Source of the DNA: Bradyrhizobium arachidis
GTDB taxonomy: Bacteria > Pseudomonadota > Alphaproteobacteria > Rhizobiales > Xanthobacteraceae
Direction: 5' to 3'
Assembly: GCF_024758505.1 (NCBI RefSeq)
Contig: NZ_CP077970.1
Coordinates: 2,480,001 to 2,544,000, forward strand
Length of the DNA stretch: 64,000 bases
Each line of letters begins with the position of its first letter. Within the stretch, counting starts at the first letter, position 1. Under the pieces are notes generated by a model that did not search any database, was not told where the DNA came from, and saw only the letters and a list, made by a program, of their open reading frames with translations. A program made the position numbers and the translations under genes. Below are positions 1-64,000 of this stretch, in pieces.

Positions 1-671
1 CCGTAGGCGACGATGGCATATTTCATCATGCGCGGCTGTGCAGTGTAGTTGCCGCCGTTGTAGTCGGGGTCGTTGCGGATGGTGTCGAGCATGATCCGCC
101 GCATCATCCAGTTGCGCGACGCCATTTCGGTCGGCTGCGAGGCCATCGGCACCAGCGCGTCCATCTCCTGCGGATACTTCTCGCCCCACAGCCAGGTTTG
201 CATGCCGCCCATCGAGTTGCCGATCACGAGCCGCAGATGCTTGACGCCGAGGCCCTCCTTCACGAGGCGATGCTGTGCCTCGACCATGTCGTCGTAATTG
301 TATTTCGGGAAGCTCGTCTTCATGCCGTCGGACGGTTTTGACGATTTGCCGTGGCCGATCGCGTCGGGAATGATGATGTAATATTTGGACGCGTCGAGCG
401 GCTGGCCGGGGCCGAACAGCTCGCCGGCGAAAGCGGGCGACAGCATGCTCGCGCCCGAGCCGCCGGTGCCGTGCAGCACCAGCACGGGCTGGCCGGTCGG
501 CTCTCCAACGGTGGTGTAGTGCAGCTTCAGCTCCGGCATGGTCTCGCCGGTGTGGAACTTGAAGTCTTTGGCGATCCAGTCGCCCTGCTTGGGCGCCGGA
601 TAGTCGGCGGCCAGCGCCGGCATCGAGATCGTCAGCAGGATCGCCGACAGCACCGCGCGTGAAGCTTTCAT
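1..671 (-). CDS. Alpha/beta hydrolase, secreted, MetX-like (3' end outside window)
   Basis: The gene starts at an ATG at 671 and runs off the left edge, so about 223 residues are visible. The product opens with a typical signal peptide (about residues 1-21, ending ALA). It has the oxyanion region LHGTGG (67-72) and the nucleophile elbow GNSMGG with Ser153, as in alpha/beta hydrolases of the homoserine O-acetyltransferase-like group. The signal peptide argues for a periplasmic hydrolase rather than a methionine biosynthesis enzyme. The remaining catalytic Asp and His would lie in the missing C-terminal part. Substrate unknown. Confidence 0.8.
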   Translation of the reverse strand, partial: MKASRAVLSAILLTISMPALAADYPAPKQGDWIAKDFKFHTGETMPELKLHYTTVGEPTGQPVLVLHGTGGSGASMLSPAFAGELFGPGQPLDASKYYIIIPDAIGHGKSSKPSDGMKTSFPKYNYDDMVEAQHRLVKEGLGVKHLRLVIGNSMGGMQTWLWGEKYPQEMDALVPMASQPTEMASRNWMMRRIMLDTIRNDPDYNGGNYTAQPRMMKYAIVAY

Positions 672-905
672 GTTGCTCTCCCCGATGCGGCCTCCTTCAT
701 CGGGCCGCTTTGGAATAGATCTTACCAGTCATCTATCTCGGATCGAGGCCGGAAGTGCCGCTGGCCTCAGAAACATTCTTGCAATGGTGCATCGCGCAAT
801 CGGAATATTGACCGGTCTGACAGGCGGCCGGATGCCATGTAGGATTTCGGCCTCGCGGATCGTCTTCCAGAGAGCCGTCGTCGCGATCGGCCACAGGAGC
901 GCAGC

Positions 906-1172
906 ATGTGTCGCAATATCAAGACCCTGCACAATTTCGAGCCGCCGGCGACGGACGCCGAGATCCACGCCTCGGCTTTGCAGTTCGTGCGAAAACTCTC
1001 CGGCTTCAACAAGCCGTCGCAGGCCAACGAGGCGGTGTTCGAGCGTGCGGTCGCCGAGGTCTCGGACGCGGCACGGCGCCTCTTGACCTCGCTGCATACG
1101 CATTCGCCGGCGCGTGATCGTGCGGTGGAGGCGGAGAAGGCGAAGGAGCGCTCGCGCTTGCGCTTCGGTTAG
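906..1172 (+). CDS. DUF2277 family protein
   Basis: An 88-residue protein beginning MCRNIKTLHNFEPPATD, the hallmark N-terminus of the DUF2277 family, followed by the conserved FVRKLSGFNKPS segment. It is small, soluble and predicted mostly helical, with no signal peptide. The length equals that usual for the family. GGAGCG lies just before the ATG and serves as ribosome binding site. The molecular function of DUF2277 is not known. The gene stands alone, divergent from the hydrolase at the window edge. Confidence 0.88.
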   Translation: MCRNIKTLHNFEPPATDAEIHASALQFVRKLSGFNKPSQANEAVFERAVAEVSDAARRLLTSLHTHSPARDRAVEAEKAKERSRLRFG

Positions 1173-1253
1173 GGTTGCGTGACCTGGCTCACGGATTGCG
1201 GTACGCGATTGGGAGAGCATGGCACCTGGGTTTTGGAAGCCCGGAGCACAATC

Positions 1254-1472
1254 ATGAACCGCCCCCTGATTTCCCTGAAAGCCGGCGCCATCATCTTTAC
1301 GGTGCTGTGGACCGCCTGGATGATGTGGTGGAGCGGCACCTATAGCAGCGCCAATCTGGCGATCCTGACGGTCTGCGGCGCCATCGTCGGCTATGTCTGG
1401 TACCGCGCCATGCGCTGGCAGTTCGAGCGCATGGGCATGCTGCCGCGCAGCGACGACGCCTCGGCGAAATAG
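1254..1472 (+). CDS. Small two-helix membrane protein
   Basis: The 72-residue product carries two hydrophobic segments, about residues 8-26 and 32-50, then a basic amphipathic tail ending DDASAK. This suggests a small inner-membrane protein. An upstream in-frame GTG/ATG extension is possible, but the ATG at 1254 has a GGAG Shine-Dalgarno at a good distance and places the first helix at the N-terminus. No family recognised. It converges on the collagen-like gene, with 6 bases between the two stop codons. Confidence 0.6.
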   Translation: MNRPLISLKAGAIIFTVLWTAWMMWWSGTYSSANLAILTVCGAIVGYVWYRAMRWQFERMGMLPRSDDASAK

Positions 1473-1478
1473 CTTCGG

Positions 1479-1961
1479 CTATTTTTGTTTCTTCTTTTTC
1501 TTCTTCTTCCTGTGACCGTCGCCATCGCTCTCATCGCTCATGTCGTCGACGATTGCGCCGCCGTCCTCTAGCACAGCTGCTTCCAGGGCCTGCTGTTCGA
1601 GAGCCTCCAGCTCGCGCTGGCGCCGCCGCTCGTCCCAGGCGTCGAAAATCTGCTCCAGCCAAGGGATGACCTGCTCGATCGAGGGCAGTTGACCCGGCGG
1701 GCCCGGTTCGCCACGCGGACCTTGTGGGCCAGCCGGCCCCTGCGGTCCTGCCTTGCCTTGCGGCCCTGGTTCGCCCTGCTTGCCTTGCGCGCCCGGCTTG
1801 CCGGCCGCCCCGGGCTTGCCCGCCGGACCAGGCTTGCCGCGTGTGCCGTCCGCTCCGCGCCGTCCGGGGTGTCCCTGCGGGCCCGGCCGTCCCGGCTCGC
1901 CCTGTCGTCCACGCGGACCCGGAGGTCCCTGTCGTCCTTGCCGGCCCTGATCGTCTGCCAC
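1479..1961 (-). CDS. Collagen-like GXY-repeat protein
   Basis: The 160-residue product uses a GTG start with GGGAG upstream. Residues 6-92 form 29 uninterrupted Gly-X-Y triplets, rich in Pro, Lys, Arg and Gln, as in bacterial collagen-like proteins that fold as trimeric triple helices. A short acidic/aromatic segment ([15 protein letters not shown]) and a charged heptad-like helix (about 105-135) follow and may trimerise the chain. The tail is acidic, then poly-Lys (KKKKKKK). No signal peptide, anchor or sortase motif is visible, so the location is unclear. The overlapping long reading frames on both strands are composition artefacts of the repeat. Confidence 0.72.
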
Positions 1962-2078
1962 GCCGCCACTCCCGCTGAAGAACGCTTTTTCTTAGCGGCG
2001 TTTGGCGACAGCAGCAATTGCGCGAGGGCGCGCGGCCCCGTGCGATCAACATCAAAGACGACGACGGGTCGTCATGCT

Positions 2079-2327
2079 CTAGTCATGATACGCCGGCACG
2101 TCGATGCCGTCGGCGACGTAGAGCCTGATCTTGTTGCGCAGCGTGCGCACCGACAGGCCGAGCACGCGCGCGGCGCGCGTCCGGTTGCCATCGCAGCGGG
2201 CAAGCGTCTGCACGACGAGTTCGCGCTCGACCTCGTCGATGGTCGAACCGATCAGCAGCGGAACGATCTGGTTGGGAGCAAGGGACTGCGCGACGGAGTA
2301 AGGCGCAGCGGCATGGACAGTGGTCAT
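2079..2327 (-). CDS. Fis-type helix-turn-helix protein (FlbD/NtrC C-terminal-like)
   Basis: The 82-residue protein consists almost only of a Fis-type DNA-binding domain. TIDEVERELVVQTLARCDGN is followed by RTRAARVLGLSVRTLRNKI, a helix-turn-helix close to the C-terminus of NtrC-class activators and FlbD. There is no receiver or AAA+ domain. The ATG at 2327 is preferred over one 66 bases upstream because GGGAGG stands directly before it. It may act as a stand-alone nucleoid or flagellar-type regulator; the target is unknown. Its neighbours give no clue. Confidence 0.78.
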   Translation of the reverse strand: MTTVHAAAPYSVAQSLAPNQIVPLLIGSTIDEVERELVVQTLARCDGNRTRAARVLGLSVRTLRNKIRLYVADGIDVPAYHD

Positions 2328-2520
2328 CGACAACCTCCCGATCAACGCCCGCTCCCAACGTTGGAAGCGGATCGAGAACAAAACGACCCCCAAGCCGTAG
2401 ATCTACGGTGGGCGAAGACGGTTAATGAGTGGTTAACGGATGATGATACTCTCGAAGTGACCTCGGGATAGCCGCAAAGCGGCCGCGTTTGGCACTGAGT
2501 GCATATCGATCTGATGCCTA

Positions 2521-3288
2521 TCAAACCGTCCGGTAGCCGCCGTCCACCATCACGATCGAGCCGGTGACGTAAGCCGACATGTCGGAGGCGAGGAAGATCG
2601 CTGGTCCCACGATGTCGTCGGCCTTGCCGGTGCGGCCGAGCGGGGTGTGATCGATGAAGGCCTGCACCAGCGCAGGATTGGTCGCGCGCACCTTGGCGTT
2701 GATATTGGTCTCGATGAAGCCGGGGCCAATCGCGTTGACGCGAACGCCTTCCTTGCCGAGTTCCGCGGCGAGCGCCTTGGTGAAGCCGAGCACGCCATGC
2801 TTGGAGGTGGTGTAGGCGGCCGAGCTCGGCGTGCGCAGATGTACGAAGGACTGGATCGATCCGATATTGACGATGCGGCCCTTGGCTGCGCGCAGCGGAT
2901 CGAGGAACGCCTGCGTCATGTTGAACACGCCGTTGAGATTGAGCGCAATGATGTCCTGCCAGTCCTTGGCAACCGTGTCCTTCTCGGCAGTGAACGCATT
3001 GCGTCGCGTGATCCCGGCATTGTTGACGAGGATCGAGACCTGCCCGATCTTGTCGGCTACTTGCCTGGCCGCCGCAAAGCAGGCGTCGCGGTTGGTGACG
3101 TCGAGTACAAAACTCTCCGCCTTGCCGCCGGCGGCGCGGATCGCATTCGCGGTTTCCGCCGCGGCGCCGCCATCGATGTCGTACAGTACCACCTGCGCCC
3201 CCTCGCGCGCATAGCCCGTGGCGATCGCTCGGCCGATGCCGGAGCCTGCACCGGTGATGACAGCAATATGGTTGGCGAGTAGGGGCAT
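2521..3288 (-). CDS. SDR family NAD(P)-dependent oxidoreductase
   Basis: A 255-residue classical short-chain dehydrogenase/reductase. It shows the cofactor motif TGAGSGIG (12-19), Asp at the end of beta-2 (YDID, suggesting NAD preference), NNAG (89-92), and the catalytic Ser144, Tyr159 and Lys163 (YTTSK). The C-terminus ends VDGGYRTV, as in many 3-oxoacyl-ACP reductase or sugar dehydrogenase relatives. Length is normal. The gene stands alone, so the substrate cannot be inferred from neighbours. Confidence 0.9.
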   Translation of the reverse strand: MPLLANHIAVITGAGSGIGRAIATGYAREGAQVVLYDIDGGAAAETANAIRAAGGKAESFVLDVTNRDACFAAARQVADKIGQVSILVNNAGITRRNAFTAEKDTVAKDWQDIIALNLNGVFNMTQAFLDPLRAAKGRIVNIGSIQSFVHLRTPSSAAYTTSKHGVLGFTKALAAELGKEGVRVNAIGPGFIETNINAKVRATNPALVQAFIDHTPLGRTGKADDIVGPAIFLASDMSAYVTGSIVMVDGGYRTV

Positions 3289-3401
3289 GGCGTTTCCTCA
3301 GGGCACTGTTTGATGTTGCCGACAAGCTAATTCAAAACCGAACCAACCGAAACGCCAAGCCGTGTTTGCGCGTTGCTGTCATCCCCGTATGGATGACGCG
3401 C

Positions 3402-3704
3402 ATGGATCCGCACATCGCACAATGGAAACTCGAGATCGAGCGCTGCTTGTCGGCGCCCGAGCCCGATTATGGCAAAATGGCACAGATTGTCGCCGACATC
3501 TCAGGTACGAGCCATGACGAGCCGCTGCGGCAGGCCGCGCTGCAGGTGCTGCCGAGCCTGCGCCACGCGGCGGCAAAGTCGGCCGGCCGCGGCACGCGGG
3601 AGATCGCCCGCCAGCGGCTGGGCATTGTCCAGGATGCCCTGCACGTGCTCTCCGCGCCGCGCTTCGGCAAGCGCAGCCATCATCAGCCGATCCGGCAGCA
3701 TTGA
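3402..3704 (+). CDS. Small protein, truncated paralogue of the nearby J-domain protein
   Basis: The product of 100 residues matches the N-terminal half of the J-domain protein encoded at 4642-5130. Shared blocks are WKLE/A-ER near the start, LRQAA-Q-P-LR-AA in the middle, and QRLGI-D-H-L-APRFGKR near the end. It stops where the partner continues into a J domain. The start at 3402 (MDPHIAQWKL) is chosen because it aligns with the partner's start; an in-frame ATG 36 bases upstream exists. Function unknown. It may compete with or pair with the longer protein (inference). Confidence 0.6.
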   Translation: MDPHIAQWKLEIERCLSAPEPDYGKMAQIVADISGTSHDEPLRQAALQVLPSLRHAAAKSAGRGTREIARQRLGIVQDALHVLSAPRFGKRSHHQPIRQH

Positions 3705-3717
3705 TGCATCACGGAGA

Positions 3718-3803
3718 GCATGATCCGGAAAAGTGTGCAGCGGTTTTCCGAAAGGATCATGCGCAAACAGAGAGCTAAAGTGCGATGCTATCGCGCTTTA
3801 GCT
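3718..3803. repeat. Palindromic intergenic repeat, Bradyrhizobium 'GCATGATCCGGAAAA' type
   Basis: Two nested hairpins follow each other: GCATGATCC (3718-3726) pairs with GGATCATGC (3754-3762) with inner CGGAAAA/TTTTCCG arms, then AGCTAAAG at 3773 pairs with CTTTAGCT ending at 3803. This composite is a familiar dispersed intergenic repeat of Bradyrhizobium and Rhodopseudomonas. The second hairpin includes the stop codon of the GST gene and may end its transcript, although no strong U-tract follows. Confidence 0.75.
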
Positions 3804-4490
3804 GACCATCGCGTGGATGGCGCGGCAGTGCCGGACGATGTTGTCATGCCCGGCCACGAACCGCTTTAGCGGCGTGTCGATATCATAGTAGTAGATGTTG
3901 GCGATGAAGCCGTAGATTCCGGCGTCAATGCTGGTCGGCGCCTCGCCATGCACGAAGCCGTCGTCGGCGGGGATCAGCGCGGCAATCGCCGAGAGATCGG
4001 CGAGGCCGCGTGCCATCGCGGCATCCGGATCGAAGCGGCCGATCCCCTGATAATAGTAGCGCTGCTCGTTGAAGGCCTTTGCCTTGACGAGGCCTTCCTC
4101 GGTGACGGTCGGGTGCTCCCGCAGCAGCGCGTCGCGGAAGGCGTGCCAGTAGCGCTCATCCTTCCAGCGCGAATACGACATCACCCAGTAGAGATCGTCC
4201 AGCATGCGCGTGGTCAGCAGGTTTTGCGTGCGCTGTAGCGGCGTCAGCGCGGCATCGATCGTGAGCGCATACCTTTGCGTGACGAATTGCAGAATCGTTT
4301 CGCTGTCGCCGACGACATCGTCGCCGTCGACGATGTAGGGCAACTGGCTGCGCGGCGCCTTCGAGGCATCGAAGATGTGCTCGTGGTGGAACGGCACGCC
4401 CGCGAGCTTCAGGAAGGCGAATACCTTGAGCCCGTAACCATTGTTGTCGGCAACGCCAAACAGCGTGGGATAGGAATAGAGCGTGAGCAT
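3798..4490 (-). CDS. Glutathione S-transferase-like protein (Faxc/Tom37 type)
   Basis: A 230-residue protein with a thioredoxin-fold N-terminus (LTLYSYPTLFGVADNNGYGLKV, split over residues 2-23) and the cis-Pro segment QLPYIVDGDDVVGDSETI. In GST folds this binds glutathione or stabilises the active site. A helical C-terminal domain ends in a SIDAGIYGFIAN segment typical of GST C-domains of the failed-axon-connections/metaxin-like group. No signal peptide. Likely a cytosolic detoxification or thiol enzyme; substrate unknown. Confidence 0.82.
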   Translation of the reverse strand: MLTLYSYPTLFGVADNNGYGLKVFAFLKLAGVPFHHEHIFDASKAPRSQLPYIVDGDDVVGDSETILQFVTQRYALTIDAALTPLQRTQNLLTTRMLDDLYWVMSYSRWKDERYWHAFRDALLREHPTVTEEGLVKAKAFNEQRYYYQGIGRFDPDAAMARGLADLSAIAALIPADDGFVHGEAPTSIDAGIYGFIANIYYYDIDTPLKRFVAGHDNIVRHCRAIHAMVS

Positions 4491-4641
4491 GCGCGGCGCT
4501 CCGAAGATTGGGAAGAAACGGCAGGAAAGGTCGAATTTAGTCCCGGATTCATGTCGAAATGTCGCGAAAGGCTAACCCGAAATTAAGATGTCTGAAACGC
4601 CGAACTTGGCATAGTCGCATCTGTTGCTAAATGTGTATGGC

Positions 4642-5130
4642 ATGATCGAACGCATCGAGTCCTGGAAGCTGGCTCTGGAACGGCTGCGGACGGCCCATTC
4701 CGTCGATTGGGACGAGGCCGGCCGGCTGGCCGCCGAGATCGCGCGCATGAGCCCGGAGGCGACGCTCCGTCAGGCCGCCGAGCAGGCGATCCCGATCTTG
4801 CGCCAGGCCGCAAGCAACGGCAACGATCACGACATCGTCGTCGCCGCACAGCGCCGTCTCGGCGTGATCCTCGATGTCGTCCACGGCCTGACCGCGCCGC
4901 GCTTCGGCCGCCGTGGCGCGCTGCCGAAGAAGCTGAGCAAGGAGGAAAGCGCGCGCAAAACGCTCGGCCTGCCGCTCGCCGTGCAGCTCACCTGCGACGA
5001 CATCAACCAGGCCTACCGCCGCCTCGCCAAGACCATGCACCCGGACCTCGGCGGCAGCGAGCAGGCCTTCCTCGACCTCGCCGCCGCACGCGATATCCTG
5101 ATCCATCCTGGCGCGCACAAGGACGCCTGA
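4642..5130 (+). CDS. J-domain protein (DnaJ-like C-terminal domain)
   Basis: A 162-residue soluble protein. The first ~100 residues form a helical domain shared with the product of 3402-3704. The last ~60 form a J-like domain with helix II QAYRRLAKTMHPDLGG, including the HPD tripeptide needed to stimulate DnaK ATPase. The J domain is at the C-terminus, unlike DnaJ itself. The ATG at 4642 is chosen because it aligns with its paralogue; an upstream TTG is less likely. It probably recruits Hsp70 to a specific client bound by the N-terminal domain (inference). Confidence 0.78.
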   Translation: MIERIESWKLALERLRTAHSVDWDEAGRLAAEIARMSPEATLRQAAEQAIPILRQAASNGNDHDIVVAAQRRLGVILDVVHGLTAPRFGRRGALPKKLSKEESARKTLGLPLAVQLTCDDINQAYRRLAKTMHPDLGGSEQAFLDLAAARDILIHPGAHKDA

Positions 5131-5132
5131 AC

Positions 5133-5774
5133 TCAGCTCTTGTTCACGCAGCTCGGATAGGGCGCCTTCTCGCCCGCTACGATCGGGCAGAGATCGATCG
5201 GGCGTAGTTCGCGCAGGCGCGCGGTCCACTTTTCGTCGTCGACCTTCGGTTTGTCGCTCGCAGCACCACGTTCTGCCCACTGGATGGTGTAGTAGTCGGC
5301 CACGCCTTTCACGGTGACGAGGAGTGCGGTCTCGCTGTGCTTGGCCGGGCCGCTATCGACGTTGCCGCAGCCGATCACCGCGATGAAGGCATCAAAACTG
5401 CCGAGCTTGATGGTGCCGAGCCCCTTCGCGCCGAAGCTGTCGGGGCAGGCTGCCTTGAAGCCGCCGGCGATGTTGCCGGCGAATTTTTCCGGCGTGAGGC
5501 CGGGATTGCTTGATACGCCCTTCTCGCCGGTCACCGTGATCATCTGCGTCCAGGCCTGCGCGCTCTCGCCCCTCAGCACGGCTTCGCGGATGTAGTGGCC
5601 GCCCTTGGTATTCTCGAAGGCTGCGACGAAATTCGACGGCATCGAGAAGGTGACGAGCTGGCCGAAGATCGGCGAGATCACGCGGAAAGATTGCGGCGCT
5701 TGTGCCTGCGCCGGCGGGACAAGCGCGCCGAGCGCCAATGTGATGGCCGCCAGCCTGGATGTCATGATGCGCAT
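5133..5774 (-). CDS. Secreted protein of unknown function
   Basis: A 213-residue protein with a signal peptide (about 1-24, cleavage after PAQA). The mature part is soluble, with no recognised domain. Visible blocks include PSNFVAAFENTKGGHYIREAV and CGNVDSGPAKHSETALLVTVKG. Three or four cysteines (PDS upstream, GCGN, DLCP, PSCVNKS) could form disulfides, suiting a periplasmic location. The stop codon is only 2 bases from that of the converging J-domain gene. Confidence 0.7.
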   Translation of the reverse strand: MRIMTSRLAAITLALGALVPPAQAQAPQSFRVISPIFGQLVTFSMPSNFVAAFENTKGGHYIREAVLRGESAQAWTQMITVTGEKGVSSNPGLTPEKFAGNIAGGFKAACPDSFGAKGLGTIKLGSFDAFIAVIGCGNVDSGPAKHSETALLVTVKGVADYYTIQWAERGAASDKPKVDDEKWTARLRELRPIDLCPIVAGEKAPYPSCVNKS

Positions 5775-5868
5775 CTCGTCGTCTCGTGATTTGAGTGTGG
5801 GCCGGACATGGAAGCGGGCAAGGACGACGGTGCGCCCTTGCCCGCATCTCGATCCGCCGATCGAAATC

Positions 5869-6120
5869 TTACCAGGTGCAGTGGCCGTTCTTCAGCGCGT
5901 GGTCCTTTAGGGCCAGCGCGTCGAGGAAGGTCGCGACCGTCGGACTTGCGCGGTGGGAGCCGGCGGGCCACGGCGTGGTCGGAATGCTCTCGTCCCAGAT
6001 CTGGCACAGTCCGCTGTCCTGCCAGCGGATCAGGTGATAGCCGGCCTGGGCCGGGCTGGTCGCGACGAAGGCCGCAGCGGCAAGACCGACAGCAGCACAC
6101 AGCTTGGAAAAACGACGCAT
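5869..6120 (-). CDS. Small secreted 'CQIW' protein, copy 1
   Basis: The 83-residue precursor has a signal peptide (about 1-26, ending AQA). The short mature chain begins YHLIRWQDSGLCQIWDE and has one more cysteine near the C-terminus (GHCTW), so a single disulfide is likely. It is paralogous to the next gene upstream, which shares signal peptide style, the IRW-(D/N)-G-CQIW-E core and the terminal Cys. No characterised family is recognised. Likely periplasmic. Confidence 0.68.
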   Translation of the reverse strand: MRRFSKLCAAVGLAAAAFVATSPAQAGYHLIRWQDSGLCQIWDESIPTTPWPAGSHRASPTVATFLDALALKDHALKNGHCTW

Positions 6121-6249
6121 GGATCAGCTCCTCAAATGAAAGTCGTGATGCGCCTCCCGGCAATGCTCGGGGAGGGGTGGTGCGGGGGTGCGGGGGAACA
6201 AGCGCCCCGGACACCAGGTGAGTAGGGCGGCGAGTGGAACAGGTTCAAC

Positions 6250-6290
6250 AAAAAGCAGGGGCGGATGACGTTTTCCGCCATCCGCCCCCT
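6250..6290 (-). terminator. Rho-independent terminator
   Basis: GGGGCGGATG (6258-6267) pairs perfectly with CATCCGCCCC (6279-6288). Read on the minus strand, the hairpin is followed by TGCTTTTTG, a U-tract. It lies just after the stop of the gene at 6319-6576, so it ends that transcript and separates the two CQIW paralogues. Confidence 0.75.
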
Positions 6291-6318
6291 CGAATTCAGG
6301 CCTCCGATCGGGCTCCTG

Positions 6319-6576
6319 TCAGAGCGTGCAGCGGCGCTCGGCGCGCATCTTGAGCTGCGCGCCATTGGCGGCGTCGAAGGTCGGCAACGGCTTGCTGACG
6401 ACCTTGTAGGTCGACGGCCACTGCACCGGCTTGTAGTGCAGGTCCTCGTTCCAGATCTGGCAGATGCCGGTGTTGTCCCAGCGGATCACGTAGTAGCCGA
6501 CCTTCGCGAAGGCCGGGACGGGGAGGGCCGAAGCAGCGATGCCGGCAGCGGCACAGAGGGTGAGGACGCGACGCAT
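6319..6576 (-). CDS. Small secreted 'CQIW' protein, copy 2
   Basis: The 85-residue precursor has a signal peptide (about 1-24, cleavage after AFA). The mature chain starts KVGYYVIRWDNTGICQIWNE and ends with ERRCTL. The core matches the gene at 5869-6120 and the two lie in tandem, so they arose by duplication. The central part (VVSKPLPTFDAANGAQLKM) suggests a compact domain closed by one Cys-Cys bridge. No known family; expected to be periplasmic or secreted. Confidence 0.7.
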   Translation of the reverse strand: MRRVLTLCAAAGIAASALPVPAFAKVGYYVIRWDNTGICQIWNEDLHYKPVQWPSTYKVVSKPLPTFDAANGAQLKMRAERRCTL

Positions 6577-6695
6577 TCAATGTCTCCTGGCAGGCGTTTT
6601 GACGCCGAACTGGTGCTGCAAATGCGTAGGCCTTGCAAGCCGCAGCCGGGACCGTTCACGCAGATGTCAGGCGGGCGATCATCGAAAAACATCGC

Positions 6696-7079
6696 TCACT
6701 TCGCCAGCGACGCCACCGCCTCGATCTCGATCAGCATTTTTGGATCGGGCAGTGCCTGCACCACGCAGGTGGTGCGCGCCGGATAGGGCGGCGGGCCGAA
6801 CACGCCGGCATAGAGCGCATTCATCGCCGGCACGTCGCTCGCGCGCGTCAAGAGCACGTTGACCTTGACGAGGTTGCGGAACGTGGCGCCGGCCTGGTCC
6901 AGGATGCGCTTGATGTTGACGACGACATTGCCGAACTGCGCGTCGAAGCCGTCAGGCAGGGCGCCGTTGGCGTCGAAGCCGGGAATGCCCGACACGAACA
7001 CGAGATCGCCGACGCGGGTGGCGAAGGAGAGCGGCGGCGCCTTGACGTTCGGCGGCGGAGCAAAATGCTGGATGGGCAT
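6696..7079 (-). CDS. RidA family protein
   Basis: The 127-residue length and motifs fit the RidA/YjgF/UK114 family: DLVFVSGIPGFDANGALPDG near the N-terminus, AGATFRNLVKVNVLLT in the middle and PARTTCVVQALPDPKMLIEIE near the end. The Arg of PARTT and the Glu of IEIE correspond to the usual active-site residues. RidA proteins are cytosolic trimers that hydrolyse reactive enamines/imines such as 2-aminoacrylate. This one may be a paralogue with another imine substrate. Single gene, no operon partner. Confidence 0.9.
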   Translation of the reverse strand: MPIQHFAPPPNVKAPPLSFATRVGDLVFVSGIPGFDANGALPDGFDAQFGNVVVNIKRILDQAGATFRNLVKVNVLLTRASDVPAMNALYAGVFGPPPYPARTTCVVQALPDPKMLIEIEAVASLAK

Positions 7080-7420
7080 GGGTCACCTCGTCGGGGGACT
7101 GCGGGGTGCACAGCCTAGCCGCACGTCACGGACTTGCAACGGGTGGCACGGGACCGGCGCAGGCCCCGTTCCAACAAAAGGTCGAAACAACCCCATGCAA
7201 AGTAGAACGGCCGTGCCGGGATTTTGCTCGGCGACGCCGCGTAGCCGGTTGAGACGTCGAGGCAAATCGGCCGAACGGCGCAATTTTGGCGCTTGTGAGG
7301 GGCGCGCACTTCGCAAGCGGGGCGACGGGAATCTGGCTGGAACATTTTGCCGCCGCGATCCCTCGGATAAATTCGGCGCGACTGATTCGGACAATGCCTC
7401 AAGCCCCGGAGACTGCCCTC
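7080..7420. other. Intergenic stretch without a recognised gene
   Basis: This 341-base stretch separates the divergent ridA and a secreted-protein gene. It contains no reading frame with family-like composition and no clear hairpin. It probably carries the promoters of both neighbours, but no convincing sigma-70 boxes stand out. Confidence 0.5.
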
Positions 7421-7855
7421 ATGAAGATCTCATCCGCCTTTCGCGCCGCGCTCATTGCCCTTGCCGCCTTTGCCGGCCTCTCCACCGCGGCGCGGGCCGA
7501 CAGCGGCTTCGTGACGCTCACGATCTACAAGGCAGGCTGGATCATCGGCGGCTCCGGCGGGTCGGGCGTGCTCAACTTCCGCGGCCGCGCCTATGGGCTG
7601 TCGACCGGCGGGCTCGACTACGGCCTGGTGTTCGGCGGCTCGAAGACGGTGCTGCGCGGTCGCGTCTCCAACATCAACCGTCCCTCCGATGTCGCCGGCG
7701 TCTACGGCGCCGCCGGTGCCGGCCTCGCGGTCGGCCGCGGCGCGCGTGCCATCGTCCTCACCAACCAGAAGGGCGCAGTGCTGGAGCTGACGGGCCAGCA
7801 GATCGGTCTGATGGCGAACGCGGATCTGAGCGGGCTTGCGATCACGATGCGCTGA
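7421..7855 (+). CDS. Glycine-rich secreted protein of unknown function
   Basis: A 144-residue precursor. The signal peptide (about 1-27, ending ARA) is followed by a Gly-rich, beta-strand-like mature part with repeated short blocks such as GWIIGGSGGSGVLNFRGR and VYGAAGAGLAVGRGARAIVL. The pattern resembles a small beta-barrel or beta-sandwich protein; I cannot name the family with confidence. Upstream in-frame starts exist, but only the ATG at 7421 puts the signal peptide at the N-terminus. Likely periplasmic or outer-membrane associated. Confidence 0.68.
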   Translation: MKISSAFRAALIALAAFAGLSTAARADSGFVTLTIYKAGWIIGGSGGSGVLNFRGRAYGLSTGGLDYGLVFGGSKTVLRGRVSNINRPSDVAGVYGAAGAGLAVGRGARAIVLTNQKGAVLELTGQQIGLMANADLSGLAITMR

Positions 7856-7877
7856 CAGCGCGTTGCAGCCGTAGTCG

Positions 7878-7970
7878 CGTAGGGTGGGCAAAGGCGCGAA
7901 GCGCCGTGCCCACCATCTTTCCACGATGCCAATAGAAGTGGTGGGCACGCTGCGCTTTGCCCACCCTACG
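7878..7970. repeat. Intergenic inverted repeat, 'GTAGGGTGGGCAAAG' family
   Basis: CGTAGGGTGGGCAAAG (7878-7893) pairs perfectly over 16 bases with CTTTGCCCACCCTACG (7955-7970), with internal smaller palindromes. It lies between converging genes and is a relative of the 'GGTGGGTTAG' elements at 11.2, 13.9 and 14.6 kb. Confidence 0.75.
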
Positions 7971-7984
7971 GATGCCGCCACGCT

Positions 7985-8440
7985 CTACTGCCGCATGCGC
8001 TGATACGTGCTGGCGGCAAGACCCCGCACATGGGGATCGTGATCCTGCTCCGACATCGTCTTGACCTTTGCGGCGAGCGACGGCTCGTCGATGGTCGCGG
8101 CCGCCTTCATCGCGCGGATGCGCACGCCGGCGTCGGCATCGCCGAGCAGTTGTCCGGCGACCTTTGCCGCCTGTTGCGTCGGCAGCTTCGCGGCGGCCGC
8201 GGCCGCCGCCACCCGCACCACGTCGTGCCGGCTTTGCGCGGCCTGCGCCACGATCTCGTGCGAGGCGTCGGCCGAGATGATGCCGGCAAGATACGCCGCC
8301 TTGGGCGCGATCCGCGGCTCATCCTCGGCCACCAGCGTCTTCAGATGCGGCAGCACCGCAGGCCCCAGCGCGAGCGCCAGTTCGGGATAGTCGAGCTCGT
8401 CCTTGTCGAGTTCCTTGCGGACTTCGTCGAGCGTGGGCAT
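7985..8440 (-). CDS. HEAT-repeat protein coupled to the propeller-protease gene
   Basis: A 151-residue, all-helical protein of tandem HEAT/PBS-lyase-like repeats, for example VVRVAAAAAAAKL, VRIRAMKAAATI and VRGLAASTYQRM. There is no signal peptide. HEAT repeats form curved scaffolds for protein binding. Its perfect AGGAGG ribosome site overlaps the stop codon of the upstream propeller-metzincin gene, with 9 bases between the two coding regions. The pair should be co-transcribed and translationally coupled. A role as cytosolic partner, chaperone or inhibitor of the protease is a reasonable inference, not shown. Confidence 0.8.
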   Translation of the reverse strand: MPTLDEVRKELDKDELDYPELALALGPAVLPHLKTLVAEDEPRIAPKAAYLAGIISADASHEIVAQAAQSRHDVVRVAAAAAAAKLPTQQAAKVAGQLLGDADAGVRIRAMKAAATIDEPSLAAKVKTMSEQDHDPHVRGLAASTYQRMRQ

Positions 8441-8449
8441 TGACGCCTC

Positions 8450-9982
8450 CTATACGGTGAGCGGGCTTTCGAGCATCGTGTTGATCTCGGACTGGATCAG
8501 GTCCGGCGGTGGATTGGTGATGTTCCAGGTGCCGCCGCCCATCATCAGCCGGTTGGGATCGTCGACATGGGGAAGGCCGAGCACGTGCCCGCACTCATGC
8601 GCCATGGTCCAGGGCGAGGCGACGGAGGTGACGACCGCGCTCGGACGCCCCGCGGGGTGTGCCGCGCAGCCGTTCAGCGGCGGCACGGTGGAGCGGACGA
8701 AGTAGACGCAGATGTCGTTTCCACCCGCACTGTTGCGATGGCCGAACAGATCGTTCTGCTCCGCCGTGGTCGAGCCCACCACGCAGGTGCCGACGTCGAG
8801 GTCGTTCAGCGTAGGCAGATTGAGCGTTTCCTCGCTCGCAATCACGACGTCGATGCCGACGCTGGCATAGACGTCCCGCATCGACTGCATCATCGTCGCG
8901 CGCGCCACGGTGGTCGGTTCGCTCAGCACCTTCACATGCACGCGCAACTGTTCGGACTGGTGCCACCATGTCGAGTAGATGCGGCCGTCGGTGCCTGTGA
9001 CGAAGAGATCGAGATGATCGGGGAAGCGCGCGATCGGTGTGATCGGCGATTTCAGCGCGGCGCGGCCGCCCGAGACGTTGAACCAGTTGGCCCAACCGCC
9101 GCTCGCATCCCACCAGGTGGAGTAGATGCGGCCGTCGGTGCCCGTCACGAACAGGTCGAGATGGTTGGGGTTGCGGGCGACCGCCGTGATCTCCGAGCCG
9201 AGTGCTGCCGCGCCTCCGGAGACGTTGAACCAGTTGGCCCAGCCGCCGCTCGCGTCCCACCACGTTGAATAGATGCGGCCGTCGGTGCCTGTCACGAACA
9301 GGTCGAGATGGTTGGGATTGCGCGCGACCGCCGTGATCGGCGATTTCAGCGCGGCCATGCCGCCGGAGACGTTGAACCAGTTGGCCCAGCCGCCGCTCGC
9401 GTCCCACCATGTCGAATAGATGCGGCCGTCGGTGCCGGTGACGAAGAGATCGAGATGGTTGGGATTGCGCGCGATCGCCTCGATCGGCGAGCCCAGCGCC
9501 GCCATGCCGCCTGACACGTTGAACCAGTTGGCCCAGCCGCTTGAGGCGTCCCACCATGTTGAATAGATGCGGCCGTCGGTTCCGGTGACGAAGAGATCGA
9601 GATGGTCGGGATTGCGCGCCACCGCCGTGATCTTCGAGCCGAGCGCGGCCATGCCGCCAGAGACGTTGAACCAGTTGGCCCATCCGCTCGATGCGTCCCA
9701 CCATGTGGAGTAGATACGGCCGTCGGTGCCGGTGACGAAGAGATCGAGGTGATTGGGATTGCGCGCCACCGCCGTGATCGGCGAGCCCAGCGCCGCCATG
9801 CCGCCGGAGACGTTGAACCAGCTGGCCCAGCCGCTCGCCGCATCCCACCATGTGGAGTAGATGCGGCCGTCGGTTCCGGTGACGAAGAGATCGAGATGAT
9901 TGGGGTTGCGCGCGATCGCCGTGATCGGCGATCTCAGCGCGGCCGCGCCGCCGGAAACGTTGAACCATGAATGCCAGCTCAT
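8450..9982 (-). CDS. Seven-blade lectin-like beta-propeller fused to a metzincin metalloprotease
   Basis: A 510-residue protein. Residues 3-345 are seven near-identical 49-residue repeats, each WFNVSGG...ARNPNHLDLFVTGTDGRIYSTWW, as in the PLL/tectonin-like seven-bladed sugar-binding propellers. Residues ~346-510 form a zinc protease domain with HECGHVLGLPH (His462, Glu463, His466, His472) and a Met-turn candidate RLMMGG, the signature of metzincins (matrixin-like). No signal peptide or pro-domain is visible. The ATG at 9982 has AAAGGAAG upstream. It is followed at once by a HEAT-repeat gene. Likely a glycan-targeted protease; export route and substrate unknown. Confidence 0.85.
   Translation of the reverse strand: MSWHSWFNVSGGAAALRSPITAIARNPNHLDLFVTGTDGRIYSTWWDAASGWASWFNVSGGMAALGSPITAVARNPNHLDLFVTGTDGRIYSTWWDASSGWANWFNVSGGMAALGSKITAVARNPDHLDLFVTGTDGRIYSTWWDASSGWANWFNVSGGMAALGSPIEAIARNPNHLDLFVTGTDGRIYSTWWDASGGWANWFNVSGGMAALKSPITAVARNPNHLDLFVTGTDGRIYSTWWDASGGWANWFNVSGGAAALGSEITAVARNPNHLDLFVTGTDGRIYSTWWDASGGWANWFNVSGGRAALKSPITPIARFPDHLDLFVTGTDGRIYSTWWHQSEQLRVHVKVLSEPTTVARATMMQSMRDVYASVGIDVVIASEETLNLPTLNDLDVGTCVVGSTTAEQNDLFGHRNSAGGNDICVYFVRSTVPPLNGCAAHPAGRPSAVVTSVASPWTMAHECGHVLGLPHVDDPNRLMMGGGTWNITNPPPDLIQSEINTMLESPLTV
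8948..9976 (-). repeat. Seven tandem 147-bp coding repeats
   Basis: The propeller is encoded by seven in-frame units of exactly 147 bases that are nearly identical also at the DNA level, for example the recurring minus-strand equivalent of GATGCGGCCGTCGGT. Such homogeneity points to recent expansion or ongoing gene conversion and could let the blade number change by recombination. Confidence 0.85.
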
Positions 9983-10150
9983 GATGGGCTTCCTTTCATT
10001 GAAGAAGAAATCTTCGGTAGGAAACCTATCGCAGTGCAATCTAAGGAAGAGTAAGCCAGTTCACACTGGCGAAGATTTTTGCGCGGGTGTGCGGTGGTGT
10101 CGCAGTGCGCGCGCTGCGTGAAGTTCGCACTTGTTGCGTCATCAACCACC

Positions 10151-10258
10151 GCTGTCATTCCCCGCGAAGGCGGGGAATCCAGTACGCCGCGGCCTATCGA
10201 ATCAATCACTGGCGTCTCGGCGTACTGGATCGCCCGATCAAGTCGGGCGATGACAGCA
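10151..10258. repeat. Intergenic inverted repeat, 'GTCATTCCCCGCGAAGGCGGGG' family
   Basis: The element begins with a CCCCGC/GCGGGG hairpin next to CCAGTACGCCG and ends with CGTACTGGAT followed by a CGCCCGA/TCGGGCG hairpin and GATGACAGC. The two halves pair with each other over GTC-AT...AT-GAC and CCAGTACG/CGTACTGG. Relatives lie at 20971-21071 and 54972-55087. The rest of 9983-10303 shows no gene. Confidence 0.8.
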
Positions 10259-10303
10259 AGTGTGTGGTGCGCGCCCCAAGCACGGCGCCGCTGTGCACGA
10301 TTG

Positions 10304-10423
10304 TCATGGAACGAGAGCGCTCGGCATCGGCCCCGTAGGCAGCGGGACAAAGGTGCCGGGTCGGCTTCGCACCATCGTGAGAAGTGCAAGCACAATCGCA
10401 GCTACTGCCAGAGATTTTGCCAT
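10304..10423 (-). CDS. Possible 39-residue hydrophobic small protein
   Basis: An ATG at 10423, nine bases after the stop of the HExxH-protein gene, opens a 39-codon frame. The N-terminal half, MAKSLAVAAIVLALLTMV, looks like a membrane helix or signal peptide; the rest is Pro-rich (TFVPLPTGPMPSALVP). The close spacing suggests translational coupling with the upstream gene. No family known and only a weak ribosome site (TTGGAC), so this is tentative. Confidence 0.35.
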   Translation of the reverse strand: MAKSLAVAAIVLALLTMVRSRPGTFVPLPTGPMPSALVP

Positions 10424-10432
10424 GAAGTCCAA

Positions 10433-11029
10433 TCAGTATATGCATGCAGAGGAAATCACGACCGTGAACATGTCGACATCAAATTCGTGCTCCAGGCTCA
10501 GGTCGAAGCGTTCCAGCCATTTGGCTTGGGCCAGGTAGGCCATCTTCTCACGCGCTCTGGGACATTCAAATTTGAGGCCGGCGACATTTTGCAGGTGATG
10601 GACCATTTCGTGGACGAGAACGGATTGATCCGCCGGCGAGGTCCCGGTCCAATCTTCAGAGAGCAGGATGGTCTTCGACTTGTTGTCGTACAGCGCCACG
10701 ACCTGGCGCTGACTGAGCCCGTTGAGCAGATTGTTTCCCGCCGGGTTTTGCGAAGGGACTCCATCTGTAGCCCGCATCATTGCAAGTCGCATGTTTGACG
10801 CGAGTTCGATGGCCGGGTGCTCCTTGATGGCGGGCAGATCGAAGTTTTGGGAAAGCCAGGCGACGATTTCGTCCAGCAAATCCGCTGCGCGCCGCCTTGC
10901 ATCGGATTCTTGCGCAAGTGAGATGGGGCGAGCAGAGAAGCTCGCTTCCAGATCCCGGCAGTGCGCCTCATAACCGGTCGGCAAAATGGAAGCTGCGACG
11001 GCTGCAATGGCAAGAAATTGTTTGAACAT
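10433..11029 (-). CDS. Secreted HExxH putative metalloprotease-like protein
   Basis: The 198-residue precursor has a signal peptide (about 1-22). A zinc-binding HEMVHH motif (His140, Glu141, His144) sits in a helix VLVHEMVHHLQNVAG, as in gluzincin-type or DUF6647-like proteins. A conserved-looking block before it (LLNGLSQRQVVALYDNKSKT) and EFDVD near the C-terminus may supply the third ligand. Periplasmic or secreted. GAGGATTTC upstream of the ATG gives a ribosome site. It precedes a possible 39-codon ORF and lies upstream of, and in the same direction as, the propeller-protease gene. Confidence 0.72.
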   Translation of the reverse strand: MFKQFLAIAAVAASILPTGYEAHCRDLEASFSARPISLAQESDARRRAADLLDEIVAWLSQNFDLPAIKEHPAIELASNMRLAMMRATDGVPSQNPAGNNLLNGLSQRQVVALYDNKSKTILLSEDWTGTSPADQSVLVHEMVHHLQNVAGLKFECPRAREKMAYLAQAKWLERFDLSLEHEFDVDMFTVVISSACIY

Positions 11030-11209
11030 GAAATCCTCCTGAGAGGCTGTTCGAAACTGAAGATGCTTTGGAGCAAATGTCGGCCACTGAAGATTACCCC
11101 AATCGTAGTACTTGGGTTTGCGATGTGCGTGTGAACCCGTTCACATCCTGTTGCGCGATCTTTTCGTCGGGCAACGCAACGGGTGGTAGCACATACGCAG
11201 CGCTGCCTC
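11030..11209. promoter_or_regulatory. Upstream region with palindrome TGTGAACCCGTTCACA
   Basis: The palindrome (11130-11145) has 7-base arms around a two-base centre and lies about 100 bases before the HExxH gene. It is a candidate operator. A related GTTCACA half-site occurs at 10056-10069 in front of the propeller-protease gene. No other gene is seen here. Confidence 0.35.
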
Positions 11210-11350
11210 GGTGGGGTAGCCGATCACAAGCGCGCTCGCTCACGCGCGACGACGCAAGGCGTAACCCACCACCTCCAGCGAACATCTTGGAGGCCAACGG
11301 GTTACGCCGCGCGGACTGCGCTTCGCGCAGCCGCGAGGCTAACCCAACGT
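11210..11350. repeat. Intergenic repeat, 'GGTGGGTTAGCCGATCACAAG' family
   Basis: Starts GTGGGGTAGCCGATCACAAG, contains the opposed block GTAACCCACC, and ends with a CTAACCCA arm that overlaps the last codons of the mug-like gene. It resembles the elements at 13890-14076 and 14621-14748. Confidence 0.7.
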
Positions 11351-11851
11351 AGCGATCCACGCCGCGAGTTCACGCCATGGCTGCAGCGTCCAATGGCCGG
11401 AGGCGGCGCCGGACGGGGAGGCGAGCACGAAGACGTCCGGAAACTCCCCGTCACCCGGCTGCCGCCCCAACGCGATTGCGCTCGACGGCCTGCCGTAGAA
11501 CAGGCTCGCCGCCGTCTTGCTCGTGAACGCAATCGTCCTCGGCCGATATTTTTCGATCTTGGCCCTGAAGCCCGCAACATCGAACGACTGCCGGGCGATC
11601 TCACGATCCATCCCGGCGCCGGATTTTGAGAGATCGGTGAAGCCGATGCCGAGTTCGAGCAGCGACGCGAATTCGCCCGGCTGATAGCGCCGCGGCGTGA
11701 TGCCGGCCTCAAACAGCGCGCGCCAGAAGCGGTTGCCGGGATGGGCGTAGTAGTGCCCGACAGCAGCCGACCGCGTGCTGGCCGCGGTGCCTACGAAGAC
11801 GAGGCGGAGGTTTTCGCGGAGCTGGTCGGGGAGGCGGTGAGGGGTGGACAT
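11339..11851 (-). CDS. mug: Mismatch-specific DNA glycosylase, Mug-like (uracil glycosylase superfamily)
   Basis: A 170-residue protein with the family-2-like blocks FVGTAASTRSAAVGHYYAHP (19-38), GNRFWRAL, GIGFTDLSK and, near the C-terminus, LASPSGAASGHW. These proteins flip out and excise U, T or damaged bases opposite G. Motif I reads GTAAS where E. coli Mug has GINPG, so the usual catalytic Asn is absent, as in some alphaproteobacterial relatives. The stop codon lies inside an intergenic repeat. A broken second copy is present at 15664-16134. Confidence 0.82.
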   Translation of the reverse strand: MSTPHRLPDQLRENLRLVFVGTAASTRSAAVGHYYAHPGNRFWRALFEAGITPRRYQPGEFASLLELGIGFTDLSKSGAGMDREIARQSFDVAGFRAKIEKYRPRTIAFTSKTAASLFYGRPSSAIALGRQPGDGEFPDVFVLASPSGAASGHWTLQPWRELAAWIATLG

Positions 11852-11899
11852 CCTGAGCGATGGCTACCATCTCCGCAGCGTTCATCCTATATCTCGGCG

Positions 11900-12445
11900 A
11901 TGACCCGCGAAGAATTGTCCGCCGCCTATGCGGCGCCTGGCCGTCACTATCACAACCTCGCACATATCGAGGACTGCCTGGCCGCGCTCGCGCAGGTGGA
12001 GGGTCTCTCGGCCGTGGAACGCGACATCCTGACGGAAGCCATCTGGTGGCACGATGTCGTCTACGACCCGACCCGGTCGGACAATGAAGAGCTGAGCGCG
12101 CAATTGGCCGAGCAGCACGTCCGCGCCGACCTCCGGGCGGAGGTCGCCCGCCTGATCCGCCTCACCCGCACGCACGAGGTTTTGGCGGATGATCGCCTCG
12201 GTGCGATCCTGATCTCGATCGACCTCAGCATCCTCGGCGCGGAGGCCGCACGATACGACGCCTATGCCGCGGCGATCCGGCAGGAATTCATCCATGTCGG
12301 TGATGCCGACTATCGCGCCGGCCGCGCGGGCGTGCTTCGCAGGTTTGCCGCACGGTCTGTCATCTATCCGGATGCCGCCTTCGCCGCGAGGTATGACCGG
12401 CGTGCCCGTGACAACCTAGCGCGCGAGTTGGCTGCGCTGAGCTAA
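11900..12445 (+). CDS. HD-domain metal-dependent phosphohydrolase
   Basis: A 181-residue protein with YHNLAHIEDCL (17-27), then AIWWHDVVYDPTRSDNEELS with the HD pair at 51-52, and a later ISIDLSILGA block. This is the pattern of predicted metal-dependent HD hydrolases of about 200 residues that act on nucleotides or other phosphates. The ATG at 11900 is chosen because the domain starts immediately after it. Divergent from the mug-like gene. Specific substrate unknown. Confidence 0.85.
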   Translation: MTREELSAAYAAPGRHYHNLAHIEDCLAALAQVEGLSAVERDILTEAIWWHDVVYDPTRSDNEELSAQLAEQHVRADLRAEVARLIRLTRTHEVLADDRLGAILISIDLSILGAEAARYDAYAAAIRQEFIHVGDADYRAGRAGVLRRFAARSVIYPDAAFAARYDRRARDNLARELAALS

Positions 12446-12580
12446 GCTGTCGCCGCCCCCCGCTTGCTGAGTGGGTTGGCGATCACGATGCGGTGGGGCG
12501 AGGTGCGTAGCAACCATTAAATGGCGGCTGTGCTTTACGCCGTTTGGATCGTCGGCGTCTGTCATGATGACGCCGTGCTC

Positions 12581-12653
12581 GCGTCCGTCAAGGCGTGGCC
12601 TGGCGGCAGATCGCGTGAAGTTGGGGCAAACGACGGCCATCCTTGACGGACGC
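12581..12653. repeat. Long inverted repeat downstream of the IS110 transposase
   Basis: GCGTCCGTCAAGG (12581-12593) pairs with CCTTGACGGACGC (12641-12653); a further GGCC/GGCC pair extends the stem inward. The 47-base centre could fold further. It lies between the HD gene and the transposase stop and may mark an end or a structured RNA of the element. Confidence 0.6.
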
Positions 12654-12710
12654 TGCGCGCGACGTCGTGAGGGGCCGTAGGTCGGGACGAAGAAACGCGT
12701 CCCGGTCGAA

Positions 12711-13679
12711 CTAAGAAACAGAGAATGATCCCGCCGGCGGTTCGCCGCACCATGGCGTGCCGCGAGCTACCACCGTGTTGGCGAAGATGAGCATCTTCCT
12801 GGCGCAGGCAACGAGCGCGCGCTTGTGTTCCTTTCCGGCTGCGGTCAGCCTCCGGTAGAGCTGGATGAGCTGCGGATTCCATCGAAACGATGCAGCCAGT
12901 GAAGCGGTATAAAGGGCGCGACGCAGCCGCTTTCGTCCGCCCTCGATATGCCGAACACCGACCTGGTCGCCGCTGTCGTCGTCATAGGGCGCAAGGCCGG
13001 CGAGAGCGACAGCTTGCTCCCGCGTGATCCGGCCGATCTCAGGCAGACGCACCAGGATGGCAACGGCGGTCGGCAGCCCGATGCCGGCGACGCTGTTGAT
13101 CAGCGCGAGCCTCCTGGCAAGGTCGGGATGCTTGCAGATCGAGGCGACCAGAGCCTTGAGTGCGGCCTTCTCACGTTGCTCCAGGCGAGCGATATCCTCG
13201 TGCCAGAGCTGGTTAATCCTCACATTGCGGCAGCTCTCGATCCTGTTCTTGAGGCGCGCGATATCCTCGCCGATCTGATCGATCATGGTCAGTTGCTCGG
13301 CGAACGGCAGCAACCGAGGATCGGGAGCGGCATGGATCTTCCGCACCGCTGCGGTGCAGGCTGCGATAAGAGCGGCATCGATCTTATCGTTCTTGGCCCG
13401 CTGCAAGTGGAATTTGGCATAAGCCCGGACCTGGGCCGGCTGGAACACCACAACCACAAACCGCTTGCGCCGCAGTTCGGCGACGACCGGCTGTTCGTAA
13501 CCGCCGCTCGCCTCGATGCCAATGCGTTTGACGCGATGCTGTCGCAGCCACGCCGACAAAGCCTCGTGACCTTCCGACGTGTTCTCCACCTGCAGCGGCT
13601 CGCGGCGGCCTTCGATCGCCACATCAAGCTTCCGTTTGCCGGTATCGATACCGGCACAGATCGTGATATGCTTGACCAT
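12711..13679 (-). CDS. IS110 family transposase (DEDD/serine recombinase)
   Basis: A 322-residue protein with an intact RuvC-like DEDD domain: Asp12 (GIDTGK), Glu56 (GIEASGGYE), Asp98 and Asp101 (KNDKIDA). A Transposase_20 domain follows, with helix-hairpin-helix INSVAGIGLPTAVAIL and the SG dipeptide at Ser236, equivalent to the catalytic Ser of IS621-type recombinases. All catalytic residues are present, so the enzyme may be active. IS110 elements lack classical inverted repeats and use a bridge RNA encoded next to the gene. For this orientation the upstream non-coding stretch is 13680-13889. Confidence 0.93.
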   Translation of the reverse strand: MVKHITICAGIDTGKRKLDVAIEGRREPLQVENTSEGHEALSAWLRQHRVKRIGIEASGGYEQPVVAELRRKRFVVVVFQPAQVRAYAKFHLQRAKNDKIDAALIAACTAAVRKIHAAPDPRLLPFAEQLTMIDQIGEDIARLKNRIESCRNVRINQLWHEDIARLEQREKAALKALVASICKHPDLARRLALINSVAGIGLPTAVAILVRLPEIGRITREQAVALAGLAPYDDDSGDQVGVRHIEGGRKRLRRALYTASLAASFRWNPQLIQLYRRLTAAGKEHKRALVACARKMLIFANTVVARGTPWCGEPPAGSFSVS

Positions 13680-13889
13680 CTTCGTCGATCCCTCCCTTGT
13701 TATGCGAACCTAAAGTTCGTTCAACCATTCGGGTCCCGATGAAGTGCCGGTCGCGATCTCGCTACGTCAGACAGCCCTCAAGGCTTCGATGGGTACCGAT
13801 CCGATCGAACGGCGACCCAGCTCGGGCGGCCACCCGGGCTGGGCCATTCCTCACGGAACGGCTCAATATAAGCGATCGGGCTAATACAA

Positions 13890-14076
13890 GGGTGGGTTAG
13901 CCGATCCCATATGCGGTCGTTCCGCAAGCAATGGCGAGAGGCGTAACCCACCATGCCACAAGCGAGGATGAAGTTGCGGAAGCCAAGCGGTGGGTTACGC
14001 CGAGCGGACTGAGCTTCCGCCTTCGCTCTTCGAGCTTCGGCGGACAAGTCGCGCAGCCGCGGGGCTAACCCACCCT
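13890..14076. repeat. Intergenic repeat, 'GGTGGGTTAG' family
   Basis: Begins GGTGGGTTAGCCGATCCC and ends GGGGCTAACCCACCC, with two inward copies (GTAACCCACC, GGTGGGTTACGC) between. It is a relative of the elements at 11.2 and 14.6 kb. Together with 13680-13889 it makes up a gene-free stretch of about 400 bases. Confidence 0.7.
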
Positions 14077-14084
14077 GCGAGCTG

Positions 14085-14477
14085 CTAGCGCGTCGGCTCC
14101 TTGATCCCTTCTTCGGTCGTGACCGCCTGCGCAGTTCTGGTCGCGCGGACCATCAGAAACGTTCCCGAGTAGCCCGGCAGCCGCCAGCGACCGTCGATCT
14201 CCGTCGCGTCGGCGTTCACCGTGCCCTCATAGACGACGGTGTCATAGCCGTAGCCGGGCGGCTCGTAACGCTTGACGAAGGAGACCCGGCTTCCGGACCG
14301 ATGGCCCGCGATCGATGAGTTGTGAGTGCTCAGCGGGCAATCCCGCATCATGCAAGGCTCGGTCACGCTGCCTCCAAGCGCACCGCAGGCCTCGATAAGC
14401 GTCGCCGTGAACGTGACCATTCCCGCGCCCGGTTGAACGAAGGTGCCGTCCCAGACGCCGGTCAGATTGTCGGTCAT
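14085..14477 (-). CDS. Conserved-looking small protein of unknown function
   Basis: A 130-residue protein starting MTDNLTGVWDGTFVQPGAGM. It has alternating strands (VTFTATLIEACGALGGSVTE, RVSFVKRYEP, DTVVYEGTVNADATEIDGRW) and ends with an RLPGYSGTFLMVR block. The pattern suggests a lipocalin-like or avidin-like beta-barrel. Cysteines at C-M-M-R-D-C are close together. No signal peptide. The ATG at 14477 is chosen because it gives a clean domain start; the upstream frame runs into an intergenic repeat. No function assigned. Confidence 0.6.
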   Translation of the reverse strand: MTDNLTGVWDGTFVQPGAGMVTFTATLIEACGALGGSVTEPCMMRDCPLSTHNSSIAGHRSGSRVSFVKRYEPPGYGYDTVVYEGTVNADATEIDGRWRLPGYSGTFLMVRATRTAQAVTTEEGIKEPTR

Positions 14478-14501
14478 TGCAATCCGGGTGAGTGCAGCAA
14501 G

Positions 14502-14608
14502 GCGTAGCCCGCATGAGCGTAGCGATATGCGGGCCGGATGCAACCCGGATGTCGATTCCGCCTTCGCCCTTCGAGCTACGGCGGACAAGTCGCTTATCCG
14601 GGCTACGC
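14502..14608. repeat. Intergenic inverted repeat, 'GCGTAGCCCG' family
   Basis: GCGTAGCCCG (from 14502) pairs with CGGGCTACGC (ending 14608); inside are ATGCGGGCCGGATGC and TTCGAGCTACGGCGG blocks. It lies directly upstream of the small gene ending at 14085. Confidence 0.7.
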
Positions 14609-14620
14609 TTGCTACCAATT

Positions 14621-14748
14621 GCGTAGGGTGGGTTAGCCGATCACAAGCGCGATCGCTCCACAAGCGACGGCGCGAGGCCCAACCCACCACGACACGGCAC
14701 GCTGTTCAAGAGAAGTGGTGGGTTACGCTGCGCTAACCCACCCCACGA
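14621..14748. repeat. Intergenic repeat, 'GTAGGGTGGGTTAG' family
   Basis: Begins GCGTAGGGTGGGTTAGCC and ends CGCTAACCCACCCC, with the inward pair CCAACCCACC and GGTGGGTTACGC. The stretch 14749-14868 between it and the FRG gene holds no evident gene. Confidence 0.7.
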
Positions 14749-14868
14749 GCTGTGATTTGCCCCATGGGCAACGCAAGGTCTGGCAGTCCATGGAGCGATA
14801 CGGCAGTATTCCAGGATGTGTAGCGTGCGCCAACCGTGTAGGATCGGCCCGGTCGTTAGGGCAGGGAA

Positions 14869-15624
14869 ATGATAAAGACCATTGAAAAGTTCATCGAGGC
14901 AGTACGCCAAGGTTCAGCGGGATGGCATTGCCAAGAACCGAAATGGTTCAGGGGGGAGCCGTTATGCGATACGCCCCTAATTCCGTCGCTTTACCGAAGT
15001 GCAAGCCGAGATCGTGAGAACGAGTTGCTTCAAATGTTTCGCGCCAGAGGAGCTGGCTACTCTGAATTTGCGCCACATCGTGATCACACGGACCAATGGC
15101 TTTTCCTCGCGCAGCATGTTGGGCTGCCTACTCGATTGCTTGATTGGTCCGAAGGCGCGTTGATTGCGCTGCACTTTGCCCTAAAGAAGCACACCTCTGC
15201 TGTGGTGTGGATGCTCAACCCGCTCGAGTTGAATGCTCTCTCGGCCGGTCAGCCGAAGCGGCCGGATGATTTGCCCAGGCAATTTCCTCTGCCTTGGTAC
15301 GGAGATCAAAATCCTGCATTCAGGAATCTTCGCGCTGCATGGGAAGAGTCTGATGAGCTTGGGGTCGATCTTCCGATCGCTGTCTATCCGACCTATGTTC
15401 ATCCCAGATTGCCAGGACAGCGAGCATGTTTCACCGTGCATGGCAAACGTAAGGAGGGCCTTGGCGCACTGGTTTCTGACGACAGAATTTTACAGTGCTT
15501 AGAACTTGATCCCGCTTACCATGATACGATGCGTCGAGAACTGAAACTTTTGGGCGTTACGGATTCAGTCTTATTCCCGGACTTGGACGGATTGGCCGAA
15601 GAGCTGAAACAGCGATTCTCGTGA
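14869..15624 (+). CDS. FRG-domain protein
   Basis: A 251-residue protein with a full FRG domain: KWFRGEP near residue 25, PSLYRS, FLAQHVGLPTRLLDWSEGAL around 83-102, ALHFAL, and a later AVYPTYVHPRLPGQRACFTVHG block. FRG domains occur in proteins of phage-defence and mobile regions and are distantly ADP-ribosyltransferase-like; the biochemical role is unsettled. GC is visibly lower than in neighbours and the gene sits between an IS110 element and an HNH nuclease gene, so it was probably acquired horizontally. Confidence 0.85.
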   Translation: MIKTIEKFIEAVRQGSAGWHCQEPKWFRGEPLCDTPLIPSLYRSASRDRENELLQMFRARGAGYSEFAPHRDHTDQWLFLAQHVGLPTRLLDWSEGALIALHFALKKHTSAVVWMLNPLELNALSAGQPKRPDDLPRQFPLPWYGDQNPAFRNLRAAWEESDELGVDLPIAVYPTYVHPRLPGQRACFTVHGKRKEGLGALVSDDRILQCLELDPAYHDTMRRELKLLGVTDSVLFPDLDGLAEELKQRFS

Positions 15625-15663
15625 GGCACTCGTGAGCCTGCAGGCTAGATCATCGAAGAACCA

Positions 15664-16134
15664 TTGACGCGGCTGCCAACGACTAGAAGTCGTCCCGAGG
15701 GCACGAAGACGTCGGGAACCCCTTCGTCCAGCCTGCTGCCACCTCAGCGAGATCAAGCCGGACGGCCCGCCGTAGAACAGGCTCGCCGCCTTCTTGCTTG
15801 TAAAGGCAATCGTCTTCGGGCGATACCTTTCGATCTTGGCCCGGAAGCCCGCGACATCGAAGGATTGTCTGGCGATCTCGTGATCCATCCCGGTGCCGGG
15901 TTTGGAGAGGTCGGTGAAGCCGATCCCGAGCGCGAGCAGCGCTGTGAACTCGCCCGGTTGATAGCGCCGCAACGTGATGCCGGCCTCGTGCAGCGCGCGC
16001 CAGAAGCGGTTGCCGGGATGGGCGTAGTAGTGACCAAGCGCGGCCGAGTGCGTGCTGGCGGCGGTGCCGACGAAGAGAAGGCAGAGGTTTTCGCGGAGCT
16101 GGTCGGGGAAGCCGTTGAACGTGGTTTCGGGCAA
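15664..16134 (-). pseudogene. Broken second copy of the mug-like glycosylase gene
   Basis: The frame reads LRENLCLLFVGTAASTHSAA, HYYAHPGNRFWRAL and IGFTDLSKPGTGMD, very close to the product of 11339-11851. After ASLFYGGPS it loses the frame. The expected PDVFV-PSG block is found in another frame near 15700, and the final ASGHW motif is missing. The 5' end lacks an equivalent ATG start. The copy is therefore degenerate at both ends. It lies between the FRG and HNH genes and could result from a duplication or incoming segment. Confidence 0.78.
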
Positions 16135-16192
16135 ATCACGCGTCCGCAGGCTTGTCAGTTCCGCAAAGTGGGTTGGCCAAACAGGCTGTGCT

Positions 16193-17374
16193 TCACGGAC
16201 AATGAAACCCAAATCTCAGTCGGTGATGGCGGATGTTCTCTTCCGACGGGCGCTCGCTCTGTGGTTGCGATACTTCCCTTGTTCGCAGGAAATCGTATGT
16301 GGTATCTGAAAGCCTACTGCTGATTTCGACTCGGCTTCCATCCAGCGTCAGGGCAATCAGACCTTCATCGAAAAGCGCATGAACATCAGCCCGAAGCAAG
16401 AGTCCATTTCGTAGGTTATTATCGTCTTGCCCTTTTTCGACCTTGATATGGGCCGCTTCAAGCGCTTCGGCTGTGGTGCAGCCAGTAAACGCACATTTGC
16501 CTTGATAGGCTCGTCGAATCCTTACGCTAAACTTTGCCTGATCGGGGCGCAATGCCACGTTCCCGAGCCGCTTCAAGCGAGCAACTTCATTATGTCCATC
16601 GGCTTCGAAATCATGAGCGTCGAAGAGAGGCATTAGCCTGCCGACCTCATCACGTTCGATCCGCCTGATGCCGCGATGCGAGTATCCCTTTAGTTTTTCG
16701 TACAGGCTTGCCTCATAGACATCAGTTGAGTGTCTAAATTCATCGAGTTCTCGCGTCCCAAAAAGGGAAGACGTTTTACGTAGATCGGCAAGTTGGATGT
16801 GATAGTCGTTTGTGCGTTGCTTATCTAAGTTCCGTACTGAGCCGTACCACGTAATTCCTTGTCCGCCATCCTCTTCAAGCAGCCACACGAAGACTCGATC
16901 CCCCACAGAGATGTCACCTCCTTGCATCTTTGCGATCGGCCGTGCTTGAAGCGAGAGCAGTTTGCCACTTTGCTCGATGGAGTCAGTCTTGATAACAAAA
17001 CCTCGTTGATCTTCGCTTTCCTCGTAGTCTTCTTCCAGCCAGACTGGGGGCGGGTCTGGGACAACGAACGTTGCGTCTCCCTCGTCTTGCCATTCGATGC
17101 GGCGCACGACCTTCCTTTCCGCCGTCTCAAATAGGATGCGGGTGACGCCCGGCCAGATCGATTTTGGGTCGTTGTTGCTCAGCCGATAAGTAAGCGTTGC
17201 AGTGTTTCCTTTAATCCGAATTATAGTTCTGACAGCAAAGGTTGAACCATTCGGCTTCCTTGTATCGTGCTCAATCTCCTTGTCCCCTACTTCCGCATCG
17301 AACAGGCTCGTGGGGATAAGGTCGACATAGTTCTTAGATTCTTTGTTCTTCCAATGAATTGCTAGAGTTGTCAT
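16193..17374 (-). CDS. HNH endonuclease with N-terminal putative recognition domains
   Basis: A 393-residue protein from the ATG at 17374 (an in-frame TTG lies 6 bases upstream). The C-terminal part holds an HNH_2-type nuclease: CAFTGC, then EALEAAHIKVEKGQDDNNLRN, then LLLRADVHALFD. The N-terminal ~120 residues are beta-rich. The middle contains GDISVGDRVFVWLLEEDGGQ and GITWYGSVRNL, which recalls EVE/PUA-like modified-base readers (weak inference). A type IV-like restriction enzyme is plausible. GC is low relative to neighbours, which fits acquisition. Confidence 0.8.
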   Translation of the reverse strand: MTTLAIHWKNKESKNYVDLIPTSLFDAEVGDKEIEHDTRKPNGSTFAVRTIIRIKGNTATLTYRLSNNDPKSIWPGVTRILFETAERKVVRRIEWQDEGDATFVVPDPPPVWLEEDYEESEDQRGFVIKTDSIEQSGKLLSLQARPIAKMQGGDISVGDRVFVWLLEEDGGQGITWYGSVRNLDKQRTNDYHIQLADLRKTSSLFGTRELDEFRHSTDVYEASLYEKLKGYSHRGIRRIERDEVGRLMPLFDAHDFEADGHNEVARLKRLGNVALRPDQAKFSVRIRRAYQGKCAFTGCTTAEALEAAHIKVEKGQDDNNLRNGLLLRADVHALFDEGLIALTLDGSRVEISSRLSDTTYDFLRTREVSQPQSERPSEENIRHHRLRFGFHCP

Positions 17375-17404
17375 TTGCAACGTCGCTTCTTGAAATGAGT
17401 TGAG

Positions 17405-17435
17405 AAAAAGGGGCCGAATTTTCGTTCGGCCCCTT
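17405..17435 (-). terminator. Rho-independent terminator of the thi operon
   Basis: AAGGGGCCGAA (17408-17418) pairs with TTCGGCCCCTT (17425-17435); on the minus strand TTTTTCTC follows. It lies 38 bases after the thiC stop and closes the thiamine transcript. Confidence 0.88.
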
Positions 17436-17472
17436 GCATGCTCAAAGCGCTAGCGAAATGTGTCGCGAATTC

Positions 17473-19383
<1,911 letters not shown>

Positions 19384-19410
19384 TTAATTCGTATGCGTGC
19401 TGTTGCTCTC

Positions 19411-19524
19411 GTCATCCTGAGGTGCGCGCCGTGCGGTGTAACCGCAGGGCGCGCCTCGAAGGATGAACGAGCCGGGCCGTCGCCCTTCGAGGGCCGCTGA
19501 AGAAGCGGCCACCTCAGGGTGACG
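19411..19524. repeat. Intergenic inverted repeat, 'GTCATCCTGAGGTG' family
   Basis: GTCATCCTGAGGTG (19411-19424) pairs, with one mismatch, with CACCTCAGGGTGAC (19511-19524). It lies inside the thi operon between thiE and thiC, where it could stabilise or process the mRNA. Confidence 0.75.
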
Positions 19525-19550
19525 GAGTGAAAAGGGAGCGAGGGGCAGCA

Positions 19551-20177
19551 TCACGCGGCCTCCTTGCGGTAGCCGAGCCACTGGCGCACGCGGGCGTCAG
19601 GGTCGGCGTTCTGGGTGACGTCGCTGACGACAGCGATGGAATCGGCGCCGGCGGCAAAGATCTCCGCGGCGTGCTCGAACTTGATGCCGCCGATCGCGAC
19701 CAGCGGAATGCTGCCGATGCGCTTCTTCCATTCGGTGATCTTTGGAATGCCCTGCGGCTCAAATCGCATCGATTTGAGCGTGGTGAAGAAGATCGGGCCG
19801 AGCGCGATGTAGTCCGGCTGGGCGGCGAGCGCGGTTTCGAGCTCTGCGTCGTCATGGGTGGAGATGCCGAAGGTCAGGCCGGCCTCGCGGATCGCGTTGA
19901 GGTCGGCATCGAGCAGATCCTCCTGGCCGAGATGCAGATGCTTGGCGCCGGCGACGATCGCCGCGCGCCAATAGTCGTTGACGACGACCTTGGCCTGCGT
20001 GCCCTGAACCGCGGCGAGCGCGTCGGTGACGATCTGCAGCGCTTCGGCGTCGTTCAAATCCTTGGCCCGCAACTGGATGGTGCCGACGCCGAGCTTTGCG
20101 AGGCGCGCGACCCAGTCGACGGTGTCGACGACGGCGTAGAAGGGATCAGGATACGCGTTGCGATCAGGATACGGCAT
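19551..20177 (-). CDS. thiE: Thiamine phosphate synthase ThiE
   Basis: A 208-residue TIM-barrel enzyme joining hydroxymethylpyrimidine pyrophosphate and the thiazole phosphate carboxylate to thiamine phosphate. Typical blocks are [50 protein letters not shown] and [12 protein letters not shown]. The ATG at 20177 is used; it overlaps the end of thiG by 14 bases, a sign of translational coupling. An upstream start 48 bases earlier would extend further into thiG and is less likely. Confidence 0.95.
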
Positions 20178-20946
20178 GCCAGAACGGGGTCCCAACGACA
20201 GGGGTTGACGGGGAGGCGAAGTCACGGGCTTCCATCAGCCCGGCCTCATAAGCGGTGCGACCAGCCTCGACGCCGAGACGGAAAGCATTTGCCATCGCGA
20301 CGGGATCGGCCGCCTTTGCGATCGCGGTGTTGAGCAGCACGGCGTCGTAGCCGAGCTCCAGCGCCTGCGCGGCGTGCGAGGGCGCGCCGAGACCGGCGTC
20401 GACCACCAGCGTGATATCGGGCAGCCGCTCGCGCAGCAGTTTTAGCGCGTCGCGGTTGGTGATGCCCTTCGCGCTGCCGATCGGCGCCGCCCAGGGCATC
20501 ACGACCTTGCAGCCGGCATCGACGAGGCGCGTCGCGACCGAGAGATCCTCGGTGCAATAGGGGAACACCTCAAAGCCGTCCTTGATCAAAATGGCGGCGG
20601 CTTCGACCAGGCCGACGACGTCGGGCTGCAGCGTGTCGTTGTCGGCGATCACTTCGAGCTTGATCCAGGCGGTGCCGAACAGCTCGCGGGCGAGCTTTGC
20701 GGTCGTCACGGCCTCGCGCACGCTGCGGCAGCCGGCGGTGTTCGGCAGCACGGCGACGTCGAGCTCGCGGATCAGATTCCAGAACGCGTCGCCCGACTTG
20801 CCGCCGGCGGCCTCGCGCCGCAGCGACACGGTGACGATGCTCGCGCCGGATGCGCGGATCGCCGCCTGCATGATCGCGGGCGAAGGATACAGCGCGCTGC
20901 CGATCAGCAGGCGCGAGGGGAAGGTTTTGCCGTAGAAGGTCACCAT
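20164..20946 (-). CDS. thiG: Thiazole synthase ThiG
   Basis: A 260-residue TIM-barrel enzyme that forms the thiazole ring from deoxyxylulose phosphate, dehydroglycine and ThiS thiocarboxylate. The Schiff-base lysine is Lys96 ([10 protein letters not shown]). Other signatures are [34 protein letters not shown] and [18 protein letters not shown]. Length is normal for the family. It overlaps thiE and is separated from thiS by an intergenic repeat. Confidence 0.97.
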
Positions 20947-20970
20947 GTCGGTGTTTCCTCAATTGACCCT

Positions 20971-21071
20971 GTCATCCCCGCGAAGGCGGGGATCCAGTAT
21001 TCCAGAGGCCGTGCCGTGACACTGCGAGGCCGCGGCGTACTGGATCGCCCGGTCAAGCCGGGCGATGACAG
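20971..21071. repeat. Intergenic inverted repeat, 'GTCATCCCCGCGAAGGCGGGG' family
   Basis: Opens GTCATCCCCGCGAAGGCGGG, then GATCCAGTA, and closes with GTACTGGATCGCCCGGTC and CGGGCGATGACAG. It lies inside the thi operon between thiS and thiG. Same family as 10151-10258 and 54972-55087. Confidence 0.8.
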
Positions 21072-21100
21072 CGGAGTGTGGGGCACGCGCGTCATCCCCA

Positions 21101-21298
21101 TCACCCTCCCTGCCGCGGTGTGATGATCTCGATCTCGTCGCCGGCTTTCAGTTGCGTCTCGGCCCAGCGGCTTTTCGGCACCACGTCATAATTCACGGCA
21201 ATCGCGAAATGCGTGCCCTCATAGTCGAGCTCGCTGAGCAGCGCGCTGACGCATCCTGCATTGATCTCGCGATGCTCGCCGTTCACGATCACGCGCAT
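21101..21298 (-). CDS. thiS: Sulfur carrier protein ThiS
   Basis: A 65-residue ubiquitin-like sulfur carrier. It begins MRVIVNGEHREI, contains HFAIAVNYDVVPKSRW and LKAGDEIEIITPRQGG, and ends in the Gly-Gly needed for adenylation and thiocarboxylate formation. It donates sulfur to ThiG. Its start overlaps the end of thiO by 10 bases, supporting coupling within the operon. Confidence 0.95.
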   Translation of the reverse strand: MRVIVNGEHREINAGCVSALLSELDYEGTHFAIAVNYDVVPKSRWAETQLKAGDEIEIITPRQGG

Positions 21299-22314
21299 TG
21301 CATCACCTCATTGTCGATCTGGCCGCGCTCGACATAGGCGAGCGTCAGCTCGGCGAGCGCCGGCGCGATCAGGAAACCGTGGCGGTAGAGCCCGTTCACG
21401 CTGATCTTGCTGCCGCGGATGCCGATGCGCGGATGGTTGTCGGGGAAGGCGGGCCGCAGGCCCGAGCCGAACTCGACGATGCGGGCCTCGCCGAAGGCGG
21501 GGTGCACCGCATAGGCCGCGCCGAGCAATTCAAGCGCCGAGCGCACGCTGACGCCGGTGTCCTCGGCCTCGATCGAGGTCGCGCCGAGCATGAAGAGGTT
21601 GTCCTCGCGCGGGATCACGTAGAGCGGCCAGCGCGGATGGATGAGACGCACGGGGCGCGCAAGCTGCACCTCTGATGTCTCGATCAAAATCATCTCGCCC
21701 TTGACACCGCGCAGCTCCGGCTGCTCGTCGCGTGCGGAGAGGCCGCGGCAGTCGATCACGATGCCTTTGAAATCAAGGTCTGCGAGATCCTTTGCGGTGA
21801 CGTCGCTATTGAACTTGATGGTGCCGCCGGCGGCACGGATGCGCTCATGCAGCTTGGGCAGCACGCGCCGCGGCTCGACATGGCCTTCGCTTGGGAAGAA
21901 CAGCGCATCGCGGAAGCGGCCCTCCAGCGACGGTTCGAGCTGCGCGAGGCTCGCGGCATCGAGCCGCTGGTGCCCCTCGGTCATCCTGGCAAAGCGCTCA
22001 AAATCGTTGCGCTCGCGGGCATGGGCCACGACCAGGGAGCCGTTGAACGGCGTATCCGGCAATTCGCGCCGCCAGATATGAAGCGAGCGCTCGCCGAGCC
22101 GGCTGATGATGGGTTCGGCGACCTCGGCCTCACAATAGGGCGCGAGCATGCCGCCGGCCCAGTGGCTGGTGGCGTCGGTCATGTCAGCGTCACTGCGCTC
22201 GTGTAGCGTGACCGCGTGGCCCGCCTGAGCGAACAGCAGCGCCTGCCAAGCGCCTGCAATGCCTGCGCCGATGATGGATATCGCGGAATCCGGTCGTTTT
22301 GTCGTCTGGTACAT
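21289..22314 (-). CDS. thiO: Glycine oxidase ThiO
   Basis: A 341-residue FAD-dependent amine oxidase of the DAO fold. The FAD dinucleotide motif GAGIAG is at 16-21, and SHWAGGMLAPYCEAE corresponds to the ThiO active-site loop. PLYVIPREDNLFMLGATSIE and a C-terminal GLYRHGFLIAPALAELTLAY block also fit. It oxidises glycine to dehydroglycine for ThiG. It is the first gene after the TPP riboswitch, so it and all downstream thi genes should fall under TPP control. Confidence 0.95.
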   Translation of the reverse strand: MYQTTKRPDSAISIIGAGIAGAWQALLFAQAGHAVTLHERSDADMTDATSHWAGGMLAPYCEAEVAEPIISRLGERSLHIWRRELPDTPFNGSLVVAHARERNDFERFARMTEGHQRLDAASLAQLEPSLEGRFRDALFFPSEGHVEPRRVLPKLHERIRAAGGTIKFNSDVTAKDLADLDFKGIVIDCRGLSARDEQPELRGVKGEMILIETSEVQLARPVRLIHPRWPLYVIPREDNLFMLGATSIEAEDTGVSVRSALELLGAAYAVHPAFGEARIVEFGSGLRPAFPDNHPRIGIRGSKISVNGLYRHGFLIAPALAELTLAYVERGQIDNEVMQCA

Positions 22315-22317
22315 CCC

Positions 22318-22421
22318 TGTCCCTTCGCCGGCATGACCCGGATCAGGTTCAAAGGGTCACCGCGGTCTTGGGCCTTCTGACCCATTTAGCGGTATCTCAG
22401 CTCCTCCTCGGAGCACCCCTC
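22318..22421 (-). ncRNA. TPP riboswitch (THI element)
   Basis: On the minus strand the element starts AGGGGTGCTCC, contains GCTGAGATACCG (the CUGAGA pyrimidine-binding motif), and the pyrophosphate-binding part ACCCTTTGAACCTGATCCGG followed by GTCATGCCGGCGAAGGGA. All conserved THI-box blocks are in order. It ends a few bases before the thiO start codon, so control is probably by blocking ribosome access. Confidence 0.96.
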
Positions 22422-22432
22422 GGAACGGCTCT

Positions 22433-22460
22433 AATGTATGCCAGTGGCGGGATGTGTCAA
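22433..22460 (-). promoter_or_regulatory. Sigma-70-like promoter of the thi operon
   Basis: On the minus strand TTGACA (22455-22460) and TACATT (22433-22438) are separated by 16 bases. The predicted transcript start falls about 5 bases before the riboswitch P1 stem. Confidence 0.75.
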
Positions 22461-22473
22461 CGCATCGTCCACT

Positions 22474-22554
22474 GTCATTCCGGGATGGTCCGAAGGACCA
22501 GACCCGGAATCCTTGGATTCCGGGTTCGATGCTGACGCATCGCCCCGGAATGAC
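22474..22554. repeat. Intergenic inverted repeat, 'GTCATTCCGG' family
   Basis: GTCATTCCGGG at one end pairs with CCCCGGAATGAC at the other; GACCCGGAATCC pairs with GGATTCCGGGTTC inside. It fills the gap between the thi promoter and the lytic transglycosylase stop. Relatives are at 40.3, 46.6 and 63.8 kb. Confidence 0.78.
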
Positions 22555-22556
22555 GA

Positions 22557-23093
22557 TCACCTTGATGGAACCTGCGCCCGCGCGTTCCGCACCCTCTGCG
22601 CCAGCTTTTTCCGCGGTGGCGCGCCAAACGCCGAGACCGGATTGCCGTTCGGCTCGAGCCAGGCCTGGTTCAAATCGCCCTGCTGGGCGATCTCCTGACG
22701 TTGACGCTTTGCGACGTAGTAATACCCGCCCGCATAATAACGAATGGCTCGGCCGTGATCGCCGTTCGCGGCATGGTAGGCGCCGGCAAGGTATTTCACG
22801 CCATAGGTGAGATTGGTGGCGGGATCGCGCAGGCCGGCGGCATCGCCGGTGTAACCGAGGCCGCGGGCGGTCGCGAGCTTGATCTGCATCAGCCCGATGG
22901 TGCCGCCACGGCCGACGAGATGCGGCTGATAACGGCTCTCGCGCATGATGACGCGGTGCACTAGCGCTTCCGGCACGCCGTTGGCGCGCGCCTGCGCGGC
23001 CGCCATTTCGGCATATTCGGTTTCGCCGGCGATGGCGGATTGCGGCAGTGCGAGTGCGGCCGCAACTGCGGCTGCGATGAGCAAAACTTTCAT
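22557..23093 (-). CDS. Lytic transglycosylase (SLT domain)
   Basis: A 178-residue precursor with signal peptide (about 1-22, ending AIA). The domain is a goose-lysozyme-like transglycosylase: VHRVIMRESRYQPHLV with catalytic Glu52, then GTIGLMQIKLATARGLGY, then NLTYGVKYLAGAYHAANGDHGRAIRYYAGGY over two blocks. It cleaves peptidoglycan to 1,6-anhydro products in the periplasm. The C-terminal tail is basic (PRKKLAQRVRNARAQ). The ATG at 23093 is preferred over an adjacent TTG. Confidence 0.9.
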   Translation of the reverse strand: MKVLLIAAAVAAALALPQSAIAGETEYAEMAAAQARANGVPEALVHRVIMRESRYQPHLVGRGGTIGLMQIKLATARGLGYTGDAAGLRDPATNLTYGVKYLAGAYHAANGDHGRAIRYYAGGYYYVAKRQRQEIAQQGDLNQAWLEPNGNPVSAFGAPPRKKLAQRVRNARAQVPSR

Positions 23094-23329
23094 CAAATAT
23101 CCTTTCGACGCTAGATAACCTGCGCCCGGGATGCGTTAGGCCAAGCGAACACGGCGATGATGTGGCCAAACGCCGCCATCAGCGATTTTGCGGCGCGGCG
23201 TCGTCTTTACGACTCAAAGCTCTCTTAGAGTTCACGCAAACGATCCGAGCGCGCTCGCGACAGAAGGCCTGTCCATTGGCGCTTGGAGCAAAAAGCGACT
23301 ATCAGAAGGCCGCTACTCGGGAGGGTGCC

Positions 23330-23545
23330 ATGACAAAATCTGACATGACCAGATCCGACATTGGCGAAATTCCCATGCAGAACCCGTGCGCACAATGCGG
23401 CACGCCGATCCCGCTGCCCGACTGGATCGAGCCGGGCGTGGGACGCATCTCCTATCTCTGGAAATGTCACGCCTGCGGCTATCGCTTCGAGGCGATCGCG
23501 ATCTTCGATCACGCCGCCGACGAGCACCAGCCGCTCGCAGCTTAG
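23330..23545 (+). CDS. Small zinc-ribbon protein
   Basis: A 71-residue protein with two CxxC knuckles, CAQC and CHAC, 28-30 residues apart around GTPIPLPDWIEPGVGRISYLW. This fits a rubredoxin-like or zinc-ribbon fold. The ATG at 23330 has GGAGGGTGCC directly before it, which decides the start against a longer upstream frame. No signal peptide, so cytosolic. Function unknown. It converges on the histidine kinase gene. Confidence 0.72.
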   Translation: MTKSDMTRSDIGEIPMQNPCAQCGTPIPLPDWIEPGVGRISYLWKCHACGYRFEAIAIFDHAADEHQPLAA

Positions 23546-23557
23546 CCTAAATCAGCA

Positions 23558-24886
23558 TCACGCCGCGAGCCGCGGCTGCTGCCAGACTGGCAGTTGCATG
23601 CGCACGATCAATCCGTGCGGTGTGCGGTCGTGCAGCGACAGCTCGCCGCCATGAGCAAGTGCAATCGCGCGCGCGATCGAGAGGCCAAGGCCAAAGCCTG
23701 CGGTGTCGTCCATGTTGCGCGCGTCGTCGCCGCGCACGAACGGCTCCAGCATGGCTTCCTTGCGCTCGTCGGAGATGCCGGGACCGTCGTCCTCGACGTC
23801 GATCGTGAGCTTGGTGCCTGAGACGTCGAGGCGGATCGTCACCTCGGCGCCGAAGCGCACCGCGTTCTCCACGAGATTGGTGATGCCGCGATGCAGATCG
23901 TCGGGCCGCGCGACGGCGGTCGCCTGCGCCGGGCCCTCATAGTGCACGGTGTGGCCCATGTCGGCGAACTGGTCGGCGATCAGCTGCAGCGTGCTGGCGA
24001 TGTCGACCAGCGTCACCGCCTCGACCTTACGGTCGTTGCGGAGCAGCGACAGCACGGATTCCAGCATCGTGCGCATCTGGTCGAGATCGATCAGCATGCG
24101 CCTGCGATTGGTCTCGTCCTCGATGAATTCGGCGCGCAGCCGCAGTCGCGTGATCGGCGTGCGCAGATCGTGGCTGATCGCCGCCAGCATCTTTGTGCGG
24201 TCCGACATCAGCCGCGCGATGCGCTCCTGCATGCGGTTGAGCGCGCGCGCCACCGAGCGGATCTCCTCAGGCCCACGCTCCGGCAGCGGCTCCGCGGTGC
24301 CGTCGAGGCTGAAACCTTCGGCGGCCCTGGCAAAGGACGACAGCGGCTTGGCGAGCGCGTAGGCCGCCCACAGGCCGAGCATGGTAACGCTGATCAGCAC
24401 AAACAGCAGCGTCATCATCCATGGGCCGCCCCAGAACCGCGGCTGGCGCGGGCCCGGATCGACGCGGCCCGCGATCATGCTGCCGTCGGGCAGGGTGATG
24501 CCGACCCGGTGCGCGTCGGCGTTCGGCGCCAGTGCGGCGACCTTGTATTGATGGCCGAGACGCCAGCGCATGCCGTGGAGGTGCTGGCCGTCGCCGTCGT
24601 CGACGATTAAGGCCGCACCGGGCGCGAGCTCCTCGATCTCGAGCTTCGGGAAGGCGCGCTTGACGTCGGCGATCAGCCGCGGCCGTTCGCCTGGCTCGGC
24701 GCTGCCGAGCAAGAGCGCGGCGTTCGCCAGTTGGTGCGCGCCATCCGGCGGCGGCTCGACGCGATCCGGCCGGCTGATCAGGAAGCTCAAGGTGAGGATC
24801 AGATGCAGCGCGATGATCGACGCCACGACGAGGGCGGCGATCTGGCCGCCGATGCCCTTGAGGTGGAAGAACCCGAACAGCCTCAT
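23558..24886 (-). CDS. Sensor histidine kinase (HAMP, HisKA, HATPase_c)
   Basis: A 442-residue EnvZ-like membrane kinase. Two transmembrane helices (about 13-37 and 157-178) enclose a periplasmic sensor of ~120 residues. A HAMP linker follows, then the H-box MLAAISHDLRTPITRLRLRA in part with phospho-acceptor His239, N-box NLVENAVRF, and G-boxes DDGPGI and GFGLGLSIA. It should phosphorylate the response regulator encoded just upstream, one base apart. The signal sensed is unknown. Confidence 0.95.
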   Translation of the reverse strand: MRLFGFFHLKGIGGQIAALVVASIIALHLILTLSFLISRPDRVEPPPDGAHQLANAALLLGSAEPGERPRLIADVKRAFPKLEIEELAPGAALIVDDGDGQHLHGMRWRLGHQYKVAALAPNADAHRVGITLPDGSMIAGRVDPGPRQPRFWGGPWMMTLLFVLISVTMLGLWAAYALAKPLSSFARAAEGFSLDGTAEPLPERGPEEIRSVARALNRMQERIARLMSDRTKMLAAISHDLRTPITRLRLRAEFIEDETNRRRMLIDLDQMRTMLESVLSLLRNDRKVEAVTLVDIASTLQLIADQFADMGHTVHYEGPAQATAVARPDDLHRGITNLVENAVRFGAEVTIRLDVSGTKLTIDVEDDGPGISDERKEAMLEPFVRGDDARNMDDTAGFGLGLSIARAIALAHGGELSLHDRTPHGLIVRMQLPVWQQPRLAA

Positions 24887-24887
24887 G

Positions 24888-25628
24888 TCAGCTACTCAAG
24901 GACGACGTCACTGCTTCCGTTCTCGGTGTGAACAGATAACCACCGGAGCGCACCGTCTTGATGATGGTGGGGTCCTGCGGGTTGGGCTCGATCTTGCGGC
25001 GGATGCGGCTCACCAGCACGTCGATCGAGCGCTCGAACGAACCGGTCGCGCGTCCCTGCGTGAGGTCGAGCAGGCTGTCGCGCGACAGCACGCGGCCGGG
25101 ACGCTCGCAGAAGGTGCGCAAGAGGTCGAACTCGGCGCTGGTCACTGCGACACGCGCCCCTTCCGGATTGCGCAATTCGCGCAGGCGCAGGTCGATGCGC
25201 CAGCCCTCGAAGGCGAGCGTGCTCGCGCCCTCGATCGAACTCGCCGCGTTGGCGGCCTGCTGGCGGCGCAGCACCGCGTTGATGCGCGCGAGCAGCTCGC
25301 GCGGGTTGAACGGTTTTGGCAGGTAGTCGTCGGCGCCCATTTCGAGGCCGACGATGCGGTCGATGTCCTCGCCGCGCGCGGTTAGCATGATGATCGGCGT
25401 CTGCTGCTCCGCGCGCACCTTGCGGCACAGGCTCAAGCCGTCCTCGCCGGGCAGCATGACGTCGAGGATGAGCAGGTCCACGCGCTGGTCGGCCATGGCG
25501 CGCGCCATCTCGCGGCTGTCGCTGACGGCGGTGACGTTGCAGGCGTTGTTGCGCAGATACTTTGCAATCAACGTCCGGGTTTCGCGGTCGTCCTCGACGA
25601 CCAGGATGTTGGGCGAGGGATTAGCCAT
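24888..25628 (-). CDS. OmpR-family response regulator
   Basis: A 246-residue protein. The N-terminal receiver has the acidic pair VVEDD, phospho-acceptor Asp56 (LLILDVMLPGEDG), switch Thr in MLTARG and Lys105 (LPKPFNP). The C-terminal winged helix has SFERSIDVLVSRIRRKIEP and the end-hairpin TVRSGGYLF. The ATG at 25628 is used, though the frame is open further upstream. It forms a two-gene operon with the kinase and probably binds the direct repeats in front of its own gene. Confidence 0.95.
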   Translation of the reverse strand: MANPSPNILVVEDDRETRTLIAKYLRNNACNVTAVSDSREMARAMADQRVDLLILDVMLPGEDGLSLCRKVRAEQQTPIIMLTARGEDIDRIVGLEMGADDYLPKPFNPRELLARINAVLRRQQAANAASSIEGASTLAFEGWRIDLRLRELRNPEGARVAVTSAEFDLLRTFCERPGRVLSRDSLLDLTQGRATGSFERSIDVLVSRIRRKIEPNPQDPTIIKTVRSGGYLFTPRTEAVTSSLSS

Positions 25629-25671
25629 GTGCTCTGTTTGTCGAAGATTCGGGCGAAACGGCGAAGATTTT

Positions 25672-25716
25672 TGTTTCCGAATGTTTCCGGCTGCCGGTCG
25701 GGCAACGTCCGGCAAC
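25672..25716. promoter_or_regulatory. Phased direct repeats between regulator and divergent gene
   Basis: TGTTTCCG occurs at 25672-25679 and again at 25682-25689, and GGCAAC at 25701-25706 and 25711-25716. Both are spaced one helical turn apart, the usual geometry of OmpR-family sites. They suggest autoregulation and control of the divergent gene at 25809. Confidence 0.45.
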
Positions 25717-25808
25717 AGCTGGAAAGGGTGTCGGCAAGGTCTCGTTAAGTCCGTTAACCATACCGTGGCGTGGTCTTTCAAGGAACCCCGCAAACCCACG
25801 GAGCCCAC

Positions 25809-26378
25809 ATGACCACGATCTCGGCGGCCTCCGCCGGCACCTACCAGTCGCCGCTGCAGCGCCTGCAGCAGGAATTGCAGTCCGAAGTCTCGGCCGGCAC
25901 GATTTCGTCGTCGGATCAGTCGGCGCTGTCCACCGCGCTCACCGATATCGACACCGCGCTCCAGCAGAGCCGTGCCAGCGACCAGTCGAGCGGCACGCGG
26001 CCTTCGCCGGATGAGATGAAGTCGAAGATCGACGACCTCATCTCCAACGAGGTGTCTAATGGCACGCTGACCTCCGACCAGGCCGAGGAGCTCAAGGGCG
26101 TATTCAAGGCCGCCTTCGCCAACGGACCCGGCGGCGCCGGCGGGCCGGGCGGCCCGCCCCCGGGGCCTCCGCCCTCGGACGACAGTTCGTCGAGCACGTC
26201 ATCCACGGATTCGGCGAGCAGCTCGAGCGACAGCACCACGGCAGAAATCCTCCAGCAGTTCCTCCAGGCGTTGCAGCAATCGCTGTCGTCGTCGACGTCC
26301 TACGGTTCGTCGGGCAATTCGACGAACGCGTCCAGCAGCTCGCAAATCTCCGCGCTTCTCATCGACTACAAGACCTGA
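25809..26378 (+). CDS. Ser/Gly/Pro-rich protein with two helical repeats, function unknown
   Basis: A 189-residue protein. The first half has two similar blocks, EVSAGTISSSDQSALSTAL and EVSNGTLTSDQAEELKGVF, which look like helix-loop-helix repeats. A Gly/Pro stretch (GGAGGPGGPPPGPPP) and a long Ser-rich region follow, and the end is ISALLIDYKT. No signal peptide. Divergent from the response regulator gene and likely one of its targets (inference). The ATG at 25809 is chosen because the similarity blocks start soon after it. Confidence 0.62.
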   Translation: MTTISAASAGTYQSPLQRLQQELQSEVSAGTISSSDQSALSTALTDIDTALQQSRASDQSSGTRPSPDEMKSKIDDLISNEVSNGTLTSDQAEELKGVFKAAFANGPGGAGGPGGPPPGPPPSDDSSSSTSSTDSASSSSDSTTAEILQQFLQALQQSLSSSTSYGSSGNSTNASSSSQISALLIDYKT

Positions 26379-26577
26379 CCACGCAGGACCTGTTTCAAGG
26401 CGACGCAGGTCGGCACGTTCCTCGCGAGGTCAGCGCTTCTCCCAGGAAGCGCGAAGCTCGCGGGGAACTGTGTGCTTGTGCACGTAGCGATGCTTCGTGC
26501 GTAACGTGGTTCGCTGCGGAACTGCGAGCGCAGTGCAACGCATGCAAAACTCAGCGCAACGAAATTGCCGCAGCTTA

Positions 26578-26602
26578 GGAACTGCGGATGATCATCGCGG
26601 TT
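26578..26602 (+). promoter_or_regulatory. Possible EcfG-type stress promoter
   Basis: GGAAC (26578-26582) and GGTT (26599-26602) are separated by 16 bases, close to the GGAAC-N16/17-CGTT consensus of the alphaproteobacterial general stress sigma factor. The following gene starts 36 bases on. One base of the -10 box deviates. Confidence 0.35.
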
Positions 26603-26637
26603 TTCTCCGTACGAGTCTTCGTCAAGGAGAGGACATC

Positions 26638-27168
26638 ATGTTGATGAAATCGATCGCGGCCGGCCTGGCCGGTTCCGCGCTAATCGCGACTGTTGCGTTT
26701 GCGCAAACGCCGCCTGCTGCTACCGACAAGGCCCCGGCTGCTTCCACCACGACAACGACATCGGCCTCGGGTGAGTGGCGCGCGTCGAAGCTGGTCGGCC
26801 TGAAGATCTACAATGACGCCAACGAGAGCGTCGGTTCGATCAACGATCTCTTGATGGACAAGAGCGGTGACATCAAGATCGCGGTGATCGGCGTCGGCGG
26901 TTTCCTCGGCATGGGCGAGCATCTGGTTGCCGTGCCCTTCGACAAGTTGAAGTTCGTCAATGAGGCCGTCGCCTATAGCGGCGCAGCCACCACCCCGGCG
27001 AACCGTCCGGCGTCGACCACGACCACGGGCGCTGCGGCTGATCGCCCGACGACGATGAACGAGAAGACCACCACGACAACCACGACGTCGAAGTGGTATC
27101 CGGACCACGCCGTGTTCAACGCGACCAAGGACGATCTGAAGAAGATGCCGGAATTCAAGTACGACTAA
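26638..27168 (+). CDS. PRC-barrel domain secreted protein
   Basis: A 176-residue precursor with signal peptide (about 1-23, ending AFA). A PRC-barrel core covers about residues 45-110 (LVGLKIYNDANESVGSINDL, IKIAVIGVGGFLGMGEHLVA, VPFDKL). Thr-rich linkers flank it on both sides, and the C-terminal KWYPDHAVFNATKDDLKKMP block is typical of rhizobial PRC-barrel proteins. Periplasmic. AAGGAGAGG precedes the ATG. It may be a stress-induced envelope protein given the upstream EcfG-like site (inference). Confidence 0.88.
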   Translation: MLMKSIAAGLAGSALIATVAFAQTPPAATDKAPAASTTTTTSASGEWRASKLVGLKIYNDANESVGSINDLLMDKSGDIKIAVIGVGGFLGMGEHLVAVPFDKLKFVNEAVAYSGAATTPANRPASTTTTGAAADRPTTMNEKTTTTTTTSKWYPDHAVFNATKDDLKKMPEFKYD

Positions 27169-27236
27169 CGGACCTCGGATCGGCCAAGCGAGGCGCCCCG
27201 GTTTGTCGCCGGGCGCGCTGTCGTGCCTTTCTGGTG

Positions 27237-28067
27237 TCAGGCATTGCCGCCCTTGAGCCGTTCATTGCGACGGCGCAGGCCTTCCATGGTGGCGAGCAGG
27301 ATGACCGAGACTGTCGTCAATATCACCGCCGCCGCCGTGATGGTCGGGCTGATGTTCTCGCGGATGCCGCTGAACATCTCGCGCGGCAGCGTGCGCTGCT
27401 CGGGACCCGCCATGAACAGCACGATCACGACCTCATCGAAGCTGGTCGCGAAGGCGAACAGCGCGCCCGAGGCCAGGCCGGGTAGGATCAGTGGCAGGAT
27501 CACGCGGCGGAACGCGTAGAGCGGCGAGGCGCCGAGCGAGGCGGCGGCGCGCGCCAAATTGGTGTCAAAACTTTGCAGCGTCGCGCCGACCGTGATCACC
27601 ACAAACGGCGTCGCCAGCGCGGTGTGGGCCAGGATCAGGCCGAGATAGCTGCCGGTCAGACCGATCGGCGCGAAGAAGAAATACAGGCCGACCGCGGTAA
27701 TGACACCGGGTACGACGACCGGCGACAGCACGAAGGCCAGCACCAGTGGCTTGAGCCGGCTCTTCCACTGCGCCAGACCGAGTGCGGCCAGCGTGCCGAA
27801 CACCATGGAGAGCAGCGTCGAGGCGACGCCGATGATCATGCTGTTCTTCAGCGAATTCATCCAGCGCGGCGAATTGATGAAGTCGTCGTACCAGCGCAAG
27901 GAGAGGCCGGGCAGCGGATAGGTCAAATAGGAGCCTGAGCTGAAGGACAGCGGCATGATCGCCAGGATTGGCGCGATCAGGAAGATGAACACCAGCGTCG
28001 AGACAATGATGGTCGCGGCCCACGCGATGCGCTGGCTGGGCGTGCGGAGGGAGGGATTGTCGCTCAA
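27237..28067 (-). CDS. ABC transporter permease, PotC-like
   Basis: A 276-residue inner-membrane permease with about six transmembrane helices. It has the EAA loop AAASLGASPLYAFRRVILPL that contacts the ATPase. Helix 1 is preceded by a short cytosolic tail. It overlaps the start-side permease gene by 4 bases. Together with the genes at 28064, 29373 and 30493 it forms a polyamine/opine-type importer of the PotABCD class; the exact substrate is not deducible. Confidence 0.92.
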   Translation of the reverse strand: MSDNPSLRTPSQRIAWAATIIVSTLVFIFLIAPILAIMPLSFSSGSYLTYPLPGLSLRWYDDFINSPRWMNSLKNSMIIGVASTLLSMVFGTLAALGLAQWKSRLKPLVLAFVLSPVVVPGVITAVGLYFFFAPIGLTGSYLGLILAHTALATPFVVITVGATLQSFDTNLARAAASLGASPLYAFRRVILPLILPGLASGALFAFATSFDEVVIVLFMAGPEQRTLPREMFSGIRENISPTITAAAVILTTVSVILLATMEGLRRRNERLKGGNA

Positions 28068-29326
28068 TTCTTCATCCCTCCCGTGACCTGCTGTCCCTGC
28101 ACCAGCTTTCCGTAGACGAGAGCCAGCAGAACGGTGGCGAGCAGCAGCACCGCCCCCAGCGCCGAGGCAAGGCCCCAGTTCGCGGTCTCGGTGGTGTAGA
28201 GCGCGATGAAGTAGCTGATCATCTGATCGGCGGCGCCGCCGACGAGTGCCGGCGTGATGTAATAGCCGAGCGCCAGGATGAAGACGAGCAGGCTTCCCGC
28301 GCCGATGCCGGGCAGCGTCTGCGGTAGGTAGATCCGCAGGAAGGCGGTGACCGGTGGCGCACCGAGCGAGGCGGCCGCCCGCATATAGGCGGGCGAGATC
28401 GCCTTCATGCTGCTGTACAGCGGCAGGATCATGAACGGCAGGAGCACGTGCGTCATCGCCACGCAGACGCCAAAACGGTTGTAGATCAGGCGCAGCGGCT
28501 CATCGATGATGCCGAGCCAGTGCAGGCTGTCGTTGACCACGCCCTTGCTCTGCAACAGCACGATCCAGGCGCAGGTGCGGACCAGAAGCGAGGTCCAGAA
28601 CGGTAGCAGGACGAAGATCATGAGCAGGTTCGACCGGCCCGGCGGCAGCGTCGCGAGCAGATAGGCGACCGGGAAGCCGAGAATCAGGCAGAGCACCGTG
28701 ACGCTGAGGCTGATGATGAAGGTGCGGGTGAATACGTTGCGGTAGATGGCCTGATCCGCCGGGGCCGCGACGACCGCGCCATCCACGTTCCTGACAAGGT
28801 CGAGCGCCCCCAGCAGGTAGAAGCCGGTCACCGGGCCACTGGCGTCCTTGATCGTCGCCCAGGTGGCGCGGTCGCGCCAGGCCGGGTTGATCTTGCCCAG
28901 CGTCTCCCTGGCCGTGCCGGGCTCAGGCACCGCCTTCAGATTGCGTGCGGTGCTGGTCAGGATCGTACGAAAACCGTTCAGGGCGTAGTTCAGCCGCTTG
29001 GCCGCAATCGCGATGGTGCCGGAGGTGCGCGCCGCCAAAATGTCGCCTGCCAGCGCCGCAAAGGCCTTTTCGTCCGGCAGGTCCTTGCCGTCCCAGTCGG
29101 CCAGAGCAGCAACCGTTTGCGGCAGGACCTGACGAACCTCCCGGTCGTCGACGGCACGCCAGAGCATGCCGGCGATCGGGCCTGCGAAGGTGAAGAGCAG
29201 GAAGACGAGAAGCGGCAGCACCAGCGCCAATGCCTTGACCTGGCGTGTCCGCTCCGCACGCCTCAATCGGCGCTTGAGCGGCACCTCGGTCGACGCATCG
29301 GCGCCGGTCAGAAGCGCATCCGTCAT
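28064..29326 (-). CDS. ABC transporter permease, PotB-like with long periplasmic insert
   Basis: A 420-residue permease. After the first transmembrane helix (about 33-56) there is an unusually long extracytoplasmic stretch of ~140 residues before the next helix, which makes it longer than PotB. The EAA loop AAASLGAPPVTAFLRIYLPQ is present. Its stop overlaps the start of the second permease in an ATGA. It pairs with the PotC-like permease as the heterodimeric channel. Confidence 0.92.
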   Translation of the reverse strand: MTDALLTGADASTEVPLKRRLRRAERTRQVKALALVLPLLVFLLFTFAGPIAGMLWRAVDDREVRQVLPQTVAALADWDGKDLPDEKAFAALAGDILAARTSGTIAIAAKRLNYALNGFRTILTSTARNLKAVPEPGTARETLGKINPAWRDRATWATIKDASGPVTGFYLLGALDLVRNVDGAVVAAPADQAIYRNVFTRTFIISLSVTVLCLILGFPVAYLLATLPPGRSNLLMIFVLLPFWTSLLVRTCAWIVLLQSKGVVNDSLHWLGIIDEPLRLIYNRFGVCVAMTHVLLPFMILPLYSSMKAISPAYMRAAASLGAPPVTAFLRIYLPQTLPGIGAGSLLVFILALGYYITPALVGGAADQMISYFIALYTTETANWGLASALGAVLLLATVLLALVYGKLVQGQQVTGGMKN

Positions 29327-29372
29327 TGGTCGAGCCTTCGGTCGATCTTTGGGTCGAGCCTTGCGTGGCGCG

Positions 29373-30422
29373 TTATTTCGCGGCCCATTTGTTGAAGCGC
29401 TCGGTCAGGCGGTCGATGTTCTCGAGCCAGAAGGCAACGTTGATCTCGACCGCGTTCTTGATGTTGTCGGGCGCGGTCGGCAGATCCTTCAGAACGGCCG
29501 CCGGGATCAGGGCGGCGGCATCCTTGTTCGAGGTGCCGTAGGCAATGTTCTCCGACAGTTTTGACTGATTCTCTGCCTTGCCGGCGAAGTCGAGGAACTT
29601 GTAGGCCGCGTCCTTGTTGGGGCTACCCTTCAGGATGACCCAGCTATCGAGGGTGAAGAGCGCGCCGTCCCACACCATGCCAAAATTCTTCTTCTCCTTC
29701 TTGTTCGCGGTGTCGATGCGGCCATTGTAGACCGAGGTCATCGCCACCTCGCCGGAGGCGAGCAATTGCGGCGGCTGGGCGCCGGCCTTCCACCAGACGA
29801 GGTCACCCTTGATGGTGTCGAGCTTCTTGAACGCGCGCTCGACGCCCTCGTCGGTCGCCAGCACCTTGTAGACGTCCTTCGGCGCGACGCCGTCGGCCAT
29901 GAGGGCAATCTCCAGCGTGGTCTTCGGACCCTGACGCAGGGCGCGCTTGCCCGGAATCTTCTTGGTGTCGAAGAAGTCAGCCCAACCATTGGGGGCGTCC
30001 TTCAGCTTGTCCTTGTCGTAGCCGAGAACGAAGTCGTACACGATGGCGCCGACGCCGCAAGGATTGACCGACGGCGGCATGTAGGCGGATTCGCCGCCGA
30101 TCTTGGAATAGTCCAGCTTCTCGAACAGGCCTTCCTCGCAGCCCACGGCCAGTTCGTCGCTCTCGACCTGGACGAGGTCCCAGGTGGCGGCGCCACCCTG
30201 CACCTTGGCGCGCAGCACGCCGATGCCGCCGTCCCAGGACTCGTCGTTCATGGCAACGCCGGCCGCCTTCTTGAACGGCTCGAAATAGACCTTCTTCTGG
30301 GCGTCCTGATAGGCGCCACCCCACGATACGACGGTGAGGTCACGTGCCTGTGCGACCGTCACCAGCGCGGCGCTGGCGGTGAGCGCTGCGGCGAAACCCA
30401 GAACAATCTTGCGCTTCAGCAT
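29373..30422 (-). CDS. Periplasmic substrate-binding protein, PotD-like
   Basis: A 349-residue precursor with signal peptide (about 1-26, ending AQA). The mature part begins RDLTVVSWGGAYQDAQKKVY, the typical opening of spermidine/putrescine-type binding proteins, with later GVGAIVYDFVLGYDKD and SVYNGRI blocks. The ATG at 30422 with AAGGAACG is preferred over an upstream extension. It delivers substrate to the permeases encoded next. Confidence 0.92.
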   Translation of the reverse strand: MLKRKIVLGFAAALTASAALVTVAQARDLTVVSWGGAYQDAQKKVYFEPFKKAAGVAMNDESWDGGIGVLRAKVQGGAATWDLVQVESDELAVGCEEGLFEKLDYSKIGGESAYMPPSVNPCGVGAIVYDFVLGYDKDKLKDAPNGWADFFDTKKIPGKRALRQGPKTTLEIALMADGVAPKDVYKVLATDEGVERAFKKLDTIKGDLVWWKAGAQPPQLLASGEVAMTSVYNGRIDTANKKEKKNFGMVWDGALFTLDSWVILKGSPNKDAAYKFLDFAGKAENQSKLSENIAYGTSNKDAAALIPAAVLKDLPTAPDNIKNAVEINVAFWLENIDRLTERFNKWAAK

Positions 30423-30492
30423 GGTCTTCGTTCCTTCTTGATGTGAGCTGCGTTGAGATCGATGTCCGCTTGCATTGGAAAAAGAGATTGGA

Positions 30493-31629
30493 TCAGACCG
30501 GATCGAGAGCCAGGCAGTCCTCCGGGCGGAAGGTGATGAACACGCTTTCGCCATGTCTCATTCCGTCATGCGCACCCGGTTGAAGCTTGACCATGAACTC
30601 GGCGTTCCCAGCGACATCGAGCACGGCCAGCGCGTGGTCGCCGAGATAGATGGTGTTCTGCACCGTGGCCGGCAGGCGGTTCGGAGCGTGGCTGGCCGCG
30701 CCGTCCGTCAGGATGGAGACCCGCTCGGGCCGCACCGACAGGGAGGTGGCGGTGCCGATGCCGCCGATGTTGACCGCACGCGCCAGGACGGAGCCGCCCG
30801 CGGCAAGCGCGACGCGGCAATGATCCTTTTCGATCGTCTCGACCGTGCCGGCCAGCACGTTGTTCTCGCCGACGAAGTTGGCAACAAAACTGTTCACGGG
30901 ATGCTCGTACAGCGCGTCGGGCTTGTCGATCTGCTGCACGATGCCGTCGTTGAACACGGCGATGCGGTCCGACATGGTGAGCGCTTCGCTCTGGTCGTGG
31001 GTGACGTAGACGACGGTGATGCCCATCGTCTCGTGCAGTTGCTTGATCTCCAGTTGCATCTGCTCCCGCAGGCGCTTGTCGAGCGCACCCAAGGGCTCGT
31101 CCATCAGCACAAGCTGCGGGTTGAAGACCAGCGCGCGGGCCAGCGCCACGCGCTGCTGCTGGCCGCCGGACAGTTGCCCGGGCCGCCGCTGCGCCAGGGT
31201 CTCCATCTTGATCATGCGCAGCGCCGCTTTGACGCGCTCCTGCGCTTCCGCCTTGTTGACCTTGCGAACGGAGAGCGGGAAGGCGACGTTCTCCTCGATC
31301 GTCAGGTGCGGAAACAGGGCATAATTCTGGAACACCATGCCGATGTCGCGCTTGTGCGGCGGCATGTTCTTGATCGGCCTGTCAGCGAGGTAGATCTCGC
31401 CATGGGTTGGCACCTCGAAGCCGGCCAGCATCATCAGCGTGGTCGTCTTGCCCGAGCCCGACGGTCCCAGCAGGGTGATGAACTCGCCCTTCCGGATGTC
31501 GAGATCGAGGTTCTTCACCACGAGGTGCTCGCCATCATAGGTCTTCTGGATGCCGGCAAAGCGCACCAGCGCCGGCGCGCCTATGCCGTCCTCGCGCCCC
31601 GTCGATGAGCTCCGACCCGGGACCAACAT
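30493..31629 (-). CDS. ABC transporter ATP-binding protein, PotA-like
   Basis: A 378-residue ATPase. Walker A GPSGSGKTTT (55-64), Q-loop in VFQNYALFPHLT, signature LSGGQQQR (153-160), Walker B LVLMDEP (173-179), and H-loop YVTHDQSEA. The C-terminal ~110 residues form a TOBE domain (LSVRPERVSI). It is the first gene of the four-gene importer operon. The ATG at 31629 is taken; upstream GTG/TTG codons are possible starts. Confidence 0.94.
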   Translation of the reverse strand: MLVPGRSSSTGREDGIGAPALVRFAGIQKTYDGEHLVVKNLDLDIRKGEFITLLGPSGSGKTTTLMMLAGFEVPTHGEIYLADRPIKNMPPHKRDIGMVFQNYALFPHLTIEENVAFPLSVRKVNKAEAQERVKAALRMIKMETLAQRRPGQLSGGQQQRVALARALVFNPQLVLMDEPLGALDKRLREQMQLEIKQLHETMGITVVYVTHDQSEALTMSDRIAVFNDGIVQQIDKPDALYEHPVNSFVANFVGENNVLAGTVETIEKDHCRVALAAGGSVLARAVNIGGIGTATSLSVRPERVSILTDGAASHAPNRLPATVQNTIYLGDHALAVLDVAGNAEFMVKLQPGAHDGMRHGESVFITFRPEDCLALDPV

Positions 31630-31857
31630 CAGCCTAAACACCAACGATGAACATCTGACACGGTCGAAACTTCTTTGCCGCCGCTCCTGTGCAGCGTCTT
31701 CGCCAAGGGTACGCCGAACAGCTTAGCACCCTCCGACGAGAATGCCAGCGGCGGAAGCCACCATGTGTTCGTTGCGGCGCTCTCTTCTCGTGTCGGGCCA
31801 TGCAATATGCTGCTTCGTCAGCTCTCCCCAAAGCGGGAGAGGGAGAGAACTCACAAC

Positions 31858-33426
31858 TCACATCCCCGACAGCTTCGTTACATGGACATTCAGCGTGCCG
31901 CCGGCTTCGGCGATAATGCGCAGGGTTTTGGAGTCGAAGGCGATGTCAGCGAGCGTCAGGCTGCTGATGTTGGCCTCGACGCGCAGGCCGTCCTCGTTTT
32001 TCTGGTAGTCGGCGATCGCGGCCGCGATCTTCTCGCGCGCATTGGCCGCGATCGGCTTCAGGTCGAGCGTCGCCTTTTGCACCAGCGCCTGCTGCATCTG
32101 GGGCACCACTGCGCGCGCCGCAGCGCCCAGGAGCCCGAATGCGGCCTCTGACTCCACCGCGAGCTGGATGTCGGCAAGCCGCAGCGTCTGCTGCGCCTGG
32201 TCGAGCATCGGCCGGCCCCAGATGTGCACGGTTGCTTCGGCGCCGAGCCCCAAAAAGCTCTTCCTCTCCTTGGCGCGCACCAGCAGCGAGATCAGGAGAC
32301 GCTCGCCTGAGGGGACGATGTTGACGCTCTTGACGGTGACGTCCACCGGGCCGGAGCCGTCCTCGGGATAGGTGTGGCCGACCATCTGCGCGGCGACGAG
32401 CTTGTTGATCTCGGTGAAGGGCACGTCGATGGGAACGCCGATGCTGACGCCGGTTCCGCTCGGCGGCCCGATCGAGATTTTTTCGGGGAATGGGCAGTCG
32501 GGCTTGGTCGGCGTCGAGGTGACGCGGGTCTCCGCTTCGATGCCGAGCAGCAGCGTGACGGCGGCCGCATCGACGCGCGGCTGCGCCGCAATCGCCCGCA
32601 CCGGCTTCAACTCCAGCCAGAGCGGCGGCAGCGCGGCGGAGGTGCCCGAGCCCTGCAACGGGATCGAGCGGCAGGCTTTTGCCCATTGTGCCTTGGCATT
32701 GTCACGCAGGCTCGGGTCGTTGCGAATGCGCTCGCCAACCGCATTGAGCTGTTCGCCGACCGTCTTGTCGATCAGCGGCTTGACCTGCGCCGGCACGTTC
32801 ACCTTGGCGCCGGCGACGTTGACGTTGGTGTCGCCGAGATTGACCTGCGCGCCGAGATTGGGCTCGAGATGCCAGTTGGCCGCGAGCTTCGGCCGCGAGG
32901 TGATGACGACATTGCCCTTGATCTCGGCGCTGGCGTTCAGGTTCTTGATGTTGACGGCGCCGATCTGCTTGGCGGCGTTATTGCCGAGAACGCCGCCGAG
33001 CGCATCGCTGAGCGCGCCGGTGGCCTTCGACGACAGCGACCCCGTCACGTTCAGCTTGCCGGTCAATGGCGTCGACAGCGTCAGCACGTCCTTGTCGCCG
33101 CTGGCGGCAATCGGCCCGCGCGAGGCGGTCCAGCCGATATCGGCGTTCTGGAGGATTTGCGAGATCGGGTTATCGGCCTTGCCGGCAAAGTTGCGCGCCG
33201 CGCTCTTCTCCGCGGCTTCCCGGATCGCCGACAGCGTAATCGCCACAGGAGCGATCACGACCGAACTGCGCGCGGCCGGCGGCAGCGGCGGCAATTGCGC
33301 CACGGCCGGCGCAGGCCCCGTGCCGCGCGGCGACAGCCAATCCATCGCCTTCAGGCTGATGAAAAACGACACCGCGATCACGGCGGCCGCGATCGGCACA
33401 GTCTTCAAGTTCAACGTCAGACGCAT
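31858..33426 (-). CDS. DUF4403 family membrane-anchored protein
   Basis: A 522-residue protein with one N-terminal transmembrane helix (about 9-27) followed by a Pro/Ala-rich linker and a large periplasmic region. The region has alternating beta-strand blocks such as GKLNVTGSLSSKATGAL, NVVITSRPKLAANWHLEPN and GPVDVTVKSVNIVPSGERL, as in DUF4403, a family related to lipid-binding TULIP-like folds. A role in envelope lipid handling is possible but not shown. Single gene. Confidence 0.82.
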   Translation of the reverse strand: MRLTLNLKTVPIAAAVIAVSFFISLKAMDWLSPRGTGPAPAVAQLPPLPPAARSSVVIAPVAITLSAIREAAEKSAARNFAGKADNPISQILQNADIGWTASRGPIAASGDKDVLTLSTPLTGKLNVTGSLSSKATGALSDALGGVLGNNAAKQIGAVNIKNLNASAEIKGNVVITSRPKLAANWHLEPNLGAQVNLGDTNVNVAGAKVNVPAQVKPLIDKTVGEQLNAVGERIRNDPSLRDNAKAQWAKACRSIPLQGSGTSAALPPLWLELKPVRAIAAQPRVDAAAVTLLLGIEAETRVTSTPTKPDCPFPEKISIGPPSGTGVSIGVPIDVPFTEINKLVAAQMVGHTYPEDGSGPVDVTVKSVNIVPSGERLLISLLVRAKERKSFLGLGAEATVHIWGRPMLDQAQQTLRLADIQLAVESEAAFGLLGAAARAVVPQMQQALVQKATLDLKPIAANAREKIAAAIADYQKNEDGLRVEANISSLTLADIAFDSKTLRIIAEAGGTLNVHVTKLSGM

Positions 33427-33533
33427 CAATCCCCCGGCCGGCCCCAGCTCGCGATTTTACAGGGCGGGCGAGGGCGGCGCTAGAGCGCATGGATGGGGTG
33501 GAATTGGGGCGGGTTCGTTCACGTCTCGGGGAC

Positions 33534-34382
33534 TTATGGATACCCCGATCCCGGCGTCTCGACTTCGGCGCCATCGAGGCGCGCGGATGATTTGCGCTGC
33601 CGCAGCTCTTCCGGAGAGGTGGCCGCGCTGATGCAGTACAGCGTCTTCCTGTCAGCGCCGCCGAACGCGCAGGCGATGCCGCGGCGGCCGGGGACGTGGA
33701 TCCGCTGCCGCTCCTGTCCGTCGCGATCGATCCGGATGAAGGCGTCTTCGCCGTAGGATGCGACCCAGACCGCGCCGTCGCGGTCGAGGCAGATGCCGTC
33801 GGGCTCCTTGCCGCAGGCGAGCTTGCGGCAAAAGTGCAGGCTGCCGTCGTCGGCGACGTCATAATCGGCGAGGCATTCGCCGTCCATCTCGGCGACGACG
33901 AGCCGCTTGTGATCGGCGGACACCGCAATGCCGTTGGGAAAGCGCAAGCCCTCGGCAACGACGCGCTTCGCTCCGTCAGGCGTCACCAGAATGATGCGGC
34001 CGTCAGCGCCGCGGCCTGGCGGAGGCGGCAAGTTGAAGCCGAGATCGCCGACATAGGCGCGGCCGAGCCCGTCGACGATCATGTCGTCGATCGTGCCGGT
34101 CGCGATGTCGGAGAGGTCGGCATAAAGCGAAAGCTGCCCGTCGGCGAAGGCGAGCAACTGCTTGCGGAACATGGTCAGCACGATCAGCCGGCCGTCAGGC
34201 AGGATTCCGGTGCCGCAGGGCGTGTCGTCGAAGGTCGCGTGCTCCTGGCGGTCGCCCGCCGGGCCGATGCTGAGCAGCGTGCGCGCCATGCAGTCGACGA
34301 ACCACAGCCGGCCCGCATGCCAGCGCGGCGCCTCGAAATATTTGCCGCCGTCGAGAACGGTCTTCAGTTGGGTTCGGCTCAT
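33534..34382 (-). CDS. SMP-30/gluconolactonase-like beta-propeller hydrolase
   Basis: A 282-residue protein with the SMP-30/LRE pattern: EAPRWHAGRLWFVDC near the start, LPDGRLIVLTMF, GLGRAYVGDLGFN, RFPNGIAVSADHKRL and GICLDRDGAVWVASYGEDAF. These are metal-dependent six-bladed lactonases. Its ATG overlaps the stop of the GNAT gene (ATGA), and with the dienelactone hydrolase upstream it forms a three-gene operon, perhaps for degradation of a lactone-forming compound (inference). Confidence 0.9.
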   Translation of the reverse strand: MSRTQLKTVLDGGKYFEAPRWHAGRLWFVDCMARTLLSIGPAGDRQEHATFDDTPCGTGILPDGRLIVLTMFRKQLLAFADGQLSLYADLSDIATGTIDDMIVDGLGRAYVGDLGFNLPPPPGRGADGRIILVTPDGAKRVVAEGLRFPNGIAVSADHKRLVVAEMDGECLADYDVADDGSLHFCRKLACGKEPDGICLDRDGAVWVASYGEDAFIRIDRDGQERQRIHVPGRRGIACAFGGADRKTLYCISAATSPEELRQRKSSARLDGAEVETPGSGYP

Positions 34383-34900
34383 GAGCGCTTCCCGGCGAGA
34401 AACATCGTCATCAATATCTCATCGAAGTAGCGGCCGTTCTGCTTGAGGCCTTGCACCTCGCGGCCATAGGCGACGAAGCCCGCGCTTTCGTAGAGACGCA
34501 ACGCGCTGGCGTTCTCGCTGACGACGGTCAGTTGAAGCTGTTCGACGCGCGGGGCGGCATGCGCCACGACGGCCTCGACCAGCGATTTACCGACGCCGGC
34601 ACCTCTCGCCGTGGGCTGCACGTACATGCCCCACAGCACGGCCTTGTGCGCGATCTTCGTCCCGTCCTGCCGGCGAAAGCCAGCGACGCCTACGAGGCGT
34701 TGCCCGATGAAGGCGCCGAACACCTCGGAGGTCGCAAGCCGCTCCTCGAACCAGGTGACAGGCATGTCGCGCTCGCGTTCGAGCGTGCTTCCGAAGGCTT
34801 CCGGATTCGCTGCGAGCGCTTCCAGCCGGATCTCCCGGTAGAGTGGGGCGTCGGCCTGCGTGAGGAGCCGGATGGTTGTGCTGTCGGGAGCTTGCGGCAT
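34379..34900 (-). CDS. GNAT family N-acetyltransferase
   Basis: A 173-residue protein with the acetyl-CoA-binding motif A MYVQPTARGAGVGKSLVEAV (around 91-110) and the later ASALRLYESAGFVAYGREV block. Both fit RimI-type GNAT acetyltransferases. Cytosolic. It sits between the dienelactone hydrolase and SMP-30 genes, overlapping the latter by 4 bases. Acceptor unknown. Confidence 0.92.
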   Translation of the reverse strand: MPQAPDSTTIRLLTQADAPLYREIRLEALAANPEAFGSTLERERDMPVTWFEERLATSEVFGAFIGQRLVGVAGFRRQDGTKIAHKAVLWGMYVQPTARGAGVGKSLVEAVVAHAAPRVEQLQLTVVSENASALRLYESAGFVAYGREVQGLKQNGRYFDEILMTMFLAGKRS

Positions 34901-34918
34901 GTCCGATTGCTTTTCACG

Positions 34919-35647
34919 TCAACGCAGCGTGACCGCAAAGACGTCTTCGAGCAGGCCGAGCATGGCGGCCCATGAGCGGCGGTCGGCGGCCTCGTGATAG
35001 GCGAGGTCCGGGAGCCCCGCGCCGATGAGCTCGGGATTGGTGAAGCCGTGCGCCGCGCCGCCATAGACATGGACTTGCCAGTCCACGCCGGTCCTGCCCA
35101 TCTGCTGCTCGAAGGCGGCGAGTTGCGCCATCGTGACCAGCGAGTCCGCGGCGCCGTGACAGACCAGCACCTTTGCCTTGATGTTCGCGGCATCTTCAGG
35201 CCGTTCGCTCGTGAGCCCGCCGTGAAAGGCCACGACCGCAGCCAATGCTGCACCGGTTCGCGCCAGCTCCAGCGCCGTCGTTCCGCCGAAACAATAGCCG
35301 ATCGCGGCGAGCCTCGAAGGATCGACCGCGTCGTGTTGCGCCAGCGCCTTGCGGGCGGCTTCTGCTCTTTCGCGCCAACGCGCGGTGTCGGCGCGTAAGC
35401 CGTTCATCAGCTCGCGAGCCTGCGGCACGTCGGGCGCCGTCCTGCCTTCGCCGTAGAGATCGGCCACGAGCACGACGAGGCCAAGCGCTGCCAACCGCTC
35501 TGCGCAGGCGATGGAATGGGTGCCGATGCCGCGTGCATCCGGAAACAGGATTACGCCGGGCCGCTTGCCGGAGGCGGCGTCAGTACTGACGAGGATGCCC
35601 TGGAGCGCGGTGACGCTGTCGCGATATCTAAGGATCGTCTTGTTCAT
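34919..35647 (-). CDS. Dienelactone hydrolase family protein
   Basis: A 242-residue alpha/beta hydrolase with the cysteine nucleophile Cys119 in GYCFGG, Asp168 in CHGAADSL and His200 in AAHGF, which is the catalytic triad of dienelactone hydrolases. The ATG at 35647 (MNKTILRYRD) is chosen because upstream sequence lacks domain similarity. No signal peptide. First gene of the operon with the GNAT and SMP-30 genes. Substrate unknown. Confidence 0.9.
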   Translation of the reverse strand: MNKTILRYRDSVTALQGILVSTDAASGKRPGVILFPDARGIGTHSIACAERLAALGLVVLVADLYGEGRTAPDVPQARELMNGLRADTARWRERAEAARKALAQHDAVDPSRLAAIGYCFGGTTALELARTGAALAAVVAFHGGLTSERPEDAANIKAKVLVCHGAADSLVTMAQLAAFEQQMGRTGVDWQVHVYGGAAHGFTNPELIGAGLPDLAYHEAADRRSWAAMLGLLEDVFAVTLR

Positions 35648-35737
35648 TCTGTCGTCCTTCGCCGGACGAGCAGACCATAGGGTGTGTCTCGAAGCAACCT
35701 TCGATTGTCGCCCTGGCCCTTGCTCCCGCAATGGCGC

Positions 35738-36130
35738 TCAGGGCTGCCCGCTCGCGGATTGCAGATACGCGATGACCTTGCCGGCTTCATCGGCCGAGAG
35801 GCCGGTGTACGGCTTCATCCTGTTGCCGGAGACGACCTGATCCGGATTGGTGATGAATTGGGTGAGCTTGTCCTGGTCCCAGGCGAAGCCCGCGTCCTTC
35901 ATGGCGGAAGAGTAGGCGTAGTCGGACAGCGAGCCGGCTTTCCTGCCGATGATCTTGTGCAGATTGGGGCCAAGGCGGTTGTCACCCTCTTTCACGGTAT
36001 GACACGTCCGGCAAGAATTGTTGAAGGCTTGCTGCGGAGCGCCATCGGAGGTCGCTTGCTGGGCCAGTCCCGCGGACGCGGCGAGGATCAGCGCAAGTCC
36101 ACTCGTGCCTGCTGTCAAAAGCCGTCGCAT
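35738..36130 (-). CDS. Class I c-type cytochrome
   Basis: A 130-residue precursor. Signal peptide about 1-23; haem-binding CRTCH (Cys40, Cys43, His44) and distal Met105 (NRMKPYTGL). The block RLGPNLHKIIGRKAGSLSDY is that of soluble cytochrome c/c2 of alphaproteobacteria. Periplasmic electron carrier. It lies alone between the hydrolase operon and a small secreted protein gene. Confidence 0.93.
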   Translation of the reverse strand: MRRLLTAGTSGLALILAASAGLAQQATSDGAPQQAFNNSCRTCHTVKEGDNRLGPNLHKIIGRKAGSLSDYAYSSAMKDAGFAWDQDKLTQFITNPDQVVSGNRMKPYTGLSADEAGKVIAYLQSASGQP

Positions 36131-36284
36131 GTGCGTCTCCCTCGCGTCGCGCTCGCACCGTCAGGCGCAAGGTCGCCCACGCACGCTGCAAACGAAAGCG
36201 GCCCCGGCAGGTTCCGGAACCGTACGCGACACAATGCCCCTCGCAATCAGCGCGGCGGCCCCTCGCGTCCGGCCGGGCTTGTCG

Positions 36285-36635
36285 CTAGGGCGCGTCACAG
36301 AAGACGTCGATCTTCTGGGTCATGACATCAGTTGGATATTCCTGAATGTCGGACCCGCCGCAACTAATCCGGACGGAGAAGCCTTTCTTGCACTGCCATG
36401 TCGACAGGTCTGCGGACGCATAAAGCTGGGTTGGACCGACGCTGCACTGCGTCTTGCCTTCGCAGGATCGCTTCACGTGGGCAAGGAAATCCGATCTGAT
36501 ATTGGGTGGAGCCTTGTCGCAGCCCGCGATATCGGCCTTTAGCACCTTCTGGATCTTCTTCTCGGCGAATGCATCTCGAGTGGCTGCGGTCGTCGCAAGG
36601 ACGATCGCAAGCGCAGAAATTAGAGCCCGTCGCAT
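36285..36635 (-). CDS. Small Cys-rich secreted protein
   Basis: A 116-residue precursor with signal peptide (about 1-24, ending AFA). The mature chain has six cysteines, in the blocks AGCDKA, KRSCEGKTQCSVGP, TWQCKKGFSVRISCGG and VFCDAP. The spacing of CEGKTQC followed by a K-FSVRISC end strand recalls the SUEL/rhamnose-binding lectin fold, but the similarity is short. Likely periplasmic or secreted and disulfide-bonded. Confidence 0.68.
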   Translation of the reverse strand: MRRALISALAIVLATTAATRDAFAEKKIQKVLKADIAGCDKAPPNIRSDFLAHVKRSCEGKTQCSVGPTQLYASADLSTWQCKKGFSVRISCGGSDIQEYPTDVMTQKIDVFCDAP

Positions 36636-36652
36636 CAGCTTCTCCCGAATTC

Positions 36653-36690
36653 AAAAAAGCAAACGGCCCCGGCGAATGTCCGGGGCCGTT
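36653..36690 (-). terminator. Rho-independent terminator of the L,D-transpeptidase gene
   Basis: AACGGCCCCGG (36662-36672) pairs perfectly with CCGGGGCCGTT (36680-36690) around a 7-base loop; on the minus strand TTTGCTTTTTT follows. It lies 40 bases after the stop codon at 36730. Confidence 0.88.
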
Positions 36691-36729
36691 CGTATGACGA
36701 TGTCTGTCTTTGCAGGCCTGCGCGTGAGG

Positions 36730-37458
36730 TCAGCGCGCGAGATCGGCGCGGCGATCGGTCATCGGCAGCACCACGACCTTGGTGCCGACGTTGACGCGCG
36801 AGTAGAGGTCGGTGACGTCCTCATTGGTCAGGCGGATGCAGCCGGAGGAGACGCGCTTGCCGATCGTGTCGGGGGCGTTGGTGCCGTGGATGCGGTAGAT
36901 GGTGCCGCCGAGATACATGGCGCGGGCCCCTAACGGGTTGCCGGGGCCGCCGCTCATGTGACGCGGCAGATAGGGCTGGCGGGCGATCATCTCCGGCGGC
37001 GGGGTCCAATCCGGCCACTCGGCCTTCTTGGTCACCGACTGGACGCCGGACCAGGTGAAGCCGTCGCGGCCGACGCCGATGCCGTAGCGGATCGCCTGGC
37101 CGTTGCCGAGCACGTAATAGAGATAGGTGTTGGGCGTATCGATGACGATGGTGCCCGGCGCTTCGCGCGTGGCGTAGCTCACGGTCTGGCGGCGGAAGCG
37201 TGCCGGCATCTCGACCGAGTCCTGATCCTCCGACGGCGCAACCTGATAGGGCTGCTGGTAAGCCGGCTGATAGGGCTGCAGGGGTTGGAAGGGCTGAAAC
37301 TGCGGCTGCGGCGCGGCGTAGCCGGGCGGCGGCGCGAAGAGCGGGAAGAGCTGCACGGGCGCGGCCTTGGCTTGACCTGCGAATGCGATCGCGGAAACCG
37401 CCACTGCGCCGAAGGCAAAGGCGCGCGAAAACGTCTTGAACGTGTCCAGATTGAACAT
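36730..37458 (-). CDS. L,D-transpeptidase (YkuD domain)
   Basis: A 242-residue envelope enzyme. Signal peptide about 1-33; a Pro/Gln-rich linker (45-75) spans the periplasm; the YkuD domain (about 100-235) has IYRIHGTNAPDTIGK with His191 and SSGCIRLTNEDV with the catalytic Cys207. It crosslinks peptidoglycan stems (3-3 bonds) or attaches proteins to the wall. One of many paralogues usual in rhizobia. A strong terminator follows. Confidence 0.95.
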   Translation of the reverse strand: MFNLDTFKTFSRAFAFGAVAVSAIAFAGQAKAAPVQLFPLFAPPPGYAAPQPQFQPFQPLQPYQPAYQQPYQVAPSEDQDSVEMPARFRRQTVSYATREAPGTIVIDTPNTYLYYVLGNGQAIRYGIGVGRDGFTWSGVQSVTKKAEWPDWTPPPEMIARQPYLPRHMSGGPGNPLGARAMYLGGTIYRIHGTNAPDTIGKRVSSGCIRLTNEDVTDLYSRVNVGTKVVVLPMTDRRADLAR

Positions 37459-37654
37459 TGATCGCCCCTGTATGGATCGGATTTTTGATCACCGCGGCCC
37501 GCGCGGTGTTCCGTTGCCTAAATCCCTAACGACAAAAAGTTTCGGGACGTTTGCGAGAGCCGGCGAAAAAGGTTTCGTCGCGGCAAGGATTGTTTCATGA
37601 CGGTTTCATGGCTGGCCGGCCGCCGGGCCAACGAAAAAGCTGTGCCGACACTTA

Positions 37655-37667
37655 TGTGACGTCACAC
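37655..37667. promoter_or_regulatory. Palindrome TGTGACGTCACA upstream of the glycosyltransferase gene
   Basis: The perfect 12-base palindrome lies 63 bases before the ATG at 37730. The same core TGA(C/T)GTCACAC recurs at 39566-39576 before the third gene of the cluster, which suggests a shared operator. The rest of 37459-37654 shows no gene. Confidence 0.35.
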
Positions 37668-37729
37668 GCCTGAAATATCCATGGTTGAACGTCCAAAACC
37701 GAGAATCATCAAACTCTCGGGATTTTCCC

Positions 37730-38782
37730 ATGCGGGTATTAATCGCAACCGACGCCTGGCATCCGCAGGTCAACGGTGTCGTCCGGACGCTGACCTCGCT
37801 CGCCAAGGCCGCCAAGGCGCTCGACGTCGAGATCGACTTCCTGACGCCCGACGGCTTTCCGTCGCTGCCCTTGCCGACCTATCCGGGCCTGCGGTTCGCG
37901 CTGCCGAACCGCGGCGAGATCGCGCGGCGGATCGAGAAGGCCGCGCCCGAGGCCCTGCACATCGCGACCGAAGGCCCGATCGGCTGGGCCGCGCGCGGCT
38001 ATTGCCGCCGGCACAAGCTCGCCTTCACCACCTCCTATACGACGCGCTTTCCAGAGTATGTGTCGGTCCGTACGGGCATTCCCGATAGCGTCGGCTACGC
38101 CGTGCTGCGGCACTTCCACGATGCCGCCGCGATGACCATGGTCGCAACGCCGTCGCTGCGGCAGGAGCTATCCGGCCGCGGCTTCAAGCGGCTCGGCTTC
38201 TGGACCCGCGGCGTCGACACGACGTTGTTTCACCCCGACGATCCAGCGCAGCTCGATCTGCCGCGGCCGATCTTCATGACGATGGGGCGCGTGGCGGTGG
38301 AGAAGAATCTCGACGCGTTTCTCTCGCTCGACCTGCCCGGCACCAAAGTCGTCGTCGGTGACGGGCCGCAGAAGGCGCAGCTCGAGAAAAAATATCCCGA
38401 CGCCGCGTTCCTCGGCGAGAAGAAGGGCGCGGACCTGACCGCGCATCTCGCGGCTGCCGACGTCTTCGTGTTTCCGAGCCTCACCGACACCTTTGGCGTG
38501 GTGCAGCTCGAGGCGCTGGCCTGCGGCACGCCGGTTGCGGCATTTCCGGTCACGGGTCCCAAGGACGTCATCGCCGACCATCCGATCGGCGCGATCGACA
38601 ATGACCTGCGCGCCGCGTGCCTGCGCGCGCTCACCATGTCGCGCGAGACCTGCCGCAATTTTGCGCTGGCGCGCTCCTGGGAGAACAGCGCGCGCCAGTT
38701 CGTCGGCAATCTCACCTCACTGCAGCCCAGCCGTGTGCTGCGCCCGGCACCCGTGCTGGCACGGCAGCCGGCGCGCGGCTGA
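37730..38782 (+). CDS. GT4-family glycosyltransferase (GT-B fold)
   Basis: A 350-residue protein. The N-terminal Rossmann half starts MRVLIATDAWHPQVNGVVRT, with HIATEGPIGWAARGYCRRH. The C-terminal half has the donor-binding segment FPSLTDTFGVVQLEALACGT with the two glutamate-position residues of the EX7E motif (first replaced by Asp). Relatives transfer glucose, mannose or sulfoquinovose to diacylglycerol or sugars. The ATG at 37730 matches the usual family start. First gene of a three-gene run that continues with a lipid-type methyltransferase, so a lipid acceptor is likely (inference). Confidence 0.88.
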   Translation: MRVLIATDAWHPQVNGVVRTLTSLAKAAKALDVEIDFLTPDGFPSLPLPTYPGLRFALPNRGEIARRIEKAAPEALHIATEGPIGWAARGYCRRHKLAFTTSYTTRFPEYVSVRTGIPDSVGYAVLRHFHDAAAMTMVATPSLRQELSGRGFKRLGFWTRGVDTTLFHPDDPAQLDLPRPIFMTMGRVAVEKNLDAFLSLDLPGTKVVVGDGPQKAQLEKKYPDAAFLGEKKGADLTAHLAAADVFVFPSLTDTFGVVQLEALACGTPVAAFPVTGPKDVIADHPIGAIDNDLRAACLRALTMSRETCRNFALARSWENSARQFVGNLTSLQPSRVLRPAPVLARQPARG

Positions 38783-38817
38783 AACCACTTAACCGAACCA
38801 CAGCGAGAACCTCAGCG

Positions 38818-39507
38818 ATGGCCAAGACCTTGAACCTTGACGGCACCCAGCAACTCGACCTCGACCGCGGCACGGTCGAGCAGGCCTATGACCGCTGGGC
38901 GCCCGTCTACGACCTCGTGTTCGGCGGCGTGTTCGCCAAGGGACGCCAGGCGGCGATTGCGGCCACCAACAAGATCGGCGGCCGCGTGCTCGAGGTCGGT
39001 GTCGGCACCGGCATCTCGCTGCCGATGTACGCGGGCAATGTCCGCGTCTTCGGCACCGACATCTCGGAAGCAATGCTCGACAAGGCGCGCCGCCGCGTCA
39101 GCGAGCTCAAGCTGAAGAACGTCGAGGGGCTTGCGGTGATGGACGCCGAAAAGCTCGAATTCCCAGAAAACTCGTTCGATGTCGTGATGGCGCAATATGT
39201 CGTCACCGCGGTGCCGAACCCCGAGATCGCGCTGGACGAGTTCGCCCGCGTGCTGCGGCCCGGCGGCGAGCTGATCATCCTGACCCGCGTCAGTGCCGAT
39301 GCCGGCATGCGCCGCTTCATCGAACAGCGGCTGCAGCCTGTGGTGCGCCCGCTCGGCTTCCGTACCGCCGAGTTCGCATGGTCGCGCTATGCAAAATGGC
39401 TCGCCGGCGCCAATGGCATGGAGCTCGCCGAGCGCCGCCTGATTCCGCCGCTCGGCCATTTCTCGCTGGTTCGCTTCCGCAAAGTGGACGTCGCCAAGGC
39501 CGCGTGA
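38818..39507 (+). CDS. SAM-dependent methyltransferase, PmtA-like
   Basis: A 229-residue class I methyltransferase. Motif I is VLEVGVGTGISLPMY (57-71), then VFGTDISEAMLDKARRRV, MDAEKLEFPENSFDVVM, and RVLRPGGELIILTRV. This arrangement is very close to phosphatidylethanolamine N-methyltransferases of the PmtA type. It likely methylates a phospholipid or related amine using SAM. It starts 35 bases after the glycosyltransferase stop. A different small or lipid acceptor cannot be excluded. Confidence 0.85.
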   Translation: MAKTLNLDGTQQLDLDRGTVEQAYDRWAPVYDLVFGGVFAKGRQAAIAATNKIGGRVLEVGVGTGISLPMYAGNVRVFGTDISEAMLDKARRRVSELKLKNVEGLAVMDAEKLEFPENSFDVVMAQYVVTAVPNPEIALDEFARVLRPGGELIILTRVSADAGMRRFIEQRLQPVVRPLGFRTAEFAWSRYAKWLAGANGMELAERRLIPPLGHFSLVRFRKVDVAKAA

Positions 39508-39629
39508 GCCGCGTTGGCTGCGTGTGCGTCAGCGCGTCGCTGCAATCAGTCATATGACATGATGATGATGTCACACCAGCTACATCGAATCCCTGTAGTC
39601 CCGTACCCGAACCTGATTTGGGGGAGAGA

Positions 39630-40289
39630 ATGATCAAGAATTACCTTGAGCAGTTGCGGATCCAGCGCTGGGACGACCATCGCTACTATCACCACAGCCG
39701 CATCAATCAGAGCCTGCACTTCATCAGCGCAGCCAGCTTCCTGTTCGCCTATGTCTGGCTGTTCATCGACCCGGTGGTGTCCGCGCTGGTCGGTTGGCTG
39801 GTGTCGATGACCTCGCGCCAGGCCGGTCATTTCTTCTTCGAGCCGAAGGGCTATGACCACGTCAACCAGGCGACCCATGAGCACAAGGAAGAGATCAAGG
39901 TCGGCTACAACCTGCAGCGCAAGGTGGTGCTGATGGCGATCTGGGCGCTGTCGCCGCTGGTGCTGTTCGCCGATCCCACGCTGTTCGGCCTGTTCACGCC
40001 CTGGGCTGGTGCCACCGACTTCATGCGTCAGGTTGCAAAAATCTGGCTCGTGGTCGGCGGCGGCGGTCTCCTGTTCCGCACGGTGCACCTGTTCTTCATC
40101 CGCGACGTCGAGACCGGGCTCGTCTGGATGACCAAGATCCTCACTGATCCCTTCCACGACCTGATGCTCTATCGCAAGGCCCCGCTCGCGCTGCTCCGCG
40201 GCGAGCTGATGGACCCCGGCCTGCATCTGATGCAAGAGCACACCCTCGGCATCATCCCCGAGCACGCGCTCGAAGAGCAGCACGCCTGA
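39630..40289 (+). CDS. Mpo1/DUF962-like polytopic membrane protein
   Basis: A 219-residue protein with about four transmembrane segments. RYYHHSRINQSLHFISAASF and the later LVGWLVSMTSRQAGHFFFEP recall the His/Glu pattern of the Mpo1 (DUF962) family, membrane dioxygenases acting on 2-hydroxy fatty acids in yeast. The match is partial and was made by eye. GGGGGAGAGA directly before the ATG fixes the start. It follows the PmtA-like gene and fits a lipid-modification cluster. Confidence 0.7.
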   Translation: MIKNYLEQLRIQRWDDHRYYHHSRINQSLHFISAASFLFAYVWLFIDPVVSALVGWLVSMTSRQAGHFFFEPKGYDHVNQATHEHKEEIKVGYNLQRKVVLMAIWALSPLVLFADPTLFGLFTPWAGATDFMRQVAKIWLVVGGGGLLFRTVHLFFIRDVETGLVWMTKILTDPFHDLMLYRKAPLALLRGELMDPGLHLMQEHTLGIIPEHALEEQHA

Positions 40290-40332
40290 GCGCGTGCTGC
40301 ACGATCAAAGTACTCCGATGTTCCATGGTTAC

Positions 40333-40488
40333 GTCATGCCCGGGCTTGTCCCGGGCATCCACGTCTTGGGCGCCGCTATGTGCACCGTCATTCCGGGGCG
40401 GCTCGAAGAGCCGAACCCCAATTCGCAATTGCGAATTGTGGAATCTCGAGATTCCGGGTTCGATGCTTCGCATCGCCCCGGAATGACG
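40333..40488. repeat. Intergenic inverted repeats, 'GTCATGCCCGGGC' and 'GTCATTCCGGGG' types
   Basis: The first element, GTCATGCCCGGGCTTGTC, folds on itself (GCCCGGG/CCCGGGC). The second runs from CGTCATTCCGGGG to CCCCGGAATGACG with an inner ATTCGCAATTGCGAAT palindrome. They occupy the space between two converging genes. Confidence 0.75.
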
Positions 40489-40503
40489 GTGGAAGGAAAC
40501 GCT

Positions 40504-42168
40504 TCAGCGCCCGAAGCGCTTGGCGAACATCTCCCACAAAATCTGCCGCTTGATCTGCTTGTTGGTGAGCGCGCCGTCGTGCCACCAGAAGCCATCGGCC
40601 TTCATCTTCTCGGCGGCGCGGACGAAGCGCTCGCTGACTTCGGCGAAGTCGGCATCGCTGTAGTTCAAGCTGAAGATCAGCCGTCCGGTGCCGACCCAGC
40701 TCAGCGACAAGCCTTCGGCGCGCAGATAATATTGCAGCATCCAGTTGTAGCGGGACGGGGTGGTGTATTTCACGGTCCAGATCGAAGAGAGGTTGGCGAA
40801 CCGAACCGGCAGGTCGGCGTCGGTCATCATCTGGTTGAGCTTTTGCGCGCGGCCGTTCCAGGTCGCATCCAGCCCGTCATAGACTGCGCGAAAATTCGGG
40901 CTGGCCAGCCGGCTCAAGAACTCGTCCATCGCCGTCATGACATAGGGGTGCGAGTTGAAGGTGCCGCGGGCAAAGCAGATGTCGGCGGGACGGTCGTCGC
41001 GGAAGCGGCGCATCAGCTCCTTCCTGCCGCAGACGACGCCTACCGGAAGGCCGCCGGCAAGACTCTTGCCGTAGGTCACCATGTCGGCACGAACGCCGAA
41101 ATATTCCTGCGCGCCGCCGGCGGCGAGGCGGAAGCCGACAAAGACTTCGTCGAAGATCAGCACGATGCCGCGCTCGGTGCAGACGTCACGCAACTGCTTC
41201 AGCCAGTCGGTGTAGGCCTGACGGTCGAACTTGCCGCCGCGCGACGAGTCCACCAGCGAGGAATCGCCGGGCGCGTTGGCGTTCGGATGCAGCGCCTGCA
41301 GCGGATTGACCAGCACGCAGGCGATGTCGCGGCGCGTCTTCAGGACGTGCAGCGTCTTCTCGGACATTTCGGCGAGCGTATAGGTCTCGTGCGCGGCGAT
41401 GGGATTGCCGACGCCGGGCTGCACGTCGCCCCACCAGCCATGATAGGCGCCGGCGAAGCGGACGAGATGCGTGCGCTTCGTATGATAGCGCGCGAGCCGC
41501 ACCGCCTGCATCACGGCCTCGGTGCCGGACATGTGGAAGGAGACTTCGTCGAGGCCCGAGATCTGGCAGAGCCGCGCAACGTTTTCGAGAATGACCGGAT
41601 GATAGGGACCAAGTACCGGCCCCAGCGCATGCGCGCGCTTCTCGGCTCCCTCGATGCATTCCTTGTAGAAGTCGTTGCCAAAGATGTTGACGCCGTAGGA
41701 GCCGGTGAGGTCGTAGGAGACGTTGCCGTCGACGTCGGTCACGGTGACGCCGTCGGACGACTGCACGAAGGTCGAGGTGCCCAGATTTTCGCGCACCAGG
41801 CGCGAGAACTGGAACGGCACGCGGTAGCTCTCGGTGAAGTGCAGGTCGGAGATCTTTTCCGCCGCCTCCCTGGTCATCTCGCGGCCCTTCGGGTAGCGCT
41901 CCGCGTAGAGGCCTTTGAGCCGGAAGAAGCCGTCCTGGCGCTGCGCGGCGATGTTCGCCGGCGCGCCGTCGCAGGCGAAGTATTGGTCGCCCTCGAATTC
42001 GTAGAACGGGAGCAGTTTTGCCACCCGGCGCGACATCTTGGAATGCCCGGCGAGCGAGCGGTGCTTGGCGCGGGAGAGTTCGATCCGCGCTTTCAGCTTC
42101 GGGAAGGCGGCGGCGGCGGACGCTGCGGCGGCCACGGACAATGAGAGAATCGGGAGTGTCGTTTCCAT
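40504..42168 (-). CDS. Class III aminotransferase, GSA-aminomutase-like, with N-terminal extension
   Basis: A 554-residue PLP enzyme. The core (about 125-550) has FHMSGTEAVMQAVRLAR, the Asp-Glu pair in LIFDEVFVGFR (Asp340, PLP ring) and the Schiff-base Lys368 in MVTYGKSLAGGLP. It differs from HemL by about 120 extra N-terminal residues that start hydrophobic (1-22), perhaps a membrane anchor, and by a long C-terminus. It is divergent from psd with only 35 bases between the starts. Substrate unknown; an amine for a lipid head group is inferred from context. Confidence 0.88.
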   Translation of the reverse strand: METTLPILSLSVAAAASAAAAFPKLKARIELSRAKHRSLAGHSKMSRRVAKLLPFYEFEGDQYFACDGAPANIAAQRQDGFFRLKGLYAERYPKGREMTREAAEKISDLHFTESYRVPFQFSRLVRENLGTSTFVQSSDGVTVTDVDGNVSYDLTGSYGVNIFGNDFYKECIEGAEKRAHALGPVLGPYHPVILENVARLCQISGLDEVSFHMSGTEAVMQAVRLARYHTKRTHLVRFAGAYHGWWGDVQPGVGNPIAAHETYTLAEMSEKTLHVLKTRRDIACVLVNPLQALHPNANAPGDSSLVDSSRGGKFDRQAYTDWLKQLRDVCTERGIVLIFDEVFVGFRLAAGGAQEYFGVRADMVTYGKSLAGGLPVGVVCGRKELMRRFRDDRPADICFARGTFNSHPYVMTAMDEFLSRLASPNFRAVYDGLDATWNGRAQKLNQMMTDADLPVRFANLSSIWTVKYTTPSRYNWMLQYYLRAEGLSLSWVGTGRLIFSLNYSDADFAEVSERFVRAAEKMKADGFWWHDGALTNKQIKRQILWEMFAKRFGR

Positions 42169-42203
42169 GACAACAAGCGCTAACCCTGCGAGCTGACAGA
42201 TTC

Positions 42204-43067
42204 ATGACAGTCAAAGCCCTCATCGCCTCTTTCACCCAGCAGGAAGACCTCAATTTCCTGCTCACCAACCGCATCCCGCGCGCGGGCCTGACCCGCTTCA
42301 TGGGCTGGTTTTCCAAGATCGAGAATCCATTCGTGCGGGATGCCTCGATCGCGCTGTGGAAATTGTTCTCCGACCTGGATTTGTCGGAGGCGCGCAAGAC
42401 TGAATTCAAAAGCCTGCACGATTGCTTCACCCGCGAGCTCAAGCCGGGCCTGCGTCCCTTCGACATGGACCCAGGGATCGTCGCCAGCCCCTCGGACGGT
42501 ATCGTCGGCGCTCACGGCAAGATCGCCGACACCGAGCTGTTTCAGGTCAAGGGCGCGCCGTACTCGCTGCTGGACCTCGTCGGCGATCCCGCATTGGTCG
42601 AGCAGCATCGTGACGGCACCTTCCTCACGGTACGGCTGACGTCGAGCATGTATCACCGCTTTCACGCGCCCTATGACGCGCATGTCGCGCGCGTGACGCT
42701 GATCCACGGCGATGTCTGGAACGTCAACCCGATCGCGCTGAAGCGGGTCGAGCGTCTGTTCTGCAAGAACGAGCGCGCGGTGATCCGCACGCATCTCAGC
42801 TCCGGCGAGGCCGTGACGCTGGTGCCGGTCGCGGCGATCCTGGTTGCCAGCATCCGGCTGCATTTCCTTGACATGGTGCTGAACTCGCAGACCCGGGGCC
42901 CGGTCAATTTTCCCTGCGACGTCAATGTGAAGAAGGGCGAGGAGCTCGGCTGGTTCGAGCACGGCTCGACCATCATCATCCTCGCGCCCGGCGATTTCGC
43001 CTTCTGCGACGGCATCGCGGAGGGCATGCGCATCCGCGCCGGTCAGCCGCTGCTTCGCCGAAGGTAG
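42204..43067 (+). CDS. psd: Phosphatidylserine decarboxylase, E. coli type
   Basis: A 287-residue proenzyme. Self-cleavage would occur before Ser255 in FEHGSTIII to give the pyruvoyl group; the GST triad is conserved although the preceding residue is His, not Leu. Asp98 (SPSDGI) and the His pair in YHRFH (His151, His154) complete the usual set. Full-length long-type Psd is notable because alphaproteobacteria commonly carry a short ~230-residue Psd next to pssA. It makes phosphatidylethanolamine or decarboxylates a related serine lipid. Divergent from the aminotransferase gene. Confidence 0.9.
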   Translation: MTVKALIASFTQQEDLNFLLTNRIPRAGLTRFMGWFSKIENPFVRDASIALWKLFSDLDLSEARKTEFKSLHDCFTRELKPGLRPFDMDPGIVASPSDGIVGAHGKIADTELFQVKGAPYSLLDLVGDPALVEQHRDGTFLTVRLTSSMYHRFHAPYDAHVARVTLIHGDVWNVNPIALKRVERLFCKNERAVIRTHLSSGEAVTLVPVAAILVASIRLHFLDMVLNSQTRGPVNFPCDVNVKKGEELGWFEHGSTIIILAPGDFAFCDGIAEGMRIRAGQPLLRRR

Positions 43068-43130
43068 CCTTCATTCCGCCGCTTGGGCTGCCTATATCGT
43101 CGCGGGGACGATATTGCAGGACATCAAGCG

Positions 43131-43700
43131 ATGGCGCGGGCGCCGGTTCTGGCGGCGGGTGGGATTGTGTTGCGGCGTGGTGCTGCGCCGCTGATCGCGG
43201 TCGTGCGTCAGCGCAAGCGCAATGAATGGGTCTTGCCCAAGGGCAAGCTCGACGACGGCGAGACGCCGAAGGAAGCCGCGCATCGCGAGGTGCTGGAAGA
43301 GACCGGCCATGACGTCGCCGTGCACGAGTTTGTGGGCACGCTGGCCTATCAGTCCGGCGGCCGCTCCAAGATCGTGCATTTCTGGCGCATGGAGGCCAAT
43401 GGCGCGCCGATCCGCAAGCTGATGAACGACGTCAAGGCGGTGGATTGGCTGACGTTGGAGGAGGCGGTGAAGCGTCTCTCGCGCGAGTATGAGCGTGCGT
43501 TCCTCAGCAATGTCGGCCCGATCGCGCTCGCGGCTTCCGGCATCGCGCCCGCGATCGAGACCGAGGCAACGCCGCCGCTCGCGGCCGACGACGTCGACGC
43601 CGCCATGCAGACGCTGACGCCCGCCGAAGCCGCCTCCGTCGAGGAATTGCGGCACGGCCTGTTGCAGAAGGTCAAATCCTGGCTGCGCGGGGAGGCGTGA
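43131..43700 (+). CDS. NUDIX hydrolase
   Basis: A 189-residue protein with the complete Nudix box GKLDDGETPKEAAHREVLEE (38-57) followed by TGH, inside a domain preceded by NEWVLPKG. The first ~130 residues are the Nudix fold; the rest is an Ala/Glu-rich tail. The ATG at 43131 aligns with family starts. It hydrolyses nucleoside diphosphate-linked compounds such as diadenosine polyphosphates; exact substrate unknown. Confidence 0.92.
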   Translation: MARAPVLAAGGIVLRRGAAPLIAVVRQRKRNEWVLPKGKLDDGETPKEAAHREVLEETGHDVAVHEFVGTLAYQSGGRSKIVHFWRMEANGAPIRKLMNDVKAVDWLTLEEAVKRLSREYERAFLSNVGPIALAASGIAPAIETEATPPLAADDVDAAMQTLTPAEAASVEELRHGLLQKVKSWLRGEA

Positions 43701-43738
43701 GCCTCAGTGAGACGAGCGTCGTTCTGCACCGGGTGCGT

Positions 43739-44170
43739 CTAGAGGCTTTGTCTCACACTTTGGAGAAATTGTTGTTTTTCGCCGGGCGCGTAACCTTGGG
43801 AAGCTCCATAATACGGTTCGTATTGATTGTACGGTGCGGCCCGATAGTGGATCGGCGGCTTAGGTGACGCGTACGATCGGATCTCAGCGTGCGCGGGCGA
43901 TCTAGATCCGACTTGGCGAGAATAACGCCGATTGTCCCGTCTCGCCGGCGCCGTCGCACCAGCGTAATACGGGTTGAGGACGCACATCTGACCGTTGGCC
44001 GACGCCCTGCATTGGTCCATCGTCGTGTAGCTGCATCTATAGTAGGGGCTGGCTCCGAAAGAGACGACGTACAAGCAAACGGGAAAAGCCGGATCATATC
44101 TCTGAGCCAGGGCGTCCCCGGCTGTTAAGACGATACCCATTGTCAAAATCGTCATGGCCAATGTGCGCAT
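43739..44170 (-). CDS. DUF3551-type small secreted protein
   Basis: A 143-residue precursor with signal peptide (about 1-22, ending ALA). The block VCLYVVSFGASPYYRCSYTT followed by MDQCRASANGQMCVLNPYY matches the four-cysteine DUF3551 pattern abundant in Bradyrhizobium. The C-terminal half is Tyr/Pro/Arg-rich and disordered-looking. Secreted or periplasmic, function unknown. The ATG at 44170 is chosen to place the signal peptide at the start. Confidence 0.8.
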   Translation of the reverse strand: MRTLAMTILTMGIVLTAGDALAQRYDPAFPVCLYVVSFGASPYYRCSYTTMDQCRASANGQMCVLNPYYAGATAPARRDNRRYSRQVGSRSPAHAEIRSYASPKPPIHYRAAPYNQYEPYYGASQGYAPGEKQQFLQSVRQSL

Positions 44171-44282
44171 TGGAACGTCCTCCAACTCGGCACAACACCG
44201 CTGCACTCAGCCCGTGGGCAGTATTGATCCAAGTCAATGTTCACGGAATAGGTTCATGCGCGTGCGCGGAGAGGCGTGAGGT

Positions 44283-44456
44283 CCTTCACCTCGCCCCGCG
44301 TGCGGGGAGAGGTCGAAATTCGCGCGAGCGCGAATTTCGGGTGAGGGGGAGTCTCCGCGAGCCGGTCTGTCACCGATTTTGCGGAAGCGGCCCCTCACCC
44401 CAACCCTCTCAGCGCGAGCGTAGCTCGTCGCGGCCCCGTAAGAACGGGGAGAGGGA
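44283..44456. repeat. Intergenic repeat, 'CACCTCGCCCCGCGTGCGGGG' type
   Basis: Begins with a CCCCGC/GCGGGG hairpin, contains GAAATTCGCGCGAGCGCGAATTTC as two paired arms, and ends with CCCCTCACCCCAACCCTCTC and an ACGGGGAGAGGG arm. It fills most of the 316-base space 44171-44486; no gene is seen there. Confidence 0.72.
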
Positions 44457-44486
44457 GCGCACCGCCGCTGCGGATCTCGTTGATCG

Positions 44487-45959
44487 CTAACGCCGCTCCT
44501 TCTCCTTCGGCGCGGGCGCCGGCTTTCTTGGCGCAGTTGCCGGCCGTTGCGCAGCCGGCAGTCGCGGCTGCAATCCGGGCTGGCGCTGCATGCCGCCCTG
44601 TTGCGGCGGGAGGGCTGCCGGTGCGCCGGGTTGTCCGGGCTGCAATCCCGTGCGCGGTGTTTGCGGCGGAGGCGTCACGCTCGGCTGCGCCGGCGTGGTG
44701 CCGCCTTGTTGCGGCGGCGTCTGCCCGGTGCGCGGCGGTCCGCCCGCCGGCTGACCGGTGCCTTGCGGTTGCCCCTGACGTCCGCCTTGCTGCTGACCTT
44801 GTCCCGCGCGCGGCGCTCCCGGAGTTTGTCCCTGTCCCGCGCGCGGCGTGCCCGGCTGCACGGCGCCGCCCTGCCGCTGCGGGGGCTGAGCGCCTTGGCG
44901 GTTAGGCGTAACCGGCGGCGTCTGCTGACCCGGACGGTTCTGCCCCGGCTGGCCGTTCGGACGCTGCGGCTGTTGCGGCTGTCCCGGCACGGCGTTCGGG
45001 CGCTGTTGCTGCTGCGGCGGCTGACCCGGCTGACCCTGCCGCTGCGGGCGATTCGGGTTCAGCACGCCCGGATTGGCGCGGCGGAAATCGCGCTGCTCGG
45101 TGACGATCTGCCGTCCCGTGGTCTGGGCCAAATGCACCTGGCGGACAAAACCCTGGTCGCGCGCGATCTGCTGCGGCGGGATGGTGATGGGCACGGCGGC
45201 AAAGCGCATCCCTCCGGTGCCGGGGCGGATCGCAAAACCGCTGGAGGCCTGCGTCAGGAATCCGAGCCGGCCGCCGCTGGTGCGGTCGTTGACCTCGATG
45301 CGTCCAACCCGTCCGTCGGCGTCGGGATAGAGCTTGATGTTGACGTTGTTGGCCGCCGCAGCGCCGGCGCTCGTGCCTTCCGGCACCTCGACGACGCCGG
45401 TGGTGCCGCGGATGCCGAGCGTCGCGGTCGGCGTCGTGATCGTCATGTCGCCGGTCTTGGCCACCGCCGCGGCAACGAAGGCGACCGTGCCCTTGCCGAC
45501 GTCGAAGATCGCCGCGTTCTGCTTGCCGCCGTCCTCATAGACGTAGTTGTCGATGGTGATCTTTGCGGACGCCGAGAGGTTGAACGTGGTGGAATCGTTG
45601 AAGGTGATGCTGAGCGACGAGCTCGACGCGGTCTGCACGGTGTCGTTGAGATAGATGTCGTCGCGGACTTTCAGCGAGATCGAGTTCTTGTTGCGGATCA
45701 CGGTCGCGATCCCCGTGACCGCCGCGACGTTGCCGATCGGCTCCTCGACAGGCTCGGCCGCCGGCGTTGCTGGAGCCGGCGCTTGCGGCGCGGCCGGTGT
45801 TGCCTCAGGCGTCGGCTGCGCCTGCGGTTGGGCTTGTGCGAACTCGATTCGGTCGGACGCACGGGCATCGCTTGCGCCGGCCATGAGAGCAGTCAGCAAT
45901 GGAAGCGCCAACAAGAGAAGCGCAGAGGCGCAGCGGCGCCAGGCCAGCATCAATGCCAC
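44487..45959 (-). CDS. FecR-domain protein with Gln/Pro/Gly-rich tail
   Basis: A 490-residue protein with GTG start (45959) or ATG nine bases later. Signal peptide about 1-34; Pro/Ala/Gln linker (40-70); FecR-like domain about 75-230 with AAVTGIATVIRNKNSISLKV, TFNDSTTFNLSASAKITID and TPTATLGIRGTTGVVEV. The last ~190 residues are a low-complexity Gln/Pro/Gly tail. Domains of this form occur in periplasmic surface-associated proteins rather than in iron regulation when no sigma factor is adjacent, as here. Confidence 0.85.
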   Translation of the reverse strand: MALMLAWRRCASALLLLALPLLTALMAGASDARASDRIEFAQAQPQAQPTPEATPAAPQAPAPATPAAEPVEEPIGNVAAVTGIATVIRNKNSISLKVRDDIYLNDTVQTASSSSLSITFNDSTTFNLSASAKITIDNYVYEDGGKQNAAIFDVGKGTVAFVAAAVAKTGDMTITTPTATLGIRGTTGVVEVPEGTSAGAAAANNVNIKLYPDADGRVGRIEVNDRTSGGRLGFLTQASSGFAIRPGTGGMRFAAVPITIPPQQIARDQGFVRQVHLAQTTGRQIVTEQRDFRRANPGVLNPNRPQRQGQPGQPPQQQQRPNAVPGQPQQPQRPNGQPGQNRPGQQTPPVTPNRQGAQPPQRQGGAVQPGTPRAGQGQTPGAPRAGQGQQQGGRQGQPQGTGQPAGGPPRTGQTPPQQGGTTPAQPSVTPPPQTPRTGLQPGQPGAPAALPPQQGGMQRQPGLQPRLPAAQRPATAPRKPAPAPKEKERR

Positions 45960-46060
45960 GAGGGGAGTCCCGGTCGGAAACAGGCGAGGTCGTCGGATTT
46001 CAGCCGGGGCTGGCTGAATGGCGGATGAACACTTGTGTCACAAGCACCCATCACGAGCAA

Positions 46061-46091
46061 ACGCCACGCCCCGATTTTCGGAGCGTGGCGT
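46061..46091 (-). terminator. Hairpin terminator after the Cys-rich small gene
   Basis: ACGCCACGC (46061-46069) pairs with GCGTGGCGT (46083-46091), with inner CCGA/TCGG pairing; on the minus strand TTTGCTCG follows, a short U-run. It lies 24 bases after the stop at 46115. Confidence 0.6.
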
Positions 46092-46114
46092 CATCATCAA
46101 ACCAAAATCTTGGA

Positions 46115-46429
46115 TCAGCCGCGCTTGTGCGGATTGATGTTCATCGGCTTCGAGGTCTTCGCCGGCGAATAGTTGGCGGGCGTCGCCGCGGGCTCGGGCC
46201 GGAAGACCGCCTTGCAGCCGTCGCTGAGCTGCGCGCGGTTGCGGATCATGCAGGCGGTGACGCGGTCGACGTCCGGGATCTCGGTGCTGCACAGGCGCAT
46301 CGCATCACCGGTGCACATCTGCTCCTGCTCCTGCGTATAGGCGTAAGACGCCGTTGAGAGCGTACCCAGCACGAAGGTTGCGGCTGCGAGCATGGTGCAG
46401 TTGCGGATCGTCGATGCGATGAAAGTCAT
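46115..46429 (-). CDS. Small secreted Cys-rich repeat (GLG1-like) protein
   Basis: A 104-residue precursor with signal peptide (about 1-30, ending SYA). The mature part reads MCTGDAMRLCSTEIPDVDRV and then TACMIRNRAQLSDGCKAVF. This C-x-D-x-x-R-x-C...C-x-x-N-x-x-x-L-S-x-x-C spacing is that of the GLG1/cysteine-rich repeat. It ends with a basic Pro/Asn tail. Periplasmic, function unknown. The start at 46429 places the signal peptide at the N-terminus. Confidence 0.78.
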   Translation of the reverse strand: MTFIASTIRNCTMLAAATFVLGTLSTASYAYTQEQEQMCTGDAMRLCSTEIPDVDRVTACMIRNRAQLSDGCKAVFRPEPAATPANYSPAKTSKPMNINPHKRG

Positions 46430-46576
46430 TTCCGTTGTCCCCTCAAGGAATGTCGTGAGCGCCGGAGTGGCGCGTCGTCGGGCGGGACAACTAGGGCAGG
46501 GTCGTTTCCGGAATTTGTCGTGCGAACCCAAAATGGTTTCGTCGCACGCGGGATTTGTTTCGTTAACTGTTTGTTT

Positions 46577-46686
46577 GTCATTCCGGGCGCGCGAAGCGCG
46601 ACCCGGAATCTCGAGATTGTGTTGCGAGATCCCACATTGCGCACTTGCGCAATGGGGTTCGATGCTTCGCATCCCCCCGGGATGAT
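46577..46686. repeat. Intergenic inverted repeat, 'GTCATTCCGGG' family
   Basis: GTCATTCCGGGCGCGCGAAG and ACCCGGAATCTCGAGATTG pair with later GGGGTTCGATG and CCCCGGGATGATG blocks, with GCGCACTTGCGC inside. Same family as the elements at 22.5, 40.4 and 63.8 kb. Confidence 0.7.
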
Positions 46687-46696
46687 GCCTTCGGCA

Positions 46697-47479
46697 TCAG
46701 CTCACGCGCTTCCAGGTCTGGCCGCCGCAGAACATGCCGCCGAAGGCGCAGCCCTGCACGCGCAGCGCGTTCGGGCCCTTCATCGCGATCGTCGAGTCGT
46801 AGTTGCGGCCGGAGTCGGGGTCGTGAATGCGGCCGGTCCACTTGGCACCGTCAGGACGCATGTTGATCAAGATCTTCGCGTTGGTCTTCTCGGCGTAGCC
46901 GCACAGATTGGTACCGCACTGCTCGACGCGGACGTTGCCCTTGTTCTCTTCGGTCGCCCAGATGCCGATTGGCGTGGTCGGGGCCGGCGCAGGCGCGGCG
47001 GCAACCTGAGCCGGAGCGGGAGCGGTCACGGCGGGCGCAGCAACGGGGGCCGGAGCAGCGACGGGCGCAGTCGTCGTCGACGTGTCGAAGCCGACGCTGG
47101 GTGTCGCGGCGGCAACCGTGGTGGAGGGCGTGGCCGGCGCCGTCACGGTCGGCGCGACGGGAGCCGGCGCCTGAACCTGAGTCTGCGGCGCGGGTTGCGG
47201 AGCGGCCGGCGCGGGAGCGGGCGTCGTTGTCGTGGTGCTCGACGCAACGTCGTCGTTATCCTTGGAGCCAAAACCGTTGAGGTCGATGTTCTTCAGCGTG
47301 ATCGGCTTGTTCGACAGGCCCGGCGCCACGATGGTGACGCAGTCCAGCGAGGCGCAATTCTTCGGCGCCTGGATGTGGATCTTCTGTCCTTCGATTTCGA
47401 AGGAGATCGCGCTGCCGGCATGCGCGACGGCGGTCGAGGCAAGGAAAAGAGCGGTGGCGGCGAGACAGAGCTTCTTCAT
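46697..47479 (-). CDS. Secreted protein with C-terminal DUF2147 domain, paralogue A
   Basis: A 260-residue precursor with signal peptide (1-21). A short N-terminal block FEIEGQKIHIQAPKNCASLD and CVTIVAPG is followed by a long Ala/Pro/Thr linker (about 80-165). The C-terminal DUF2147 region has GIWATEENKGNVRVEQCGTN, LCGYAE and WTGRIHDPDSGRNYD. The gene at 47697 has the same three-part architecture and lies divergently. DUF2147 proteins are periplasmic beta-barrels of unknown role. Confidence 0.85.
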   Translation of the reverse strand: MKKLCLAATALFLASTAVAHAGSAISFEIEGQKIHIQAPKNCASLDCVTIVAPGLSNKPITLKNIDLNGFGSKDNDDVASSTTTTTPAPAPAAPQPAPQTQVQAPAPVAPTVTAPATPSTTVAAATPSVGFDTSTTTAPVAAPAPVAAPAVTAPAPAQVAAAPAPAPTTPIGIWATEENKGNVRVEQCGTNLCGYAEKTNAKILINMRPDGAKWTGRIHDPDSGRNYDSTIAMKGPNALRVQGCAFGGMFCGGQTWKRVS

Positions 47480-47696
47480 GACAGCCTCCCAAGATGCTCG
47501 TGAATTCGATATGGCCTGAAGTCTGTGGAACCCTCAGCGTGGTTCGACCCTACGCCGTGCGGCGCGCGCCTTCTGTGATTGACGTCACGACGCTCGACTC
47601 GCATCCCTGAATGCAGGGTGAGCCAAGGGTGAGCAAAGTCACATTCAGCCTGCATGACGTTCTCGTAACGTTTGAGCCATCCTCTGGGAGGCTCCG

Positions 47697-48554
47697 ATGA
47701 AACGACTTGGAATGCTCCTCGGATTGTTCATCGTCCCGATGGCGATCAGCTCGTCCGCCGAAGCCGGCTCCTACTCCTTTGTGATCGGTGGCCGGCACAT
47801 CCATATCGAGGCGCCGCGAAACTGCAGGTCGAGCTCCTGCGTCTCGGTCTCGTCGTCCGGCGCGTTCGAGCGCAAGCGCGACTCGAGCGATGATGCGGTG
47901 ACGGCGCCGGTCGCCGCGCCAGCGAGCCCGCCCGCGCCAGTCGCCGCACCCGCTCCGGCCTGCGCGCCTGCACCCGCTCCGGTCAAACCTCTCGCGCCGA
48001 TCATTGCCGCAGCGCCACCGCCTCCGCCGCCGGCCGCGCCGGTGCTGGCGTCCACCGCTGCGCAAGATGTCGTGTTGCCGCCCTTGCCAAAGCTCGAGCC
48101 GCCGAAAATCGAGCTGCCGAAGACGTCATCCCTCGAGCCTCCGCCATCAGCCAAACCGGATATCACGCCGGTCCTGCAACGGACCGAGGATGATCCCGTC
48201 GACGCGCCGCTCGGCCAATGGGAAACCGAGGGCGGCAAGGGCACCGTCCGCATCGAGCGTTGCGGTATCGCGCTCTGCGGCTACGCGCTGACCGAAGCTG
48301 CGTCGGACAAGGGCGAGAGCGTGCTCGTCAACATGAAGCCGAAATCGGCGTCGGTCTGGAGCGGCAGCGTCTACAGCCGTGATACCGGCAACACCTATTA
48401 TGCGACGATGACGCTGAAGAGCCAGAATAGGCTCCACGTCGAAGCCTGCGCCCTCGGCCGCTTCTTCTGCTCCGGCAACGACTGGACGCGGATCGAGGAG
48501 CCGCGAGGCAAGCTGCTGACGACACAACGGCAGGGGAGCGGCGCGCGGTCGTAG
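47697..48554 (+). CDS. Secreted protein with C-terminal DUF2147 domain, paralogue B
   Basis: A 285-residue precursor with signal peptide (about 1-23). N-terminal block FVIGGRHIHIEAPRNCRSSS and CVSVSSSG, a long Pro/Ala linker (about 65-150), and the DUF2147 region with GQWETEGGKGTVRIERCGI, ALCGYAL and WSGSVYSRDTGNTYYATM. The N-terminal and C-terminal parts match paralogue A and the ribosome sites are alike (GGGAGGCT). The divergent pair shares the 217-base space 47480-47696 for promoters. Confidence 0.85.
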   Translation: MKRLGMLLGLFIVPMAISSSAEAGSYSFVIGGRHIHIEAPRNCRSSSCVSVSSSGAFERKRDSSDDAVTAPVAAPASPPAPVAAPAPACAPAPAPVKPLAPIIAAAPPPPPPAAPVLASTAAQDVVLPPLPKLEPPKIELPKTSSLEPPPSAKPDITPVLQRTEDDPVDAPLGQWETEGGKGTVRIERCGIALCGYALTEAASDKGESVLVNMKPKSASVWSGSVYSRDTGNTYYATMTLKSQNRLHVEACALGRFFCSGNDWTRIEEPRGKLLTTQRQGSGARS

Positions 48555-48557
48555 CCT

Positions 48558-48723
48558 CTTACCCTCCCCTGGAGGGGGAGGGTCGCTCGCGCGCAGCGCG
48601 AGCGGGGTGGGGTGATCTCTCAGCTCGGGCAGTGTGCAATTTGGAGAGACTGTCACCCCAACCCCGCCACGCATTCCGCTGCGCTTCATGCGTAGCGACC
48701 CTCCCCCTCCAGGGGAGGGTAAG
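48558..48723. repeat. Intergenic inverted repeat, 'TTACCCTCCCCTGGAGGGGG' family
   Basis: CTTACCCTCCCCTGGAGGGG is mirrored by CCCTCCAGGGGAGGGTAAG at the other end; inside are GCGCGCAGCGCGAGCGGGG and a C-CCCAACCCC block. Same family as 60937-61101. Confidence 0.85.
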
Positions 48724-48818
48724 AAATCTCTGTCCAATTTGTAATCGCCATTCATCGAACCGCTCCCTTCCTTGCGTGCGACCGATCATCGTGGGCGCAT
48801 GCAAGAGGAGAGCGATTG

Positions 48819-49151
48819 ATGAAACGTCTCAGCCTGATCGCCGCGCTGCTGATCTGCGGCACCGTCGCGGCGCATGCCGACACCGACATCTGGACCAACA
48901 TGCTGAAGCAGCCGCGCGGCGACGACGCGCTGCACATGGACAGTGCGGTCTGCGACGCGCAGCTCGGCAAGCCGCAGAACGGCAGCGCGACATCGAGTGC
49001 CTACAAGCGCTGCATGCGGGCACACGGCTGGCGCTTCAGCCGCACCGTTCATGAAAAGGACGATGGCTATCCCGATCCCGACAATCCCGGCCTCGTGTGC
49101 CACGACTTCAAGATCGGCGGCATCACCGGATCGTCGTGCTCCAATTTCTGA
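48819..49151 (+). CDS. Small secreted protein of unknown function
   Basis: A 110-residue precursor with signal peptide (about 1-20, ending AHA). The mature part has four cysteines ([31 protein letters not shown]), and the block [16 protein letters not shown] is typical of small rhizobial periplasmic proteins. It ends in a [11 protein letters not shown] tail. AAGAGGAG gives the ribosome site and supports the ATG at 48819. Function unknown. Confidence 0.75.
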
Positions 49152-49226
49152 TCACAAAGCGAAACGCCCGGCTGCGGAACGAGCGGCGCGGCCGAGCGAA
49201 CTGTCGATACGGCAATAACAATCTGG

Positions 49227-49310
49227 CTAGATCACGCCGAGCACGATTGCTCCGACAAAGGCCATTGCGAGGTAGGCGGTAACAACGCTCAGTCTGCTGC
49301 CGAACGTCAT
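49227..49310 (-). CDS. 27-residue membrane peptide
   Basis: ATG at 49310 preceded by GAGGGAGC at ideal spacing opens a 27-codon frame: MTFGSRLSVVTAYLAMAFVG and then AIVLGVI. The peptide is a single hydrophobic helix with one basic residue near the N-terminus, like many bacterial small membrane proteins. An in-frame extension upstream lacks a ribosome site. Role unknown. No annotated partner overlaps it. Confidence 0.55.
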   Translation of the reverse strand: MTFGSRLSVVTAYLAMAFVGAIVLGVI

Positions 49311-49486
49311 GCAAAGCTCCCTCTGTTGCGCGGCTTTCGCGCAATTCCGATGGTTAACAGAGAGTCTCTGTCCCAAAAAGCCAGCGTTGCTGTCGCGGGT
49401 TCCATTGCGGTGCAGCAAACGTGGTTAAAGAAGCGTGAAATCAACGCGTTGAAGAGTCCTTAAATAAATTCGCCGAACGTGCGTGC

Positions 49487-50680
49487 ATGACGCGCGGAGT
49501 TCGTTTGTATCTCGTCGGCTCCATCGTCCTTGTATCGCTAGCGGGTTGTGGGCGCGGCCTCTTCCAGGCCGAGCGCGAGCCGTGGCGGGGCGAGGCGGAA
49601 GCCGCTTGCCTGAAATCGGGCGCGGTGAAAGAGAGCGCCGACATCGTCCGCATCGAGCCGATCTCCGGCCCCGGCATGTGCGGCGCGGACTATCCCTTCA
49701 AGGTTGCAGCGCTCGGCGAAGCCAGTGGCACGTTCGGCTTTGCCGACGAGACCCTGCGTCCGCCGGGCGCGATCGGCAATCAGCCACGCTGGCCGACGGC
49801 GCAGCCGCAATCCGCCTATCCGCGCACGTCGAACTATCCCGAAGCCGCGGTGCGCCAGCCGTCCGGTTACGGTAACTCGTCGGGCCCGATCTCGCTCAGC
49901 GCGCCCGGCGTCCCCCCGCAGGAGGACGAGATCGACCTGCCGGCTGACGGTACGGACGCTGCGGGCGCCGCGCGCTACATGAATGCGCCGAGCTATCCGA
50001 CGCGTCCGGCCGCTTCGTCGCCGCCCTCCTATTCGCAACGTCCCGAGCAGCAGCCCTTGCCGCGCCTCGGTCCCGCGCAGGGCTCACCCGTCAGTGCGGT
50101 CGGGCCCGTCGCGATGAAGCCGACGGCGACGCTGGCCTGTCCGATCGTCTCGGAACTCGACCGCTGGCTGGCCGACACCGTGCAACCGTCGGCGATGCGC
50201 TGGCTTGGCCAGCGCGTGGTCGAGATCAAGCAGATTTCTGCCTATTCCTGCCGCGGCATGAACGGCAATCCGCACGCCCACATCTCCGAGCACGCCTTCG
50301 GCAACGCGCTCGACATCGCTGCTTTCACGCTCGCCGACGGCCGTCGTGTCACCGTCAAGGACGGCTGGCGCGGCATGCCGGAAGAGCAGGGGTTTTTGCG
50401 CGACATCCAGGCCGGGGCCTGCGCGCATTTCACCACCGTGCTCGCGCCGGGATCCAACGTCTATCACTACGATCACATCCACGTTGACCTGATGCGCCGC
50501 GCCAGCCGCCGCCTGATCTGCCAGCCGGCCGCCGTCTCCGGCGAAGAGGTCGCCGCGCGGGCAAACTCGCGCAATCCTTACGCTTCGCGCGCGCCCTACG
50601 TGACCGGCTCGCTCGGCCGCAAGGACACGCACCACAAGCGTGACCGGGTGAACGAGGAAGACGAGTTCGCGGACGATTGA
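49487..50680 (+). CDS. Extensin-like C-terminal domain lipoprotein-type protein
   Basis: A 397-residue protein. An N-terminal hydrophobic segment ends VSLAGCG, a possible lipobox. A first Cys-containing block (AACLKSGAV...GMCGADYPFK) is followed by a Pro/Ser-rich region (90-210). The extensin-like C-terminal domain (about 217-350) has ISAYSCRGMNGNPHAHISEH, FGNALDIAAF and YHYDHIHVDLM, a His/Asp arrangement like M15 peptidases. A peptidoglycan-related hydrolase role is inferred. Envelope-located. Confidence 0.85.
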   Translation: MTRGVRLYLVGSIVLVSLAGCGRGLFQAEREPWRGEAEAACLKSGAVKESADIVRIEPISGPGMCGADYPFKVAALGEASGTFGFADETLRPPGAIGNQPRWPTAQPQSAYPRTSNYPEAAVRQPSGYGNSSGPISLSAPGVPPQEDEIDLPADGTDAAGAARYMNAPSYPTRPAASSPPSYSQRPEQQPLPRLGPAQGSPVSAVGPVAMKPTATLACPIVSELDRWLADTVQPSAMRWLGQRVVEIKQISAYSCRGMNGNPHAHISEHAFGNALDIAAFTLADGRRVTVKDGWRGMPEEQGFLRDIQAGACAHFTTVLAPGSNVYHYDHIHVDLMRRASRRLICQPAAVSGEEVAARANSRNPYASRAPYVTGSLGRKDTHHKRDRVNEEDEFADD

Positions 50681-50688
50681 GGCACTAA

Positions 50689-50812
50689 TGTCGTCCTGGC
50701 GAAAGCCAGGACCCATTACCACCACTCTCTGCGATGATGCGTCGCTCTTGCTTCAGCTTGCTTCAATAATCTGCATTTGGGGTACTGGGTCCTGGCTTTC
50801 GCCAGGACGACA
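50689..50812. repeat. Intergenic inverted repeat, 'TGTCGTCCTGGCGAAAGCCA' family
   Basis: TGTCGTCCTGGCGAAAGCCA and GGACCC at one end mirror GGGTCC and TGGCTTTCGCCAGGACGACA at the other. Each end also folds on itself (CCTGGC/GCCAGG). It lies between converging genes and may act as a bidirectional terminator. Confidence 0.8.
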
Positions 50813-50833
50813 CTGTGACCCGAACTCAACACA

Positions 50834-51175
50834 TCACGTCGTGGCTCGCTTCGACGGCGAGGGGGCGAGCCCCATGCAGAGTTGCACCTCGCCTGGGACG
50901 TTGTAGGTGCGCATGATGTGACGGCTGTCGCGCAGGCCGGTCGCCTCGCGCTGAACCACGAACATCCAGAGCGCGTGCCCGGCTTCCAGCACCAGCTCGC
51001 GCCGGGCCGGCTGCGCCGATGCCGGCGTCTCCGAAGCTGCATGAGCGGCATCGAACTCGCGCAGACGCGCAAGCGCCTGCTCGAGCGCGCTGCCCATCCG
51101 TCCAAGCGCAGCGGCCTGTTCCTGGACGATCTCATAGTGGAGGATGTCGACGGGCGGGCGAAGGTCGCGGGACAT
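50834..51175 (-). CDS. Conserved-looking small protein of unknown function
   Basis: A 113-residue soluble helical protein. ILHYEIVQEQAAALGRMGSA and LEQALARLREFDA form a coiled-coil-like helix; the C-terminal block LVLEAGHALWMFVVQREATG, DSRHIMRTYNVPGEVQLCMG looks conserved and suggests a DNA- or protein-binding fold. It resembles uncharacterised rhizobial proteins; no function assigned. It sits downstream of the TetR gene in the same direction, 63 bases after its stop. Confidence 0.6.
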   Translation of the reverse strand: MSRDLRPPVDILHYEIVQEQAAALGRMGSALEQALARLREFDAAHAASETPASAQPARRELVLEAGHALWMFVVQREATGLRDSRHIMRTYNVPGEVQLCMGLAPSPSKRATT

Positions 51176-51238
51176 GGCGTGAATATAGTGTCACTCGGTG
51201 CGCCTTCGCAACGCGTGGAGCCTGTTCCGGCGCTGCCG

Positions 51239-51874
51239 CTATTTTGCGCGATAGGTCGCCAAAAACATCCGCGTCGCGCTGTCGACCACGTTTGCGATGC
51301 GCTCTTCCGACGGTGCCGGCTCGGCCTGGAAGACGAAGGGCAGGAACAGCGTCGCCTTGCACACCTCCATGAACTGGGCGGCGGCAAGCCGGCAGTCGTC
51401 GATGGTGAGATCGCCGGGGGCGACATGCGCGCTGAGGTAATCCGCGAGGCGGCCAATGCTCTTGTCCAGCACGCGCTCGTAGTAGCGCCGGCCGACCTCG
51501 GGCATCCGCTCGGCAATCGCCATCACCGTCCGGATCGCGGATCCTCCGCCGGGCCGGCAGATCAGATGGACATAGGCCCGGCCAAACTCCTTCAGCGTGG
51601 TCTCGACGTCGCGCGCCGGATCGAAATTGAAGACGACCTGGCCGTGCTGCAGCGACTCCTCCTCGACGATGGCTTCGAACAGGGCGCATTTGTCGGCGAA
51701 GTAGACGTAGAGCGTGCCCTTGGACACGGCCGCCGCGCGCGCGATCTCACCCATGCTGGCGCCGTCGAAGCCGAGGTCCATGAACACCTTGCGGGCGCCG
51801 TCCATGATCTGGCGGCGCTTCGAGCTGTCCTCTTCCGAGACGACGTGGAGGGTGTGACGATCGGCTGCAACCAT
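51239..51874 (-). CDS. TetR/AcrR-family repressor
   Basis: A 211-residue regulator. The N-terminal helix-turn-helix (about 20-66) reads RRQIMDGARKVFMDLGFDGA then SMGEIARAAAVSKGTLYVYF, the TetR signature. The C-terminal ligand-binding part belongs to the AcrR-like type (TetR_C). It is divergent from the EmrAB-like pump genes and a perfect palindrome lies between them, so it most likely represses the pump and itself until a toxic ligand binds. Confidence 0.93.
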   Translation of the reverse strand: MVAADRHTLHVVSEEDSSKRRQIMDGARKVFMDLGFDGASMGEIARAAAVSKGTLYVYFADKCALFEAIVEEESLQHGQVVFNFDPARDVETTLKEFGRAYVHLICRPGGGSAIRTVMAIAERMPEVGRRYYERVLDKSIGRLADYLSAHVAPGDLTIDDCRLAAAQFMEVCKATLFLPFVFQAEPAPSEERIANVVDSATRMFLATYRAK

Positions 51875-51959
51875 TGGTTTAGGTTTTCGAGAGGTTTTCA
51901 GGCGTGGAAACCCAAAGAAAGGAATCAGCCCCCTAGGGTCCGCTGGGGAACAATGTATA

Positions 51960-51980
51960 TTGACCGAACCGTTCGGTCAA
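51960..51980. promoter_or_regulatory. TetR operator: TTGACCGAAC-C-GTTCGGTCAA palindrome
   Basis: Two perfect 10-base arms flank one central base. The site lies 85 bases before the repressor start and 81 bases before the pump start. Its TTGACC could also be the -35 box of the pump promoter, with TGATAC 15 bases on, so binding would block transcription. Confidence 0.85.
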
Positions 51981-52061
51981 TGATACTTCTGGGTTAGCGA
52001 GGGGGAGCGGCCGCCAGGTGCGGCCCGCTTCGGTTCGCGAGTTTTCAGCGGGGAGGCCGTA

Positions 52062-53354
52062 ATGGCCGTATCGAGAGACCAGGCTGCGCGTGTCCTTCGC
52101 GAATCGACCGACGCGGAAGACGCGAGCGACAACGCAGCTTTGGGCGAGCAGCTTCGTTCGCACGTGGCTGAAGAGACCAAGCGCCGCACCAGTGAGGCGC
52201 CGGACAAGCCCGTGACCGATAAGCCCGCGCCCGGTGCGCCTCCCGCCGCGGCCGGCGCAGCAAAATCCGGCAAGCGCAAATTCGTCATGATGGGGATCGG
52301 CGTGCTGCTCGCGCTCGCGACGGCAAGCTATGCCGGCTACTACACGTTTGTCGGCCGCTTCTACGTCTCGACCGACGACGCCTATGTGCGCGCCAACAAC
52401 ACCATGCTCGGCGCGCGCGTCGCAGGCCACATCTCGTCGATCCTCGCCGGCGACAATACCGTGGTGCGCGCGGGCGACATCGTCTTCCGCATCGACGACG
52501 GCGACTACAAGATCGCGGTCGAGGCGGCCGCGACCCGGATCGCGACCCAGCAGGCGACCATCGATCGCATCGGCCGTCAGGTCGCAGCGCTCGAAAGCCA
52601 GGTTGGGCAATCCAAGGCGCAGCTCGTGTCCGCGGAAGCGGGATTGAAGCGCGCCGATCTCGATTTCGAGCGTCAGCAGGCGCTGAACACCAAGGGTTTT
52701 GCCTCGCGCGCCACCTACGAAGTGTCGGAAGCCGGACGCGACCAGGGCGCGGCTGCCGTCAAGGCCGCGCAGGCCGCGTATGACGCGGCGGTCAGCAATG
52801 TCGACGTCGCCAAGGCCCAGCAGGCGGAAGCCAAGGCGCAGCTTGCCGAGCTGAAGACCTCGCTGGCCAAGGCCGAGCGCGACCTCAACTTCACCTCGGT
52901 GCGCGCGCCGGTCGACGGCATCTTCTCCAACCGCCTCGTCAACACCGGCGACTTCGTCGCGGTGGGGCAGCGGCTCGGCAACATCGTGCCGCTCGACGAG
53001 GTCTATATCGACGCGAATTTCAAGGAAACCCAGTTGAAGCGCATCCGTCCCGGCCAACCGGTGACGATCAAGGTCGATGCCTACGGCATGCGCAAATTCT
53101 CAGGCGTCGTCGACAGCATCGCGGCGGGCGCTGGCTCGGTGTTCACGCTGCTGCCGCCGGACAATGCGACGGGCAACTTCACCAAGATCGTGCAGCGCGT
53201 GCCGGTCCGCATCCGCGTGCCGAAATCGGTCGCCAAGCAGAACCTGTTGCGTGCAGGCATGTCGGTCTACGCCACCGTCGACACCAACAAGGGTGCGGAG
53301 AACGCCGACAGCGACGTTGACCTCGACGACCCCACCATGATCCATCCGCAATAA
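52062..53354 (+). CDS. HlyD/EmrA-family membrane fusion protein
   Basis: A 430-residue adaptor of a multidrug pump. The N-terminal cytosolic part is charged (1-70), followed by one transmembrane helix (about 74-96). VSTDDAYVRANNTMLGARVA opens the periplasmic part, then a long coiled-coil hairpin (about 150-270), then barrel-sandwich/beta-barrel blocks VRAPVDGIFSNRLVNTGDFV and PVTIKVDAYG. It joins the MFS transporter encoded next to an outer-membrane channel. GGGGAGGCC gives the ribosome site. Confidence 0.94.
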   Translation: MAVSRDQAARVLRESTDAEDASDNAALGEQLRSHVAEETKRRTSEAPDKPVTDKPAPGAPPAAAGAAKSGKRKFVMMGIGVLLALATASYAGYYTFVGRFYVSTDDAYVRANNTMLGARVAGHISSILAGDNTVVRAGDIVFRIDDGDYKIAVEAAATRIATQQATIDRIGRQVAALESQVGQSKAQLVSAEAGLKRADLDFERQQALNTKGFASRATYEVSEAGRDQGAAAVKAAQAAYDAAVSNVDVAKAQQAEAKAQLAELKTSLAKAERDLNFTSVRAPVDGIFSNRLVNTGDFVAVGQRLGNIVPLDEVYIDANFKETQLKRIRPGQPVTIKVDAYGMRKFSGVVDSIAAGAGSVFTLLPPDNATGNFTKIVQRVPVRIRVPKSVAKQNLLRAGMSVYATVDTNKGAENADSDVDLDDPTMIHPQ

Positions 53355-53379
53355 GCCCGTCAGTGCCCGGGATCAGACG

Positions 53380-54963
53380 ATGGCGAACGCCACGACCGCT
53401 CCATCAGCCATGATGGCGAACCCGGCCGATGAACGCATCGCGCCGAAGCGGCTCGCCGCGTTCATCATCATGGTGTTCGGGATGTTCATGTCCATCCTGG
53501 ACATCCAGATCGTCTCGGCCTCGCTGAGCGAGATCCAGGCCGGTCTTTCGGCGAGCCAGAGCGAGGTCTCCTGGGTCCAGACCTCCTATCTGATCGCGGA
53601 GGTGATCGCGATTCCGCTGTCGGGATTCTTGTCGCGCGCGCTTGGCACGCGCTTGTTGTTCGCGATCTCGGCGGCCGGCTTCACCATTTCGAGCTTCCTG
53701 TGCGGCTTCGCCTCCACGATCGAGGAGATGATCCTCTGGCGTGCGTTCCAGGGATTTTTGGGCGCCGGCATGATCCCGACGGTGTTCGCCTCGGCCTATA
53801 CCGTGTTTCCGCGCACCAAATTCCACATCGTCGGCCCGATCATCGGCCTCGTCGCGACGCTGGCGCCGACCATCGGGCCGACCGTCGGCGGCTACATCAC
53901 CGACGCCACCTCGTGGCACTGGCTGTTCTTCATCAACATCGTGCCCGGCATCGGCATCACCATCGGCGTGCTGGCGCTGGTTGATTTCGACGAGCCGCAT
54001 TTCGAGCTGCTCGACCGCTTCGACTGGTGGGGCCTCCTGTTCATGGCGGCGTTTCTCGGCACGCTCGAATATGTGCTCGAGGAAGGTCCGCAATATGAAT
54101 GGCTCCAGGACACCTCGGTTGCGGTGTGCGCGTGGATCTGCGGCATTGCGGCAATCGCCTTCTTTTGGCGCGTGTTCACCGCGGCCGAACCGATCGTCAA
54201 CCTTCGTACCTTCAGCAACCGCAACTTCGCCGTCGGCTGCGTGCTGCAATTCTGCATCGGCATCGGCCTCTACGGCCTGACCTACATCTATCCGCGCTAC
54301 CTCGCGGAAGTGCGCGGCTACAGCGCGCTGATGATCGGCGAGACCATGTTCGTCTCCGGCGCCACCATGTTCCTGATCGCGCCGCTGGTCGGCCGGCTCA
54401 TGCTCAAGATCGACATGCGCTACATGATCGCGTTCGGGCTGATCGTGTTCGCGATCGGCTCCTACCAGATGACCTGGATCACCCGCGACTACGATTTCTA
54501 CGAGCTGCTCGTGCCGCAGATCCTGCGCGGCATCGGCATGATGTTCGCGATGGTGCCGACCAACAACATCGCGCTCGGCACGCTGGCGCCCGACCGGGTC
54601 AAGAACGCCTCGGGTCTGTTCAACCTGATGCGCAATCTCGGCGGCGCGGTCGGGCTTGCGGTCATCAACACCGTGCTCAACCAGCGCACCGACCTGCACA
54701 TCACCCGGCTGCAGGAGCGCGTGAACTGGGGCAACGCCACGGCGACCGAGACGCTCAACATGTTCATGCAGAAATTCCAGGGCATGGGCGACGCTGCGCT
54801 GATGGCGATGAAGCAGCTCTCGCAGATCGTCCACCGCCAGGCCGTGGTCATGGGCTATGGCGACGCCTTCTTCATGCTGACGCTGTTCTATTTGAGCCTG
54901 AGCCTGCTGGTCATGCTGCTGAACAAGCCCGTTTCGATGACGGGTGGCGGCGACGCGCATTAA
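53380..54963 (+). CDS. DHA2-family MFS multidrug exporter, EmrB-like
   Basis: A 527-residue major facilitator with about 14 transmembrane helices. Motif blocks include SWVQTSYLIAEVIAIPLSGF near helix 2 and RAFQGFLGAGMIPTVFASAY near helix 4. It exports drugs or toxic organics with protons, together with the EmrA-like adaptor. Starts 25 bases after the adaptor stop, so both lie in one operon behind the TetR operator. Confidence 0.95.
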   Translation: MANATTAPSAMMANPADERIAPKRLAAFIIMVFGMFMSILDIQIVSASLSEIQAGLSASQSEVSWVQTSYLIAEVIAIPLSGFLSRALGTRLLFAISAAGFTISSFLCGFASTIEEMILWRAFQGFLGAGMIPTVFASAYTVFPRTKFHIVGPIIGLVATLAPTIGPTVGGYITDATSWHWLFFINIVPGIGITIGVLALVDFDEPHFELLDRFDWWGLLFMAAFLGTLEYVLEEGPQYEWLQDTSVAVCAWICGIAAIAFFWRVFTAAEPIVNLRTFSNRNFAVGCVLQFCIGIGLYGLTYIYPRYLAEVRGYSALMIGETMFVSGATMFLIAPLVGRLMLKIDMRYMIAFGLIVFAIGSYQMTWITRDYDFYELLVPQILRGIGMMFAMVPTNNIALGTLAPDRVKNASGLFNLMRNLGGAVGLAVINTVLNQRTDLHITRLQERVNWGNATATETLNMFMQKFQGMGDAALMAMKQLSQIVHRQAVVMGYGDAFFMLTLFYLSLSLLVMLLNKPVSMTGGGDAH

Positions 54964-54971
54964 GACTCGGA

Positions 54972-55087
54972 GTCATCGCCCGGCTTGACCGGGCGATCCA
55001 GTATCCCAGAGGCCTGCGTTGGAGAGCTCGCTCTCACCATCGCCGCTGCGGCGTACTGGATGCCCCGGTCAAGCCGGGGCATGACAG
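54972..55087. repeat. Intergenic inverted repeat, 'GTCATCGCCCGGCTTGACCG' family
   Basis: Opens GTCATCGCCCGGCTTGACCG and GGCGATCCAGTA, and closes GTACTGGATGCCCCGGTCAA and GCCGGGGCATGACAG. Mirror-image relative of 20971-21071 and 10151-10258. It follows the MFS gene and may end its transcript. Confidence 0.8.
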
Positions 55088-55150
55088 TGGAGACCGGCGC
55101 GGCGACGCGCACTAATTTGCAACACTTGCGCGTGATCTGCGCGAGCCCCG

Positions 55151-55179
55151 TTGCAAATCGAAGGCGATACATCTATAAA
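55151..55179 (+). promoter_or_regulatory. Strong sigma-70-like promoter of a leader transcript
   Basis: TTGCAA (55151-55156) and TATAAA (55174-55179) are separated by exactly 17 bases. The -35 box lies within the right arm of an inverted repeat, ATTTGCAAC (55115-55123)/GTTGCAAAT (55150-55158), which may be an operator. Confidence 0.6.
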
Positions 55180-55214
55180 GCGCGCCTTCATTGCTCGAAC
55201 CGGGAGGGATTTGC

Positions 55215-55286
55215 ATGATTTGGTCGCTTTCGCAAATCGCGCGCTCGCGTTCGATGTTTAAGCTCGGTGCGTGCTCGGCCGTATAA
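55215..55286 (+). CDS. 23-residue leader peptide ORF
   Basis: About 30 bases after the predicted transcript start, GGGAGGGATTTGC precedes an ATG that opens a 23-codon frame, MIWSLSQIARSRSMFKLGAC then SAV and a TAA stop. It is rich in Arg, Ser and hydrophobic residues, with no family known. Between its stop and the ABC exporter start (55441) lie 154 bases with GC-rich segments able to pair (for example CCGGGC/GCCCCGG and ACGCCG/CGGCGT), so an attenuation-type leader is possible. Tentative. Confidence 0.45.
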   Translation: MIWSLSQIARSRSMFKLGACSAV

Positions 55287-55440
55287 AGGCCACCTCCGAC
55301 GGCTCCGCCCGGGCCTGATGCCCCGGTCGCTTCGCTTCCCAAGTCAAGATCAGTTTTAACGACGCCGCTTTCGGCTGTTTTGGCCGGCGTGCGTCCATCG
55401 ATGGAGCCGGACCGCGCCCGAGGCGTGGCCGGATAACGCC

Positions 55441-57240
55441 ATGACCGCACTATCAAAAAAGCCCGCCGCGATCCGCGTGGTGCTGCCCTTCGTCTTCCGC
55501 CACTGGCTGAACCAGCCGGCGCGCGGCCTCACGGTCGTGAGCGGCCTGTTGGGGGCGACGGTCGCCGATCTGTTCATGCCGGTCTATTCGGGCCACCTGA
55601 TCGATGCGCTGACGCTGGGACCATCCGATCCGGCGGCACGTCGCGCCGCGCTGGTCGCGTTCGGTGCGATCGTCGCGCTCGGCGCGGTCTCGGTGGTGCT
55701 GCGGATGATCGGCCTTCAGGCGATCGTGCCATTCACGCTGAAGATCATGTCCGACGTCGCGCAGGACGCATTCATGCGCGTGCAGCGCTTCTCGACCGAC
55801 TGGCACGCCAACTCTTTTGCCGGCTCCACCGTCCGCAAGGTCACCCGCGGCATGTGGGCGCTCGACCTGTTGGACGACACCATCCTGCTGGCGCTGCTGC
55901 CGTCGCTGGTGGTGCTGGTCGGCTCGACCGTGTTGCTGGGCGCGCACTGGGCCTCGCTGGGCCTGGTGATTGCGTTCGGCGCGATCGTCTATGTCGCGAT
56001 GATGGTGGTGTTCTCCACGCGCTACATCGCGCCGGCGGCGCGTGTCTCCAACGCCTGGGACACCAAGGTCGGCGGCACGCTGGCGGACGCGCTGACCTGC
56101 AACGCGGTCGTGAAATCCTTCGGTGCTGAGACCCGCGAGGACGCGCGGCTGGCGCGTGTCGTTGGTCGCTGGCGCGTGCGCGTGCGGCGGACCTGGCTGC
56201 GCTACAACGCCACGGCGGCGACGCAGTTCGCGGTGCTGCTGTGCCTGCGCTCGTCCGTGATCGGCGGCTCGGTGCTGCTGTGGATGGCGGGACGCGCCTC
56301 GCCGGGCGACGTCACCTATGTGCTGACGAGCTATTACATCATCCACGCGTACCTGCGCGACGTTGGCATGCACATCAACAACCTGCAGCGTTCGGTGAAC
56401 GACATGGAAGAGCTGGTGGCGATCCATGACGAGCCGATCGGCATTGCGGACGCGCCCGACGCATGGCCGATCGTGATCGAGGGCGGCCGGATCGAGTTCG
56501 ACGATGTCACGTTCCATTACGGCGGCCATCGCGCGCCGCTGTATGAAGGACTGTCGATCGACATCCGCGCCGGCGAACGGGTCGGACTGGTCGGTCGCTC
56601 CGGCTCCGGCAAGACGACCTTCGTCAAGCTGGTGCAGCGGCTCTACGACGTCTCGGATGGCCGTATCCTGATCGATGGCCAGGACATCGCCGAGGCGACG
56701 CAGCAATCGCTGCGCAGCCAGATCGCGATCGTGCAGCAGGATCCGATCCTGTTCCATCGCTCGCTCGCCGAGAACATCGCCTATGGGCGGCCCGGCGCGA
56801 GCCTGGAGGCGATCGAGCAGGCGGCGCGGCTGGCGAATGCGCACGACTTCATCCTGCGCCTGCCCAAGGGCTACGGCACGCTGGTCGGCGAGCGCGGCGT
56901 AAAGCTGTCGGGTGGCGAGCGGCAGCGCGTCGCGCTGGCGCGCGCCTTCCTGGCCGACGCGCCGGTGCTGATCCTGGACGAGGCGACCTCGAGCCTCGAC
57001 TCGGAGTCCGAGGCGCTGATCCAGCAGGCGATGGAGCGGCTGATGAAGGGACGCACCTCGATCGTGATCGCGCACCGCCTGTCGACGGTGCGCAGCCTCG
57101 ATCGAATCCTGGTGTTCGACCGCGGCGAGATCGTCGAGCAGGGCACCCACAAGGCGTTGACGGCGCGACCGGGCGGCATCTATCGCGGACTGTTCGAGCG
57201 TCAGGTGATCGAGTTCGATCGCAGCGCCGCAGCAGGATGA
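55441..57240 (+). CDS. ABC exporter, fused membrane and ATPase domains
   Basis: A 599-residue half-transporter. The N-terminal ~325 residues form a six-helix ABC exporter domain. The ATPase has Walker A GRSGSGKTTFVK (about 385-396), signature LSGGERQRVALARAF, Walker B LILDEATSSLDSE and the switch VIAHRLSTV. It probably acts as a homodimer exporting a lipid, peptide or drug. The 5' region contains a promoter and a short leader ORF. A MATE gene follows after a hairpin. Confidence 0.94.
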   Translation: MTALSKKPAAIRVVLPFVFRHWLNQPARGLTVVSGLLGATVADLFMPVYSGHLIDALTLGPSDPAARRAALVAFGAIVALGAVSVVLRMIGLQAIVPFTLKIMSDVAQDAFMRVQRFSTDWHANSFAGSTVRKVTRGMWALDLLDDTILLALLPSLVVLVGSTVLLGAHWASLGLVIAFGAIVYVAMMVVFSTRYIAPAARVSNAWDTKVGGTLADALTCNAVVKSFGAETREDARLARVVGRWRVRVRRTWLRYNATAATQFAVLLCLRSSVIGGSVLLWMAGRASPGDVTYVLTSYYIIHAYLRDVGMHINNLQRSVNDMEELVAIHDEPIGIADAPDAWPIVIEGGRIEFDDVTFHYGGHRAPLYEGLSIDIRAGERVGLVGRSGSGKTTFVKLVQRLYDVSDGRILIDGQDIAEATQQSLRSQIAIVQQDPILFHRSLAENIAYGRPGASLEAIEQAARLANAHDFILRLPKGYGTLVGERGVKLSGGERQRVALARAFLADAPVLILDEATSSLDSESEALIQQAMERLMKGRTSIVIAHRLSTVRSLDRILVFDRGEIVEQGTHKALTARPGGIYRGLFERQVIEFDRSAAAG

Positions 57241-57249
57241 GCAATGGCG

Positions 57250-57283
57250 CGTGGCTGCCGGACGAAGAATCCGGACAGCCACG
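57250..57283 (+). terminator. Hairpin between ABC exporter and MATE genes
   Basis: CGTGGCTGCCGGA (57250-57262) pairs with TCCGGACAGCCACG (57270-57283) with one bulged base. No U-tract follows, so it may be a partial terminator or mRNA-stabilising stem rather than a full stop. Confidence 0.45.
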
Positions 57284-57303
57284 TAGCCTGAGGATGGAAT
57301 GAC

Positions 57304-58710
57304 ATGAAAGACCTGACACACGGCTCCATCGTGAGACACATCCTGGCCATGGCGCCGCCGATCATGCTCGGCATGGTCACGATCATGATCTGCCAGCTGG
57401 TCGATCTGTACTTCGTGTCCGGATTGGGCGATGCCGCTGTCGCGGGCGTGGCCGCGGCCGGTAATGCCGGCTTTCTCGTCAACGGACTGATGCAGGTGCT
57501 CGGCGTCGGCACGGTCGCGCTGATCGCGCATGCCGTCGGACGCAAGGACAGGCCTGATGCCAATCTGATCTTTAACCAGGCGATCGTGCTGTCGGTGCTG
57601 TTCGGCGTGCTGACCCTGGTCGCAGGCGCCGTGCTGTCAGGCCCCTACATGCGTTCGATTGCGGCGGATCAAGCTACGATCGATGCGGGGACAACCTATC
57701 TGCTGTGGTTCATGCCGGCGCTCGCGCTGGAGTTCGTTTTGCAAGTGACGGGGTCCGCGCTGCGCGCGACCGGCAGCGTGCAACCCGCCATGTTGGTGCG
57801 GGTGCTTGCGGTCGTCATCAACATTGCGTTGGCACCGGTGCTGATCTCGGGTTGGGGCACGGGCTACGCGCTCGGCGTTGCCGGCGCGGGGCTGGCGAGC
57901 ACGATCGCGGTTGCGATCGGGGGTTTGGTGCTGCTTGCTTATTTTTGCAAGGTCGAACGCTATGTCGCCTTCGATCCGGCGCTGTGGCGTCCGCAGCCCG
58001 GCCACTTGAAGCGCATTCTCAACGTCGGTCTGCCGGCCGGTGGCGAATTCGCGATGATGTTCATCTTCATGGCGGTGGTCTATTACGTGCTGCGCGATTT
58101 CGGCGCGGCGGCGCAGGCGGGATTCGGAATCGGGCAGCGGGTGCTTGGCCTGATCCAGATGCCGGCACTCGCGATCGCGCTCGCCGCCGGCCCGATCGCC
58201 GGCCAGAATTTCGGCGCTGCGAACGGCGCGCGCGTCAAGGAGACCTTCGTCAAGGCGGCGCTGATTACCACCGCGGTGTCGATCGGCTTCATGCTGCTTG
58301 CACAGTTGAAGCCGGAGCTCCTGCTCGCCGGATTCTCGAACGACCAGGAGACCATGGCGATCGCCTTCCTGTTCCTGCGGATCATCTCGCTCAACATGGT
58401 GTCGCAGGGCCTGATCTTCACCTGCTCCAGCATGTTCCAGGGCCTCGGCAATACCAAGCCGGTGCTCTTGAGCTCGGCAACGCGCGTCTTCACCTATTCG
58501 CTGCCGGCGATCTGGCTGTCGACGCGTCCGGGTTTTCGCATCGAGTACGTCTGGTACATCTCGATCGCGGCGACCACGCTCCAGGCCGCGCTGAGCCTAT
58601 GGCTGCTGCGCCGCGAGTTCAGAAAGCGTCTGGTGCCGCGGGAGGTCGCTGCAATACAGGTCGAACCTGAGCCGGAGGCGCCGTCCGCGCGCGCGGCAGC
58701 GGCGGAATAG
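57304..58710 (+). CDS. MATE-family efflux transporter
   Basis: A 468-residue protein with about 12 transmembrane helices in two similar halves. Family blocks include MAPPIMLGMVTIMICQLVDL near helix 1 and NVGLPAGGEFAMMFIFMAVV at the start of the second half. It exports cationic compounds using Na+ or H+. It starts 63 bases after the ABC exporter stop and is likely partly co-transcribed. The C-terminal tail is Ala/Glu-rich. Confidence 0.94.
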   Translation: MKDLTHGSIVRHILAMAPPIMLGMVTIMICQLVDLYFVSGLGDAAVAGVAAAGNAGFLVNGLMQVLGVGTVALIAHAVGRKDRPDANLIFNQAIVLSVLFGVLTLVAGAVLSGPYMRSIAADQATIDAGTTYLLWFMPALALEFVLQVTGSALRATGSVQPAMLVRVLAVVINIALAPVLISGWGTGYALGVAGAGLASTIAVAIGGLVLLAYFCKVERYVAFDPALWRPQPGHLKRILNVGLPAGGEFAMMFIFMAVVYYVLRDFGAAAQAGFGIGQRVLGLIQMPALAIALAAGPIAGQNFGAANGARVKETFVKAALITTAVSIGFMLLAQLKPELLLAGFSNDQETMAIAFLFLRIISLNMVSQGLIFTCSSMFQGLGNTKPVLLSSATRVFTYSLPAIWLSTRPGFRIEYVWYISIAATTLQAALSLWLLRREFRKRLVPREVAAIQVEPEPEAPSARAAAAE

Positions 58711-58730
58711 GTTCATGCGCTTGTCCCTTG

Positions 58731-58764
58731 CCCACGGCTCGGGCTAGTTTGCATGAGCCGTGGG
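58731..58764 (+). terminator. Hairpin CCCACGGCTC/GAGCCGTGGG after the MATE gene
   Basis: A perfect 10-base stem lies 20 bases after the MATE stop. It buries an ATG at 58753, which argues for the downstream ATG at 58780 as start of the next gene. No U-tract. Confidence 0.5.
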
Positions 58765-58779
58765 AAGGCGAGGGGCGGC

Positions 58780-60042
58780 ATGAGCGAAACGTTGAACGGA
58801 CGGGTGGCGTCATGGCTCTCCGCCATTTGGGCGGCGCGCTATCGTACTCCCGCCCGTTTCGTCGCGTTGGTCGCGCTGCTCCTGCCGTGGTCGACGACCG
58901 GCGTGATCTTCGCGCTCCTTGCCTGGCTGATCGCCTTCGCGTTCATCGACCTCAGGGAATTTCCGCGCTCGCTGCTGCGCCCGATCTGCCTGCTGCCGAT
59001 TGCGCTGTTCGTCCTCGCCCTTGCTGGCACGCTGTGGTCGGATGCGCCCTGGCCGGTGCGGCTGCATGCGATCGCCCCAGCGGCGAAGCTCCTGGCGCTG
59101 CCGCTCCTGATCTACCAGTTCGAGCGCTGGCCCCATGGCAACTGGGTGTTCGCGGCGTTCCTCGTGTCCTGCGGGCTGTTGCTGCTAACGTCCTTTGCCG
59201 TCGCGATCGAGCCCAGCCTGTCGCTTAAACTCTATCTGTCGCGCGGACCCTACAAGGTCGAGAGCGGGATCGCCGTACGCAACTATATCGACCAGAGTCA
59301 GGAATTCGCGCTCTGCGCGCTCGCGCTGGCCTATCCGGTCGCCGCGCAGTTTCGCGCCGGCAAGCTTCGGATGGCGGCGCTGCTCGGGCTGCTCGCGCTC
59401 GCATTCCTCCTCAATATGATGTTCGTCGTGGTCTCCCGCACCGCGCTGGTCACTCTGCCAATCCTGATCGTCGTGTTCGCGCTCATTCATCTGCGCCTGC
59501 GTGCGACGCTGATGGTTGTCGGAGTGATCCTGCTCGTTGCCGGCGGCGCCTGGTCGGCTTCGCCGAATTTGCGCAGCACGGTGGACAAGTTCTTCGGGGA
59601 TTACGAGGACACCTGGGTGGAGAACAAGGCGAGCGGCATGGGCTCGCGCCTGGAGTTTTGGCGAAAGTCCCTCACCTTCTGGGCGGCTGCGCCGCTGATC
59701 GGCAACGGCACTGGCTCTACGGGCGGGCTGTTCGAGGGGGCAGCGCAAGGCGAAACCGGCCTGCGCGCCGAAATCGTCGCCGATCCCCACAACCAGACCT
59801 TCGCTGTCGCCGTGCAGTGGGGCGCGTTCGGCGTCATCATCCTCTACGCCATGTGGCTGACGCATCTCCTGATGTTTCGCGGCGAAGGGCTTGCGAACTG
59901 GGTCGGCATGCTGGTCGTGGTGCAGAACATGCTGTCTTCGCTGTTCAACTCGCACCTTTTCGATTTCAGCGAGGGCTGGCTCTACGTGCTCGGTGTTGGC
60001 GTCGCCGGCGGGATGACGTTGGCCCGGAGACTCCAGAGCTAA
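58780..60042 (+). CDS. O-antigen ligase/Wzy-like polytopic membrane protein
   Basis: A 420-residue protein with about ten transmembrane helices and a large periplasmic loop containing RNYIDQSQEFALCALAL upstream and MGSRLEFWRKSLTFWAAAPL with IGNGTGS, the Wzy_C/O-antigen ligase pattern. It likely joins or polymerises cell-surface glycans in the periplasm. The ATG at 58780 with GAGGGGCGG is preferred over 58753, which lies in a hairpin. Stop overlaps the converging TauE/SafE gene by 4 bases. Confidence 0.85.
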   Translation: MSETLNGRVASWLSAIWAARYRTPARFVALVALLLPWSTTGVIFALLAWLIAFAFIDLREFPRSLLRPICLLPIALFVLALAGTLWSDAPWPVRLHAIAPAAKLLALPLLIYQFERWPHGNWVFAAFLVSCGLLLLTSFAVAIEPSLSLKLYLSRGPYKVESGIAVRNYIDQSQEFALCALALAYPVAAQFRAGKLRMAALLGLLALAFLLNMMFVVVSRTALVTLPILIVVFALIHLRLRATLMVVGVILLVAGGAWSASPNLRSTVDKFFGDYEDTWVENKASGMGSRLEFWRKSLTFWAAAPLIGNGTGSTGGLFEGAAQGETGLRAEIVADPHNQTFAVAVQWGAFGVIILYAMWLTHLLMFRGEGLANWVGMLVVVQNMLSSLFNSHLFDFSEGWLYVLGVGVAGGMTLARRLQS

Positions 60043-60782
60043 TGCGCGCCAACACTATTCCAGACGAGCGCTGCGCCTGACAGGAACAGAAGCCCGAGCA
60101 CGACATCGCCAAAATGCTTGTCGTTCAGCGCGTGATAGACTCGCGCACCCAGCCAGGCGCCGATCAGCGTTCCCGGAAAGGCGATGAGCGCGAGCCAGAT
60201 CACCCTGGTCTCGACGAGGCCGGAGGCCGTCTGCAGGACCAGTGCGGCCGCGAGCACGGTGAAATTGAAGAGCTGGAAGATGCCGCGGCGCTCGTGCTTG
60301 TTCCAGCCGCGGATGTTGGCCCACAGGATCGGAAGCGGGCCGGAGAGGCCGGCGAGGCCGCCCAAAATGCCGCCGGCGAATCCGATCGCGCCATCGGCTG
60401 CCTTGCCACCGAAGGTGACTTTGAGGGGACGCTTGTTGAGATAGAGCGCGGTTGAAAAGATCAGGATCAGGACGCCGACGCTGAGCTTGAACACTTTTGG
60501 ATCGGCCGAGGCGACCATCATGGTGCCGAGCGGCACGCCGAGGAGGCCGCCGATCAGGAACGGCCAGACCAGCGTGAGATCAAAACGCTTCCACATCGAG
60601 GGCAGCGTCGATGCTTGCGCGATCACCGAACAGATCAGGACCAGCGGCACCGCGAGCGAGGGCGGCAGGACGTAGAGCCAGATGCCGAGCGCCATTAGCG
60701 CCGTGCCGAAGCCGGCGAGGCCCGAAACGAAGCCTCCGGCCAGCGCGCCAAAAAGCAGCAGCGCGTAGGTGAGCGTTTCCAC
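60039..60782 (-). CDS. TauE/SafE-family membrane transporter
   Basis: A 247-residue protein with about eight transmembrane helices. Blocks LAGGFVSGLAGFGTALMALG at the N-terminus and GFAGGILGGLAGLSGPLPIL in the second half are the two inverted TauE/SafE signatures. The family exports sulfite, sulfonates or organic acids. Single gene. Substrate not deducible. Confidence 0.9.
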   Translation of the reverse strand: METLTYALLLFGALAGGFVSGLAGFGTALMALGIWLYVLPPSLAVPLVLICSVIAQASTLPSMWKRFDLTLVWPFLIGGLLGVPLGTMMVASADPKVFKLSVGVLILIFSTALYLNKRPLKVTFGGKAADGAIGFAGGILGGLAGLSGPLPILWANIRGWNKHERRGIFQLFNFTVLAAALVLQTASGLVETRVIWLALIAFPGTLIGAWLGARVYHALNDKHFGDVVLGLLFLSGAALVWNSVGAH

Positions 60783-60936
60783 CGATTATTCCTTGTCGTT
60801 GTCGGCGTGGCACCGGGCGATCCCTGATGTCGATCGCCTCGCACGGCATAGAACAGGCGCGGCGATTGAGGTCAATGCGTACCAAGCGCAGACGCGATCC
60901 ATGCCTAGAGCATGATGGCGGTTTGTTCGCGGGACG

Positions 60937-61101
60937 CTTACCCTCCCCTGGAGGGGGAGGGTCGATCGCGCGCAGCGCGAGCGGGGTGGGGTGATCTCTC
61001 CACTCGGGCAGTGTTCGACGCGGAGGGACTTTCACCCCACCCCGTCTCACATTTCGCTACGCTCAATGCGAGCCGACCCTCCCCCTCCAGGGGAGGGTAA
61101 G
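60937..61101. repeat. Intergenic inverted repeat, 'TTACCCTCCCCTGGAGGGGG' family
   Basis: CTTACCCTCCCCTGGAGGGG is mirrored by CCCTCCAGGGGAGGGTAAG, nearly the same element as 48558-48723. It lies in the 350-base space 60783-61132 between two gene ends/starts; the remaining 150 bases next to the TauE/SafE start show no gene. Confidence 0.85.
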
Positions 61102-61132
61102 ACTCACGCCGCTAAATGGCGTTCGCGTCGCT

Positions 61133-62509
61133 CTAAACTATCTGCCTGGTGTCGGCGGGCTTTTGCAACGCGCCGACCACGATCTGTAACGCCTGCGTCA
61201 GCTCGGCGCGATTGCGGGCCGCACCGAGCGACAGGCGCGCGGCATGCGGTGCTCGTCCATCGGCGACGAACGCATCGCTCGCGATCACGGCGAGGCCATT
61301 GCGCAAGAGGTGCGCGGCGAGATCCTGCCGGCCCCAGCTCTCCGGTAGCCGCAGCCAGAGATGATGCGCGGCCGGCCTTGCCAGGAACGGAAATCCCTTG
61401 AGGACGCGTTGCGCGAGCTGCTGCCGTCCGACCGCTTCGTTGCGGATCGCGGCGATGATGCGATCGGCAATGCCGGTCTCGAGCCAATGCGTCACCAGCG
61501 CGACCATCAGCGGTGCGGGCATCTGCACCGCCGCCTGCAAATAGGTCCGCATCTGTTGTTGCGCGGTGTTGTCCGGCGTCACCAGATAGGCGACGCGCAG
61601 TGCCGGCGCGATGCATTTCGAGAACGTGGTCGCAAGCCAGGTTCGCTCCGGAATGAGGTTCGCGATCGGCGAGGCCGCGCGGTCGAGCAAGCCATAGGCG
61701 TCGTCCTCGATCAGCATGGTGTCGGCACCGCGCACGATTTTTGCGATGGCGCTGCGGCGCTCGGCCGAAAGCGTCGCGGTGGTCGGATTGTGCAGCGTCG
61801 GAATCAGATAGACGGCCTTCGGCCTGTGCTCGCGGCAAGCTTTTGCCAGCGCGTCCGGCAAAATGCCGCCCTCGTCCATGGCGACGCCGACCAGCCTGAC
61901 GCCGAGGCGTGCGGCGACCGCCTTGATGCCGGGGAACGTGAGTGCCTCCGTCAGCACGACATCGCCGGGCTGCACGAGATAGGCGAGGAGGTTGAACAGG
62001 ATCGTCTGCGTGCCTGGAAAGATCACGAGACGGTCGGGGCGAACATGCGGAACGCGGCCGCGCATCCACTTCGCGGCGATCTCCAGCTCGCGCGCGCTGC
62101 CGCCGGGTGGCTGATAATTCAGGAATGCCGTCAGCCCGGATTGCTGGCGCAGGGCCTCCATCCCGGAGAGGATGCGATCGTCGAGCTGCGCTTCCAGCGG
62201 ATGCGGCGGCACGTTCATCGACAGGTCGATCGCGACGGGATGCGGCAGGTCGACGGCGCGCCGCGCTGATGTCTCCGAGACGAACGAGCCCTGGCCGACC
62301 CGCGCCTCCAAAATCCCGCGGCGGCGCGCCTCGCTATAGGCGCGCGTCACCGTGGTGAGGTCGATGCCGAGCGCCTTGGCGAGCGCGCGCTGCGTCGGCA
62401 ATTGCTGTCCGCGCACCAGCCTCCCCGCGGCGATGTCGGCCTCCATGGCATCGACGATGCGCTGATAGCGGGGCCCCGAGAGCTCCGAGATTGTAGGAGT
62501 CCAATCCAT
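61133..62509 (-). CDS. MocR-type regulator (GntR HTH fused to aminotransferase)
   Basis: A 458-residue protein. The N-terminal winged helix of the GntR type (about 10-78) has LPTQRALAKALGIDLTTVTR then AYSEARRRGILEARVGQGSF. The rest is a fold-type I aminotransferase with NYQPPGGSARELEIAA, Asp270 (IEDDAYGLL) and PLP-binding Lys298 (TTFSKCIAP). MocR proteins (GabR, PdxR) sense PLP or amino compounds. The start at 62509 fits the domain; an ATG at 62524 is possible. Direct repeats at 62535-62564 are likely its sites. Confidence 0.92.
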   Translation of the reverse strand: MDWTPTISELSGPRYQRIVDAMEADIAAGRLVRGQQLPTQRALAKALGIDLTTVTRAYSEARRRGILEARVGQGSFVSETSARRAVDLPHPVAIDLSMNVPPHPLEAQLDDRILSGMEALRQQSGLTAFLNYQPPGGSARELEIAAKWMRGRVPHVRPDRLVIFPGTQTILFNLLAYLVQPGDVVLTEALTFPGIKAVAARLGVRLVGVAMDEGGILPDALAKACREHRPKAVYLIPTLHNPTTATLSAERRSAIAKIVRGADTMLIEDDAYGLLDRAASPIANLIPERTWLATTFSKCIAPALRVAYLVTPDNTAQQQMRTYLQAAVQMPAPLMVALVTHWLETGIADRIIAAIRNEAVGRQQLAQRVLKGFPFLARPAAHHLWLRLPESWGRQDLAAHLLRNGLAVIASDAFVADGRAPHAARLSLGAARNRAELTQALQIVVGALQKPADTRQIV

Positions 62510-62534
62510 GCAATTACGGTCCATATCCTTTGAA

Positions 62535-62564
62535 TGTATGGATGCAAGATAGTATTGTATGGAT
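62535..62564. promoter_or_regulatory. Direct repeat TGTATGGAT x2, likely MocR operator
   Basis: TGTATGGAT occurs at 62535-62543 and again at 62556-62564, 21 bases apart (two helical turns), in the 87-base space between the divergent MocR and DUF983 genes. Repeats of this geometry are the usual sites of MocR dimers. A possible promoter of the DUF983 gene (TTGAAT-17-TATTGT) overlaps both. Confidence 0.65.
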
Positions 62565-62596
62565 CGTGAGGCAAGAACAGAGAAAGAGGTGCGGTC

Positions 62597-63034
62597 ATGA
62601 CGAACAACGGTTCGATTTCGCTGGCGAAGGCGATGTGGCGCGGCTTCCGCGGCAAGTGCCCGCATTGCGGCGAGGGCCATCTGTTCGCCCGCTTCCTGAA
62701 GGTCGCCGATCGCTGCGAGGCCTGCGGCGAAGAATTCTTCCACCACCGCGCCGACGATCTTCCGGCCTATCTCGTGATCGTCGTGGTCGGCCATCTCGTG
62801 GTGCCGGCGATCCTCGCGATCGAGACCGCCTATGCGCCGGCCGTGTGGTTGCAACTCGCGGTCTGGCTGCCGGTGACGTTGATCGCTTCGATCGCATTGC
62901 TGCAGCCCACCAAGGGCGCGGTCGTCGGGCTGCAATGGCAGGTCGGCATGCACGGCTTTGAGGACAGCAAGCATCGGCGCGAGGCAGGTGAGCTCGCGCT
63001 GGCCAGGGCCGGCACGACGGCACGCGCGGCCTAA
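62597..63034 (+). CDS. DUF983 membrane protein with zinc-ribbon-like cysteines
   Basis: A 145-residue protein. KCPHCGEGHLFARFLKVADR then CEACGEEFF gives two CxxC pairs (Cys21/24, Cys40/43) as in DUF983, followed by two transmembrane helices (about 56-76 and 80-100). DUF983 proteins are linked in some bacteria to cytochrome oxidase assembly; the role here is open. It shares a regulatory region with the MocR gene and may be its target. Confidence 0.88.
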   Translation: MTNNGSISLAKAMWRGFRGKCPHCGEGHLFARFLKVADRCEACGEEFFHHRADDLPAYLVIVVVGHLVVPAILAIETAYAPAVWLQLAVWLPVTLIASIALLQPTKGAVVGLQWQVGMHGFEDSKHRREAGELALARAGTTARAA

Positions 63035-63113
63035 AGGAGTTTTCCGCGGCGTTTACATCGCGCGTTCGGCGGCTACACTCCGGCGAACGCAACAAAAAAA
63101 GATGGAAACGCCG

Positions 63114-63830
63114 ATGACCGCAAGCTCGCCGAAGACCTTCCTGCTTTGCCATGGCGCCTGGTCCGGCGGCTGGGCCTGGAAGAAGATGCATCCGCTGATG
63201 GCGCGGGCCGGCCACCGGCTGATCGCGCCGACCTATACCGGGCTCGGCGAGCGCTCGCATCTGGCCAATCCCTCTGTTGATCTCGATACGCATATCCAGG
63301 ACATCCTCAACGTCATCAAGTATGAGGATCTCCACGACTTCGTGCTGCTCGGCCACAGCTATGGCGGCATGGTCGCAACCGGGGTCGCCGATCGCGCCCG
63401 CGAGCGCATCACGCAAATGATCTATCTCGACGCCTTCGTGCCGCGCGACGGCCAGTCGCTGTTCGATCTCAACGAGGGCGGGCGCGAGCCGATGCGCAAG
63501 GCGGCCACATCGGGCGACGGTTATCGCATCCCGCCCAATCCGCCGCCGCCGGACACGCCGCCGGCCGATCTCGACTGGCTCAACGCCCGCCGCGTCAACA
63601 TGCCGATCAAATGCTTCGAGACGAGGTTGAAGCTCGAGCATGGCGAGCCGCAAATGCCGCGCAGCTATATCTATTGCGCGCGCATTCCGCCGGGCGATGT
63701 GTTCGGGCAGTTCGCCGGGCGCGCGAAGAGCGAGGCGGGCTGGGGCTATTTCGAGCTCGATGCGAGCCATGCGCCGAATGTGACGGCGCCGGAGGCGCTG
63801 ATGCAGGTGCTGCAGGAGATCGTGGGATAG
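63114..63830 (+). CDS. Alpha/beta hydrolase, plant-esterase/hydroxynitrile-lyase-like
   Basis: A 238-residue hydrolase. FLLCHGAWSGGWAWKKM opens the domain, nucleophile Ser82 is in LLGHSYGGMVATG, and the catalytic His is in LDASHAPNVTAPE. This matches the small esterase group related to salicylate-binding/methyl esterases. The ATG at 63114 is used; another in-frame ATG 12 bases upstream is possible. Cytosolic. Substrate unknown. Confidence 0.88.
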   Translation: MTASSPKTFLLCHGAWSGGWAWKKMHPLMARAGHRLIAPTYTGLGERSHLANPSVDLDTHIQDILNVIKYEDLHDFVLLGHSYGGMVATGVADRARERITQMIYLDAFVPRDGQSLFDLNEGGREPMRKAATSGDGYRIPPNPPPPDTPPADLDWLNARRVNMPIKCFETRLKLEHGEPQMPRSYIYCARIPPGDVFGQFAGRAKSEAGWGYFELDASHAPNVTAPEALMQVLQEIVG

Positions 63831-63837
63831 TCTCTCG

Positions 63838-63930
63838 GTCATTCCGGGGCGCGACGAAGTCGCGAACCCGGAATCCGGAGATTGCGGCGCGAGATTCCGG
63901 GTTCGCGCTAACGCGCGCCCCGGAATGACG
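63838..63930. repeat. Intergenic inverted repeat, 'GTCATTCCGGGGCGCG' family
   Basis: GTCATTCCGGGGCGCG pairs with CGCGCCCCGGAATGAC at the far end, and GAACCCGGAATCC with GATTCCGGGTTC inside. Same family as the elements at 22.5, 40.4 and 46.6 kb. The last 70 bases of the window hold no recognisable gene. Confidence 0.82.
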
Positions 63931-64000
63931 GAGCGGGAAATGGTGAGGGGTCCGACGCGATCAACGTCGAACCCCTCGTTTGCAGATATCAGCCGGCCTG

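Follow-up and report, generated by a model that had tools for sequence, protein, structure and literature searches.

The window, a 64-kb stretch of DNA from a soil bacterium, carries a two-gene cassette in which the gene for a protease without a visible signal peptide is followed directly by a gene for a small HEAT-repeat protein. The protease joins a predicted seven-bladed lectin-type propeller to a metzincin-like domain, and the same domain recurs across bacterial phyla behind unrelated N-terminal heads, with the HEAT gene remaining at its side. The small repeat gene directly downstream, together with the swapped heads, is what one would expect of an effector that has its own inhibitor, and we give an even chance to the reading that the cassette specifies a head-guided protease and its HEAT inhibitor, freed on lysis, ingestion or unconventional release. 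The conserved partner and the exchangeable heads are the informative part of this analysis, and both were absent from an earlier note on this DNA; what that note had observed is confirmed, but its interpretation is only partly supported.

The protease gene (8450..9982; all features of the cassette lie on the minus strand) encodes 510 amino acids, with the propeller in residues 1–344 and the metzincin-like domain in residues 345–510, and is preceded by a Shine-Dalgarno sequence, AGGAAG, at 9989..9994. The HEAT-repeat gene (7985..8440; 151 aa) starts 9 bases past the protease stop, and its own Shine-Dalgarno sequence, GGAGG (8446..8450), overlaps the protease stop codon (8452–8450); both Shine-Dalgarno assignments were read from the sequence. 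Because of this close spacing the two genes are probably translationally coupled. The product of the second gene, the proposed inhibitor or immunity protein, matches Pfam HEAT_2 at 35.1 bits (cut-off 27.7).

The propeller consists of a WFNVSGG...IYSTWW unit repeated seven times, each copy exactly 49 residues long, from residue 6 to about residue 344 with a mean identity of 86%. The blades (8939..9967) lie at 9967–9821, 9820–9674, 9673–9527, 9526–9380, 9379–9233, 9232–9086 and 9085–8939, the final few residues of the last one extending into the catalytic domain. Pfam DUF346 and NCBIfam beta_propeller_lectin both score above their cut-offs, and the CV39L equivalog falls below its own (291 vs 350). 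A single-sequence structure model was poor (pLDDT 53) and was set aside in favour of a second model of the whole protein, in which the propeller closes; a fold search with this model returned Photorhabdus PLL lectins as the closest solved propellers, which, according to the available part of the source, come from an insect pathogen and nematode symbiont (PMC12203525). The lectin-like, PLL-type propeller proposed in the earlier note is borne out by repeats, profiles and predicted fold.

The catalytic domain (8453..8950) represents an unnamed metzincin-like family. Its zinc-binding motif HECGHVLGLPH, of the HExxHxxGxxH type and already recognised in the earlier note, occupies residues 462–472 (8567..8599), and the Met-turn candidate expected downstream of it is Met480 (8543..8545), within RLMMGGGT, conserved in at least 95% of 123 homologues. 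The G of the motif is retained in 76 of 81 loci and replaced by D, N or S in the remaining five. Cys400 (8783..8785) and Cys439 (8666..8668, in an NGCA motif) are each conserved in at least 95% of the same 123 homologues and could form a disulfide, and the pair suggests extracytoplasmic action; a distant relative (L098) lacks it, Cys400 being absent, a point against the effector reading.

Support for a metzincin fold around the motif is divided: the catalytic part of the structure model is predicted with high confidence and its element order is metzincin-like, but the fold searches were filled by the propeller and listed no metzincin chain. Of the two outcomes that the note named as refuting, an open propeller and a missing metzincin fold, neither was seen in the model. 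Pfam PF00413 (peptidase M10, matrixin) reaches only 20.1 bits in the window protein, below its cut-off of 24; reprolysin-like profiles give long matches above curated cut-offs in three of 20 proteins scanned (L006, L082 and P0137). The best matches of the domain to sequences of solved structures score about 18–25 bits, around the active site. A sugar-guided protease, as the note envisaged, is plausible.

Of 864 candidates from a search with residues 345–510, 605 proved to be homologues; the best 120 of these are 61–91% identical. In the N-terminal half they fall into families that bear no relation to one another—PLL/DUF346, FG-GAP, LGFP, DUF6623, hemopexin, BTRD1, B_lectin, DUF5648 and OmpA—and further head types include cysteine-rich WCxKCQG repeats, among others. 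One 2127-aa protein (L019) has an RHS repeat match with the same catalytic domain at its C-terminus and the HEAT gene adjoining; the C-terminus of an RHS-type protein is where polymorphic-toxin domains commonly sit. A tree of 81 rows (the genome scan plus the window and L085; built quickly and weak in many branches) is dominated by heads of the LGFP (32), PLL (21), FG-GAP (10) and DUF6623 (10) classes, and implies at least 11 head changes, during which the HEAT gene stays, and at least 19 phylum changes.

The protease loci span nine bacterial phyla and one MAG labelled Methanobacteriota, although they include near-copies, Algoriphagus alone contributing 19 of the 80 genome-scan loci. The distribution is patchy: five of 195 genomes of the genus have a match at E≤1e-3, three of them strong, and two of 398 genomes of the phylum at E≤1e-10. 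Family proteases occur on two of 72,556 plasmid records. A pattern scan of IMG/VR gave 99 matches, none of which was confirmed as a relative, and no relatives were found in the INPHARED phage records; a phage or prophage origin is ruled against by these two results. Matches to PHROGs were to unrelated families and lay on repeats, no single stretch passing alone, and PADLOC matches were low-scoring and confined to the propeller; both were discarded.

With a profile seeded by the window partner, 81 of 82 loci have a HEAT homologue directly downstream of the protease and on its strand; we propose that this neighbour is an immunity gene. The 81 comprise 80 within a strict distance window and L077, where the ORFs are 11 nt apart, and the 82 exclude L001, L083 and L084, which duplicate either the window locus or L003, and L002 and L087, which lack a full match to the catalytic domain. 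These loci contain a single further profile hit, in L016, which its position marks as another piece of the same HEAT gene. The only exception to the linkage is L086, which has no HEAT neighbour and whose genome (G108) has no HEAT-family hit. Linkage is seen with LGFP, PLL, FG-GAP, DUF6623, DUF5648, B_lectin, OmpA and RHS heads and with an unnamed repeat head (L023), the hemopexin, BTRD1 and cysteine-rich heads having been met as proteins without locus context. L086 itself (1081–2043, plus strand), from another genome of the genus, codes for a distant metzincin preceded by an OmpA-like stretch (18.1 bits, below the cut-off of 27.2).

The profile used for the loci was trained on these same downstream genes, and only genome-wide searches and outside annotations give independent support. 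A genus-wide search of 195 genomes places the HEAT family (E≤1e-12) in exactly three, the same three that have a strong protease hit; among the 398 of the phylum it is present in three (G000, G319 and G253), each with a metzincin upstream. The protease adjoins the HEAT gene in G000 and G319. G253 has, 14 bases upstream of its HEAT gene, a 707-aa gene that carries a remote family member at its C-terminus (HEVGHVFGLPH...VMHPGG), which scores E 5.7e-6 (26.9 bits) when the genome is searched alone and so falls short of the limit of the phylum search. All five HEAT-family genomes (5/5) have a metzincin immediately upstream, and two plasmid records carry, in their own annotation, a 'HEAT repeat domain-containing protein' beside the protease. 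The linkage of the two genes is thus near-obligate whichever of them is taken as the starting point. Glu15, Tyr18 and Leu33 are invariant in 33 aligned HEAT sequences. Protease and HEAT distances are correlated (Mantel r 0.75 for 73 loci), a correlation that drops to 0.41 for 37 dereplicated loci, still above all 999 permutations, and that has head class and phylum as confounders.

Two further features accompany particular heads. All 10 loci with a DUF6623 head (L017, L020, L028, L029, L030, L035, L040, L050, L055 and L076) have a third, free-standing DUF6623 gene of 147–159 aa as called, 455–540 nt past the protease stop and just behind the HEAT gene; this spare copy, which is absent from the window, suggests that heads may act alone or assemble with the protease. 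Seven of the nine loci with PLL heads of the GWESLGG type (L006, L008, L010, L011, L026, L027 and L032) have HEAT partners with tails of two to six MPGE motifs, often GLMPGE; in another PLL subtype one of four partners (L007) ends in GLMPG, and the remaining head classes have none (0/60). These tails might serve as docking sites, substrate mimics or processing sites.

Elsewhere in the same genome a second PLL protein of 861 aa (L002, 34–2619, minus strand) has a signal-peptide-like start at an internal methionine, and its fused domain is, by motif, presumably a tyrosinase-type copper domain; from that start the organism probably exports another PLL propeller by signal. Just upstream of the cassette a DUF6647 protein (10433–11029, minus strand) with a signal-peptide-like start and a HEMVHH motif is possibly a second secreted metallopeptidase. 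Two related gene copies (11339–11851 and 15571–16212, minus strand), which we take to be uracil-DNA-glycosylase-like, both match one stretch of L003. They flank what we assume to be an IS110-like transposase (12711–13679) and an FRG-domain-like gene (14869–15624), and the region looks like a rearranged accessory region.

The window protein has no signal peptide visible by hydrophobicity, as the earlier note had said, though several genes of the same window show one. That this is unusual, as the note also held, does not stand: under a heuristic test (hydrophobicity score limit 1.9, chosen by us) none of 125 family proteins, the window's included, shows one, with the proviso that 12 of the 125 do not start with Met and some are probably truncated, so that true N-termini may be missing. 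The Photorhabdus PLL lectins lack one as well, PLL2 and PLL3 being described in the available part of the source as having no recognised signal peptide and yet being found extracellularly (PMC12203525), so a PLL propeller can turn up outside cells even where no signal peptide is recognised. Two of 73 HEAT partners exceed 1.9, in stretches read as helical repeats, the score being uninformative for HEAT proteins.

The suggestion that such a protein uses a specialised route or acts after lysis survives in its second half; the first is unsupported in this genome, where T6SS TssF was not found (E. coli control positive) and eCIS_core had no match, a result for which no control came up positive, from a query that matched 18 of 40 cassette genomes (G007, G590, G608 and G618 among them). 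Export by a specialised machine, for instance an extracellular contractile injection system or T6SS, draws some support from those 18 genomes and from the Pseudomonadota, in which eCIS_core occurs in four of 10 cassette genomes against 20 of 249 in the background (Fisher p 0.008), a comparison of few genomes, one of the four marginal, with genome size uncontrolled. Against it, eCIS_core is without a match in 22 of the 40, the window's genome among them, TssF is missing from 33 of the 40 and full-length in only four, and no other gene family is found again in the majority of flanks once closely related hosts are set aside. With neither marker general and neither found in the window's genome, we rejected an export machine as the general route, keep it only as a lead, and regard such export as very improbable. 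In G007, eCIS_core lies on other contigs than the cassette. The export signal is absent in hosts with very different envelopes, which argues against one envelope-specific machine, and on this analysis release via lysis or ingestion would be the simplest remaining route. Colicins and fungal chimerolectins are released in these ways.

In the reading that we prefer, the first gene would yield a cytosolic, signal-less protease with an exchangeable N-terminal head, here the PLL propeller, on a conserved metzincin-like domain, and the second a small HEAT protein that would bind and block it within the producer, as an immunity protein or dedicated inhibitor. Once the producer is lysed or eaten, or through unconventional protein release, the protease would part from its inhibitor or outrun it; the head may then bind glycans on a competitor, host or grazer, and the protease cut surface proteins there. 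A more ambitious form, to which we hold tentatively as falling short of an even chance, is a cross-phylum weapon family with a constant signal-less metzincin, at least 10 kinds of exchangeable surface-binding head and a dedicated HEAT immunity protein, perhaps with Glu15 and Tyr18 in [DE]E-x-[DN]Y acting on the active site. In that case it would be the first HEAT protein known to us that inhibits a metzincin in trans. A special case of the main reading would be an anti-grazer chimerolectin, stored in the cytoplasm and harming nematodes, amoebae or other grazers once eaten, with the HEAT protein only guarding the producer. Many of the host genera are, we assume, soil bacteria, which is in its favour, but Algoriphagus, among the hosts, is presumably a marine genus, and LGFP, OmpA and FG-GAP heads are not known to us to bind animal glycans. 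The architecture follows the same logic as that of fungal MOA (PMC8244254) and the anti-nematode lectin CCTX2 (PMC13324453), as far as the available parts of both sources go, and the origin of the closest solved propellers in an insect pathogen and nematode symbiont (PMC12203525, likewise in part) points the same way; on balance we think this special case unlikely.

HEAT proteins can also act as chaperones, adaptors or substrates, and the tight spacing, with a linkage that goes with the catalytic domain and is indifferent to the head, would suit a folding partner equally. Chaperone partners of secreted proteins usually accompany an identifiable export signal or machine, and none general to the family was found. 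HEAT repeats are, moreover, listed among immunity proteins in the available text of PMC3482391, and we consider it rather unlikely that the HEAT protein serves the protease as its own chaperone, stabiliser or release factor instead of inhibiting it. The pair might also act inside the cell, in toxin–antitoxin or phage defence, with the head sensing a trigger and freeing the protease from the HEAT protein. A protease family without visible signal peptides and its patchy distribution in genus and phylum would agree with this, and in L063, which has little beyond the catalytic domain, and L045, whose LGFP head is frame-broken, an intracellular role fits equally for want of a readable head. The heads in general, however, are typical of surface or glycan binding (LGFP, B_lectin, hemopexin, PLL), the cysteine pair is conserved, and neither the weak PADLOC matches nor the viral collections speak for defence; intracellular action is quite unlikely.

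The 605 domain homologues make up a large unannotated protease family tied to one dedicated partner, and the cassette offers a natural set of exchangeable targeting heads on one enzyme. If inhibition by the HEAT protein is true, the cassette would be a new toxin–immunity pair that owes its specificity to the head, as well as a bacterial counterpart of the fungal chimerolectins, and inhibition would account for the cytosol tolerating a protease that has no export signal. A literature search with subscription papers and preprints outside its scope yielded no account of the protease–HEAT pair, and the pair is not described in the available parts of PMC7159879 and PMC8195603.

Each half of the protease has known relatives. 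The seven-bladed PLL/PHL lectins of Photorhabdus and CV39L/BP39L are stand-alone lectins, whereas the window propeller is joined to a protease and followed by a HEAT gene. The domain shares HExxHxxGxxH and the Met-turn with metzincins such as the fragilysin family, snapalysin, M10 matrixins and reprolysin-like enzymes, but has no visible prodomain or signal peptide and ends in a family-specific NITNPPPD tail. Other PLL–protease chimeras combine the same propeller with unrelated catalytic domains, M64 (PF09471) accounting for 90 of 120 among the matches listed in a PLL search. Four that were inspected (P0010, P0012, P0017 and P0022) have no visible signal peptide; the catalytic parts of P0010 and P0012 are, by our own reading, G1-like and papain-like, the latter type being annotated in L094. 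Bacterial PLL–protease chimeras seem to form a wider class, and the one PLL–papain plasmid locus examined has no HEAT gene annotated. The protease bacteriocin Bcn-C is different, being M35-like with a predicted signal peptide in the available text of PMC7259588.

The fungal chimerolectins (MOA, the holotype, and CCTX2) likewise pair a lectin with an effector domain, which in MOA is a protease, and serve in anti-nematode defence. MOA reportedly has no signal peptide and a beta-trefoil lectin. The window protein, as modelled, combines a lectin-type fold and a protease motif in one chain without a visible signal peptide, and in place of a MOA-type papain-like domain and beta-trefoil, neither of which it contains, it has a metzincin motif and a PLL propeller. 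The protease domain of MOA, which has a papain-like fold and needs Ca or Mn, is described without mention of an inhibitor gene in the available text of PMC8244254, whereas the metzincin-like domain studied here has swappable heads and a linked HEAT gene.

With the polymorphic toxins (Imm-HEAT; Tox-MPTase1–5, ALF-like zincins) the family shares a C-terminal zinc peptidase, a downstream interaction-repeat gene and one RHS-linked member. HEAT repeats are catalogued there as immunity proteins of other toxins, and the available table passages give them Ntox34 and Tox-REase-7, but no metallopeptidase, as partners (PMC3482391). Of the secretion determinants of such toxins, a signal-peptide-like N-terminus was sought heuristically in the window protein and 124 relatives and not seen. 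The arrangement itself is reversed: polymorphic toxins keep the N-terminus constant and vary the tip, whereas this family keeps its C-terminal protease constant and varies the N-terminal head.
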